Part shown: piece by piece, positions 1 through 64,000 of the stretch
How positions within the stretch are numbered: the first letter of the stretch is position 1
Layout: each line of letters starts with the position of its first letter
Source: Polymyxa betae
Lineage: Eukaryota; Endomyxa; Phytomyxea; Plasmodiophorida; Plasmodiophoridae
NCBI GenBank assembly: GCA_003693705.1
Contig: RBZT01000348.1
Span: forward strand, 62,001-126,000
Length of the DNA stretch: 64,000 bases
Direction: 5' to 3'
Made by a program: the position numbers and the translations under genes
The notes under the pieces: model-generated
Seen by the model: only the letters and a program-made list of their open reading frames with translations
What the model was told of the DNA's origin: nothing
The model's database searches: none

Positions 1-1309
1 TGGTATTGGATGATGCAGCATTGCCATCCCAAATATAGTTCTTGATAATGACTCTTCCGAAAGCTTCTGTTCGGTTATACATCGAGCCATTTCTGAGCAA
101 AGTCGATTTAGTGATGAAGGATGGTGTACGCGAGATATGGAAATCGAGTTGGAGAATGCACCGACGAATTCTGCATTAATCATAGTAGGGATCTTGACAA
201 TTCCTTCGCAAATGGCCAGAGAGCTTTGTAGCAAAAGTTCAGTGTTCGGTTGATGTAAACTGGAAAGCAGCATAGACAGTGACCGAAGTGATAATGAGCG
301 AACTCTGGGCATGATCATCTTGGTTAATTGATGGTGAAGGTCGCTCAACGCCTTATAATGAGAACTATATTCTGGCAAAGCGGCGAGATGAGGATAATAG
401 CGAGATACAGATTCTACAAGCTTGATTAAATCAACGATATCCATGCTGGAGGCGAATTTAGGAAACAGTTCGGAGGCGGTTTTTGCTAGTTCAGGATTGA
501 ATAAGGAATTCCGAGCAAACTGAATAAATATTCGCAAAGCATCATCAGCTGATTCTTCATACAATCCATCAGCAAGCAGAACAGATACTTTGTTGGAAAT
601 TTCCTGAATTAGTAACGAGTCTTTGTTGAAATCCGTTAAAGCGTAATTCAAGATTACACAAATTTCGTGAAGCGTCAGCTTAGAGACGATGACCTCAGCA
701 TTATGGTTGATTGCTAATATGATGCCTTGATGTGGAAGAGAGAATCTCGACACGGCATCAAATAGCTCAATGACCTGAGAGCTGGTTATATTTGGGATCG
801 GAATGACGCCAGCAATATTATCGAGTATGAATACAGCATCGCGTCTCGGAACAGCGTCTTCATATTTGGCAATAAGTTGTACAATCTGAAGGCAATCTGA
901 GAACTGTGCATTCGGCAGCAGATCGGGCAATTGCTGCAGAATGTTGGACACGCTTATAAACTGTTCATGTTTAATTGCATATTTCAATGCACAGATAAAA
1001 GTTTCGAATCGGCCTATTACAGCTCTAAGCTAGGAATGGCGCTTCTTTAGTCAATGTACTTATCCGATAATCAGCAAGCTTCTCATTGAATTCTCGAAGA
1101 GATTCCGATGTGATACTAGCTCTGGAGCGTTTACCCAGCAAAGCCAATTTCTGCTCAATGTCAACTGAACAGGTGGAAGTCGAATCGGCGAGACGATGCA
1201 GCAGAGGTGTATTTCGAGAGGTGATTCGTTGACCTCGGCTAAATGCCTGCCTAAATCGCAATGGAGCTTGGGCAGTTAGTCTTGGGATCTGTGATATGCG
1301 ATTGATCAT
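1..1309 (-). CDS. mitochondrial-looking helical protein, 3' end outside window
   Basis: The start codon at 1309 opens an N-terminus rich in Arg, Ser, Thr and Gln with no acidic residues for about 34 residues (begins MINRISQIPRLTAQ), which looks like a mitochondrial presequence. A predicted 46-nt intron (GTACAT...AATAG, about 1016-1061) joins exon 1 to an open frame that runs unbroken to base 1. The second exon is almost wholly helical, with Leu/Ile/Ala-rich segments such as ICALKYAIKHEQF and QIVQLIAKYEDAVPRRDAVF, like the helical-repeat part of mitochondrial RNA-binding proteins (FASTK/RAP or PPR-like). No catalytic motif is visible and I do not recognise the family. The C-terminus lies beyond the window, so a terminal RAP domain could not be checked. 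The reading frame is well supported; the mitochondrial role is inference. Confidence 0.6.
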
Positions 1310-1614
1310 GACACCCTCTTATATATTAACTATTATGGGAGCAGAACCATGACATCCTCTCTTAAAGATTAATTGTGAAGATGATACTATAATGGCAGCA
1401 GAACCCCTCAGCACTGTCTCGCATATAATCACAACCCCTAATTGCTCTGTTATCCACAGCAGGTTTGTCTGCAAATTCATCACTTCTCGATCTGCAGTGA
1501 AAGCTGCCAGATGCAATGTTCATGGGATGATTCCAGCGACCAGTTGGGTCAAACCTGCAATCAGAAATGTGATGTTTGACCACCACCCTTTGTGTTTCGA
1601 TGATTATGGTCTAT
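1310..1614. other. intergenic, no gene seen
   Basis: Spacer between the 3' end of the tubulin ligase-like gene and the start of the helical protein gene, both on the minus strand. It presumably holds the promoter of the latter. Short open frames here have no coding character. Confidence 0.5.
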
Positions 1615-3984
1615 TTATTCTACTGTCGAGATTACAACGCGACCTAGGCTGCCGATCATGAGCTTGCGAATAGCGTCGATCGGGTTTAGATCTGGGAACT
1701 GCCTGGCAGCGATGCCCAGAAGCGCCTCACAGAACAGCTCGAAGGTGATGATTCTTCCAGTCTTGTTGCTGGATACAAAATCGATGTTTGACGTCGCGAG
1801 CAGAAACAATTGTTACCTTGAGGATTTATGCACGATTGACGTTGAATGTTTAGCTGTTGTCATGATCATTTGCTGGAAAAGCAGGTCGGCATCCGATCGG
1901 GAGAATCCGCCCGATTTGTTGGTCAGATGGCAGGTTGATAGTAATCGGACGAATTTGTTTGAGCATAACATGGGTGACGATCGTTCTGCAATGCTGATTA
2001 AGTAGAGGCGCCATACAGATAGATCGCTGTTCTCAATGAACTGATCGGTTGTAGGCAGATTATCAGCTTGTAGATAAGGAATGTATTTAGTCAGATGATC
2101 GGATCCAGGTCCTGATTTCTCCAATATTCCCAGATTTAATAGACGCGCCATTTCTTTCTTCATCTCGTTCTGAATCTGAGTTCTGGTCTCTGCCTCGAAC
2201 GAAGCGATTTGTTTCATTGCTTTTCTCATAGCAAATCGTTCCGGTAATGAGAAATCGAACGATTGCTCATAGGTGCGATCTGCTTTATCTCTTTCTCTTT
2301 TTTCTTTGTATAGCAATTCCTTTCTCCACTGTTCCATCTGATGACGATGTTCGGTGGTAAACGGGGTCTTGAATACAAATATTTCTGACAGGACGGGATT
2401 TCTTTCCGGAATCAATTCAATGACGTCGATTGGTGCTTGGTCGCATGATAAAGCAGTTCCAGTGACAATCTCCAACGTCTTTTTGATAACAAACTGCTTG
2501 ATAGCCACGTCGACAAATGTATCTGTGGATAAACTCGGACATGAATTCACCTGAAAGAAAAACATTAAGAACCGATCTGAGCCAACGATGGTCAAGTGAT
2601 TCTGACCTCCAGCAGCCACAGTTTGTATTTGTCATCCATGAGAATATCAAATCCGAGCAATTGAAAACATTTGCATGGATCGGATGGCTGTTGCTGCCCA
2701 AACATAGACTGATAGCTTCCCCAAATCGATGGCCACAGTGCTATTAGAGTTTTACCAACAATATCGGAGACCTGCTTCCAGAATCCCTGATTATCGATCC
2801 CATGACCATGCTGCCTCAATTGTTCTAACGCGATCGATATACGGCGCTTACTCCCAGACGGATCGCGATCATCAACAGGATGCTTGTACGACCTGGACAT
2901 CTTGTTCAACGAATAATTCGTCAAATGCATGAAATTCCGATTCAAAGTGGCGTCTGCTGTTGACATGGTCGTGTACGGTTCGGTGGCGAATCGAGCTAGC
3001 CCATCCTGAAATAGATAGGCTCGTAATGGACTCAATGAATCGATCACAACATAGACTCTCATATCCCATTTCAGGCCATCAATCAACATGGGATTCGAGA
3101 CATAAGACTGGACCACGACCGACTTTCCATGAGGCTCGATACGATCGGCCAACTGACGAATCGTATCCCAACGACGAGTGATATGAATATCACGACCTTG
3201 ATAGCCCGAGCTTGGTTTCACGATGGCTGTACAAGTACCGGATTTCAGGGCGCGCTCAACAGCGATGCGATCCTGAGGCAGCTGCCAGGTTGAAGGGAAG
3301 TAATCGAAGGGCGCCCATGATTGGATTCGTCGTGATAGGTTTAGCAGCTTGGCGAGATTGGATTTCGTCACAATCGCATGCATCTGCGGGAGATAATTGA
3401 TCCTCTGATTTGGACCCAGAAGAGAATACAGCGATTGATTCGTATGATCGGACCATAGAATGGATGACGATGACATTGCTGACCATGGATTCTCTGCTAA
3501 TTGAGCAGAATTGCAATGTATGATCGATCGGACTAAAGGCAAGCAATCAGACGTTTTGTTAAGGGAGGTCTGAAAGACAATTATTACTGAGTTCTTTAGC
3601 TCCCGCATGATGGCATTTCGAAAGACAGATACCAATACGATGTCCCTTCTGCAAGCCAGCCTGTAGATCTTTTACATTTTCGACGGACCTGATCGCCCTC
3701 GTCGTACAGCCCTGGTTGCTGTTATCTTTCAAATTGACTTTCACTTCGGGCAAGATACAACTTGAGGACCTCTTCAGAGATGTATCAGCCAGATCTATCG
3801 ATTGCCGAATCTGATGGATTAGGGTGCGATTTGAGGATTCTTCACCGGGCGGCGTCGAATTGGATAGATAATGCAGAAGGCAACGACGAACCCGCTGTAA
3901 TCGCTGGTTTTGCAATCGGTCTAATAAATCAAACAGGGCGCTAGCTTCATCTTGATTCAATTTGAGGGTCAATTCTTCATCCAT
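1615..3984 (-). CDS. tubulin tyrosine ligase-like (TTLL) protein
   Basis: ATP-grasp ligase of the TTL family, which adds Tyr, Glu or Gly to tubulin tails. Four exons join cleanly: intron 1 (46 nt, near 3590-3635), intron 2 at 2551-2606 and intron 3 (48 nt, near 1762-1809). Visible TTL signatures are VKPSSGYQGRDIHI, VVQSYVSNPMLIDGLKWDMR, FMHLTNYSLNK, and the CFQLLGFDILMD segment followed by WLLEVNSCPS, the Mg/ATP-binding core, which is restored exactly across intron 2. The first ~140 residues are family-unspecific. Downstream of the TTL domain are a charged helical stretch and two degenerate EF-hand-like loops (LTNKSGGFSRSD and SSNKTGRIITFE) spaced 35 residues apart. Protein about 740 residues. 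The exact modification (tyrosination or polyglutamylation) cannot be told from sequence. A cilium or stable microtubule array is implied but not proven. Confidence 0.92.
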
Positions 3985-4507
3985 AGAGAGTAATCATGGA
4001 CAGCTTTCTGGTGTACTTCCTACGATCGACATTTTGATCATGATAGCTGTTAACCGCATGATAACAGCATCTGGAAATAGCTCTCGTGACGACCATATCA
4101 ATCCAGCAACTGGATTCTTCTGAACGGTCTCACGTTAAGTTTCTATCCTGGAGTCTGGAACATCTCATTATGTCAATGGCAGAATGGGGTTTAAGGAGTG
4201 TAGAATCTCTATATAAAGAAGAACCTGGACTGTCGCCGGCCTGGGCCCTACATTAGAATGATGGGTGTCATGACCCGATCCAACGATGGTGGCATAATCA
4301 ATCCAAATATAGCTCGATCATATTCGATACAAATTCGACACACACGCCACAGCAACCCGAGTCCCTACAGCTTCCTGTTATTCTACTCGCGGGAAGCTGC
4401 AGTCAATTCTGAAAACCAGATTATTGTTCATTGATATTTGAAATTTAATTGACTCGATAACGCAAGCAAGAACAGATTATGTTGTTTGGGTACATATCGT
4501 TCGGATT
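3985..4507. other. intergenic, no gene seen
   Basis: Region upstream of the TTLL gene. It contains an 8-bp inverted repeat (CAGCTTCC / GGAAGCTG, near 4370-4405) that could form a small hairpin. No coding frame or RNA gene was recognised. Confidence 0.4.
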
Positions 4508-5525
4508 ATGTCTAGACCATTGTTGGCAACTGCATATTCAATCGACTCCAACATTTGCTTTTCGCATAGCCCGATGGTAGGCATGACATCTCGTCTACGT
4601 AACTAACGCTGATTTAACGGATTCAGCCTCTGTTCAAAGATGTGTGTATTACCGCCCTGTATAAAACATTTACTGAAACAGATTATGACGAATTACTCGG
4701 CATTCCTTCTAAATAGCTGAGAGTCTTAGACCATCGCTGCGTCCAATCCGCATGGATTTACAGTCGCTAGCCTGCGATCCCATTGTCTGGAGCGCAGCTC
4801 CAAATCCGCATTCCATTTCACAGGAAGCGTCCCCTTTGTATCGCTACACCACCTTCTTCTGACTCTTATAATAATACAGACTGTTCCAGCGACCGGTTAA
4901 CGCCGTTCTTGAATCATCGAACGTATCCTGTCCTTCGTCTTAGGCTGATTACCTGAGATTGTATTCTTAGTTCTGATAGCTCCCGTGGTGACTCGTAATC
5001 TTTAGTTGGTTCATAACAGATTAACCGAACTATCCAATGGCAGGACCCGTATCCAGGATGTTCCCGACCCATACTGCATTGGCACTGAGCCCAACGTCCT
5101 CAGCTGTCCCAAATCCTAACGATCTGTGCTATGCTTGGTACCTGAATTCGCATCTTGCGTCTGACAACATGTGCAAGAAGCCAGCGTCATACCATGGGTA
5201 AGCCCTGTTGCTATACAGTACACACAAAGGATCCACGAACTATTGAGCCAGGGCCACAACAACATAGAATGCCTGGACTTTCTGCTCAGCATGTTTGAAA
5301 ATGAGACTGTGGAAGTGTTGTTCCCGTAAAGATGTTCTCAGGGAATCGCAACGATTCGTCGAGGAAGAAGACGTGGCTGAAGGCTGTGTTTCTCATCAGT
5401 CCAGTTTCAGTAACGCCATGCTCCTCCTGAGGTGTTGGCAGAGAGCACAGTATAGTGGTGTTTTGGAGACCATATTTCTCCCAAAGCGGTCATTGCTGTG
5501 GAATATGACAGATAATCGTTGAGAT
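4508..5525 (+). other. unresolved cluster of candidate plus-strand exons
   Basis: Several short stretches read like genuine protein but I could not assemble them. An ATG at 4508 with a clean 50-nt intron (4577-4626, CTAAC branch site) gives a 52-residue frame ending at 4716; its second exon includes CITALYKTFTETDYDELLGI. A frame near 4752-4850 starts MDLQSLACDPIVW. A frame near 5038-5200 starts MAGPVSRMFPTHTALAL. A frame near 5230-5330 reads HELLSQGHNNIECLDFLLSM. The last open frame is 5295-5522. Different splice choices give different frames. This may be one multi-exon gene, two small genes or a decaying gene. No family is recognised. Confidence 0.35.
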
Positions 5526-5668
5526 AGGCAAACAGCGATGATCAGAAGAAGAGAATTCGACCAAGGCTGAAAATTTTCACAAAATTTCTGGTATCTCAAA
5601 AAAAAGGGCCGTTGATAGGTAGAGGAGGGACCTCTTACAGTACTTAAGAAACATATCTCAGTGTCATC

Positions 5669-7728
5669 ATGATGTTTACTTCGAGATTAAAGAGGATATT
5701 GAACCATGCCGATAATGGTGTGCAGAACGTACAGGTCAAGGGACGAATCCAGATTGATACGCCGACCTCGACGACAGATATCCAACAGGACTTGAGATGG
5801 AATGGTTGGGGCTATGGCGATACCCATTTCGAATTCAAAACGCCCGATCTTGTGCATGTCACTGGTTCACGGTACGAGAACTCTGGCAAAACAATGCCAA
5901 ATCTGGTGCCATTCATGAAAGAAAAAGGAGTCCCGGTGGAAAATCGCGATACCTCGATATCGTTTGCCGAGCTTCTGCTTCAGGTTCCTAAGCCAGTAAC
6001 AAACGATGCTTTTCTTGCATCATTGCCGAATTCCATTCGAGTCGAGTTCTCAGCAGAGATGCGTGTTCGACATAGCCATGGTCATTCTATCCAGGAAATT
6101 TATGGCTTAAGAAAAGGCAAACTTGGACGGATCCCCGATTCAGTAATTTACGTAACCAGTCAAGCTGATGTTCAATCAGCAATAGCTTCTGCCATTAAGC
6201 ATGTAGGGTGTTTATGATGATTGCCCTCAAATTCCTAACTGTTACTTAGAATGTCGTCTTGGTACCCTTTGGTGGAGGAACATGCGTCTCGCAGGCCTTG
6301 ATGTGCAACGAAGCGGAATCGCGACATATTTGTAGCGTGGATATGTCAATGATGAACTCCATTCTATGGATCGATTTCGATAACATGATAGCTGAAATTC
6401 AGGCAGGGGCCATTGGTGTCAATATTGGTACTTGCACGGTTGAATTTAAATTTCAGACCGTTTAGTTTACATCACAGAATCCGTATTGCAGAAGTATGGT
6501 GTCTGTTTGGGGCACGAACCGGATTCTCACGAATTTTCCACTCTCGGTGGTTGGATTGCAACTAGAGCATCCGGAATGAAAAAGAATACCTATGGCAATA
6601 TTGAAGACATAGTTGTCAAGATAACACTTGTGACGCCAAAAGGAGTGATCATAAATCACTCAGAAGCGCCAAGGCAGTCGGTGGGCCCCGATGTGAATCA
6701 TATCGCCCTTGGATCTGAAGGCAATTTCGGAATTATAACATCATCTGTCGTCCGTCTAAAGCCCTTGCCGGAATCCAAAGAGTTCGCAGCCCTAATATTT
6801 CCTGATTTTGAGGCGTGAGAACATTGGGATTTCTTAGCCAGGAATCATTTATGTGCCTAGGGGAGTGAAGTTCATGCATGAAGTCGCGCGACAGAAAACG
6901 GCTCCAACGTCAATTCGTCTCGTCGATAATGATCAGTTTCATTTCGGGAATGCTATAAAGCCAGAGACCCACTCCTGGTTTAGTAACGAAAACCTAAAGA
7001 AGTGGGTCATCTCAAAGCTCGGATTCGATATCAATCAGATGAGCGCTTGTACAATCTTATTTGAGGGTTCAAAATCAGACATTTCTAAACACAAATGGAA
7101 CGTGTTCTCAATCGCTTGGGAATTCGGAGGACGATATGTCGGATCTGCTGCCGGAAAGAGAGGCTATAACTTAACATTCCTGATCGCTTATATTAGAGAC
7201 TTTTGTTTGTCTATGTATGTTGCGAATTGTGGTTCCCAGAGCATATGTGAATCCACAACTTAGGGGGCTTTTAGGAGAATCTTTCGAATCGGCTGTTCCT
7301 TGGAGTAATGTCGTCGACCTCTGTAAACGAGTGAAGGATAGGATAACAAAATCATCATCAGAACTGGGAGTCCAGGTGCCGCCCTTCACATCTTGTCGGA
7401 TCAGTCAAACATATGATTGTGGGGCATGTGTATATTTCTACTTTGCCATCGTCAGTAGCGGATTGGATGATCCTATAGCCACTTTTAGCAAAATTGAGCA
7501 TAATGCAAGAGAAGAGGTCAGTAGCCCAGCAATCATCAGTTCTGCACTCGACTGAACTGGGAACAGATATTGCTTTGCGGAGGATCATTGTCACATCATC
7601 ATGGAGTCGGGAAAATCAGAAAGTCCTTCACGAATCAAATTCTGTCTCCGACAGCTATCAGTGCTCTAAGAGCTATCAAGTCCCACCTAGATCCGACAAA
7701 TGTTTTCGCATCTGAAAACCTCATATAA
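5669..7728 (+). CDS. AGPS: alkyldihydroxyacetonephosphate synthase (peroxisomal)
   Basis: FAD enzyme that swaps the acyl chain of acyl-DHAP for a fatty alcohol, creating the ether bond of plasmalogens and other ether lipids. Six exons; introns at 6203-6249 (47 nt), 6428-6477 (50 nt), and three more near 6815, 7213 and 7516 (46, 49 and 50 nt) restore an uninterrupted family match. Signatures: RWNGWGYGDTHFEF at the start of the core, VPFGGGTCVS FAD-binding loop, GHEPDSHEFSTLGGWIATRA, TYGNIEDIV, ALGSEGNFGIITS, QTYDCGACVYFYFA, the HHHGVGKIRKSF active-site histidines, and LDPTNVFASENLI at the end. About 605 residues, near the usual ~600-660. The N-terminus carries RLKRILNHA, matching the peroxisomal PTS2 consensus R-L-x2-I-L-x-H-A. 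Either of two adjacent ATGs (5669 or 5672) could start. It converges on the EFR3 gene. Confidence 0.96.
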
Positions 7729-8034
7729 AATATTTCAAAAAAAAAATTCGTTCACGCAAACTCTACTGTATATATTAATACATTCGACAATACTGTACAA
7801 TGTTAAGCATCTTGACGAATGTCAGAATGATCAGCGCCATCAACAGTTATACTAAGGACGAATTAACGAATCCAAACAAGCCAACACCACGATAATACCT
7901 TATGGAAAGCGTTGAATTTGGCGAGGTTCTTGACGTCCTTTGTTGCTTCCAGGCTTGTAGAGAGAGATTTTTAGTGTGGGACAATGAGCCTTCAGCGTGG
8001 TCTTCCTGCTGAAAGCACAAATTGAGAACCATGC
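7729..8034. other. intergenic between convergent genes
   Basis: AT-rich 3' flank shared by AGPS (plus) and EFR3 (minus), with an A-run at about 7737-7746 just after the AGPS stop. No gene seen. Confidence 0.5.
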
Positions 8035-11000
8035 TCAGCAGATCTGATGCTCAATAATGCTCACAGAGTCAACTCCGTCCAGATCAGACAGCATCTGCTG
8101 GGCATTCAGCATTGGCTCAGGATTGTCCGGCAGCATTAGGACACTGGAGCGGCTCTCGCGACGCAGTGCAGCAGAGACATCCTTTCCAGCACTAAGAGGC
8201 GACACAAGAGCAGCATCTCTCCATCTGAGAGCACGTGATTAGTTACACAGAAGAGCATTTCCAAGATTGAGAATACCTCCTTCCAGGAGTATCCTCGAAG
8301 CTGGGGTTGCGTAAAAGGTTCTCCAAAGTGTCTGGATTCTGGTCGTTTTCAATATCGTAAATTCGCCGAATAAAGCTGATGCGATCAACAGTTTTTCTTC
8401 TATAGATCCTGGTTGCATTCTACAAAAATCAAAATTATTTGGGGCTTAAAGAATGAGCAACGAGAATACTTCAAATCTATCAAGAGCGGCTGTTTGAGAG
8501 ACATGCTCCGAAGGACGATGAGTTTGCTCGTTGTCGGATTCACTTTGCACCTCGTTAGAAAGAACGACTTCGACATCCTAAAGAAGATCAAAGTTGTGAA
8601 CGAGCAACCAATCGAGCATTACAGCTGCTGATAAAACCTTATCCGGTTCATTATTGAGATCATTCTCATCACGATTTGCTTCGTTGTCACTGTCACTGCC
8701 ACTCTCTTCTGACCCTGAATTAATGAATGCGGAAGGCTCCACAACCACAGCTGGTGACAGGGAAACCGAATTTTTTCGCGGGCTCTCAGCCTGCGATGAA
8801 TCAAAAGGCTGGCTGAGCAACTCACGAAGTTTCTGCTGGTCAATTCCAGGGAATGTCATGCGACAGATGGCACGCAAAATGCCATTCCTTTCAGAATAAC
8901 TCTCAGCTACCAGAATAAAATAAGTGGAAATAACATACTTTTCGAAGTTGAAGTGGGGCTTGCTATGTTGCTCTGATTCGGTGGCAGAAGAGCTTTCATC
9001 CGTGCAGCACAGCCCAAGTTCGGAATTCCAATACAGGCCATAGGCTTTAACAGATGAATACTGTGACACCAGCTCTTCTAATTCAGAAGCTGTTCTGCAG
9101 GCATCCAGAAATGTGCAAATCCGAGAAATGGTCAAAAGATACGACGCAATCAGGAAATTGACTCGAAAAGATTTGATGCCCTGCAGGAATATTAGATTGA
9201 GGATCGCGTCAGCAGACCGCAATACCAGATCTCGTCCATCGATGGCCTTGAACTCGTCTATCCAATGGAAAATAAGAGGTATCGTCTCCCGAAGAGAAGC
9301 ATATGGATACATCCGCAAGAGCACCACCATTGTCCGATAATAGCATTGAAAACATTCTGAAGACAAAAACGTCAAAATGAAGCTGGATCAAGAGACGCAA
9401 CTCAACCTGGGTCAGACCCGACAGAGGTCAGATGATAATGAATTGAAATGAAAATACGTTTCAAATGCCTATCATAAAAGATCTTGTCTTGAACCCAATT
9501 CGACATATCTTCCTGGGCACCACCGACAATGGTTTTTTTCAAAAAAACCGTAAGCTTGTGACTTGCTCGCACAGAATTCTCTGAGAGTTCTCCAAATTTG
9601 CGGTTAGCAGAGGGCCTTGACGCAATCGAATTTGCTGAGCATAAAACATCAGGCATGGTACAGAGCGAGCTTCCACAAAACACTGACGTTCAAAAGGAAT
9701 AGAGAGATTCTGCAAGGTTTGATGTACTTGTAGGAAGTGGTCTGCGCTATCATTCTCCTGAAAAGGCGCACATAGCTGATGTTGGAAATCAGAAACAGTG
9801 AAATCGGCAATGATATTAATCGAGAACGTACTGTCAGCAAAGTTATGATAAGCCGATCGGGAACGAAACAATCGGTCGTGGAGATTTTTCGCAGCTCTGC
9901 CGCAGAGAGGGCACATTTTAGAAATAATTCCGTATTGTGGTTCTGAATAGCAACGGTGGCATCGCTGATGCGGTTATTGTTCACTTGATCGACAACAGTG
10001 GTGATCAGGTCTATATAATCAAACGACGATGGAAGCCGTGTGCAATATGCTGCAACACAGTTAATAAGTGCATCTTGTAGATGCTGCAGTAGTTCGTCAT
10101 TGGATGCCTGAGAAAGGTTACAGCAAGCTTGAAAAGCAAAACAGCCAGGACCTGTTCAAGACGTTGTAGTAAAAAATTGATCAGGCCCTGCCAAGGGCCG
10201 ATATCTAATCTCATAGTAAGAACCAGTTCGGCCGTTACCTATTATGACGTTAGAAAACATTTAGCTAGTTAACTGCATATCAAACCTGCACTATTCGGGT
10301 CTGAATTTGTCGTCGACGATGGCTCTGCCCCTTGACATCGCTGCTGTTAGGATTGTTCGCTTTCGCATCCTGAACGGTTTGCAGAGCGATGACATCCAGG
10401 TGTTTCAGCATTAGATACGCGAATCCATATCCGTGATCAGCGTTGCTGTGATCAGCAACGGTTCGAATGCAGATCAGAGCAAACTCTGGTGGATTCCACG
10501 AGTATTCGTCCAAATACTGAAAGATTGGAAGCAGAATTCGCTCGGTGGAATTTAAATTGCCCAACTTTCCAATATTTTGAAGACACTGCATTGCCAGATT
10601 GTGTGGCGTCATCGACGGGTCCAGAGCATCATTGCCAATATTCGAAGTTAATGGGCCTTTCCGCGAGTTTCGTGATTTTGCTATGTGTGCCTCCGACTCC
10701 GGATCGACGTTGATGTTCGCTAAGATGGCCGGAATCATCACCGGCAGATGATCGATTGTGTTTTGAGAGTCAGTAAACAGCACCATCTTCGATAGAGAAT
10801 CGATGCCGGCTAACCGCATAACAGCCGATCTCTCTTCGACCGGAATACACATCGACACCAACCGAGGGAAAAACGCTTCCAGCTTGCGATAATCGGACCA
10901 TTCATCTTGATAATGGACCATTTTCCGGAATGTATCGCAAGCTAGAATCTGCATATCAGGACGCCCGTCTTCAAATAACGCCATACATGTTCGAATAATA

Positions 11001-11344
11001 TGGTCTTCGAACTGAGGCAGCTGTGTATGGCAGGCGTCAATCAGAGCATGGAGAGTAAGGACAGCGATGCGAACACCCTGAAGATGATTCAAGCGCAGCT
11101 CTTTCACCATCTGTTTCTGCAAGTATCGAGCAATCGACACTTGCTGTTCAGGGTACGACAAGGCATAATGGACCAGGCTGGACAGGTTGATGGGCTGGGC
11201 AGGCGGCTGGTCGGGCCCGGTCTCGAGATTCTTGGGGAAGACATTCTTAACATGTTTCTTATACTGCTGTCTAGTAGTTGTGGCTGAACATGGACAGGAT
11301 CCACAACAGGGTCGAAAGAACCGACGCATAGAAAGCCCCCCCAA
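8035..11344 (-). CDS. EFR3: EFR3-like plasma-membrane scaffold of PI4-kinase
   Basis: EFR3 family proteins are palmitoylated peripheral membrane proteins that anchor the type III PI4-kinase complex at the plasma membrane. The N-terminus shows the diagnostic layout: a Cys cluster (FRPCCGSCPC), a basic YKKHVKNVFP segment, then SLVHYALSYPEQQVSIARYL and long helical repeats (LTLHALIDACHTQ, ILACDTFRKMVHYQ, VMRLAGIDSLSKMV). I joined about ten exons with introns of 38-56 nt; the junctions near 10240, 10135, 9790, 9510 and 9375 all restore one frame. The tail has an acidic Ser/Asp/Glu stretch (about 8640-8720) and ends LDGVDSVSIIEHQIC. About 930-950 residues versus ~820 in animals. Starts at 11344 or the Met at 11329 are possible; the latter places the Cys cluster nearest the N-terminus, as in the family. 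Confidence 0.85.
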
Positions 11345-11677
11345 GGCCCCACAACCCGCCCTTCAGACAACACCTAAGGCTTGTCCTTAGAGGGAATTCT
11401 CTACGCACATTTGCGAATTTTTACATGAAAAGTTGGCATCTGCCCGTCACAACGCCATTGCGTGCAGCAATGTTATAATAACTGATTGATTTACAGTACA
11501 ATGGTTTGGAATACAGGGATTAATCGGAATCGTTCGCCGGTTCGTTTTCGTCGATTAACGCATCGAATTTGTTGTTGGAGAGGAATGGCTGCGAGTGCTG
11601 GCGGAGAACGCGAGGCGTGGAACAATACGAAATAACAGAATCGTCAACTGCTGGAGGCACTGGCCGGAACGCTATAC
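11345..11677. other. intergenic, presumed EFR3 promoter
   Basis: Spacer between the EFR3 start and the stop of the SUN-domain gene, both on the minus strand. Nothing coding recognised. Confidence 0.5.
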
Positions 11678-13857
11678 TATCGTCGCCGTTGCTCTACCCA
11701 GGAACGTATTAATAAGCGCATAGCGTTTGTTTTCGGCAAACTTACCTTGATAAACGGGTCCGTTAAATCCATTGATCGCACCTTGCTCAAACGCCCACTT
11801 CTGATACGTCTGCGACGCCGTTGCGTTGCAGGCGTGACAGACAGCATTGGGGATTGGAACGTTACAGATTGCTGGTATATTGGACCAGCACCTAGTGATG
11901 ATAAGGAATGGGATCACCCGTAAGCGAAAGGCACTAACTAGTTTTGAACAAAGCAGCCACTATTCCAGCACAAATTGTAATAAGAGCAATCGCTAATGCA
12001 AAACGTAGCATTCGCAACGTCGATTCGGCGTTGTCATAGGCGGCATTCAAGGCTGAGAGTTGCCGTCGGAGCAATAAGATTGTGATTGTTGAAGCGTTCG
12101 TGGTTTCTACAGCACTCGCCAGCAATGACTAGAAGCCATTGATGTTAGGAGCGATTACAGACAGAAAAATGGCAAACCTGAACGGATTTGTCTCTGGAGA
12201 CAAGAACAGCATCCATGGATAGAATCGCAGATTCGAGCTTCGCAACTGTGGTCGTCAGCGAGTGACTCAGTTTCTCCACCGCATGAATGGCCAATGTCTG
12301 GAAAAGAATTTAACAAAACTGAGAAGTAACAAGTCCCTACGAACTTGATTGATCTCCAAATCCTTTATCCGATTCGTCAATTTCGTGATGATATTTTGTG
12401 GGCCACTTTTTAACAAATTAACGATTGCGAAACTAGAGGGCAAAATCGGAGTAGAGTACCTGGATGAGGACGTTGCTATATTCGGTGTCGAGATCCTGTC
12501 AGCAGGCGTTTTGCTTTCAGATTGTTCCCTGGAATCTCGAAATAAGCAAATATTATTAAATCAAAGCGATATTGTCTAGTCATACTTGGATTGGATTTCG
12601 TTAGCCCGAAGCATTTCTTGATCAGATGACTCGGAAAGCTCAGATAGTTCTGATTTCGACTGAGAAGAGCCCGCTAGTTTGTCTTCATTAACCGATTTCG
12701 GGATCTGCTCCAAATCATTGTGAATACCATTGACACACAGAGTGAACATCCCACATTTGGAAGAAAGCCGGCAGCAGAGTTCTTCAGATTGGCTCCAGCC
12801 TTCTGAATCTCATCCAGCGTTTTCCTGGATTCTTGGAGAGTTTCATCAAGTGCTCTGAGATCACTTCAGTTATGATTCCCTAACGAGCGGAGATGACAGT
12901 ACCGGCCCAATGCTTCCAATAGCCGAGAGCCATACACTTTGACAGAGTTCAGAGTACAGTACTGTTCATTGCCGTAATGGCTCAGCAATCGAAATTTCAG
13001 ATATCGAACGGGAATTTTCTTCTCCAGACAGAAAATTTGTTCATTCATGGAGTTCTCTGCTCGAAAGTATCCTGAGCAAGTTGTTAGACGATGTCTTGGC
13101 CAAACAACAGGCGATTGATTCAGACCCATTAGAATCCATTCGGGTGTAGGGTGCTTATCACTTCCCAACAGTTGAAAATATTCTACACCAGAAGAGTAAT
13201 GTTCAAGGTTGCTGACAGAAATGGCAGAAACCTCGACATCTTCGGACACCTGGATGACGAACCATTTCGATTGCACAGAGCAAGGCGTGCTCATATATTT
13301 GTCGCTATCGGCGTTTAGTGTCTTTTCGGCTCCTTTCATGCCAGCTGAAGAGGCTGTTCATCCGTTAGTATTCAATCATACATGAGCCCTGAGAATCGCT
13401 GTCTACCTAATACTTGTGCTCCAGCAGAAAAAGCAGCGAAGTTGTACATTTCTTTGACGCCATTCAGACGACAAGGTCCTTTGGCATCAGCGGGCGACAG
13501 GCCTGACGCACGACTATAACGACAAATCAGAAATGCAATTATCCAAAAACAAGCAATTGCACACTTGTCATTGTTTTCAACAGAAGGGGATTCAGAACCG
13601 TTCTGCTTATTTGATGCAACAGTGGCAAATGATAATATATCCTCGTTCCTGTGTTGCGGTTTCTGCTCATCAAAGGATATGGAGGACTTCCGCCTATCTA
13701 ATGGAGCACCACTCGACACCAAGAAAGAATTTTTGGGCCGACAATTTAACGATAGTGGATTCTGGGGGTCATATTCGAGCCCGTAACTGTTATATCCAGC
13801 ACAATGGACGATAGCTATTCCAACAGCTATAATTACAGCCAGGGTGCTATATCTCAT
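11678..13857 (-). CDS. mid-SUN-domain membrane protein (SLP1/SUCO type)
   Basis: Starts with a signal peptide or signal anchor (MRYSTLAVIIAVGIAIVHC). A 51-nt intron removes a hydrophobic pseudo-segment; a 62-nt intron (near 13350-13411) then joins MYNFAAFSAGAQVL to the SUN domain, which reads KTLNADSDKYMSTPCSVQSK, FVIQVSEDVEVSAISVSNLE, PVRYLKFRLLSHYGNEQYC and LNSVKVYGSRLLEAL. This is the mid-SUN class (yeast Slp1, mammalian SUCO/Opt), ER/nuclear-envelope proteins that act in membrane protein folding or quality control, not the C-terminal SUN class of LINC complexes. A Ser/Glu-rich helical region follows, then a transmembrane helix (RFALAIALITICAGIVAALF) and a short tail with a CHAC motif ending EQRRR. 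At least seven introns of 39-62 nt. About 550-580 residues. Splice choices in the helical region (12150-12600) are the least certain. Confidence 0.82.
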
Positions 13858-14439
13858 CGATGGCTAATGCCGAATCTACTGGCATTGATGAGAATAAAAA
13901 AGATCCCCTCTGGCAATGAAAAGCGAGCTGGATTTCTAGCTCAGACAAAAGGAGGCCGCGAATATTCCGCTCAAGGAAACTTTCGCAAAGATCTTTGCAA
14001 AGTTGAAAATTAGCAAGAGGCTTTTGCTCAAATTTTCAGCACTTTCAGATGGATTCTTTTTCTTTTTATTGAGACAACGCTTAAACATCTCTATTGATGT
14101 CATGCCTGCTTTGGGGCATTATGTTCTGACCTTGTAAATCGAAATCCAATAAAATGCTCATGCGACTTTATATTAGCGTTTGACTAAATGATGAATGCTC
14201 CAAGCGGATCAGCGATACGAATATAACTTCAACGTTCTCGTCGTTTGTAAACTGAATGACTTTGGAAAAATCCTGAATCCAACAGACAGTAAAGGCTGTT
14301 TGTTGTTCCCTATCGTTAATAAAGTTTTGGTGATTTTCTCATTCGAGGAGTGACTTTTTCAACAGTGATTGTGCGCGCCTTTTGAAAAATCCCTCAGTCC
14401 ATCTTCTCCTGGTTATGCTTATATTTTGAGAGTCCTATA
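13858..14439. other. divergent intergenic region
   Basis: Lies between the starts of the SUN-domain gene (minus) and the coiled-coil gene (plus), so it probably carries both promoters. A short open frame at 13804-14013 has no coding character. AT-rich tracts near 14040-14110; no motif I can name. Confidence 0.45.
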
Positions 14440-17296
14440 ATGACTGTTGACAAATTCGAGCTACATGAACAATTTGGGAAAGCACTTGGCTATGTCAAAC
14501 AGGGAATGCAATTGCTGTGTTACGAGGACCTCCAACGCCTACAAACATTCGCTTGCATTGAAGCTAACCTAGCGTCCTGGCAGCAGCGTTATTTTGAATT
14601 ACAAGATGAAAACGAGGTGAAGATTTGTAGTTCACTTAATTTCGCTGAGCTTACCTTGCACAGAGACTACATAATAGTCTTTTAGCTAAAGATGAGTTGC
14701 TACAATTTATCATGCAAGATGTCTCCATTACAAAGGAACTCCAAAATCGGCTGAACTGCCAAGAATCCGTTATAAATAGAATGACAGAAGAAAACGAAGT
14801 TTTCAGGCAATACATTATCGAGCTTGAATCCGCCAAGTATGCTCACTACTTTGCATGACAATTGCGATTTAGTTTGTGATACAGGGCTCGCCAGGATGCT
14901 GCCATGAAGAAGATGGAACGCGAAAATGACAGCTTACAACAATTGATTGTGGAGATTCAGTCGGATATGTTAGTTTTCAGCATTCTGAATCGTTGAAATT
15001 TGAATGCTGATGTAGGACTTGTTCTGATTTGATCACGAAAGCTGCAGACGATGCCAAAATAATTACAAATTTGGAATTGGAAATTCATCAGTGGAGAACT
15101 CTCTATCAAGAGCGTGTAGTTGCCAGTTCGATCCAGCACCAAACCGACTCCGATAAGGTCACTGTCTGCCACTTGCGAATGCTTTTGAATGTCGAAACAC
15201 TTTGTAGGTTTTACAACTCGTCATTGGCCAATCCATTGAAAGGTAGGCAAATTCAACTTCAAAGTGTCTATTGCAGTGTTGAGTTGAAAAAGGGAGGAGA
15301 TCGACGGATCGAATCGTGGCATCACTCCTTCACTGGCCGATATAGAAACTGTTTCCGAAGTGAACCAGCGAATTGAACATCTTCGCAATGAGATCGACGA
15401 TCTCAGGGCGGAATGCGAATCTCTCAGTGTTCAAAATTCATCTCTTCAAGACGAATTTAAATCGAAGGCAGAACAACTTTCCAATCTGCAGCCATTTGAA
15501 CGATTTGATAACGTTTCATGCATACAAAAAAATCTCCAGAAAGTTGCTGGTGATCTCGACTCTGCGAATCTTCTTCTACATGAAGCAAAGCAGCTGCAGG
15601 CAACCCTGCAGTCAGCCAACGATGATCTTCGAAACGAACTGGAAATACAAAAATACCGGAACGACGCCTTGGACGAAGTCTCCCGAGAATTAGCCGCCAA
15701 AGTCCAATCAGGAACTGTTGTGGATTTACACAAATTCCAACAACTGGAACAGGAGAAGCAAGGACTGCAGACGCAGCTATCCGACGCTAATTCAAAGAGA
15801 GATTTGGCTTTGCAAGTATGAAATTTACGTGCGCTTACCTTTCAATAAGTTAATCATTGTGATAGAGGTTGGAAGAAAGTGAAGCCCGTGTACAACGACT
15901 GGAGACGAAATGTCAAAATCTGCAGGAGTCACTTGACAACGATGATCAGATCCGATTGAGGTACAGAGAACTTTTCAAAGAGCTGGAGGAATCGCTTTCT
16001 TCAAATAAGAGGCTCAAAGACTCTAATCAAGATGTATGCAGAGTTCCATTCATATACTGAATGCCTGAACATATTGTATTATAGTTTGAAGATCGTTTGA
16101 AGAAGCTGAAGGTAGAACTAGAAGCAGCAAATACCGAATGCGACAAAGCTAAACAAGAACTGCAAGATGTTGTGGAGAACTATAGATTGTTTAAAGAACG
16201 TGCAGATGAGGACAACAGAGAGAAAATCCAAAAGCTTGAAAATCTGCAGCTGGCGTTTGAGAAGAAATCACAGCTGGTCGAAGATCTTCGAACTCAGCTC
16301 TCTGATGAAACAGCTCGTGTCGCTCAGGCGAGAGAACATAACGATTCGCTTGAAGGTACTTCCATATTTTGAGGCTATGACAACTGTTCGACAATGGTTG
16401 TTTAGAGAAACGTATGTCCACAAACACTGCCCTTGACAACCTCAAAGCGGAATTTGACGACATCCAGTCCAAATTCGTACGTTTGCGTTTAGAAAACGAA
16501 AATCTTTCCTCCCAATTAGAAAGCATTGAGGGTATTGCTGTGTCATCCCTGACATTAATCATCTAATGTCGTCCGTCAGTTGCCAAGAATACCGCCTTGG
16601 ACATCGTATCATCGACAAGATCGCAGCTCATGGAGACAGAGTCTCGTGAGAATGCTTTGAAAGATGCCAATCGTGAAGGTGCTTTCAAATGAATACTTTT
16701 GGTTCTCACATCTTTCCACAGAATCGTTGCAAGCTGATCTAGCTGACATGACAGAAGAAATGAATCTCGCTGTTCAAGAAAGGCAGACGTTGGAGTCAGA
16801 ACTATCCTCAAAGTAATAATCTGATTGTATTTTAATCGCTCTTACATGACTCTTTCAAGGAACGTGCAATGTACGAATTTCGAGAAAGAACTCGAAAAGA
16901 GCGCTGAGCAGATCAGGGTCATGAGGCAGCAAATTGATTCGTTGAAAGAGAGCTTTAACAGTGCGAATTTGAGGCATGTAGAGGATGCTGAGCGAATCGA
17001 AACCCTGCAGACAGAAAACAAACAGGTCAAAATGCGTCTTGATAAATTAGAGGCAAGCAATGCAGACATCGACCTCATTTCACTTATTTCTTACATAGGA
17101 TATGAACAAGATGTTACGACAAGATCTTCCAGCTTCTCAATCAGACGATAGCGCGATCGAGCGGGAGAAAACGAAGACGAAAGCGTTGTCTAAGCAAGTC
17201 ACCATTCTGAAGAAGAAATCCAAGGATCTCGAGAAGGATTGCCAGAGGTGGAAAGCTCTGTATGAAAAGGAAATTGTCGGAAAAACACTGCAATAA
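14440..17296 (+). CDS. long coiled-coil protein, family not recognised
   Basis: Start codon 14440 (MTVDKFELHEQFGKALGY) opens a protein of roughly 740 residues that is almost entirely heptad-repeat coiled coil: segments such as VINRMTEENEVFRQYIIELE, KLKVELEAANTECDKAKQEL and LKKKSKDLEKDCQRWKALYE. It is broken by a dozen or more introns of about 45-52 nt (e.g. GTGAAG...CACAG near 14616-14662). No globular, kinase, GRIP or motor domain was found. This architecture is shared by golgins, centrosomal, ciliary and spindle-pole scaffolds, so location cannot be assigned. It ends at a stop at 17296 after a Lys/Glu-rich coil. The exon join near 15160-15360 is uncertain because two frames overlap there. 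Confidence 0.8.
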
Positions 17297-17964
17297 CGTT
17301 ATAGCAACAAATTAAAAAGCTCCTTCTGATCATAGAGCACCGCCTATTTGGGTTTCCGTCATGAGTTAGTGTTCTCTGGAAAGCAACTTTTGCACTTTGC
17401 CCATTTCGACGGCAGTTCGGCAGTGAGTTGGTGGTTAACTGCATTATCGAATCTGGAATACCGTCGGAACCAAAGTCTGGTCACTGAATTCAAGTCCTCC
17501 GTTTCACAGAATGGACAGTTCAATTTCAAACTGTCCTGGCCATGTTGCTTTGCTGTCTTGATAATCGGGCTCGTCGCGCAAGAGTGCCGAAAGATCGCTC
17601 AACTACAAAGCTTTGGTTTCTAGGGACATTTCGATCTCACGAATATGCAAACGATGGCTCTATCCGATTCAAGAATAATGTCCCAATCAGGAAAACAATA
17701 TTTCCCACATTTGTATGTATTTATGGATATTTAATAGAACGGGGATCCTGTTCTCTGAAACAAAGCAGCTCCCTGTCCTGGTTAAAGCCACACTAACGAC
17801 GGGACCCAAAAGTAGTTTCACGAGTCTGGCTGTTGAACAGCGAGTCTGGGAAGAATCTCCCGAATGTCGGGATCGTCATAGGATACCCCTTTCCGCGCCC
17901 TCGTGTTACTTCATAATTATACCGATCAGGTTCATACCGCTGCCTGGCGTAGTTCAAAATTACC
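17297..17964. other. intergenic upstream of first chitin deacetylase
   Basis: About 670 bases with only short open frames lacking sensible composition. Presumed 3' flank of the coiled-coil gene and promoter of the deacetylase gene. Confidence 0.45.
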
Positions 17965-19882
17965 ATGAAGGTGTCTTGGTTGATTGTTGCTTCGGCGCTC
18001 GTGCTTTCCTCGTTGGCTCTGAAGCTTGAGGATATCGCGCAAGGTGAAGATGATGGCACCATGACCAGCGTAACGGTCGTCAGCCCTGGTGTCTGGCGAG
18101 TCGTTGCCCCCAATCACGATTCCTATATGCGATACACATTATCTTCTGGATGCTATAATCTCAACTCATTCCGCTACATGAAGCTGAAAGCCATGGCGGC
18201 CCCAGGATCCGAATTCACTATCGAATTGCGACAAGGTTAGCATTACGACCACCACAGCTGGTCCGACATCAACTGCTTGTAGGCTTTGACGACTGCCGCC
18301 TGGACCTTTGGCCGTATGTTCGAGACTCAACCGGAGCTTTGATCAGCCATTACACAGCGAAAGGAACGTTTGATGGAACACTCCAGGACGTCTGGATTCC
18401 AATGTCGCATTTCACTGTCGATCGCACCAAAATCGCCCAGGTAATGAGAATATAACGTTTGCACATAACAGCAAACCCTTAAACGCTTTAGGTGTTCATC
18501 TCTAGTATGGTCGTGGTTGGGTCGCCAGAGATTACCACGGTTCAGTACGGCAACGTTGAGTTCACGAATGACGATCCAACGATGTCGGTTGCACCAATTA
18601 TGCCTCAGAACCCGACGACGTGGAACTGTGAAAAGCCATACACGTTTGCAATCACATTCGACAACCAGAAGAGCGGAAACTGTCAGTTTGTCCTATCATT
18701 GCATTCCTTTTGCTAAAAACTTTTTAGTGGACCAAATCCTGGATACACTTCAAACACATGATGCAAAGTGCACAATTTTCCAAGTAAGAGATTACCGAAA
18801 TGATATCGTTTGATTTAGCTATTCGGTAGATTGCAGGGGATTTGGTAGAAGACGACACTGCTATGAAGCGATTGATTCGTGAGGGTCATCAAGTCGCTCA
18901 TCACACCTGGACGCACCCAGTACGAATGACGTCACAATTCAGCGAAATCGCTCTAAAGTATGCTTAGGGCATGACCGAACTAACGGAAGAGCAAATTCGA
19001 AGAGAAATGGTCCTAACTGACGAGGCTTTGAAAGCGCGCTTAGGGGTCAGCACGAAATGGTTCAGGCCGCCCTTTGGTCAACAGGATCCTCGAGTTCGTA
19101 AGATCCTCTACGATATGGGATATGTTTCTGTCATTTGGAACATCGATTCGACCGGTATGAGAATCTGTGTGCTGCAGATATTGGTCTGATATCCTCATCT
19201 GTTGGAACAGATTACTTCAACCAAGACAATGGGCCACTTATCTGGTCTCGAATTCAGGCGCGTTTAGACAAGATGGATCCAGCTCGAACTGGAGGTGTAT
19301 TGCTTCTCCATAACGACGTGAAACCATCTGCCGATCTAGTGCGTCTCAGCACCAAAAACCGCATTTTGCAGCTGACAAAGTAATCAGGTTGAAAGGGTCA
19401 TTCTCTATGCAAAAAGCAGGGGATTCCGGGACTTCGTCACAATGGAGGAATGTATGGCTGGGAAATTCGACTCCTTCCTTGGAGTGAACTCAGCAACCTC
19501 TGGTGCTGGCCGAACACCTGCAAATGAGAGCCCAGCGAGTGAAGCTCCCATTGCTACTACTTCCTCACCATCAACTTCTGTTGGTGCTGGTTTTGATCAA
19601 CCAGGCGACGAAGGTAATGATCAACAGAACCAGTCTGGTGGAGGATCTGCTGCCAACCCCCAAACTGGCGGTGCTGGTGCTGGATCCATTGCAGAGCCTG
19701 CTCAAGGAGGCAACACTGTCATTACCGCTCCTAACCAGACCCCAAGCGGTGGCGCCCTGGTCAACCCTACCTCTCCGGAATCTGACCGTGATGACGACGA
19801 CTACAACGGTGCACTGGCCATGAGCATCTGGGTATCCATCTTTACTGTCATATTAATGACCATAGCTCGATACATAATGTAA
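17965..19882 (+). CDS. chitin/polysaccharide deacetylase paralogue 1 (CE4)
   Basis: Secreted carbohydrate esterase family 4 (NodB) protein that would deacetylate chitin. Signal peptide MKVSWLIVASALVLSSLAL; a beta-rich, probably carbohydrate-binding N-terminal domain (includes DGTMTSVTVVSPGVWRVVAP and FDDCRLDLWPYVRDS); then the catalytic domain with AITFDN (18654-18665), HQVAHHTWTH (two metal His), WFRPPFG, VIWNIDSTDYF and GGVLLLHND. The usual TFDD is TFDN here: the catalytic Asp is kept and the metal-binding Asp is Asn. After EECMAGKFDSFLG comes a Gly/Ser/Thr/Pro/Asn-rich linker of over 100 residues and a C-terminal hydrophobic helix (AMSIWVSIFTVILM), suggesting a GPI or membrane anchor at the cell surface. 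Introns about 45-56 nt. The N-terminal Met context and full match to the second copy support the start. Confidence 0.94.
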
Positions 19883-20173
19883 CGTAACGACGGCTATCAC
19901 GTCACCTACCGTAGCTTAAATATACAGTAATACCAACTTTAAACAGTCCTCAGTTATCATCTGCACAATCATATTAGCTTGATTTCAGAAAATTATCAGC
20001 CATACAGTGGTTAGCAACAAACTTACTACAAAGTCGTAAGCAGAGTCGGTAATAACAACTAAGACCATCAAAATGTATTAAAGATGATAGAGAGAGAGAG
20101 AAATGTTTATTGAGACAGCAGATCTCAAGTGGGGTCATAGATCGGGAAAATTTCTTTCGGAATGTCAAACAAT

Positions 20174-20450
20174 TTAAACAGCAAACGAATCCGGCAACGG
20201 AATGTCATAATTTTCGTGCATGTACTTGAGCCAAGCCAGCTCAAGTGGGCCAAAGGCGATCTTGGACGTAAGCAGGACACCCAGGTTTAGGAGACGTCGC
20301 AGCTCCTCGTTGTCAGCTTTTCCAAGGCCGCACTCGATGTATAGCATTAGAAAAGAGGTGAAAATAGACTCGTCGTTGTCGCTCTTGATTGAAGCCAGAA
20401 TGACGCATCCGTCAACGAAGTTGACAACTTCTGAATTGGTTCTGGGTGAA
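20174..20450 (-). other. orphan coding-like exon
   Basis: An open frame of about 92 residues without an ATG, starting just after a good acceptor (GTTTTCAG) and ending in TAA at 20174-20176. Composition is clearly protein-like, with VVNFVDGCVILASIK, IFTSFLMLYIECGLGK and GPLELAWLKYMHENYDIPLP. No upstream exon could be found in the AT-rich sequence before it, which borders the Crypton remnant. It may be the last exon of a gene cut off by insertion of that element, or a decayed gene. Family not recognised. Confidence 0.45.
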
Positions 20451-20673
20451 CTGAAAACGGTCAGAGCTACACTTTGTTGAAAGAAATTTCACGAAAACTT
20501 TCGAAAAAGTGAATTATCACGCCAAAACATTGAACAAAGATCGCCTTAACTGAAAATACGTACAAATCTTCCGTCTAGAATACTTGAAAGAAAAAAACTT
20601 TTCTGCTAAAAGAAAATAAAAAAACCTTCGGTCCCGAGTCCCGACTGTGTCTTCAGATCGACTCAAGACCCAC

Positions 20674-20716
20674 GGTGTTTTATCCGCAGATAAACACGAT
20701 TTTATCCGCAGATAAA
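20674..20716 (+). repeat. left-end hairpin repeats of the Crypton-like element
   Basis: Two direct copies of a 17-bp palindrome-containing unit (TTTTATCCGCAGATAAA at 20678-20694 and 20700-20716). Each can fold as TTTATC/GATAAA around CGCA. The outer sequence GGTGTTTTAT...CAGATAAA is matched in inverted orientation on the other side of the recombinase gene (23374-23397). Confidence 0.55.
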
Positions 20717-20805
20717 ACGCCTTCGGTCTCGATTGCGAGAGTTTTTATGCGTTTCTTGGCGTCTCTATATGACTATAAATCTTGTTGCCGCTCATTGTGG
20801 TCGTC

Positions 20806-23111
20806 ATGGATCCTATCATTTCGGCTGCGAAAGAAGCTGAACAAATTCAGGCTATAGTTGAGAGTCTGTCCGCTCGTAAGCTCTGCCAATGCCATATAGG
20901 TGGTTGCCTATTAAGAATTTGTTGCAGAGCGAAATTCTGGCACGCTGAAAACGTACAAAGGGGTTCAAAAAGAGTTTTTCAGCTGGTGTGAAGATAGATA
21001 TGAAAATGAGATGAGCTCTCTCATTGTCACTGAATCAAAGCTGCTGCTCTTTCTTCAAGAACGAGTGGTGGGTAGAGAATCAAGAAAACGAAGACGTGGC
21101 TGTGACTCACACGTCATTGGAGTGAAATCGATTCTGAATGCTGTCAGCGCAATTGTTAATTTATGGAAACGACAGAGCTTCTTAAACGTAATGCGATTTC
21201 TTTTCACAGCAATAGAGCTAATCTTACGGTTAGATGAATGCCAATCCTAATCATCGTGGCTGTTTGGTGAAAGAATATATAAAAAGCTTATCGTCTCAAG
21301 AAAACAGACGAAAGAGAGCTAATTATCATGACCGAGGAATCGGAACTTTCGCTGATGGATATTTGAACCTCGAAGAGCTGTCCATGATTTGCAACGAATT
21401 CTTTAAAAGTGGATACACTGTGGGAATCAGGGACAGATGTGCTTTCTTGTTAGCACATTATCCATGATCAGAGGTGAGAGCATCAGAAACCTAGAGTTCG
21501 CAGACCTCCTGTGCGTCAATTTGCCAAATGAAGGCCCTGATTGCTGTACTGCTTTAATGCTAATGATGCTGCAAGGTATATTTTCGGAATGACCAGCAAA
21601 ACGTTTCGTTCAATGAATTTTTAGGAAAGGTTAACCAGATCGGACGCAGAAAGTATGCTGCGATGATCCGAGCAAAGGACGTGGCGGTCTGCGGGATTGG
21701 TTCGTTGGCGCTGTATTTCTTCTTCAGATTCCATCATTCAAATGAATCATTTCCGTCGTTGCAGACAAGTAGTGATTGGTTTGAAGTGAAGGTTAACAAC
21801 AATCTCTTTTCTGACTCATTGTTAATGTTGGCACTAATTTATTATCACGTTATAGGTGATCAGAGGTGGGAACCAACAAACCGATCCATTGTCAGCAACG
21901 CAACATCGAAATGGAATAAAAGAAGTCTACAAGCGTTTAAATCTGAATTACAAGGCAATCAGTCATGTTACTCGAGGGTCATCAGCCAGAATGGCCGAAT
22001 TTTCGGGAGCTGACGACAATCAGATCCGGCGTCAAGGACGTTGGAACAATCAAGCAATGGAGAATTGCTATTTAACAACCATTCCTCGGGAGGCTGTTAG
22101 AGGACTGGCTGGATTCGATCCGAAAAGGCCATGCTTTTCGCTGTTACGCGGCTCTGTTATGCCCTCAGACCGATTGCTTTCTCTTGTGTTTCCTTGGATT
22201 GACGAGTGGATCGCTAAGCGTGACGCTGGTGTTCTAGAGCTCACTATCTGCGTCGACAGTTTTCTAAAAACTATGAAAATTCTGCGAGCTGTCTTTCTTC
22301 AAGATGCTGTTTGTTTAAAAGAGCAATTTCCTGATCTTTTCATTTGGGATAATGCTTTGTTCACTACGGCTGAGTTTACTGATTTCGAAAAACAACTGAA
22401 GCGTTGTATGGCAGAATGCTCAAGACCCGAATAAAACAGGATTAGAGAGGGTCTACCTGATTTGAGCGCGAAAATATCTGAAGAGTTCACATCCCTTCGT
22501 TCCTCTGTATCCGCAAATTTAGCTGTCCTTGAAAGGACCCAGAAAAACGTGGAGTGTTTAACGACGACATTAGAAGACGTGTTTTCTGGAAAAGCGAGTG
22601 TGTCCCTCAACGTTAATATGAATGGACGTCGGCCAGAGCCAACAGTGGCACAATTATGCAATTGTACATCCCAATCCATACAAATCCCTGATGCCCCGAA
22701 CAGTCAGAGCTCACGACAGGAAGTTGCATGTGTTGTTTCATCGAACAACTCTCAGGAAGGACCTGCAACGATTCACATCTCGGGAAATCGGCAATCGATC
22801 GCCCATCCTCCTATATATAAGATGAGTCGAGCTATTTCAACAGTTTTTGACCTATGGAGAGAATGGTCGGCTGGAATCGGCGGTTGTCCTTCCGTGAAAT
22901 CCTTAGAAAACGCTTGGAGCTCTAAATGGCGATTGTCCCCAACAGAAAGCCGGTTTTTCAATCGCAGAAAATAATCATTGATTGTGTTTACCGGCTGATC
23001 AATACCGAAGGAAAGACAGCAAACGAAGCTGTTCGGTTATTGGATAATAGAATTCAAGCATCGAAAAAATCCTTGGATTGGTTCCAAAAACAGATAAAGC
23101 TGAACCAATAA
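20806..23111 (+). pseudogene. Crypton tyrosine recombinase with GCR1_C domain, disrupted
   Basis: Begins MDPIISAAKEAEQIQAIVES. After a predicted intron the N-terminal SAM-like region reads TLKTYKGVQKEFFSWCEDRY and VTESKLLLFLQERVV. The Ndc10-like catalytic region has SHVTRGSSARMAEF, the GRWNNQAMENCYL motif with the nucleophile Tyr at 22069-22071, and FPWIDEWIAKRDAG. The C-terminus is a GCR1_C DNA-binding domain (YKMSRAISTVFDLWREWSAG, then RRK and IDCVYRLINTEGKTANEAVR). Introns of about 45-85 nt are predicted near 20880, 21190, 21575 and 21790. Three lesions: a frameshift at about 21460-21462 in the conserved segment before MIRGESIRNLEF, an in-frame TAA at 22432-22434 with coding on both sides in the same frame, and a one-base frameshift in an A-run near 22967-22973. 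This fits a dead transposase, although sequencing error could explain the homopolymer lesion. Confidence 0.85.
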
Positions 23112-23373
23112 ATACTTAACTTCCAGTCTAAGTTCCTCTCATATCCGGTGCAACAGTACAAATTACTTTAGGTAATTAATCTAACGATTCAGCGCATGCA
23201 AAATCCATCAACAAGGAAGATCGTGAATTCAGAATCGTGTGCAAAAGCGGTTGTCGGCTATGTACGCAAACAAACAAAACGGGACCGTCCGTCCTAACTA
23301 AAAAGAAGATGAATAAAATGTGCGTCTGAAAAAAGCCCGGGACCCGGTCTCAGACCCCATACTAGAGCTCGTC

Positions 23374-23397
23374 TTTATCTGTTAAATAAAAAACACC
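23374..23397 (-). repeat. right-end inverted match to left Crypton flank
   Basis: On the minus strand this reads GGTGTTTTTTAT then TTAA then CAGATAAA, closely matching GGTGTTTTAT CCG CAGATAAA at the left end (20674-20694). Proposed as an imperfect terminal inverted repeat. Confidence 0.5.
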
Positions 23398-23420
23398 TTG
23401 GCCCACGGATGGCACCTCCG
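23398..23420. other. right flank of the Crypton remnant
   Basis: Together with 23112-23373 this forms the stretch between the recombinase stop and the secreted-protein stop. It holds only the inverted repeat described separately; no gene seen. Confidence 0.4.
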
Positions 23421-24101
23421 CTAAAGTAATAGTAAGAACTGTAGGATCGGTTGGTAGTCAATGTCACCGGAGTCGTACAGCGATTTCAACAGCAGCGCCC
23501 ATAAAAGGTAGTCGCAACGATCCTGACCTTCGAAGTTCTTGAACAGTACCTTTCCCCAGGTCTTGAGCGGCTCGGTTTCCGACTTGAGACTCATTTGGTT
23601 CTGGACCTGTCTCTGCAACAGTTCGCGGACCAGCACGACCAGTTCGTCGGCTGCGTCCGGAGAGACATCGCTGAACCTGTGCTAGGATTTTAGATTTTTT
23701 GAATGAAGGCTGTTTGGAAGTGATTACCGCCCGTCCATAATGAGCAGTACGTCTGCGTCACTGAGATCGGCCGCTTTCTTGTTTATCTCGCTGTAGAACT
23801 CGTACAGCAAGTTCTGGGCTTTCGCCAATTTAATACGGAAGCTGGCCGCCCAGTTGTCGGCATCTTGGCCCAGCGCTGTCTGCTCGATAGGCTCGACTTG
23901 ATTCGTGGAGATTGCCTTCACGGCGCTGAACGACGATCGGCGCACATTGATGGATTTGGGCGCAAACAGTCGTGCATCGCTGAGAGCTGAATGAGAGAAC
24001 AAGGGAGCAACACCCGTAGTAGCTGGCGTCGTCAGAGTCACAGCATGAGCGCAGTTGACTACGAATAAAACGGCTGCGAGCAGATAGACGGGATGCATCA
24101 T
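23421..24101 (-). CDS. small secreted protein, family not recognised
   Basis: Two exons; a 51-nt intron (about 23679-23729, GTAATC...CACAG) joins ...LLIMDGR to FSDVSPDAADELVV in frame. The N-terminus is a strong signal peptide (MMHPVYLLAAVLFVVNCAHA) followed by a Thr/Ala-rich stretch. The mature part of about 185 residues is mostly helical, with NWAASFRIKLAKAQNLLYEF and CDYLLWALLLKSLYDSGDID, ending in a Leu-rich tail. It has only one Cys in the mature part, so it is not a disulfide-rich effector. No known domain. Possible roles are an extracellular or vacuolar protein; this is inference from the signal peptide only. Confidence 0.7.
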
Positions 24102-24640
24102 GGACTAGTACGATAATAGAACGATGCAAGTGAGAGGAACCCACCAGGGATAGTTGTTGAGTTCGCAACACTGACAACAGAATGAAGAATGTACGGGTCT
24201 GAAGCGAGCTCAAATACCGGTTCGGGTTTAATGATTATCTGCCCTAATAGGTAGCTGGGATGTTCGTACATGCGACTGAAGGATAGCCTTGGTCGACTTG
24301 CGGCGTTTTCTTCGACATTGTAGAGGTATTCGGGGTCCTAAATATGGACCATTTGTGCGTATTCACTCGCAGCAGTTATTGCACATCTAGAATAGATACA
24401 AAATTCAAGCATTACACTTCATGAAGTTCTTCAGGCAGTTCTTGGGGGTTATCCCGAAACGTGCTTAACAAATTTTTGATGAGCTCCGATTTGTCGTCGT
24501 TAACGTCAGTTTGCTCACAATTTGTTCAAAGCAGGTGAATGTGCATGATTCTCGTACTTCCTAAGGTCTCTTACAATGCCAGAAATTGTCAAAGCGGCAG
24601 AGCTGATAACCCAATCTTTCAGAAACCAGCTCTGCCATTC
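24098..24640 (-). other. candidate minus-strand exons upstream of the secreted protein
   Basis: An open frame of about 80 residues (DPEYLYNVEENAASRPRLSF, then YLLGQIIIKPEPVFELASD) follows an acceptor TTTAG at about 24343 and ends at TGA 24098-24100. An 80-nt intron would link it to an exon containing SELIKNLLSTFRDNPQELPE. A possible first exon near 24635 starts MAELVSERLGYQLCRFDNFW, but no join keeps the frame. The terminal TGA overlaps the ATGATG start of the secreted-protein gene. Possible small gene with unresolved structure or a decayed gene; family unknown. Confidence 0.4.
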
Positions 24641-25319
24641 TAGTTTTTTCTCTGTAATGTAATGTTATCATTGTATACTCGGCAAATCAGCTGTTAATCG
24701 GTTATCCCGAACGACTATCTTTCTCGAAGGAGTAGGAACCATGAGATCAAAGGGATCTCAGCGCCAGACGCAATGCTAACCCTCAGAAAATCAAGTTTGT
24801 ATTTTAAGGATCGAGATGAGAATCAAAGAGCCCCATTAGAATCTCTGCTGACAGACATGGGCCGCGCCGCCATGTCATTGATGTCGTTGTAGAGAATCCA
24901 TCGTACAAAGTAACATTATCGGTCTTTTATGGAGCTGTCGTTATAAGGGGTGTCGTTATAGAGAGGGAGGAAAGTGATTGCGGTTACGTTACTAACGATG
25001 TTATTGAAGTAGAAGACGACTGCCATCTTCATTCTACAAGCATAGTGATAAAGTAGCTGTCTGGACGATTAGGCTGAGTAGAAGAGAAGGTCACCTTCAT
25101 TCTGCAAGCATAGTGTTATAGAAGCTGTCTGGACTACTAAGCTGACTTAAAGCATCAATGAATGAGAGCATTGCGGGAAGATGATTGTTATTGATGTGAC
25201 TGCAAAGTTTATACCCAGAAAAGGCACGCGCCATTGAAAGTGATAACGGTGCACGCCTTGAATGTTGCATCACAACAAAATCCTTCAGGATCAACAATAG
25301 CTGATTGGCTTTGATAGTC
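24641..25319. other. intergenic upstream of second chitin deacetylase
   Basis: About 680 bases without convincing coding frames. It contains the 51-bp imperfect direct repeat listed separately and two GTCGTTATA motifs near 24930-24960. Confidence 0.45.
25027..25145 (+). repeat. two imperfect 51-bp direct repeats, period 68
   Basis: Copies at 25027-25077 and 25095-25145 both begin CTTCATTCT, share CAAGCATAGTG and AGCTGTCTGGAC, and end GCTGA, with seven mismatches over 51 bases and an 17-base spacer. They lie 175-290 bases before the start of the second deacetylase gene. No equivalent was seen upstream of the first copy. Confidence 0.8.
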
Positions 25320-27123
25320 ATGATGAGATTTCATTGGCTGATAGTCAGCTCGGCGCTGCTTCTACTGACCTCTGGTCTTAAGATTGAAGATGTTTCCAAA
25401 GGAGAAGACGACGGCACCATGACCAGTGTGGCCATTGTCAGTCCAGGCGTGTACAGAACCGTTGCCCCAAATCACGATTCATATCTTCGATTTACAATGT
25501 CATCTGGATGCTACAATCTGAACTCATACAGCTACATGAAGATGAAAGCCTGGGCACCAGCAGGTGTGCAATTTACGATCGATCTGCGCCAAGGTAACAT
25601 TCCGATTTCCTTGCGAGTATTGAAAGTACTTAACCATCATAAAGGTTTCGATGATTGCCGCCTGGACCTTTGGCCGTATGTTCGAGATTCAGCCTCTGCT
25701 CTTGTCAGCCACTATACTGCGAAAGGAGTGTTCGACGGATCACCAGATGGTCAGGATGTCTGGATCCCAATGTCGCATTTCAACGTCGATCGCAGCAAGA
25801 TTGCTCAGGTAGTGGGATTACTTCGCTGAAAAAAGCAGCATGTAAAACATTCATATGGGTATAGGTGTTCGTATCTAGTGTTGTTACGATGGGATCGTCA
25901 GCGGCAACGACCGTCCAATTCGGCAATATCGAATTTACAAATGATGCTCCGACCATAACAGTGCCAGCAGTCATGCTACAGAATCCGACAACTTGGAACT
26001 GTGAGAAGCCATACACGTTGGCGATTACATTTGACAATCAGCATAGTGGAAACCGTAATCTTCGCTTTCTCAACATATCGCTCTGTTAACTTTGTCATAG
26101 TGGATGAGATTTTGGATACGCTGAAAGCTCACAATGCTAAATGCACAGTTTTCCAGGTAATATCAGGGATCTGAAAGCGCGAGCCTTCTGATATCGAACC
26201 AGATTGGTGGAGATCTTGTCGAGAATGATGTTGCTATGAAGCGCTTGATGAACGAAGGTCATCAAGTCGCTCATCACACCTGGACACACCCGGTACTCTT
26301 ATATTCGTCTTATTGTGGAATCCGCTGAAACATTGTCAGGATCTCCTGGAGTTGAGCGAAGAACAAATTCGAAGAGAAATGACTCTAACCGATCAAGCGC
26401 TACAAACACGATTGGGCGTTAAGGCAAAATGGTTTAGACCGCCGTTTGGTCACCAGGATCCACGAGTTAGGGGCATCCTTAACGATTTGGGTTATATTTC
26501 AGTTATCTGGAATATCGATTCAACCGGTAACCAGTCATAAATTGGTTTTCACAGGCTTAAAACTTCATTGTTTATAGACTATTTTAATCAAGAAAATGGG
26601 CCAATGGTATGGACTCGAATTCAAGCTCGTCTAGACCAGATGGACCCATCTCGAACTGGAGGTTGGTGAAGCAATTTGAACTCATTTCTTTGTAACTGAG
26701 CGAATCGGTGTAAGGTTTATTGCTTCTGCATAACGATATTAAAGCATCCGCTGATTTGGTACAACCTATGCATTGAGGCTATATATTCCAAACTGATAGC
26801 ATAGCCAGGTGGAACGAGTGATTACATACGCGCGAGGCAAAGGATTCAAGGATTTCGTGACAATGGAGGAATGTATGGCAGGAAAATACAACTCATTCCT
26901 CGGAGAAACTCCAGCACCGGCTACAACATCTACCGGAGCGCCCGCTGATACTCCATCGGCTGCTAACCCTGGGCAGCAGAATGACGGAAGTATCCAGCAA
27001 AACAAAGGTACTCCAGTTTCCACTCCAACACCCCAAACCAGCGACGCCAGCCTCAAGATCAACAGCATTTGGGTTGTGATTTGCACTGTCATATGCATGG
27101 CGATGGTCCCATATCTACTGTAA
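25320..27123 (+). CDS. chitin/polysaccharide deacetylase paralogue 2 (CE4)
   Basis: Same architecture as the copy at 17965: signal peptide (MMRFHWLIVSSALLLLTSGL), beta-rich N-terminal domain (FDDCRLDLWPYVRDSASAL), then CE4 motifs AITFDN (26027-26038), HQVAHHTWTH, WFRPPFGHQDPRV, VIWNIDST with DYF after an intron, and LLLLHND. TFDN again replaces TFDD. The linker after EECMAGKYNSFLG is shorter (about 60 residues, Thr/Pro/Ala/Gln-rich) than in copy 1, and a C-terminal hydrophobic helix (SIWVVICTVICMAMVPYLL) suggests surface anchoring. An extra 53-nt intron splits the RTGG/LLLLHND motif, where copy 1 is uninterrupted; the other introns fall at matching positions. Tandem duplication is clear; the genes are 5.4 kb apart. 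Confidence 0.94.
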
Positions 27124-27266
27124 ATAACGATGACGATTCGATAGTTCAATTGTTCAATAAAGTGCGTTCTTATTGCGGCTACCTACAGGCTTACATTGCA
27201 CATTTCCTTCTGCATGGACATTGAAGAAGGGAGCGGAGTCATCTTGCTTTTCGTAACAGGTTTCAT

Positions 27267-30200
27267 ATGGTAGGCTCACTGTCATATTATAAAGGTTCAG
27301 ACCTTCGGTCGTTGCATTCTGGCCTGCTTGCGGCCGACTCTTTTAAAAACAAAGCTGTAATTAATTTCAATTGTTTTGGAATGATTCCTGAACCGTCGGG
27401 CTAGGCTGCTCTGACAGCGCTCTGCGAATATCTGTCTGAACCTTCAAATCAGCTTGATTTGACCACAAATACAAGCAAACTTGTTGTATCACATACTGAT
27501 ATTCCAAGTCGGATTTTCGCTTTAAATGACTAGATTACTCACAGTCGTGTCTTAGAGGGAACCCTGACATGGATCGACATTGTGAAAGCCTCCCTTCGGG
27601 CTATCAATATGAAATCAACGTCAACGTTTTCTATGACAAAACTGACAATGTGGACTGATTTCAAGAATTTGATCTCGATTTCTGAAACATGTAAGAGGCA
27701 CTCGTTTCCCAAGGTCGCTGTTCTCAGATTATCTTTCAGACGGAAAGTTCTTATGCAGTCCAGGATTTCTGAATGTATTACTATCGTTCCTGATATCATC
27801 CTTCCAAGATTGCATCTCTCACGCTAATCAAGCCCGACTGTTGGTCCCTATTGTGGACTTGATCAAATTGGTTCTAAGCCCTGTCGAATATCAAGCTGAG
27901 ATAAGTGAGAAGAACTACTCGGGTGTGTGTTTGCTCGTAATTTTCAAGCTGCGCTTGGTAACTCGACAAAATCAGATTTATTTGCAATTTTTTCGAAGAA
28001 TCTGCTGACTCTTTGCAGTAATCAGGTTTGTGTAATTTGTATGCGTTTGGTCGGTATCTAATGTCATAGGACACCAAAGACCCCTTTAGCGCTGAAGAAC
28101 TACAGTTTGGACGTTCGAGCCCGAAGTCGTGCGTCCAGGTTCTTCATCACGTTTTATGTCAGTAGACTGAGCTCACTCTTTCGTCAGGTTATCTACAAAG
28201 TGCTTTTAAGCTATCCATATGATATTTATCCCTTTCTGGAAGATGACGTTTTCCCGTTCTTTTTGAAGTTCTTCAAGCTAAAACCGTAAAAAACACATTT
28301 TCACGTATGTCTCGCTAACTGTTTTCTGTTTCAGAAAAGATTGCCCTTCATCTGGAGAGGCGATCCAGTCTTTGGTCTGGTAAGAGTTTCATTGTAATAT
28401 GTGACATGATTTATCAATTACGAATAGTGTGCTCCGCTCCCATGCGCTCTCAGCCACACTGCCTTTTACATCATTTTTCAACGATGTACTTCCTTTCATA
28501 TCCGATATGATAATTAATTCATCACATACGTTTCTGGTAATGATCAATCAATGTCTCCAGCGAATTTTAATGTGTAATTTAGGGCTCTTTAATAGAGCTT
28601 GCACAGGTTGGGCTTGATGTGTTTTTTCAAATTGGCGAACTGCAAAATCTGATCGAATCACGTCGAGCGTGTCTTTCGGAGATTCGATCTGCCATACTAG
28701 AATCCGTTGCTAACCTTGTAATCCTCTCTTAAATCATTTAGTCTCGGAATAACAGCTGCTAGGATGTGCAAGCAAATGCGGTTTATCACAACTGTGGCAT
28801 CAACATTGTTTTGAGTCTGAATTCGCATCGGCTATCGATGATCCGACTGGCAGCGACGCTTCTAAATTTGATTCCCATTGAGATTTTCGATCCTGATGTT
28901 GCCGAAGAGATTTCCCGATCGGTAAATACGGCTTGCTCATCACCGTTGACGATGCTCTTCATCTTTCCGCTGATCCGTCTTTAGCCTCCACCAAGTAAGC
29001 GCCGCCGAGTTGCTGCACAATGCGCATGGACGAATGTGTTCTCATGCGATCCAATTCCGTTGCCGTCTCTCTGGCTACTGTTCGTTTATATTTGTAATCA
29101 CCATGCTCAACTGTCCATATCTTTCATTGATCGGATCTTGACACGATTGGCTTCTAGCATTAAACAGGCATTTCGCTCTTTATCTGTAATTCACTGGGTG
29201 CTAATTTTCGGCAGTGGATTGGAATGACGGTTTCCTGCGAATTGACACTTACTTGGTTAACCGCATGCACACGAGTCGCTTCTGATGCATACCGGTTAAG
29301 CTCACCGAAACCCTGGCCTGGTTCAGAGCAACTTCTTACAGTTGTACTTGGTTGGCCTGACATCTTCAATACAAAAAGTATTTCTTTGAGTGCTCAGGTC
29401 AGTTTTGGGAACTCTCTAAATCAACGATTCGTTCACTTTTGCTTGTAAGGTTTCGCGGTTGTTATTATCTCTAATAACCGAAAGCACATTCAACATTGAG
29501 TCCGAAATTGGATCGAAGCTCAGACAGAAGAATAGCACGATCGATCCATTTTCTGCCCTTCTATTGGCAGTCATTACTCAAGGTGACAATCAATTTATTC
29601 TTTTTCAATCTTGTTGTCTAAAAGTGGTAGGTGCCGACAAACAGGCGATTGAACGCCGCCAAGAGCGATGTTCATTCATCCTTGCCTCACTTGTTGATTA
29701 CAATGAGCCAATTATCAACAATGAGCTCGTCGATTTCGAGTTAGTTTCCCTGTGTCACCAGTTTCAGGTATGTTTATTTGAGCATGTTTGCCGTTCTGAT
29801 GGCGGTCTCGCCTAGGCTGAATGCATCCAGCAAGCTCTATTGCTCCTGATTGGAAATTCGTCGAGTGCTTCTCTGAAAATGAGTTTCAGTGAGCTCTTAG
29901 AATCTCCTTTACCCGTGCTGCGAAAAGGTGCTTTGCAAGCTACGGGTCATTCTGTGCATTAAACACGAATTCAGACGAAGAGCTCGGATTTATTGACTTT
30001 CAGCGAAAATGGCTACCTGCTTCGGTCGAGCAAATTACAACTACAATCAAGCTGTCTCACCCCGGAAATCCAATTGCCTCGCTCTTGGACAATGATATTT
30101 TGCAGCTAATCTCCCAGTCGATGTATTTTTCATTCACCCAGCTGGTTCGGATACTTCAACTGACATATGCTGTTGCTCCTGGCTGTGCTCCGGATCTGAT

Positions 30201-33200
30201 ACAGAAGATATGCTCGTATCATATAGGTAAGTTTCCCAAATTCGAGTACTATTGGCGACTGTGCCTAAGTTTAATGCAGGCAAAATCACAGAAATTTCAA
30301 ATGCTGATATCTTCTCACTCCACCATTTGAAGAGCATCATCTTAAGATATCCAGGGAACGACTCGTTTCTTTCGCTATATGAACCGCTGGTGCACTTGTT
30401 GTCGATCGTTTGTAAAAGGCTTGAAAATCTGTTTTGCCAGCCTCGATCAGCTGGCTACTCGCTCGTTGGAGCACAGAGTATTTTGTGCTTGAATCGAAGA
30501 CGCTTGACGGTTTGAATGTTTCCTTAGATGACGATAAATATGTTGCTGCGATTGTGGTAATCTGTGAGATACTCAAGCTAGTTGGATGCTCTCAGTCTCT
30601 TGAAGAGTATGGATTACCTCTTTTTCGTTGCCAAGCTTTCAGAGCGGCTTATGCTGTACTGAACTGTTGCTCTCAGTCTGCATCGACTTTTCTTGAAGTG
30701 GTTCGCGATTCCGGACTATCGTAAGTTCTTCCATAGCACTGAAATTGAGTTTTAAGTTTGAGCCCAGCTCTGTTGGTCGAAATCTTTGTGTGATCAACAT
30801 GTCTATTTCCATCTTACCGCAAGTGCTTCGAAGCTCGAAAAGTCAAGCTGCCGTACAGCACTACAACAACATGATAAAACGCGTCCGTTTTCCGGATAGT
30901 CCTGAGATCGTCGAAAATGAACTTCCTCGCTCTAGCCGTATAGTCTTTTTCAAGGCCGGATCTGCATTCATTGACTTCTACAAAAACAAACCCGCAGACG
31001 AGTTCGATCCGGATGTAAGTTGTTAATTCCCTTATCTTCTCTCTTTGGGCTTATTTCTATATAGGAGATTACTCTTGAGGGGTGTGCGGATCTATGTTAT
31101 TCGGTTCGTTATTTCTGTGGAAGTTATGCTATAACTTCCATCAGTAACGTTTCGACAACAGTCCAATTACAGAGGCTCTTTATTTCGAAATTTTTCAATT
31201 GGCTGAATGACTCTTTAAGCGATTCGCAAGGCCCCGATCATGTTCGGTACTGGCTTAAAACGTTGGATTTGTCTGAAACTTTCTTTAGGGTCGTATTGTA
31301 ACGATCCTAAAAACTGCTACAGAGTTGGCCAAGGTCATCGATTTTGCAGTTCAGCCTTCATTTAGCATTTTATGTCAGGCTTCGCTGCGATCCTATCCTC
31401 TTTGCTCGAGGTATAATGCATTTAAACATCTTCGCTTTCAAAAAGAACTGTTCCTAGGACTATCGCTAATCGCTGCTTGTCGGATTTGGGCTTGCATTTT
31501 GGTCAATCACCAGACCGTATCTTGTCTTGCGATTTCGAAGAAATTTTCAGTATCTTCCTGGACTGTAATAACGCTCCAAGTCTAGACCTTATCAAGCAGT
31601 TTCCTTTAGAATTATTTATATCAAATTCTGGCTGTTCTCCGAGTATTTTAGGTAATCTCGCGAGTGTATTAACTTCCTTATCTAAACTTTCTGGATAGAT
31701 CTTGATGATATCCCATTATACTTCGCTCAGCGAGTCATAAGTTCCCTGCACTATGTGGATCAGTGCAGAGGGACCAAACTGGTGGATGCACTACTGTATA
31801 ATAACAGGAAAGCGTCCAAGACTCGGAGGAGGGTTGAAAGTTTTTTGTGCTCCCGCATCCTGATAATGATCCAAAACAAGAAATCCAGCCTTCCAATTCG
31901 TTTGCCAAAGGTGAGGTTTTCATGTTTAATCATCCTTCTTTAAATATTTTGATAGAGCTTATTATCCACTGATACATCTTCCTCGGTCACCGACCCCAAT
32001 GAAATTATGCTCGGTATTATTCAGGTAACCTATGAGTTATATCATAATAGCTGGAGGCGGTTATCGTCTCTGATTTCAATGATATCGCAGGGCTTGTCAT
32101 TACGTGAGCCGTTTGGAATTGCACCCGACAATTTACCTGAAGTTTTTAACAAGTTATCGTCGCAATTTAGGTAGTTGTGTCCCACTTTTCCAAATCAATA
32201 CTAGAAGCCCTTTAGATTCGACTCGGTTGCACAACTATATCTCAGCCCTGATGAATCCGGAAGGACAGTCTATAATCTGTTGGTGTCTTTTCGTCATTTA
32301 TTTGCAGACACTTGTCCCTGGCAAAGTTTTCGTCTAACAAATTTGGTACAAAATGCATTCAGTATATGCCCATGGCGGTTGATCTTTCTCAGGTTCGATC
32401 CTTGGCCGTGCTTGCCGCAGCCTCGTCTTTTCAGCAATGTTTGATTATACCTGCCATATTACAGCAGTTTCTCTCAGTTTGTATTTGGGTTGCCTTTGAC
32501 CTTAAGCAGCACACTATATTGTTACCCACCATTCGCTCCTTTATAAACAACGCTCATGAAAAGGACGAAACTCGTAAGTTATGTTTTTGAAGGCATTTAA
32601 TTGCAGTAATTTTCCTTAGTGTTGGAGCCATTCCATTTTGATCTGTGGTCGGTATTTCAGCTAGCCGAAACGAGAGCGCCGGAATGGCTAGAAGCTGCTT
32701 GTCGCTTGAAAGGTTCGTCAGAGGTGATATTGCACGTTGTACTGTACTAAGTTGCTTAGGATCACTCTCTGAAGAATTGGGCATCTTCCTTCTCCGGCAA
32801 CCAGAGCAAGCCATTGTCAGGTCGGAGCTGGTAAATCAAATTCGCCTCCGACGTCTGCTTCAGTAAAACGAATACTACCCGAGCGTCCTATTAGCTAACA
32901 ATTACATTCAGAGTTATCTCGGATCGTCACTATTCTCAGCAAACCGTACAAGATTCGCTATGGAGTCGGGTATTGCACGAGTTAGCATTTATTTCAGGAA
33001 ACCTTGGCCAGAAAGAGGTTTATCGTTATTGGATTTAACAACTGGTATTGACTCAATTCAGAAGAGATTGGCTACAAGAGCGCTCGGGTCTGTCTCGATT
33101 TTTTTAGGACAATCGAAGTTTCAGCGGCTGTTTCATACTAGCCGCATTTATACCAAGAATGCAATGGACATTGCCGAACGAAATAGGTGATTCATTCTGC

Positions 33201-36200
33201 TCTTTCGAAGTTAAATTTCCAACTCAAACGACTTCAGAACTGTTCTTTCGCATCTATGCAGTTCGCTTCAGCATCCCGACCCGGAAATAGTCTCGCTTTC
33301 AGTCGCTTGTTTAGAAACCATTGTTGGAGGAAAGCCAATCGAGACCTTGAATACTTCACATCCTCAGCTGCTTACTCCTTTCTGCAAAGTATGAAAATAA
33401 CTCTCGCTGATTTTTCTCAAACATGTTTCCTAGGTAACGTTCGCACCGCAGCGAACTGACAAATTTGATTCAAAGATGATTCGCATTCCAGAGGATCATG
33501 CTTTCAGCTCTTGGATTTCAGAACTATCGTCACTGCTATGTCTTGCATCTGAAGATGACATTCTTCGGAGTATGCATAAGCTAGTTCTACACGATCCAAT
33601 GACAGCAGAGCTCATATTTCCACATTTGGTAGGGGGATGCTTGTCATTCTTCGCAAGGCTGTAAGGCTTTTCAGATCATAGACAAAGTTTCAGCTGCAGC
33701 AAAAACTGGCAAAACACGAATTGAAAACCCTATCGTTCCGCTTCTGCTTAAACTCTTTAACAGTATTGCTAAGCAAGCTTCCGATCCAGCCAATGGTTTG
33801 CGGTTCGGTAAATCTCTGACGGTGGCCTTATCAGCTCTGCTCCAGATTTGTCACCAAAGGGTTTTTATTTAACGATATCTGCTTCCAAACTTACCGTTTT
33901 ATAGATGGTTGTAGAAAAGGCACCATGGCGTGCCTCCCAAAGTAGAGGCAGCAAATCTCTAAATAGTGCCTCCAACATCTCTGCGCTAGAAAGTACAATG
34001 ATTTTTTCGTGATGTTTTTGTTGTTTTAAACAAATTTGACGCAGGCGGATTTAATATGCTCAATTTTGCAGAAGCCTGTGTATTGCATTCAAGGCATTCT
34101 ACAGCCTTTTTTTTCTTAACACTTTGGGCAGAAACACGTACAGCAGACTGCGTTAATGGACTTGCGTCTTTGCTGACGTCAAACGGTTACTAATGCAACT
34201 GCAGGCACTTCCCGCCCTGATAACTCTGCAGGTGATTTTTCAAGATATGACGAAGATCATCTGCGATTTAACCGGTTGCTTATCAGAGCGTGCTCGTTCT
34301 CGCTGGATTCAGACTTGCTGTAAATTCTGCATGACAGCAATGCCCGTTGATAATGGAAACTCTTAGATACGGTGCGTGTGTGAATGATTTCTCTGAGGAG
34401 AGTGATCGCCTTCTCTACCGTCATCAAGGTTGCGGGAATATTTTAGCTACTTCAATATAGTGTCTGAACCGTTATTTAGGTGATTGGGTTCGTGCTCTGC
34501 AAACACATTCCAATGCCGTTACTTCGTCTTTCAACGGCGCGCCGGAGCATCTCCATGGCGTGCAGGAATCCCTCCGGAATCTTCATTGCTACTCGTTGTT
34601 GAAATCGTACGTCAATGTTGCTTCGTACGTAAACGCAGCTTTAATTTGACGCTATAGATTTGCTGAACCTTCATCCCCATTCTTTTATGAGTCTGCTTGG
34701 AACAGCGCCGATTGGTCGATTGATGTTGATACACCAAGTCTATCAAATTTCAATGAGCACATTTACTGCACCTTTCAGGGCTTGGTGCTTGATAAGGACC
34801 GACATTATGTGGATTTTGTTCTGCTAAAGGCGCATGATACTGTGGCTGCATCTGCTTTGTCTTTCGACGAGCATTCAGCGTTGGCAAACGTTGCCGTCGA
34901 TCAACTGGCAGTGCTTGCGCTGCTTGATGATGCAGTCCATACCGGCCAGCTGCCTGCACTATATAACGATGATCAGAGCGATTATGTTCAAGGCGTTTTA
35001 AATGCACTATTGCTGGTTCGATCGGAACCAAACGAATACCGATCGCATTGCATCAAAATGTGTAGCCGTGCAATTGAGATCGGCAGTGAGAATCTAGCCA
35101 TGTATTATTTGCACCGCACCCGCCAGATTGAGCAGGTCGTACCTGACCTCCAATTCAATATGAACCATGCTAAGCTTTTGTGGCTGCAAGGACAGCATGC
35201 TCGTGCTATCTTCAATATGAGCCATCTTGTGGATAGCTCTAGAGGTGAGAACGACCAAGATCTTATTGCTGATGGCAATCTCTGTATTGCCCAATGGGCA
35301 GCCCATGCTCAATCGCACGAATATGATTTCATCAATGACCGGTTTGAAGACTAAAAATGTTGATCTCATAGTCGCTCTAAGAGCTGCTTCATTAGGTTTA
35401 TCAGAGCATTAAGTGCAAAGGCATGCGGCTCAGGCCATTTTCATTTTGCATCATTTCAGGACAAAATGCTACAGCAAATGCTCGATAAAGAGCACAGCAC
35501 CGAAGATCAGCGTTTCGCGGAGTTGCATTCTGCAAGAGCTTTGGAGCTCAATCAACTAAAGCAGCAAGTTGAAGCACAGTCTGGTCGGCAATCAGACGAA
35601 ACTGTAAAGAAACTCAAATTTTACATAAGATCGTTAGAGGTAAATGCATTTGCGAATTCGCTAATAGTTCATTTTTATATATTTCTGTGTTAGTTGCAAT
35701 TCAATGAAGATGAAGCACTGCTAGAACGATGCCGAGTTAGAGTTGCAACACTTGCACAACAAGCTGTGCAGAATTATATTGTTTGCCTTCAACTCCACAA
35801 TCAGCACGACTTGCAGGCTCTTTTCAGATTGATCTCGATTTGGTTTAGTCTGTATCAAAGGTTCGTGATCTGCAACTTTGATGCTCTTTTTTACGGTGCT
35901 GCCAGATTACCGTCGATATCGAAGCTGATTTTAAAGGAATTGAAATTGATCGATTCGGCCAAGTTCTTACCTCTCTTTGTTCAAATCAGCTCTCGCCTAC
36001 AAACCGTCAAAGATCCTCTCCAAAATAATTTGGACGCTCTTGATCCTACGTAAAATATCATTCCGTCACTCAGAATGCGATCCCATCTGACGATGTTGTC
36101 CCAGGCAATTGTTTCATTCGTGCATCTACCAACTTGCTCTATACGTATTGTCTGAGCACCCTCATGTGGTAAGAGGTTGGGATAGTCTTATTAACATTTG

Positions 36201-38042
36201 GCTGATCATCTTCCTGCAGCACTCGTATGCTATTATTGCCCTTCGGAATCTGGAACGAGTTCCAGGGAAAGACCAACTTCAATATGACATGAATACAAAT
36301 AAGCAACAATCAGCCAGCAGTTTGCTCTGCACTCTTGCACAACAATCACCGCCTCTCGGTGCTCACATATCTGCCCAGGTAATAATCAACTTGTTGCTGT
36401 TTTATGTTGACATTCGTGATTTCCAGCTGAAATTGAGTGAAGCCTATATTGAATTGTGCTCAAAGAAATGGGCTTCGAAGCAGACCAGGATTGACTTGAA
36501 AACCACCACTTTGGGCAAATTACCGTGGGAAGATCTTCGGTTAGTTTGCGCTCCAACTCGGTAGACAAGTTTCTTGCAATGTGATCCCTGATTGAATCTG
36601 ATTACCAGCGGCTTGCCGTTATCATTTCGTGATAATTACGTCGATGCACTGGAGACATCGTACAGCATCGTATCGTTCGACCGATATGCAGAATTCAGCA
36701 AAACAGGTCTAAGCCGTCCAATCATTTTGACATTCACCTGTGCCGATGGCACCAAGCACCAGGTTGGTTTTAGTGAGGCAACGCCAAATATAAGACAATA
36801 AGATTGTTTAGGAGCTCATTAAACCGAACGACGATCTTCGGCAAGATGCAGTGATGGAACAAGTGTTCGATCTCGTGAACACTTTACTGAGACATAATAA
36901 TCGTGCCAGCAGAAATGGCTTAGAAATGAGAACATACAACGTGGTGCCTCTGACACCATGCGTCGGTTTAGTGCAATTTCTCACCAATACTCAAGCTCTA
37001 GGTTACAGCTAAATGATCGGAAACCTGCCTGTCACTCATGAACGTAATTTAGGCGATTATCTAAATCCAGCCCATCGCCGCTACAGGCCCAACGATTGGA
37101 CACCGGATTATTGCAGGAGTAGAATTCAAGACGCAACAACGGCGAACGAACTTGATGTTTGCAATCAAAGATTCACATCATCCATCAATCTGATAATTTG
37201 GTTCAGGTCTTCTTGTCGGTCGTGGAGCACTTCCGTCCAGTATTCCACCATTTCTTGCATGAGAATTTTTCAGACGCTCCGGCATCGTGGCTGAGAGCTC
37301 AGCTTCGGTATACGAGAAGCGTCGCAGTCAGCAGTATGGTTGGATACATTGTTGGACTGGGTGATCGTCATTGTAGCAATATTCTCATCGATATGAATGA
37401 TTTCACTTTGGTGCATATCGATTTAGGAATCGCCTTTGACCAAGGTATGGCGTGGCGTAAAATTTCTAACAACCGCCGAAATATTCGTTTAGGCAAACTA
37501 TTAAAGAAACCGGAAAACGTTCCCTTCAGGCTAACACGTGATATTGTGGATGCTATGGGGGTTACAGGCGTTGAAGGCGTTTTTAGAAGGACGTGCGAGT
37601 TAGTGCTGTCCGTATTGAGAGAAAGCCAAGTACACGATATCTCAGACAAGATCCCTGAAAGCGCTTACTGAAATTTAGGACTCGATACTAACATTGATTG
37701 GCGTGTTCAAGTTCGATCCACTCTACAAATGGTCAATTTCATCGAAAAAGCTGATGAGAGCCGATCAGGTCTGTTTATCTTACAAACGATTTTGACAGAA
37801 AGGTTGAACGCCGATATCAGAGTTCTTCCGATTCCGCCGAAAACGGTGGTATTCTACAGTCCGAATCCAGTCCTGGCAATGTTAATGCCGAGCGCGCCTG
37901 TCACGGTGTCAAACAGAAACTGGAAGGTCGGTTTGGAGGCGAGTTGCTCAGCGTTGAAGGCCAGGTTCGCAAGCTGATTGTCGATGCGACCTCGCTCGCT
38001 AATCTAGCAACAATGTTCTGTGGATGGAGCGCTTTCTTATAA
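27267..38042 (+). CDS. ATM: ATM/Tel1 checkpoint kinase (PIKK family)
   Basis: Giant Ser/Thr kinase of the DNA double-strand-break and telomere-length response. The proposed start (27267) leads through 48- and 51-nt introns into [18 protein letters not shown], a plausible N-terminal TAN motif. Then follow thousands of bases of helical HEAT-repeat exons split by many introns of 45-60 nt, and the FAT region (about 34400-36600). The kinase domain is unmistakably ATM-like: [36 protein letters not shown] with GDRHCSN catalytic loop, [13 protein letters not shown], and [36 protein letters not shown] follows, and the end is an intact FATC domain ([20 protein letters not shown]...FCGWSAFL, stop 38040-38042). 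Roughly 2800-2950 residues, normal for ATM. The 27267 start and the middle exon structure are the least certain parts. Confidence 0.92.
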
Positions 38043-38272
38043 ACCGGTGTTTGCCAGCGAATTCTGAATTGCAGTTTCTGGTGATGATTACCTCATTTGC
38101 CTGGAATGAAGAATGGCTTACAGATCTTTAGACCAGATTTGCAGGTCGTTGAGTTCCCGCAGTTTCTATCCCCAAAGTATCATGGACGGGAAACTGCGCG
38201 CTCTTCCAGTTCGTATCAAATCTAGCTTTGCCATCAAAGGCAAATCAGTGAAGCGTTGTCCATCACCAGCAG
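38043..38272. other. short spacer with possible coding fragments
   Basis: Between the ATM stop and the PHD gene. A frame reading MITSFAWNEEWLTD (near 38081-38125) and another reading VVEFPQFLSPKYHGRE (near 38138-38190) look protein-like but could not be joined to either gene. They may be unrecognised 5' exons of the PHD gene. Confidence 0.3.
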
Positions 38273-39173
38273 ATGGGACGTCGCACCACACGCCAGAATT
38301 CTGCTCCGCGAATAGGTCATGTCGGCATATTGCTCGATTGTGATGAGCTGCGCTCGAAACATCCCGAGCTAATCGGGCAACTTGCGACCATCATTGCTTT
38401 GGAACAGGATGATCGTTGTCGTGTCCGCCTCGATAACAAAGCGGAAACAGAAACGGTTGTTCCGATCTCGACGTTCCTCTCTGAATTCTCTTATCAACAA
38501 CCTAATGATGGTTTTGAGATTAAAAAACCCAGAAGGAGTCCAGCTCGAAATTCGTTGAAAACCGAACATCTTGTACCTGCTTTTTCCTCTATCGAGCCAA
38601 ATTTACTCGAAACAGCTCACGACCTGGCCATGCTGAAGGAAACTGCTCAACAACTAACCGCTTTGCATTCATCTTCTCCAATGCCGAAACGATCCAGCAA
38701 TATGGAAGATTCGAAAACATATTGCTCTGTCTGTCTAATGCCTTATGATAACAACGCCATGATTCAATGTGATAGCTGTGATTGCTGGGTCCACGCCCAA
38801 TGTGATGGTTCGCAGCCGGTATTTCACATTGTAAAGATTGAACTGACATTTTTGTAGGCATCAATTCCATAAAGTTATCTCGTCTACGAAAAGATAAGAA
38901 TGCTGAATATTTCTGCCCGGTTTGCAGGCAATCACCAAATTTGGCGCAAACCGATCAAGGGTCGAGCTTGCAATCGCCGGGGTACTATGACGAAGATCTG
39001 TCTCCAGATAAGACATCAGGTGCCCAACATTTATCTTTGAATCCTGCACCTTCTAACATGCTATAGGAATTTTAACATCTATATGTGTGCTAGTTGCTAG
39101 CATTCAAGAAAATCGCAGGCGACTACGATTTCAACAACAGCAACAGCAACAAAATGGCGATTTTCTGACGTGA
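38273..39173 (+). CDS. PHD-finger chromatin protein
   Basis: Start MGRRTTRQNSAPRIGHVG. The N-terminal ~60 residues (ALEQDDRCRVRLDNKAETET) look like a small beta-barrel of the SH3/Tudor sort. A basic linker (KKPRRSPARNSLK) and a helical stretch follow. The PHD finger has the full C4HC3 set: YCSVCLMPYDNNAMIQCDSC, CWVHAQCDG, and after a 50-nt intron EYFCPVC. A second intron of 47 nt leads to a tail with a CAA/CAG-encoded Gln run (QQQQQQQ) and stop at 39171-39173. About 265 residues. PHD fingers of this type usually read histone H3 tail methylation. Nuclear role inferred. The first exon could be incomplete. Confidence 0.82.
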
Positions 39174-39227
39174 CGTATTAGTAATTATATAGCCTGTTAT
39201 TATTTATACTGTAAATTATATGAGGTA

Positions 39228-39523
39228 TCAGTGAAATTTAAGTCTGCTTAGGTAGTCAAACATTGAGTTATTTACATCACGTTTGTGTCCGCCTCCAGCA
39301 CACACTTGTTGGATGGTTTCTGATGTTATGCGTTTCATGTTTTGGGCAACTGAAGAAAAACAATTTTGATGATCTTCGTTTTATCTTAATCAGATATCCT
39401 CTTCCAGTCTGTCTCCGCATCTAGCTTCGAGTAAATGGCTTCGTCAGTTGGTTTCGGCCATTCTGTTTCGCCCATATAGTACTTTGGAATCACATGAAAA
39501 CCCCCATGAAGTGGATATTTCAT
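39228..39523 (-). CDS. small protein gene, family and splice site unresolved
   Basis: Two coding-like blocks on the minus strand. Block 1 (from Met at 39523) reads MKYPLHGGFHVIPKYYMGET then EWPKPTDEAIYSKLDAETDW, ending at TAA near 39386-39388; the frame is open 5' to about 39575. Block 2 (39349-39228) follows a good acceptor (TTTTTCTTCAG) and reads NMKRITSETIQQVCAGGGHK, ending SRLKFH at 39228. No canonical GT donor that keeps the frame was found between them. Size and composition resemble a small mitochondrial subunit, but I do not recognise the family. Confidence 0.5.
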
Positions 39524-39589
39524 TGTAGCATACTGTTCTGGTGGAGCGATTTTGTTTTGATTATCTTAATCACGGTCCAGCATAATTTC

Positions 39590-39891
39590 AGTCAAATCGA
39601 AGCTTTTTTGTTGGAAAACCTTTTTGTTGTGCTCTTGATTTGAAATCTCGGCTAAATTTCACTGTCAATATTTTTTGGAGATACTGTTCAGTTCGCCTTT
39701 GTATTGTATTGTATGCAGGCCTAATCGAAACAGGGTAGTCTCCGGAGCACCTGGCAGTGGCAGTCCCAGCACTAAAACATCAAACGTAGTGAAACCCTTT
39801 TGAAAGGTATATTAATTTTCAGGCAGAATCCAGTGCACAGATGCGGGAAAATGTCAAGTCCATTTTGGCCAACATATTAGGCTATGCATAA
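39590..39891 (+). other. candidate plus-strand terminal exons
   Basis: Exon 39719-39785 (RVVSGAPGSGSPSTKTSN), a 37-nt intron (39786-39822), then exon 39823-39891 (AESSAQMRENVKSILANILG, stop TAA 39889-39891). Upstream sequence has a frame with QIEAFLLENLF near 39593-39630, but the link is unclear. The stop lies only 9 bp from the COG1 stop on the opposite strand. Gene identity unknown. Confidence 0.4.
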
Positions 39892-39900
39892 CACTATTCA

Positions 39901-42442
39901 CTATTGATGTTGCTGTTTAGAATAATGTTTAAACATCGATGAAAGGCCACTTGTCGCAGTCGATAGGCCCAATGAAGCATCCGCCAGCCATTTGGTTGCT
40001 GAAGTGGCTACTCCGCTCGACAATCCAGAGCGACTCTCGCGTTTACCGATCGATGTTGATGTCGGCGAATAAGTCGGCATACTGCTCACATGAGTTTCTG
40101 AGTCAGCAATGTCGTCGCCGAAATCACGCCTTTTCAACTCACGGACGCCATACAAATTCACTGGGAGCGAAGGCAGCCTTGGGGTATCCCTTGATAGCAA
40201 AGGAGCAATGTTGGCTACCCGGTTTAAAGACTGAGATGGGGTCTTTGAGTTAAGAGAAGGAATTGAGTAAAAAATCGACCCAAATATAACAGAGCAACGA
40301 GCTGACTGGACACGGACGCTTTCTCTCAAAGCTTGGTCCGATGCTGCTAGAACAACTGGTTCGATTAAGCATCTGACCTCTCTTATTGCAGCAGCCGCAT
40401 TTGTAGAAGAGATTGAAGAGATCCCATGTGAAGATAATATGTGAGACGGGACGCCAATCTGGGCGAAAATGAACAAAACGTCAAATAAAAACTGGGACTT
40501 GAAGGGTTGTGACAGTGACTTCACCGATTCCAGATTGTCTCTGATTATAGTGGCAACTTGATCACATATACCAGCACAGATATGAGCATTAATGAAGGCA
40601 TCGAACTCAGCACAATGCAAGGTTTGAATTTCGCGATTAAGGTCGTACAAGAACGACATGGCAAACGGCGACGCATTGCACGGCACTTGAACATCCCCGA
40701 CTGTTGCCCAAGTAGACGAGATTTGATCAGATTTTGGTAGGTTCCATAACTGGACGCTGGACTCGACACGGTCTCGTAACGAAACCGTGATTGATGAAGC
40801 GTTGGCGTTCGTCCATAATTGATAAGCCTTCAAGCGGGTTGCCGAATACCTACTCTGGATTTCATTGAACTTATCGGGATGGATAAGGCTTTTGACACAA
40901 ACAGCACTGGACCAGAACCGCTGGGATATTCTTCCAAATAAAACCGAACGATTGACGTTCTCACTTTCCAAAACACGCTGTTCTAGGACACCAGCAATCT
41001 TTGACAAAGCGTCCAAACAGCTTTGTTCAATATCATTGCGGACGGTAACTGTCATCAAATCCACGAGGTCCGCGACTTTGAAAGAACTCGCAACTGAGCT
41101 GTCTAATAATGCATGTGACGTTTGTGACAGCGAACGCAAAGAAACGTTGAATCGCTCTCCGATGCTTTCAACCAGAATCAAATAAGGGTCAGAGGTATTC
41201 TGGTTCATATCCGTAATTTGTCTCCAGAATGTGCTATTTCGGCGATGACGAGTTGCAACCTGCTGTGCACTAGTATTGCAGACCTTGTCTATAGATGGTT
41301 CAAGTTCTACAAGGTGCGCGATCAGCTGATCTGGCAATCTGTCAAACATATGCAGAGCGTGATGAAGTAATGCATTCTTCAGGGGCTCATAGAAAATAGA
41401 TTGCCAAATTTGATGGATATCAGAACCGAGACAGTATGTTACAGCAAAAGGCCATGAATTGGTTCCATACTGGAACAGTACATTGAGAATTTGGTCGCGA
41501 ACGCTCGCCAACTTGTCTCCGCTATAAGCCAAAAGAACAGCCGAGTAATCTTGAAGTATGAGATCACGAATGGAATCTTGAAACCAGATGCTGACAGATT
41601 CATTGATAGCATCCTGACCAAGAAGCGCAATCTTCCCAGGTTCACCGAGCCAATTATAGCACTCCGATAGTGTCAACCGCAACGTGTAAGCGAAACGATC
41701 ATGCTCATCGCCAGATGCAATTAGCTGCTGCATGCCCTTCAAGCGACAATCAAGAAAGCTATGAAGCGCCTCTCTCCAGTCCAGACCTTCGATCGCAACG
41801 ATAGCCCTCAAAGCATCTTCATCACGAAGAGGTTCGTTGGCCTCGATCAAACGGTCACAGCATAACTGCTTGAGCTGACGGGGTAAGTCATGCACCAATT
41901 CCGATTGCTCGACCCAGAATGGATCTGTACGGTTATCGAGCTGTTCAAGAGCCCGAAGTCCTTTAAAATATTCCTCGACACTGTGCTGAAGCCTTCCAGC
42001 ATCCATTCCTTCCCAAACACGCTCAGCTGTAAATAAGGCAGTCACCTGGTCTTGCTTCGATTGATGAAGACGATCGCGGTTCTGTTCTTCAGATTTGGCT
42101 TTTTCTATAGCAGCGGATTTCGCATTCGAAACGATGTTGTCAATATCATCAAATAATAAACGTAGATCGTGTATCTCTTGAACTGCAGAATCTAGCTCGA
42201 GTTTCATATCGCAAATTGAGTCAGTTGTATGCAGAAGATCCCGAAATTTATCCCCGATTAAACAACGCAGCTCTTCCACCTATTTGCATATTTTCAGTCA
42301 ATGCAGTACTAGCATATCATAGATCAACCTTAGCTGCAGCATCTGAATGGAGTCTTCGCTGAACCTGACGGATATCTTCCAAAGACGATTGTTTCCACAA
42401 TTGATCATAGTTCCCGCCTGGCGACATTGGAAGAACAGCCAT
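39901..42442 (-). CDS. COG1: conserved oligomeric Golgi complex subunit 1
   Basis: Part of the lobe A of the COG tether that recycles Golgi enzymes in retrograde vesicles. Exon 1 (42442-42329) encodes MAVLPMSPGGNYDQLWKQSS then IRQVQRRLHSDAAAK; a 49-nt intron (42280-42328) leads to VEELRCLIGDKFRDLLHTTD, the conserved N-terminal COG1 (Vps51-like) motif. The remaining ~790 residues are one uninterrupted exon of helical-bundle sequence ending in a Ser/Thr-rich tail (SKWLADASLGLSTATSGL type) and stop at 39901-39903. About 830 residues, within the family range. This is the longest intron-free stretch in the window. Assignment rests mainly on the N-terminal motif and length, so another Vps51-superfamily tether subunit is the alternative. 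Confidence 0.82.
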
Positions 42443-42860
42443 CACTTAGCTGTAGTTGGTTATCTCTGGAAGAAATCTCCAACGACGAGTTCCCACAAAT
42501 GAGGTCGGACTCGGAAATCTGCCTCTACCACGCCAAGGATGAGGGAGAAGGGCGAGGTGGCCGCGCACATCCTATACAATTCTCACTGAAGTTTGTTACA
42601 AGACGAGATGATAAGTTGAGTGATAACTGATGATCAGTCCATATGGAAGGGCATCTCACTCATTTCAGAGTGAGAGCTATACAGTAACAATTGAGTTCCC
42701 ACATCTCCAGTGGGTCTCAATGCCCAGGGCGCTGACGCCACTGCAAAAGGGAAAGAAAGCACGTTACAATGCAGTGATCATTGACCGAATGACAGTTTAT
42801 ACAGTGAGGGGGCAACTGACAGTAGCCTTATTGTCATCCCCTAAATCACCTCTATTTTGC
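42443..42860. other. intergenic, COG1 promoter region
   Basis: Between the COG1 start and the PET127-like stop, both minus strand. No coding frame with sensible composition. Confidence 0.45.
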
Positions 42861-44778
42861 TCATTTATACATAAACATTCGTGGCGATGTGCTCTCCTCT
42901 CTCTCTGTCTCCTTCAGAGCATACCAGTATTCCCGAGCGATGGATAACGGGCCGTTCACCGTCTCGGGACCGAACCGGTACTCGGTCTCTAAAGACGCCG
43001 GTGTTTTCTTTAGGCTTAGAGAAGGCATACGAGGACCAATTGACTTCCCATTCAGCAGATGTGTGACATTCATCGTGTACATGAACAACTTTCCATTGAC
43101 CGCCTTGTCATACAGAGGCAGGATGCTATGTCCCTTGCTCTCCTAAACTACATGAGCCAGCAAGTTCTCAGTAAACAAGCACCTACACGGGCAGCTTCGA
43201 ATTTCATGCACTCCTCATAACGGGTTTTCAATGCACCTAACGATGTATCCTCGGGAAACTCAACATTAAATTCATCTAGGAGTCGCTGCCTGAGTTCATC
43301 GGAAGTCATATCATCGATTACTGGAGGGTCCAGTTCGACAAAAATCTGCAGATGACCTGGGAACAAGACAGTCAGAGATTGTTATGAAATCCTTCAGCCG
43401 CAATGCACCGATCGATTTCTGAGGAGCTCGAAGAGTAATTTTTAAGGCCGATTCGGAGTGAAAATCATTGACGATTTCGCAGAGAATCCTTTCCAGCAAT
43501 TTGACGCTGATATCAAATAGCTTGTCAGCCGTTTTCGAGTCGCCCACCAGAATATCATCCATTCGAGTCAGTGGCAGATACTCGAATCTGTTCGAATATC
43601 TAAGATCATCAAAAGGATGGCTTTCTTTACATTTACCCGAAGAATTGTTCGGTGTTATGATAGGCAACGAAAACGCCATGCATTCGACCCAGCCGAACCT
43701 ATATGAGCTATAGCAAGCGAGCCATGAAATTCCAATCAACTGACTTGGAATGAGTATTTCAGCATTACAGTCCTTGAGAGGTCGTACAGCTCCCGCTCAA
43801 ATGAATTCAGTTCGCCTCTCAAAGACGACAACTCGTACCGTAGGTGCTGTTCGTACGTAGCCAGATTATGCCGAATAGCGAGAACAGCCCGAGTTTTCAA
43901 GTCGAATGTTTGATTCGGCATTGGTAAATCAGGGTCGGAACAGTCCAATTGCGAACGGATCATGAACCTGCCGATCTTCGTGAAAGCGAACGCCTCCGGG
44001 CGCGATATCAACGACTGATCAGTGGGTCGCGATATGAGACTTTTTAGCACCAATCGGACGTAATCCTCATGGGCCAGAGTCAATTTATGCTCCAGCGATT
44101 TACCGAGGTCCATGAGGATACGACTGGCGGCCGAATTTGGTGACGAATCGCTGTCCATCAGCCAGAGATTGGACTCCTTCTGGTGCAGTATGATCGCAGC
44201 CGGGTTTCGAGCGCTTTGCGTCAGCGTCTTCGGCATGGTCCGAAACGATTCTGATAAATGCGACGTATTTACAGGGCGATGACCGCTAACAGCAAAGTAT
44301 ACATTCGACAGCGCCGATGTCATCGAAGACTTCATACAGAATATTTCAGCCATTACGTCACAAGGGAAATTATCGAGAAAGAGAGCTAACCGTTGAGCAT
44401 GCCAGGCGGCATTGGTATTCGTTGGCGTATTCCATTAACCGAGGGTCACAGGAAGATTTCACGAACGATGGCAGCGCGGCGAAATCGACCTTCGATACAT
44501 GCTCGATGGATTTCAAATGCGAGGGTATATCCAGGAGCTGAACCGTCTGCGGGCCTTTCGCCTTCAAAACGCAGCGGACTTCATCGACCAATTGAGGTGT
44601 CTCCACCGACCCAGAACAATCAATACGTTTGTATATTGTCGGGGTCAAGATGCGACGATACGATCCAGGCGACAGCATCGGTCCCGGACAGCGATGATAC
44701 AGGGCGGAGCCCTGAACGCAATATTACCCTCCTGCGTGCGCAAATGCGGGCATTGACACAAGAAACATTCCAAGCCAT
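42861..44778 (-). CDS. PET127: Pet127-like mitochondrial RNA-processing protein
   Basis: Pet127 family proteins act at the mitochondrial inner membrane in RNA processing and decay. The start at 44778 gives a textbook presequence (NARICARRRVILRSGLRPVS). After a 61-nt intron come family motifs: DFAALPSFVKSSCDPRLMEY; then, across an intron, CSTSSMTSALSNVYFAVSG and RPVNTSHLSESFRTMPK; ILHQKESNLWLMDSD; FMIRSQLDCSDPDLP with FDLKTRAVLAIRHN; and, after a 46-nt intron, LGRMHGVFVAYHNTEQFFGF and EYLPLTRMDDILVGDS. Two further introns (52 and 53 nt) lead to VNGKLFMYTMNVTHLLNGKS and the closing TEYRFGPETVNGPLSIAREY, stop at 42861. About 530 residues, shorter than yeast Pet127 but covering the conserved domain. 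NOC4 lies just upstream on the same strand. Confidence 0.85.
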
Positions 44779-45031
44779 TTGAAACAGGCCAGCATCAGTT
44801 CAGGGTGCACAGCAAACAGTACGAAGAGTTGCTTCAAACAGAAAAGAATTGCATTGGATGACAAGTAGCTTGGTAGAAAGAGAATTCAGACTCCCGAAGG
44901 AAACTGATCATGACGCAGACCAAGGGGTAAGCAGTGCTTGCAAAGCGAAAGAAAGAGGAGTCTCAAAACCCTGTTTCGCTGCCGCAAGAATAAAAAAAGC
45001 AAGCAGCCCAATGATCAACACGATTGATGAT

Positions 45032-46801
45032 TTATATAGGAAAGGCCCAGTTTTGAGTGATAGAATCTGGGAACAACGACATTGGTGGCACTGTGGTCAT
45101 CTCGACCTTCCTGCGCTTTGTCCTGTATTTCGATAGCAACTACGCAACAGATATCGTCAGGGCATCCAGCAACCGCACGAAACGCATTTCCACTCACCGA
45201 TTTATAGGTAAACGATGAGTACAGATTCAAGTCGAAGTCGACAGTTGGCAACGTTTCCATTTCAATGCAGGAAGCCAGCTTGGAGACCTCCGGACAGAAA
45301 TGCGACTTGAGAGTGACGATTTCCCATAAACTGCTCTCCAGCGCTTGCGATTTCTTCGGATCGGTCTCGGATTCTACGAACGGATCGGCCCTGCCCACAG
45401 CCTGATCAAGCGCCTGCAAAGCTGGTGTTAGATTGCCAAGAATGGTATGGTTGCAGCGGTTACCGATGGACGATCGATCAGAACGCGACAGGACGGAAAC
45501 CGGCGCAGCAGATTGAAGACGATGGCCAGGCAGAACAAAGCGCCAGACGGCGGCGATGTAATCGCTAGTCGGGCGAACTTTTTGATGAAGGCGGCAACCA
45601 GATATGACGGCAAGTAGCTGGATCGCATGAACTTCCAGATCAAGGTCAGGAACCGCTCCCGGTAATTCGCATGAAAAATGGACGGCTTCAGCGAAGCGTA
45701 CAGGTCATCGTAAAATCCCGGATAGTCGAGGTTATGCTGGGCGATCAGAATGAACAGGCCCTCCAGGGCCAGCATGGTCGCGATTCCGCCGTTCTTATAA
45801 GAATCCATCAGGAAATCGCAGAGGACCAGCGGCTGACGGAAACTCGGCAGAATCGTCATCTTGACGTTAGCCAGTATGATGCGATGCAGGTCGCGAGGCA
45901 GGTCGGCGTCGCGCAGGATCTCCATCCAGGCCCGGTTCAGGGCGCGCGAATGCGATTTAGCTCGCGACGCCTTCCCGTGCTTGTCTGCCGGAGACAGGTA
46001 TTTGCCAACCAGCGCCTGCTCCTCTTTGCCGATCGGGATCTCGACCTGGACCAGGATTAGGATCGCGTTCTCGAACAGGTGGTGAAGGACGTCATCGTCA
46101 GCATCGTTAAATTCGGACACCGATGCCAATGTCAGGTCGACGTCTTCGAACGCCTCCTGCAACGCCTTCAGCGTCCAGAACTGGATGTCGTCATACACGC
46201 CCAGGTAATGCGTCACGAAATGGACGCGGGCTGCTTTGCCAACGTGGTGGTTGGCGATCAGCGACATGACGACTAGTTTCAGCGTCTGGAATGGGAATTC
46301 GTAGTTATGTTCAGCGCCGACCTGGCAACGGACGGCGACCAGATCCAGCAGCGAATCGATAGCGACAATTTGGAGGCCTTCATCGGTGCCGTGAAGGCAG
46401 CGACGCAAAAGTGTCACAAAAAAGTCGAGTTTTGGCTCAAGCCATGGCAAGAATTTGTTGTCGGGCCTCGGATCGAGGAACAGGCCGTACTCGCTCGCGA
46501 ACGAAAACAGGATCCGACGCAGCGATTGGATGGCGGCCAGTGTGATCGTGAAAGAGTCCAGGTGCTTTTCGAGCAGAGACAGCAATGTGACGACATCGTC
46601 GGCCTGGCTGATATCGTCGTGAATCTGGCCTTCCAGGCGCCGGATCTCCAGCACGACTTCGTCCGGCGCCATTTCTGACCGGAACTTTCGAAAAGACGGG
46701 GAAACTGCAATATTCCGTACGGAGTCCGAGAATCTTTTTTTATTCCTTTCTAAAAATGTTTGCCGAATTTTGTTAATGACATCAAGTTGCTTTGCTGACA
46801 T
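45032..46801 (-). CDS. NOC4: nucleolar complex protein 4 (40S ribosome assembly)
   Basis: NOC4/UTP19, partner of NOP14 in the small-subunit processome and in 40S maturation and export. Exon 1 covers about 450 residues from MSAKQLDVINKIRQTF, with the CBF/NOC domain: FRQPLVLCDFLMDSYKNGG, ALEGLFIL, LDYPGFYDDLYASL, ERFLTLIWKFMRSSYLPSYL, KKFARLAITSPPSGALF. A 50-nt intron (about 45430-45479) joins IDRPS to ALDQAVGRADPFVESETDPK and ESSLWEIVTLKSHFCPEVSK. A 58-nt intron then leads to the basic tail (LSKYRTKRRKVEM) ending FPDSITQNWAFPI at stop 45032-45034. About 553 residues, essentially the yeast length. Exon 1 is more GC-rich than neighbouring genes. Confidence 0.95.
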
Positions 46802-47040
46802 CGTTATGCACGACAGATGTCAGTATATTTTCACAAAAAACATTGTGATCCTTTATACCTTCTTAAAACGAATGGCGATCGGCAAGACAAGCGAGCTGTT
46901 AACTAGAATTTACAAATCTGTGAGAGCGAATCATAAACTGCTATCTCAATGTCAAAGGGCGCCATTCAGAAGGACAAAACACTTTATTGTGCATAAAATT
47001 TGTAAATCTATAGCACTGATGAGAATCAGGTCACGATTGC
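46802..47040. other. intergenic, NOC4 promoter
   Basis: Short AT-rich gap between the NOC4 start and the GST stop, both minus strand; nothing else seen. Confidence 0.4.
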
Positions 47041-47711
47041 CTATGACAGCGACACCATCCATTCGGCAACTTTCGGGTTTTTGATCACATTCTTATACAA
47101 GTCATTGAGATTTTCATGACGATCCAAGGCATCTTTTCCAATCGGAGACACCGCTCCTAAAGCATATTAAAACTGTTATCGATATCGTCTTCTCAAAACA
47201 TACCACGCTTGACGGAATCGATCAGACCGAACAAGGACAGATCGGCGATTGTCAGCTGGTCTCCAACAGCGAATCCCTTCGTCTGCTGCCCGGCCAGACG
47301 ATTCAACGTATCGAACAGTTTCGCGAATGTATCGGCGTACACAGCCTCCATCAGCTGTCGGCGTGTCGCCTCATCTAGACCCGGCATCGACACCAACACG
47401 ACCGCGTTATAAAAGGTGTCGACAGCGGCGACAATCTCATCGACTGCCATGACCAGAATGGGGTTGGCCGGAAGCAAATCTCCTATATTACCGACGAATC
47501 GCAGCAGGGCGGACGCCTGCGCGTACAGGGTCCCGTTCACGACCATGAGCGGGCTCTGGCCGAACGGCGCCGTCGTCCGAAACGGCTCCCATTCTTCGGG
47601 CGATAGCCGCTCGTCCTCAAATGGGATATTACTGATGTGCAGGGCGAGACGGATCGGGTTGGCTCGCCCGGTTCTGTCGAAAGTTGTCAGCTTGATGGTT
47701 GGGTATCCCAT
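47041..47711 (-). CDS. glutathione S-transferase, sigma-like
   Basis: Cytosolic GST. The thioredoxin-like N-terminal domain reads KLTTFDRTGRANPIRLALH and ENIPF-type strand, with the cis-Pro and Ser motif FGQSPLMVVNG followed by LYAQASALLRFVG (family QSxAI/QSGA position for glutathione binding). The helical C-terminal domain has the hydrophobic staple and N-capping box (GDQLTIADLSLFGLIDSV). An intron of about 54 nt near 47140-47200 joins SVKRG to AVSPIGKDALDRHENL and the stop at 47041. About 205 residues, the usual size. The usual catalytic Tyr early in strand 1 is Phe (TTFDRTGR), so the catalytic residue is atypical. The start at 47711 has good family spacing. Confidence 0.92.
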
Positions 47712-48240
47712 CGGTCTTTGAATTCACCGATTTTATTAGCTCGGCATTAAAGTTGCCCGTACTGGACCGGACCCGGCCCACTGATCGCCCAGTCATTGCC
47801 GATCGATAAGCTTGGGCCAGTCCCGTCCTGCGACAATCGGCAAGATGCAAATCTTGCTTCCCTGAAGGAAGGTACTCACCGTCTTATGGATTACAGCTGC
47901 AGGTGTGATAGATTGTTCTTGGGGTCAGACGAAACGATCTGATGTTCGCCTGACTAGCTGGAGCCATTCGGAGTGGCCGAATCAAGCCCTGACAATTCAA
48001 TGGGCTGGTCAATGAGGAGCCGAGACAGCGACCGACAAAACAGCGCGTGACATGACGGCGACTGGCGCGGCCCTCTCGCTCACTGCGCCTTTCTAACTTA
48101 GCGCGGACGACAGGCCGTAGCGATAATTTCATGGCGAAGCGGCGCCCCTGTGGCAGTGAGTTTTGTGCACATGTGCGGAGCGACTGAGGGCGTGACCTCC
48201 TTCCCTCTTCATGTCCTTTCACCATCATTCTATCAATCCA
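47712..48240. other. divergent intergenic region GST / LYS fusion
   Basis: Relatively GC-rich 530 bases between divergently transcribed genes, so it probably holds both promoters. No coding frame convinces. Confidence 0.45.
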
Positions 48241-51200
48241 TGCTAGACAACATCACCGAGGTCTGGATCCGGTCCGAGTCGGCGAGCCAGGCGCCGCGAG
48301 GCGCTCGCCCCGATCTGGCCATCGATCGTCGAACGCCTCTTACGCCACAATGGACCGCCTATCTAATTGAGAATGACATCAGGTAGATTCGCCTTGTTCG
48401 CTCGTTATCTGCCAAAAACATTGTATTTAGTGTCACTGTTGAGTGCTCTACAGAACGGGCTTATCAAGACGAGGAATATGACCGATGCGGCTGCCGTATG
48501 GTTGCAACTGGGTCGTGGACATCAGCTCCCAAATCGGCGTTGATTTTGGGCTTACGACTTCCAGAGCCTCTTCCCTCAACGATTTCCCATGCACACGCTT
48601 TTTTTTGTCACGCTTATAAAGGCCAACCAAATTGGCATCGGCGCCTGCTTCCGTTTCTCAAAGGCGATTCCGTTCTGTATGACCTAGAGTATCTTGTAGA
48701 CGAGAACGGGCAGCGTTTAGCCTCTTTCGGCCAGACTGCGGGATCTATTGGACTTGCAACGTAAGGTTTTCTTCGACTTTTTAACACTGTTTTCTTATTC
48801 GCAACACAACAGAGGACTGTTCGCATGGTCTCGTCAAGTCTTGGCAAACAGATTCCCCGGGGTGTCTCTGCCGTCCAATATGTTATCAGGAATGACGATG
48901 AACAGCGTGGAGACATTGCTACGAATGGCTGAGCAATGGACACAGCAGAAACCTCGCTGTCTCGTCATCGGAGCTAATGGCCGATGCGGTCGCGGAGCCG
49001 TCGATTTCGCTGCATCCGCCAATGTCGAAATCGTTTGTTGGACCCGGGCTGATACTGCTCGTGGTGGTCCCTTTCCAGAGTTGCTTGATTTCGATATTGT
49101 CATTAATGCGATTCGCATCGATTCTGGTGATGCGTCGCTCTTCCAACCATGGCTGACCAATGAACTCATTCGAAGAGAGCCCCGACGTCTTTCCGTGATA
49201 GTAGATATCAGCTGCGAGCCGAATTCGATGTTAAACCCATTCCCTCTATACAAGCAGGCGACCTCATTCGAGAGACCGACGTTAACGCTAATCGAGGCTC
49301 ATGATGGACATTCTGCTCTTGATCTGATTGCTATTCCGAACCTGCCGTCTCTACTGCCAGTCGATAGCAGCAACCAGTTCAGCGCTCAGCTAGCGCCCCT
49401 GCTGTTCGACCTTCTCATAGAACGATCTGCAAAGGTCTTGTTGCCAGCCGGTGCTGCTTTCCACGCAGCTGTTTCCCCTCTGGTAATTCCGACTTTATCG
49501 AATAACGCTGCTAGAGTTCCAGCAGCGGATACCGAGGAGATCTCGTTCGATGCGGTTGCACTTGCAGATGGCTTCAACTTTGACAGCCTTCGATCCGCTG
49601 TTGAACAGCAGATCAAGCCTATGTTGAAATCAATCATATCCGGTTTAGAATTCGGTGATAAGAGCGGCGGAGGAAAAGTTGTGCTGCAGGATTACGACTT
49701 TGTAAATCGATGTGATGATATCCGGGACATCCAGCTGGTCTACATGAACTTGATGCGCAACCAGGAGTATGCACTTACTCGAGAACGACCTCTTCATATT
49801 CTCGTATCGCGATCTCATCTATCGGTCGCTGCTCATGGTGCAATTCTTGACCAGATTTCGGTGACGTTGCTGGCCAAGTATCTAGCAGAAGGCGATTTCT
49901 CGTTGACGAAATCAAGTTTGTCGAATTTGCAGTATTGTGATTATGCTCGATGGTTTGCCGAGCGACTGGAGGAATTGAAAACCGGTAACGATCACGATGG
50001 GCTTTTGCTTTTTCGTGATGATCAGCAGTACTGGAAGCAAACACTGCTTGCTGGTGATGGGCAAATTGTCAGCGCCCAGTTGCCAATGGATCTATCGCCT
50101 TCTCCAATGAGCTGGTAAGTCTTATGCAAAGATGGTATTCACAGCGATATAACTTTTCGGCGATCCAGGAAATTCACGACTCAAAAACGCCATACTGTCC
50201 CACTCCTGTCATCAGTGCTGCATTATCCAATGCCTGTGCAGGCTCTGGCAGCATTGTCACTCATCATTTATCGGCGTACGAACGAGCCCGATTTTGTCAT
50301 CGGGACCCGAGCTTCCTTTCGTAATAGGTGATGCCTCTTTTTCTCGGGTTTTGGATGCTTAGAATTCGCAGATATTCACTAAAGCATATTTTTGGGCCTT
50401 TCGAGGATCGGTCCATTCTGAGGCTTTCGCTGGACAAGGACATGACTGTCAAGGCATTGCTGGAGCAATGTATGCGTCAGTGGGAAGGCGTCGCACTACA
50501 TCAAGAACTACCACTGCGCCATCTCAACACTGATTATGCTCATCAAAATATCGAATTCATTGCCGAATCAGAACTTTCTGAACGATTCAATCTCACTGAG
50601 CCGCAGGGCTCCTACCAAATTCGCTTCCGTCTGTGGCCGAATTCGTTTCTAAGTATCGATTATGATCCGGGAACATTCCTTCCTGAATCCATCACTGAAC
50701 TGGCAAATCAAATCTGCTTGATTATTTCCGAACTGAACGAAAGCCTTCATATATCGACTCTGGACGTTAAATTGACGACACGAAGTGCCAGGCACCTTCT
50801 TCCAGACCCGACCCAACCCCTCGATTCTTCTTATCCTGGCCCGATTACTGAAGTTTTTAAAGAAAACTGTTTAAAAACCCCAGAGGCCATCGCCATATCG
50901 TCGGAAGGTATGCAAGAAACCGCTTTGCATCAATGCTTTAACGGCTCTGCTCAGATGTTTCTATAACGTATGGGCGACTATACGAGCATGTTTCATGGTT
51001 AGCTGGACAATTACGATCAGCTGGTATTAGACGTGGTGACATCGTTGCGATATACGGTGACCGCGTCCCGTCTGTTGTTTGGGCTATCATGGGCGTTCTA
51101 TTCTCTGGAGCTGCGTTGTCCATGATGGACCCCCGGTACCCAACCGAACGACTCATTGCATGCTTGGGCATAGCTAAACCGCGAGCTTGGATTGCTGTGA

Positions 51201-54200
51201 AATCTGCTGGCGAAATCAGCAGCGAGCTATCTTCTTTTCTTGACAAAGACTTGAACCTGGTGGCCAAAATCATACTGCCGCCGCTGGATGAGACGACTGA
51301 TGTGCTATCACTTAGAGCTGCTGCACCGACTGAGGATTTGGAGTTGCGCTCAGATAATGTCGGTTTCGGCCTAGAAATCGATCAAGACGATATCGCTGTT
51401 GTGACTTTCACATCTGGCTCAACAGGGCTGCCGAAAGGAGTTTGTGGCCGTCACGGCCCTCTGACACATTTCTATCCATGGATGAGAGAAAAGTTCCAGT
51501 TCTCTAACAAAGACCATTTCAGGTTAGTGTCACCGTTTGGTCATTATTTTGAACTGATCCATTGCCAGTATGTGCTCTGGGATTGCACACGACCCTTTGC
51601 AACGCGATATTTTCACGCCATTGTTTTTCGGCGCTCGCATCTGCATTCCTAGCGACTCTACGATCAGGGAAGGCCGGTTATCTCAGTGGATGGAACATGC
51701 CAGAATCAATGTCTCATGTTTAACCCCGGCCATGGGGCAGCTTCTCACAGCGTCGTACAATAGTGGTGATACCCCACCTCTTGAATGCTTGCGTTCCGTA
51801 TTCTTTGTTGGTGACTGCTTGATGAAATCGGACGTTATTCGGCTCCGCACAATGGCACCGAACGCTACCCTTGTCAACATGTACGGGTCAACCGAGACGC
51901 AAAGAGCCGTCGGGCATCTTGTTGTACCAGTTGACATCAACCCGATAAAAGACGTCGTTCCTGTTGGGGCTGGCATGTGCGATGTTCAGCTTCTAGTTAT
52001 TAATGAGGCTGGTAAACTAGCGGCCATAGGCGAGCGCGGTGAAATTTACGTTCGTTCGCCGCATCTGGCCAGAGGTTACCTTGGTCTTTCTGAACAAACG
52101 GCGGAGAAGTTCATTTTAAATCAATTCTTGGACAAGCCCGATCCACACGATAGAATGTACTTTGAAGTTGCTTTTGATCGATGCAATCTGGGCGTAATGG
52201 TTTGAATAGGTACCGAACTGGGGATTTAGGACAATATAATTCACGCGGCTGGGTCGAGTGTTGCGGTCGTTCCGACGATCAGGTTGGCTCCATATGATCC
52301 GTGCATCTATATCTTGACTGTTAGCAGGTTAAAATCCGTGGATTCCGTATCGAGCTAGGTGAGATCAACGCTCGATTATCTCGGCACCCTTATGTCAAAG
52401 AATGTGTCACAATTGTCGTAAACGAGGACGGCGGTAAGCACAAGTCTTTTGATGTGAATTCAACTTGATCGATGAATCGGATTTGTTGTGGCTAGATAAG
52501 CTGTTGGTTTCATTTGTTGTGTTGAACATCGAGATTGCATCCCGCGACAAAGACGTCGAAGACATAGTTGCTGTCTTAAAAGTAGACCTACAGAGCTCGC
52601 TGCCGCATTATATGGTCCCAGCAGCAATCCATATCATCAGCTCGATGCCGCTGACGCCGAATGGCAAGATCAATCGCAGCGCTTTGCGGGCGCCGCGTCG
52701 CGAATCGATGCATCAGCCTCCGGCTATATTAAATAATACTCAGGAGAAGATCGTGCAGGTTTGGAACCGTCTCCTGCCCAACGTTGGCGAGGTCAATATC
52801 GATGCGAACTTTTTCGATCTGGGCGGTCACAGCTTGTTGGCAACGCGACTCATAATGGGTATGTAGTAAGGTCTAGTCTGTCATTCTGGCTCAAATTGTA
52901 ATTCAGAGTTGTCGCGATCCTTTCATTTGACGATTCCCTTACAAACATTGTTCACAAACGCCACGATCCGTTCTCTTGCAGAAGCAATCGACTCGCTAGG
53001 CGGGGATCGCAAGTGCGACGACCAGAATAAGATGCCGAATCTTATAGAAGATGTGAACTATAATTGGTGTTCCGATATTGAAATTGCCATTCAGAAACCG
53101 AATGATGAAGTGAAGAACGTTCTCGTAAGGATGTCGCTTTCTGTTGTGCCGATCTTTCAACTTATTATAGTTGACTGGATGCACTGGTTTTGTCGGCTGC
53201 TATTTATTGGTAGAATTACTTCAGTGCCTTCCTACAGCACAAATCCATTGCACAGTTCGTGCCGAATCTGGCGCTGCCGGTATGATCAGGTTTGAAACAG
53301 TTTTACGTATTTCTGCACTTACCGTGTTTACCTCATCATCAGGATCTGTAAAGCCCTTCAAAGTCACCTGCTCTGGCGCGACGAGTTTCAGAATCGCATT
53401 ACTCCTATCATTTCGGATTTCTCAAAACCGAACGCTGGCTGGACCGACGTATTCCGCTTTGACGATACGGTTTTCCATAGTAGCTTATTTTTCTAGGAAA
53501 CTGTCACGGAAATTTGCTCGAAAATTGATATCATCGTCCATAATGCTGCTCATGTTCACTGGCTGCTGCCTTATGATCGGTTGCGGGCCGTTAACGTTTC
53601 CGCTACCGAATTTTTCCTAAAGATCGCTGCCAACCTTAAGTTGAAACCATTCCATTTCATAAGGTGTGAATGTTGACTTCACTGTCACGTCTGTGCTCAA
53701 ATGTTATTGCAGCACAACTTCTGTTTTGGAATCTGCCCAAAACAAAGATTCGTCCAAGAAAATGTTACTCTTGGAGTCTGCACTGAATGACAATTTTCGA
53801 GGTACTTACAATTCAGAATTGTGTTTGTCGATTTTTACATGGTCATCCATTGAACTGGAACGATTGCTCAGGTTTGAGCAGTGGCTATGCCCAATCAAAA
53901 TGGGTTGCCGAAAAACTCGTGAGCGAAGCCAGTTCTAAAGGAATCACAGGTAGCTCAGTTTGTAAGGACTCGATAATGCTTCTCATGCTATGCTTCAGCC
54001 AACATCTATCGGCTGGGTTATGTAACTGGCGATTCCCGTACCGGTATCAGCAATACCGATGATTTTTTGGTTAGGTTAATGCAAGGTATTGTAGTTCTAT
54101 ACGACAATCTCTGTGTAACCATTCTTCGTAGGCTGCATTGAACTGGGGTCCTGTCCTTTTATGGAGTTTGTTGACGGTAGGAGTATCGATCATCCTTATT

Positions 54201-54831
54201 AGGCGGTTTATCAATTACAGTTTTTAGGTGATCGCGGATTCACAATCGACATGAGCCCGGCAGACTATGTAGCAAAAACCGTCGTTGAAATCGTTACCCA
54301 CAAAAAGTCTGCCGGGCGGGTTTTCCATGTCACAAGCCCGAACCCTTTGCCTTTCTTGTCTTTTTTCCAGCAGATCAAAGATTACGGTCCCGACGATGAT
54401 ACAGTTTATGCTGTTCTTATTGCTGATAACTTTCTCAGGTTACGAATTGGTGAATCTGCCGTATGCAACATGGCGACAAAAACTTTTGGAATCTGTCGCA
54501 CGAAATGAACCCAATGCTCTAACACCGATCGTCTCGTATTTAACCGAGAACTGGACCGACGATCTTGCTAAAGGACTTCAGCTTGATCGTTCGAATGTCT
54601 TGGAACTTTCGAGCACCAAATTTCCCTGTTTAGACAGAATCGGTCAGAATATCGCTCCATGTTGCGATCCAATGCTGATACCCTAACCACACAGTTCATA
54701 TATATCTGTCTTATCTCGTCCGATGTGGTGCTATTCCTGCTCCCAGAGATGCCCCAGATGATCATCTTCAAATTGATTGGAGCGCTATTACCGCCCAGGT
54801 ACATCGTGTCACGCGAACACAGCGAAGCTGA
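48241..54831 (+). CDS. LYS1-LYS2: fused saccharopine dehydrogenase and aminoadipate reductase
   Basis: A single open gene of about 1900+ residues joining two enzymes of the alpha-aminoadipate lysine pathway. Part 1 is NAD saccharopine dehydrogenase (LYS1, last step): [17 protein letters not shown], then after a 48-nt intron [46 protein letters not shown] and the Rossmann motif [15 protein letters not shown], with [14 protein letters not shown] near its end. The same uninterrupted exon (to 50118) continues into part 2, alpha-aminoadipate reductase (LYS2, first committed step): condensation-like region ([20 protein letters not shown]), adenylation domain ([17 protein letters not shown] near 51407; [33 protein letters not shown]), carrier domain with phosphopantetheine Ser ([14 protein letters not shown] near 52808-52850), and thioester reductase ([50 protein letters not shown]). 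A 52-nt intron precedes the last exon ([18 protein letters not shown]), stop 54829-54831. No stop, promoter or intron separates the two parts. Confidence 0.93.
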
Positions 54832-55157
54832 TTTTTAAGACAATCTATCAATAACCATTGTCCAAGCTTGTGTAAAGTTTATCTAATAGATAATGATTCA
54901 CTCCAAATCGAACGCTGACCGCATTACTCGCAGTGCTCAATCGTACTTCTCCTAGATGAGTGCCGATGTTGGCTTAGAAACGCAGCATGGATGGAGCGCG
55001 ATTAGCCATTGATTGGAGAGAACGATGCGGCCATTTGCATTGACAGTTTTACGAAGCTATCCGATCTTTTGGCGATTTGAGTTGGTTTCTTATGATTGGC
55101 TATACTGATCAGGATTTTAGAAGCCTAAGCTCACAGTAAATTGTGGAACAAATCAAG
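54832..55157. other. intergenic between convergent genes
   Basis: 3' flanks of the LYS fusion (plus) and the armadillo-repeat gene (minus). No gene seen. Confidence 0.45.
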
Positions 55158-58100
55158 TTAAAACATTGATGACACCTGTCGCTTTATATCAGCGGTTACA
55201 CCAAATTTCGACAATGCTAGAACTGTGTCGACCACATCGTCGTCATTCTCCAGAGCAGCTTGCACATGAACTGAGCACAACATGAAATGTGGAAACTGCT
55301 GCAGGTGATCTGCAATACCATTGTCAAGCAATGAAAGGAAGGCATTGAGGGCCAGGCGACGGCATTCCAAATCGGGATGCAATCTGGTCGCCAGGATGAT
55401 TGGCATCATTCCGGCTTCAATCAAGTCAATATGAACGTTTTCATTCGCTGTAAGTTTCGCCAGCGACCGGCATCCTTTCTTCTTCAGCGCCAGATCCTGA
55501 ACAAACCGCAGTTTGTCAGTATTGATACCGAAAATTCAATATCACGCTAAGATCAGACTGCAAATGAAGATAATAAGAAAAAGAAAACAGAGATCGCAAT
55601 GAATTCAGGGACTGTAGATAGGGTTCCAGACCTTGCTGATGATGAAATCCTTCAAGAGGCGCACTCCACCTGAAGCTTTCACAAACGCCACCTGCGCATC
55701 ACGATACTCGGCCAGGCTGAGCAGCAACGCCAGCGACACGCGTCGGATGCGAACATCCATCGTTCTCTCATAGATGTAACCAAGTGGTTCAATCGCACCG
55801 CAAGCGGCCGAGAATCTACCATCGCAATCAGGCAGCAGACATATCATCTACACGGTAGTACCGCTTGCAATCGTCATTAACCAGCAAACAGTTCAATGCG
55901 AATACAGATAGTTCCACGATTGTTTCATCGACATTTGATCCACCGGGTCGATGTATGTCACTAAAATTGATCAGCTGGCTAGAACCGATCAACGACGCCC
56001 ATCGGTACCGAATTGGATGCACCATCGCCTTGACCAGAATTTCGAGCCGTTCCGGGCTTAACGCGTAATTCTCGAAATAATGAGCAATGTCGGAAAGAGC
56101 ATGCAGAATCAGCTGCTGTGCCTACATATCAAGAGCATTACCGAGCTGCCGGACCAACTCAAAATCAATTACGTTGGCATCGGTTTGGACCGATCTGTGC
56201 TTTGAAAGTGTCTCGAGACTCTCAAATCCGGCGCAGTTCACAAACTCGACGTGGTTAATCGTGTTCCGGGCCACATTCCTCAGTATATGAATACAATCGA
56301 TCGGGTCACCGATCTGAGAATCAAACAAGAATCAGGGGCCAGTTCGCCAACCGCTGGGTCGTACCGTCCCGGCCAGAATCAGGTCGGTGATTAGCCGCAG
56401 ACCGCGACGCTCGACAATGGCATTGGCGTATTCTGGATTGTGCGAGATGGCCGCCAGCAAGTATAACGACTGGATCCGAAGCTTCTCTTTCGGGCTGCGG
56501 AGCAGGGTCAGTACGGCGCCGAACCCTTCGCTGGAGCACTCCAGCAGCATGTCCATGGTCTCGCGCGAATCCAGGAACATACCCAGCGTCTCTGATCCGA
56601 GCATCGCTGCAATACACATATTCAGCTACTGTCCGACCGTACCGCCCCTTCCATGACCAGCCCACCTGTTCGCTCATCGGGGCAGGTTGAGATATGTGCC
56701 AGAGCAGGAATCAGATTATCAGATTTGCCACGAAGAGCCACCGAACTGAACAACACAGAGATAACCATGTTAGAAACATTATTAAAACGAACATTAGATT
56801 TGGGACGACGCCGACGTACTGACCCTTCGTATTTGACGAACGAATGAACGATCTCGGCGACACATGTGAAGATTGGGACGTCTTCGCTGAAGCAGAGATC
56901 GATCAAGGTCCGGACATATTCATCTTTGGCGAGGTATCGGGTTCCCTGAGCCAGCTCATCAGATGGCCAGCACAAACCACACCCGTTGTTGGTTGATGAA
57001 TTATACCTGCCCAGTCCGTACGACGTTTACGAGCGCTAACAGACAGAGCCATTTGGTCGAGCGATCTTTCGACTGAATATAGACCAGCAACAATGATACG
57101 AAATTCTCCTTCTCCATCAGATCCGCTAAACACAACCTTAGATGATGGACATGACAGAAACACAACTTGGTAAAGAACTGTCAAATTGCTCTTTGAGAAT
57201 GTAGTTGCGTACCGATGCTTTCTGCTTTCAAGATGATATTGATAAGTGAGATGAAGGTAAGTTTCTGTGTGAGACCATCTGGTGATCTCAACATAGCCGG
57301 CAAACATCGTGATTCGAAGAAAGGACGATCATACGCGTACACCTTGAACTCAGGATGACATGATAATCGACATAGAGCCAGAGCAGTGAACCGCTCCGTC
57401 AGCATCGCCTGGATCGACAATCAGAACCCCGAAAACCCTAAACCCTCAACCCTCGACCTGATCTCCAGCCCCGTATTTCAGCAGAGCCTGCATGATATCG
57501 GCGATATTCGTCAAACTGAAATATCGGGCTTGTTTCACCATGGTCGAAGTCAATGAGAACACCAGATTAGCCAGGGCCTGCGCTCCCATCGCCTACACAC
57601 GATCAGCCGCACAACTCCGAGGGAGCCGTACGTGCCCACCTGGCTCATGGCATTGGCCAGGGAACAGTTGATGAAATCTGTGAGAATTTCGAAGAAGTTG
57701 GTCTCGATGAGGCCTGAAGGAGTTCACCGATGTTAGAAGCAGGTAACCCTAAAACCCTAACCGAGATGGCATCGGACGTTGAGGACCAGGTTGGACAGGG
57801 CCGAGACGGCGTTGGCTTCGGCGACGGCATCACGATCCCGGCTGAGCAAAGCCGTGACGATGGGATCATCGGCGATCACTTCCTGACCCAGATCGAGCTC
57901 ATCATTCCTGAGACAGAATCCGTCAGTTTAGAGCTTCAATACAGCTGAACAAGATCACGTTTGTGATGGATCATTCTCGTTATCACTATCTTGATCACCC
58001 TCCTGAGCCCATCGTAAGCACGATGTCAATATTCAAAACTTGTTGATTTCACCTTCCGTTTCGCGATTTGATTTCGGTTGAGACGATCAGCTTGCGTCTT

Positions 58101-61100
58101 CGAGATCGTCCTCTATGCACAAGCAACCAATGAACAATCCATTTTCTGTACAGAAGAAGAGATGTCGCGTTCGTGAAACCAACACTCGATAAAATTGCTT
58201 TCAAATCGAGAAAATGGCCAACTCAAATAAAGGCGTAAACCTGGGCGGCTCTGAGGCTATGCAACAGGACACGTAATACATCAGGCCGACATAACAGCTC
58301 ATGATACGCCTGGTAATATGTGAGCTGGGCCAGGATGCCCAACGCCATGAACCGCGCTTTCATCCCGAAATCGGTGTCAACATTGGAATTGGCGACCTCA
58401 ACCAGGGTCGTCACATATTCGGCTTTCAATACGAACCTGTACGACGGTCATCAACTCGGCATCAACAAGACAGAAGCGGCACCGTACCGGCTCACGTTGA
58501 ACGACGCTTCACTGATCATATTGTTCACGGATTTCAGCGACGCCCAGCGCAGAGCGACATTATCGAATTTGGCGAACTGGAAGAGGGCGTCGAATCCGGT
58601 CAGATTACGACCTTTCAAGAAGGGATAATTGGCAGCATTGGATGAGATCACGTTCAGCGCCATCGCCAACATACGCGGCACGGTGGCGTCGCCGCTAGCA
58701 CCGAGCTTGGCCAACAGATCCATGGCGTCATCACGCAGGACGTAGATCAGAGCCGGACCGGATTTGGACGGCGCTGCCATACCTGTGGACATCCTGAGTC
58801 CAGGGATGCACGAAACCCTAAACCCTAATCAGACCCATGAAGGCGAGTGACGCGATCAGCGGGTTGTTGGATGTTAGAAATCGGACGAAGAGCGGCACCA
58901 TCCCGGATGATTCCAGATTGAAGGGTTGTAGAGCTTTCTGATCGCTGTAACCTTGTGAGGCCGACCAGGATCCGATCATGGCCTGATACAAGATCACGTT
59001 GGTTTTCAAGAATACAATCGAGATCAATAAATCAGCATTGAAAGAAGCAGAATCTGGACGATGATTGAAAACTTGGAAGGAATCAAGAATCAGAAAACTT
59101 CAGAAAACAGACCGAATATTGGGACAGATTGCCGAGTACGACGGCAACTTGCAGGGCGATGCGGGCGTCCTCTGGATCATGATCGGCCAGATACAACAGC
59201 GTCTTCAGCGATCGTTCATGAATCAATTCCTCGAAGAACGACCTAAACAGGTTCAGGGCGGTTTCACGTTCTCAGAGACCAACGACGGACGCACCTGTAC
59301 GACGACAGGATTGCCATGGTCCAGGCGCTGAATGCCCGAATCGGGTACGCCTTATGCCGGGCGCTCTTGTAGACGAGTTTCAGACCGCCCCGAGCCCGGA
59401 ATCGTTTCGCCCAATCCTCATTGAAACTCAGCCGAATTACACAACCCAGCGCGTGACGATGTACGGCCGCCTGTTGTCGTTCAATCTTGCGGAATCGCGA
59501 ATAATAAGTTTGAAACTATTAACCGCGGTAAAAATTGGAATGAGCGGTTTGAACAACAGAAAAACAAGAGAAAAAAGGAACGACTTTATCAGAGACGAGA
59601 AGTTTCATGAGAGCATCAATGATATGAGGATCTTGTAAGGCCATCTGTCTGCCACGTTCATGATCGAGAAGATCCTCGAGTGAGGTGATGGCCAGCTCAT
59701 GGACACCTATACTACCAGTCCGGGATTCGCACAGGAACAACAGGGCTGGATTGTAACAGAAATCAGTCGATTGGGCCGGTACCACACACGCACGTTACCT
59801 TCGATGGTGCCCAGATCGACCATCATCCCGACCACATCCTTCATCGAACACAGTTTCCGGATCATGACCGCCGAATGGAATTCGCAATTGGATTCGTCGC
59901 TGCACTCACCGGTGAGCCCAAAACACCACGCTACCACGGGTCATACTGGTCCCCATCAGTCGCTTACTTTTCGCCCTGGGCGCGGCTCCGGGCGCATTGA
60001 ACCAGACCCCGGATTCCGTGCTCATTAACGAGGATGGGTTCGGCGCCCTCCATGGTCGATAGCAGCGCCAGAACGCGAATGATCTGGGCCGAGACCTGTT
60101 GGGCGTGGATCAGTACGACCCCGGGATGCAGGGACGGGGACGGGTGGACATGCTGGACCTTGGGGGATCCCTGGGCGACCACGTCCCAGAGCGTCCGTGA
60201 GATGTGCCCGAGATCCTGACGTAGTAAGGAGGCGATGGCCGCTGCTGAGCCCATGGCGATGTTCAAAGTTCGAGCCGCTGGTAGCTGTGTGTGCTCTGTT
60301 GTAACATGATTAGCCGTTACGTTCACGTTTCAAGTTCGCCGACCTTGATTGCTTTTGAGCAGGAAGAGGAGCCCTCCGACCAGATCCTGCTCGATCAATG
60401 TCTCCAAGATACAATCATGTTGTGCGAGATTTAAGAAGGCAGCTGCTACAGATCGCTACGTAACATAAGATGTCATCTGTAACACTGAACAGGCCGAAAC
60501 CCTAACCTGGACAGAGGTATGTGGTGAGCTGCACTCACGTGACATCTGCGGAATCAACAGGCCGCTCTCCACGATACGTTTAGCGTTACGCTCCGTGATA
60601 GCCAGGCCCGACACTGTCGCTATAGCATGACCTTGCGTCTCTTCATCGTCACATCTGCGACAACACGCTCGACAATGTCACGGACAGGGCAATTTTCGCC
60701 GCCATACCCGACCAGGATGGATAATCGGCCCATCTCGACGTGCGTGGCGATAAACTCGTGATTATCCAGGTTACCGGCCAGATTGGCCAACATCAGTGCC
60801 AGGCAGTAACGTATCTCAGGATCGTTACGCATGGCCAACTCGAAGATACGTTTCACGACATCGCCGCAGTTGCGCAGGATATAGAAATGGTATCGGGGCA
60901 CCTGAACAGACACGTCTGATCAGCGACTGGCGTAACGAAACCAGCACAGCCACGTTACCGATGTATAGTTGCAGATAGCGATGATGGCGTACTTGGAGAT
61001 GCGCGAGTCGACACGTTTCGAGAGCGCAGTCTTTGACAGTCGTTGTAGAAGATCATCGGATGGATTGTCCAGACGATGAATGTCGCTATTATTGGGACCT

Positions 61101-64000
61101 AGAGGACATGCCTATACTGGGATATCTGCATATGCAACCCTTAAACCCTAGCCCACGTACTTCATGATGTAGATTGGACAAGGCCCAGATACAGGCCAGT
61201 TGGACATCGACATCCGCCGATTCGATGAGCTGCGCGAAAATGTCGTCTTCGCTGGCCCGTGCGATCTTCAGCTGAACATCCTTGAACGATAAAATATGCC
61301 CGATCGCCCACGACACTGCAACGATACTGGGTTTTTAGGGTACAGCGACCAACGCGTGTCGTACCGGAATGGCGAATTTCCCGATCGGAATCGTTCAGGC
61401 ATTTCAGAAGCGGGAACACCCCATCTTGGACGATGAACTGACGGAATTGCGGAAAGTACGCGATGTTCGCGAACGTACGCGCCACCAAACGACGAACCTG
61501 CCAACAATATTAAAGAAATCTCCCAAAAATCAATGTAAATTGATCAAACCAAACGTAAGAAATCATCAAGACCACATTGTCAAATTTCAGCGTAAAAAAG
61601 GCGAAGTTTCTAGCAGACCTGAACGTCAGAATGGTCGAGCATCTGTACGAGAGCCTGAACGCCGCGTTCTTCCCCGAAACTCTTTACACAGATATCGTAC
61701 ACGGTCAGCTGGGTCAGAAGCTGAGCCCTATCGACCAATTGAGAACCCTAAAACCCTAGACCCGTCAAAACGCCCGACATCTGTCGCGTACAGGCCACCT
61801 CCCGCTTGCGCCATTCGGCACCCTCTTGCAGCAGGAACTGGGTGATACCTGCCTGCAGCATGAACCGAACATTCTTCTCGTGCAGCGCCAATGTCGACAG
61901 TGCACTAGCACGAGAGTCAGCACGACCCCCCAATACGACACCCAAGCGGTACCTTAAGGCTTGAACTTTCGCGGTCGGGTCCATACATCTGGCCACAGCA
62001 ATGAAGGCCTCCATCACCGATTGTACAGCGAACATGGAATGCATGTACATGGTCGATACAATATTGATCATGAACAGCGACGTATGCTATTATAGCGCAT
62101 TGAGCAAATGAACGGAGGGGACGGTACGGCCGCGAGAGACCTGAAGCAGCTCGACATCACCGGTCTCGATAAAGGCGGGCAGACCACGGAACACGAACGG
62201 GCCAGCATCGGTGAAATGTTCCTGATTGATCAGATGGAAGCTCATATTGGCCAACACGTACATACAGCACCGACGTTCCTCTATGGGTTTGGCATCAATA
62301 AACCCAATCGCACGCCAAAATTCGATCATGGCAAATGATTGGAAAACAAAACAATGAGAACAGTATGTCCAAAACACAGAGAAAGATCGATAAACTGACC
62401 GAGATCTCCCTGTGAGCTCTCACATAATGTCAGGAACGATTTGACAATGTTCACATCCATGAGATCAACAGGTGTATGTTCATGACTAGCGAACGATCCT
62501 GCAGCCCAGATCAGATAGACGACCATGACGCCAACGGGGCCAGTACCGACCCAGGGCGTTGAACGCGTATTTGCGGAAGGCGGCGTGCGGCGACCGGACG
62601 AACGGGGCGATCACCTGAATGACACGCGTCCGTTTCAGTTCTTCGAGGATTTCGGGGACGCCGGCGCATAGACGTGATAGAATGTGAACGCCCAGTGATT
62701 GCAGCGACATCGAGCCTGGAGCAGTCTCAGAACCGACGCCAGCGACAACGATTGACGATGGCGAACCTTTCCGAACGAATTTGACGACGAAGTCGAGAAG
62801 TTTGGTCCCGATCATGGTACGTTGTACTTCTTCGCTGTCGCAGATGTTCAACAAGAACCGCAGCGCTTCTTGTTGGACTTCGGACGACTCCTAAACCGGT
62901 TATAAATCATCGGATGGATTTCCCGAATATGGCGCGACCTGTCCCATGAAATGCTCGATCAAGGGTAGGTTTCGATACCACTTGTACGACGCCCGAACCT
63001 ATCAATGTCCATCATTACAGTATCATTAGAAACGCACCAAACAAGAAATCGTGACAATCGAAAACGGGCAATGACGCAGCGATACCTTGGGCGCCTTCGT
63101 AACATTACTGAGGACTTCAGCGACGGCTAACTGAAATGGTGGATCAGGCCATCGCTGAGCGATCTCCAGGATCTGTTTAACGGAAACGGCGGCGAACGTC
63201 TCCCGCGCCACATTATCACGCAGCATGGTCACGATGAACGATAGCGCCGACATGGCCGTCTCCATGGAATCCGTCCCGAGGATGTTCTGGACAGCCTGAC
63301 AAAACCCTAAACCCTAACAACACCCCCTGTTGAAACTCGCGGACCTGAAACGATGCCCTCGAGCTCAGGAACTCATGCAATGCCTCATTGGCGGCCAGAT
63401 TTGATAGCAGCATGGCGAAATAACGCTGAACTTCGCTGTCTTTACTGCTCGCTAATTCGAAGAAGACAGTCAGTTGCATCTGTAGCTCATCCATAATGAG
63501 TCCATGCGAGGCGATATTCGCCGCCAAGTTCGATAGAGAGAGCAGCGCATATCGAGTTAATTCATTATCTTGTTCCATGGAAGTAACCTGAGCGGGTTGT
63601 TAGTTGAATAGGACACGACGCGGAGGGGTTGGTCGTACCAGAAGCGAGAGCGGTTGTAGGATCTGCTTGACGCAGATGTACCGATGATATTCGACATTCT
63701 CGGATATGATCGCGCACATGATACAGCTGAAGAACAGCGACGCGCTATCGTTATCTTTAAGAGCGGCCGTGATCACATCTAGACATCCTGTGGACCAATC
63801 CCATCAATAAATCAATACGGAGCTCTATCGGATACCACAACCTGCATGGATCATATCGCCCTGATAGGCCCGATTCGACGACAGATTCGCCAGAGCCCTC
63901 GTAGCGCCCTGACGCACACGCGCATCCCTCGACATCGCCAAATGCACCAAGTTATCGATTCCTGTACGACGATTTAATCGTCACCTGGGCAAGCACGTCG
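55158..64000 (-). CDS. giant armadillo-repeat protein, 5' end outside window
   Basis: At least 8.8 kb of minus-strand exons encoding ARM repeats from the window edge to a stop at 55158. Typical repeat cores are RVRQGATRALANLSSNRAYQ, TRYALLSLSNLAANIASHG, VQLACIWALSNLHHEV and VQALVQMLDHSDVQ. Exons of 100-300 bases are separated by introns of about 48-60 nt (e.g. 49 nt near 63290-63340). Many introns hold telomere-like repeats (listed separately). The sequence lacks any catalytic domain in the visible part; it ends FGVTADIKRQVSSMF. ARM solenoids serve as protein-binding scaffolds (Vac8, catenin, ciliary ARMC types); which of these applies cannot be told. More GC-rich than the ATM gene. Some exon boundaries (57640-58200, 58200-60500) remain uncertain. 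Confidence 0.82.
57432..57453 (-). repeat. telomere-like repeat inside intron
   Basis: On the coding (minus) strand: GAGGGTTGAGGGTTTAGGG within a predicted 49-nt intron beginning GTCGAGGG and ending GATCCAG. Confidence 0.75.
57745..57762 (-). repeat. telomere-like repeat forming an intron 5' splice site
   Basis: Coding strand GGTTAGGGTTTTAGGGTT. The frame is best kept if the 48-nt intron starts exactly at this GTTAGGG, so the repeat itself supplies the donor. Confidence 0.7.
58813..58828 (-). repeat. telomere-like repeat inside intron
   Basis: Coding strand TTAGGGTTTAGGGTTT, starting 7 bases after the donor of a predicted 52-nt intron (GTCTGATTAGGG...CCACAG). Confidence 0.78.
60497..60507 (-). 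repeat. single telomere-like unit inside intron
   Basis: Coding strand GGTTAGGGTTT near the 3' end of a predicted intron starting GTGAGTGC and ending TGTTCAG. Confidence 0.6.
61136..61151 (-). repeat. telomere-like repeat inside intron
   Basis: Coding strand CTAGGGTTTAAGGGTT, about 8 bases after a GTACGTGG donor. Confidence 0.65.
61329..61341 (+). repeat. telomere-like repeat inside intron, opposite orientation
   Basis: Here the plus strand reads GGGTTTTTAGGGT, so the coding strand carries ACCCTAAAAACCC, inside a short intron ending GTTGCAG. Confidence 0.65.
61744..61759 (-). repeat. telomere-like repeat inside intron
   Basis: Coding strand CTAGGGTTTTAGGGTT, within a predicted 51-nt intron (GTTTTGACGG...GGCTCAG). 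Confidence 0.72.
63301..63318 (-). repeat. telomere-like repeat inside intron
   Basis: Coding strand GTTAGGGTTTAGGGTTTT, directly before the TGTCAG acceptor of a 49-nt intron; removing it joins RASFQ to AVQNILGTDSM in frame. Confidence 0.8.

Follow-up and report, generated by a model that had tools for sequence, protein, structure and literature searches.

A LYS1-derived domain of altered catalytic residues joined to the N-terminus of an aminoadipate reductase (LYS2)

Introduction

The closest known relatives of the gene reported here belong to lysine metabolism. Fungal LYS2 (TIGR03443) consists of adenylation, carrier and reductase domains with a condensation-like region ahead of them, LYS1 is the NAD+-dependent saccharopine dehydrogenase that forms lysine, and AASS (LKR-SDH), which acts in lysine catabolism, combines a LYS1-type with a LYS9-type domain. 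In yeast LYS1, acid-base catalysis is assigned to Lys77 and His96 in the title of a reference cited in PMC9490328. According to excerpts of PMC13174811 (a preprint) and PMC9490328, the yeast catalytic residues are kept as Lys93 and His111 in the LYS1-type half of human AASS (lysine-2-oxoglutarate reductase), in which saccharopine is bound by Arg39, Arg146 and Gln116 with Lys114 nearby, and in which the preference for NADPH is attributed to Ser266 and Arg267 at the position of the yeast aspartate.

A fusion of a lysine-pathway gene is likewise found in basidiomycetes, where SPE3 is joined to LYS9 and both products are reported to be functional in Cryptococcus neoformans (PMC10051792, excerpt); the genes concerned differ from those described below. 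N-acetylglutamate synthase carries an amino acid kinase domain that holds its arginine site (PMC5146650, excerpt). For a fusion of LYS1 and LYS2, of which a sequence-only reading of the present locus was not aware of any description, none was given in the titles and abstract openings of the openly licensed papers listed in literature searches, nor was a description of it found in the excerpts of PMC2705460, PMC10051792 and PMC8779187.

Results

The locus lies in a stretch of 64,000 nucleotides of the Polymyxa betae genome (the window), where one gene encodes a protein with a LYS1-type saccharopine dehydrogenase as its N-terminal and a LYS2-type aminoadipate reductase as its C-terminal part. 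The LYS1-derived domain is designated LYS1* in the following. The gene and its domains are:

48240..54831, + strand: LYS1*-LYS2 fusion gene, 21 exons, 1858 aa (P0001); hand-built model, relatives with the same order
48813..50114, + strand: exon 3, containing the LYS1*/LYS2 junction, no stop; open frame and model
48240..49473, + strand: LYS1* domain (exons 1-3, aa 1-378, with its end judged by eye); yeast LYS1 match, and PF05222 at aa 29-152, E 6.4e-13
49522..50837, + strand: condensation-like region, poorly conserved (aa 395-800, both ends judged by eye); PF00668 at aa 490-704, E 5.9e-10
50856..52692, + strand: LYS2 adenylation domain (aa 807-1334); PF00501 at aa 807-1184, E 1.7e-62, and PF13193 at aa 1245-1326
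52744..52989, + strand: carrier domain (aa 1352-1417) with attachment Ser1381 (52831-52833); PF00550, E 1.4e-15, GGHS motif in 6/6 fused proteins
53116..54828, + strand: thioester reductase domain (aa 1460-1858); PF07993 (NAD_binding_4) at aa 1463-1710, E 2.5e-63, and TIGR01746 at aa 1460-1824

The model was built on the genomic sequence, and its splice sites, as well as those of a LYS9-LYS1 gene described below, were picked by hand, guided by the appearance of LYS1, LYS2 and LYS9, and are not blind predictions. It extends from an ATG at 48240 to a TGA at 54829-54831 and includes 20 introns, all GT-AG and 44-70 nt in length, without an internal stop. The gene had been placed at 48241-54831 from the sequence alone, and while the end is exact, the ATG was found at 48240. 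That both parts are joined in one gene, with neither stop nor intron at the junction, was confirmed by a frame that is open from 48721 to 50118; the single open exon proposed at 48790-50118 was recovered in a slightly shorter form, and the Rossmann glycine motif expected near 48971 begins at 48970. Upstream of the fusion gene and in the opposite orientation, a glutathione S-transferase-like gene is located at 47196-47723 on the minus strand.

LYS1 homology spans the entire LYS1* domain, as seen from the PF05222 match, from the match of yeast LYS1 (2q99) to residues 75-241 of the open frame (E 1.6e-25) and from the position of the fused proteins among LYS1 rows (see below). In the remaining protein, PF00501, PF00550 and PF07993 follow one another in the order adenylation, carrier and thioester reductase that is expected of LYS2, and the best NCBIfam match of P0001 was TIGR03443 (L-aminoadipate-semialdehyde dehydrogenase; residues 617-1838, E 1.7e-277), although its 923.7 bits fall short of the cut-off, 1030.1. 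The carrier serine and the reductase motifs TGxTGxxG and YxxxK are intact in all six fused proteins. The protein thus resembles fungal LYS2 in its three domains with intact motifs and in the condensation-like region ahead of them, whereas it differs in the N-terminal LYS1-derived domain, in a condensation-like region that is longer as judged by eye, and in a score below the TIGR03443 cut-off. The length of this region (49522-50837 in the window) is also apparent in P0003, where PF00668 is matched nearly whole, and in P0061, where it is matched from profile position 107; P0061 carries the long region, yet has no LYS1 half. The His motif of the region is degenerate in 6/6 fused proteins.

A protein search for the same two-part architecture, as the sequence-only reading had proposed, yielded at least five further LYS1-LYS2 proteins. 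With full-length P0001 as query, 7983 candidates were scored and 7058 passed; among the best 120 of these 7058, which were listed, P0002, P0003, P0004 and P0005 aligned with the same LYS1-LYS2 order. In a second search with an alignment of the fused proteins, 259 of 7991 candidates passed, and P0122 was identified as the fifth relative among the matches listed (best 120 of 259). The count is a lower bound, as each list covers the best 120 matches; the remaining listed proteins were judged for a LYS1 part by their listed domains. P0004 and P0005 lie close to one another, and neither includes the first part of LYS1. The relative P0003, a Trinity transcript from EukProt, can be aligned with 100% of the query, so that the LYS1-LYS2 joint is also present in a transcript from a different species. 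The source of all five relatives is either 'lgn' or 'eukprot'; among the matches listed, none of them had nr, uniref or ncbi as source. The LYS1-LYS2 fusion is real.

Mean identity among the fused proteins amounted to 46% in LYS1* (both parts), compared with 56% in the adenylation domain, 43% each in carrier and reductase, and 20-24% in the condensation-like region. These means were calculated over 14/15 pairs, excluding the close pair P0004/P0005; for the first part of LYS1*, 6 pairs were used. Since a merely decayed domain would not be expected to match the reductase in conservation, LYS1* is, as judged from these identities, under selection.

To compare single residues, 128 rows were aligned, comprising the six fused LYS1 halves, the LYS1 half of the LYS9-LYS1 protein, two pieces of P0241 and 119 separate LYS1 proteins. 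The latter are the top matches of one search minus P0241; they are mostly bacterial or unnamed and do not constitute a random sample. P0241 has 627 aa and contains two tandem LYS1-type copies, both with Lys77, the LYS1 likeness of the second copy ending part-way. Yeast residue numbers, which are used throughout, were counted by hand from alignments with yeast LYS1. Human residues were also mapped by hand on alignments, the match of Ser266-Arg267 to the aspartate resting on a statement in an excerpt of PMC9490328. The residues of the window protein that bear most on its function are:

48555..48557, + strand: Arg90, replacing catalytic Lys77 of yeast LYS1; R in 4/4 fused rows covering the site, K in 119/119 separate LYS1
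49042..49047, + strand: Thr235-Arg236, an NADPH-type pair replacing the NAD ribose-binding Asp; T/G plus R in 6/6 fused rows, compare human Ser266-Arg267 (PMC9490328, excerpt)
49336..49338, + strand: Pro333, replacing Asp319 of yeast LYS1; P in 6/6 fused rows, D in 118/119 separate LYS1
48609..48626, + strand: His108, Lys111 and Gln113, corresponding to the kept catalytic His96 and the kept carboxylate-site Lys99 and Gln101; 6/6 fused rows

There are 57 near-invariant LYS1 columns, 40 of which are retained in all fused rows covering them, while 12 are mixed and 5 are changed in all; the last group consists of Lys77, Glu78, the following Leu, a Trp and Asp319. The acid-base pair of LYS1 is incomplete in LYS1*, with His96 present in 6/6 fused rows and Lys77 replaced by Arg in the four that cover it; the region around Lys77 is absent from two of the six fused proteins. 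Asp319, which presumably acts together with Lys99, is also an Asp in the human enzyme according to the alignment. At position 78 the separate LYS1 proteins have E (116) or D (3 of 119), and the fused rows have L, D, V and D; the loss of Glu78 alone means little because the active human enzyme has an Arg there. The Asp that binds the NAD ribose in LYS1, after the second strand, is present in 111/119 separate LYS1 and gives way to T/G followed by R in all fused rows; a G-R pair occurs in 2/119 separate LYS1 (P0291 and P0353). Cys249 is changed to Ala in 6/6 fused rows, and also in 6/119 separate LYS1.

On the other side, Arg18 is kept in the 4/4 fused rows covering it, and His96, Lys99, Gln101, Arg131 and the Ala-Gly pair at the nicotinamide are each kept in 6/6. 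The residues holding saccharopine in the human enzyme are among those retained. The latch aspartate (human Asp358) is D in five fused rows and E in the window protein. Exceptions within the fused proteins are Arg204, which is L in P0004/P0005, Cys205, which is V in P0003, P0004 and P0005, and Glu122, which is A in P0122; the losses of Arg204 and Glu122 may lead to weaker binding in some of them. So, going by the alignment, LYS1* retains the saccharopine site and possesses an NADPH-type site, and is without the catalytic lysine. In comparison with LYS1, homology covers the whole domain and Arg18, His96, Lys99, Gln101 and Arg131 are shared in the rows covering them, whereas Lys77, Glu78, Asp319 and the NAD-binding Asp are replaced and the domain is fused to LYS2. 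With AASS, the window protein has in common that a LYS1-type domain is part of a lysine-metabolism fusion and that a Ser/Thr-Arg pair of the NADPH type is present; in AASS, however, the partner is a LYS9-type domain and the catalytic Lys is kept, whereas here the partner is LYS2 and this Lys is lost.

When the same genome was searched with the LYS1 half of P0003, matches were obtained to the fusion gene, to another locus on contig C1 and, as a weak match, to contig C425:

C1:37059-40294 (L008:1060-4295): LYS9-LYS1 fusion gene, 16 exons, 832 aa (P0361); hand-built model in one frame, PF03435 and PF16653 (LYS9), PF05222 (LYS1)
C425, L027 about 1520-5347, minus strand: AASS-type LKR-SDH exons, LYS1-type then LYS9-type as in AASS; exon matches

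The domain order of the LYS9-LYS1 protein is the reverse of that in AASS, and no in-frame ATG that could serve as an own start codon for its LYS1 half is present between the upstream stop and the first LYS1 residues. This LYS1 half keeps Lys77, Glu78, Asp319 and the NAD-binding Asp, and deviates at 5 other near-invariant columns. The same genome thus appears to contain a LYS9-LYS1 gene in addition to an AASS gene of the catabolic type. A search for a second LYS2 in this genome with the LYS2 part of P0122 returned only the fusion gene, apart from two weak matches elsewhere (E 1.8e-4 and 7.2e-4). Homocitrate synthase-like exons were detected on C353; exons resembling homoaconitase lie on C252, and a single one on C248. 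As none of them exceeded the family cut-off, and as the two families were matched in 14/14 control genomes (above cut-off in 2 and 0, respectively), this evidence is weak; the exons would fit lysine synthesis by the aminoadipate route and are not proof of it.

Phylogenies of each half, which had also been suggested by the sequence-only reading, gave differing pictures. For LYS1, 69 of the 128 rows were used (8 named rows, every second separate LYS1, and P0335) in a quick search without bootstrap. The six fused LYS1 halves formed a single clade (SH-aLRT 100), which was placed near fungal-named LYS1 rows (P0335, P0350) and the LYS9-LYS1 row with weak support. The LYS2 tree was calculated from 30 hand-chosen rows (6 fused, 20 others and 4 outgroup), for which the program warned of long branches. 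Here the group containing the fused proteins was separate from the sampled fungi (Basidiobolus, Gilbertella, Coemansia, Obelidium and Thamnocephalis), which clustered with P0112 and with P0088, whose name prefix CFRG we take to denote Creolimax. Within their group, the fused proteins were intermixed with proteins without a LYS1 half, of which P0050, P0055 and P0061 are EukProt transcripts named complete and the others are short. The fused rows were recovered as one clade on the LYS2 side in 0% of 200 bootstrap trees; the fusion label needs 3 changes on this tree, and the well-supported branches force at least 2. The fusion may have arisen by one gain with subsequent losses or by more than one event.

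Discussion

We propose, at about even chances, that a LYS1 copy has turned into a regulatory domain on LYS2 that binds NADPH and saccharopine or lysine. A LYS2 with condensation-like region, adenylation, carrier and reductase domains would carry the repurposed copy as its N-terminus. The kept residues of LYS1* could hold saccharopine, or lysine together with 2-oxoglutarate, while the NADPH-type nucleotide site would bind NADPH. Lysine production would most likely have been lost with the catalytic lysine and the active-site aspartate, and probably rests with the LYS9-LYS1 protein, which this genome encodes separately. LYS1* would then most likely sense NADPH together with a metabolite from further down the pathway, and adjust LYS2 in the same chain. 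Regulation of this kind would resemble N-acetylglutamate synthase, where a pathway-enzyme domain with an allosteric site is fused to an entry enzyme (PMC5146650, excerpt), although folds and pathway are unrelated. Several observations count against a sensor: His96 is kept, which might leave some residual chemistry; the Lys77 region is absent from two of the six fused proteins; Cys249 to Ala and the G-R pair are also present in some separate LYS1; and the LYS1 of the LYS9-LYS1 protein itself deviates at 5 near-invariant columns.

The sequence-only reading had proposed a bifunctional protein, with LYS1 and LYS2 both active, that couples entry and exit of the pathway. Both halves are in frame, the LYS2 motifs are intact and His96 is kept; nevertheless, this idea has fared poorly and is considered quite improbable, as Lys77 and Asp319 are lost in all fused rows covering them and another LYS1 with these two residues is present in the same genome. 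A LYS1* that remains an enzyme of altered chemistry, either as a reductase that uses NADPH and has the aldehyde or imine released by LYS2 as its substrate, or as a LYS1 running in reverse, is rather unlikely, but has more in its favor. Its NADPH-type pair is like that of human lysine-2-oxoglutarate reductase (PMC9490328, excerpt), the domain is strongly conserved, and His96, Lys99, Gln101, Arg131 and the Ala-Gly nicotinamide site are kept in 6/6. Yet Lys77 and Asp319 are lost here although they are kept in the distant catabolic reductase, both in the human protein and in the copy from the same genome. Arginine, moreover, is poorly suited to acid-base catalysis at neutral pH.

That LYS1* serves for docking, as a scaffold that brings LYS2 to the LYS9-LYS1 protein and allows the unstable semialdehyde to be passed on, would be in line with the presence of LYS1-type domains on two separate proteins of this genome, one on LYS2 and one on LYS9. 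Yeast LYS1, however, is monomeric, and docking by itself leaves the kept ligand-binding residues and the NADPH-type site unexplained, which renders this role improbable. As for an artefact of assembly or of the gene model, the splice sites were chosen by hand on genomic sequence, but the junction lies within one open exon, and an assembly error or chance is very unlikely as the source of the fusion because five other proteins have the same LYS1-LYS2 order, one of them a Trinity transcript. The assembly artefact was rejected on account of these fused relatives, and we regard the chance of any such artefact as negligible.

Extending the reading of LYS1* as a regulatory domain, it is tentatively suggested, with more doubt than confidence, that in eukaryotes apart from the sampled fungi LYS2 has captured a LYS1 copy that became an allosteric domain sensing saccharopine or lysine and NADPH, which would place feedback control at the aminoadipate reductase while the last two steps reside on LYS9-LYS1. 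If this is true, one genome would contain three fused lysine-metabolism genes (LYS1*-LYS2, LYS9-LYS1 and the AASS-type gene), and a lysine pathway that operates in fungi and some other eukaryotes, but not in animals, might possess an extra control point. LYS1*-LYS2 is a conserved case in which a late pathway enzyme is attached to an earlier one and has lost catalytic residues but kept binding residues. It permits a direct test of the conversion of an enzyme into a sensor, and it illustrates that a joined gene need not be a bifunctional enzyme.

Changes at the nucleotide site also occur in LYS1 proteins that stand alone. The NAD-binding Asp is missing in 8/119 separate LYS1 (P0248, P0291, P0319, P0321, P0322, P0325, P0332 and P0353), which hints that some of these may use NADPH.
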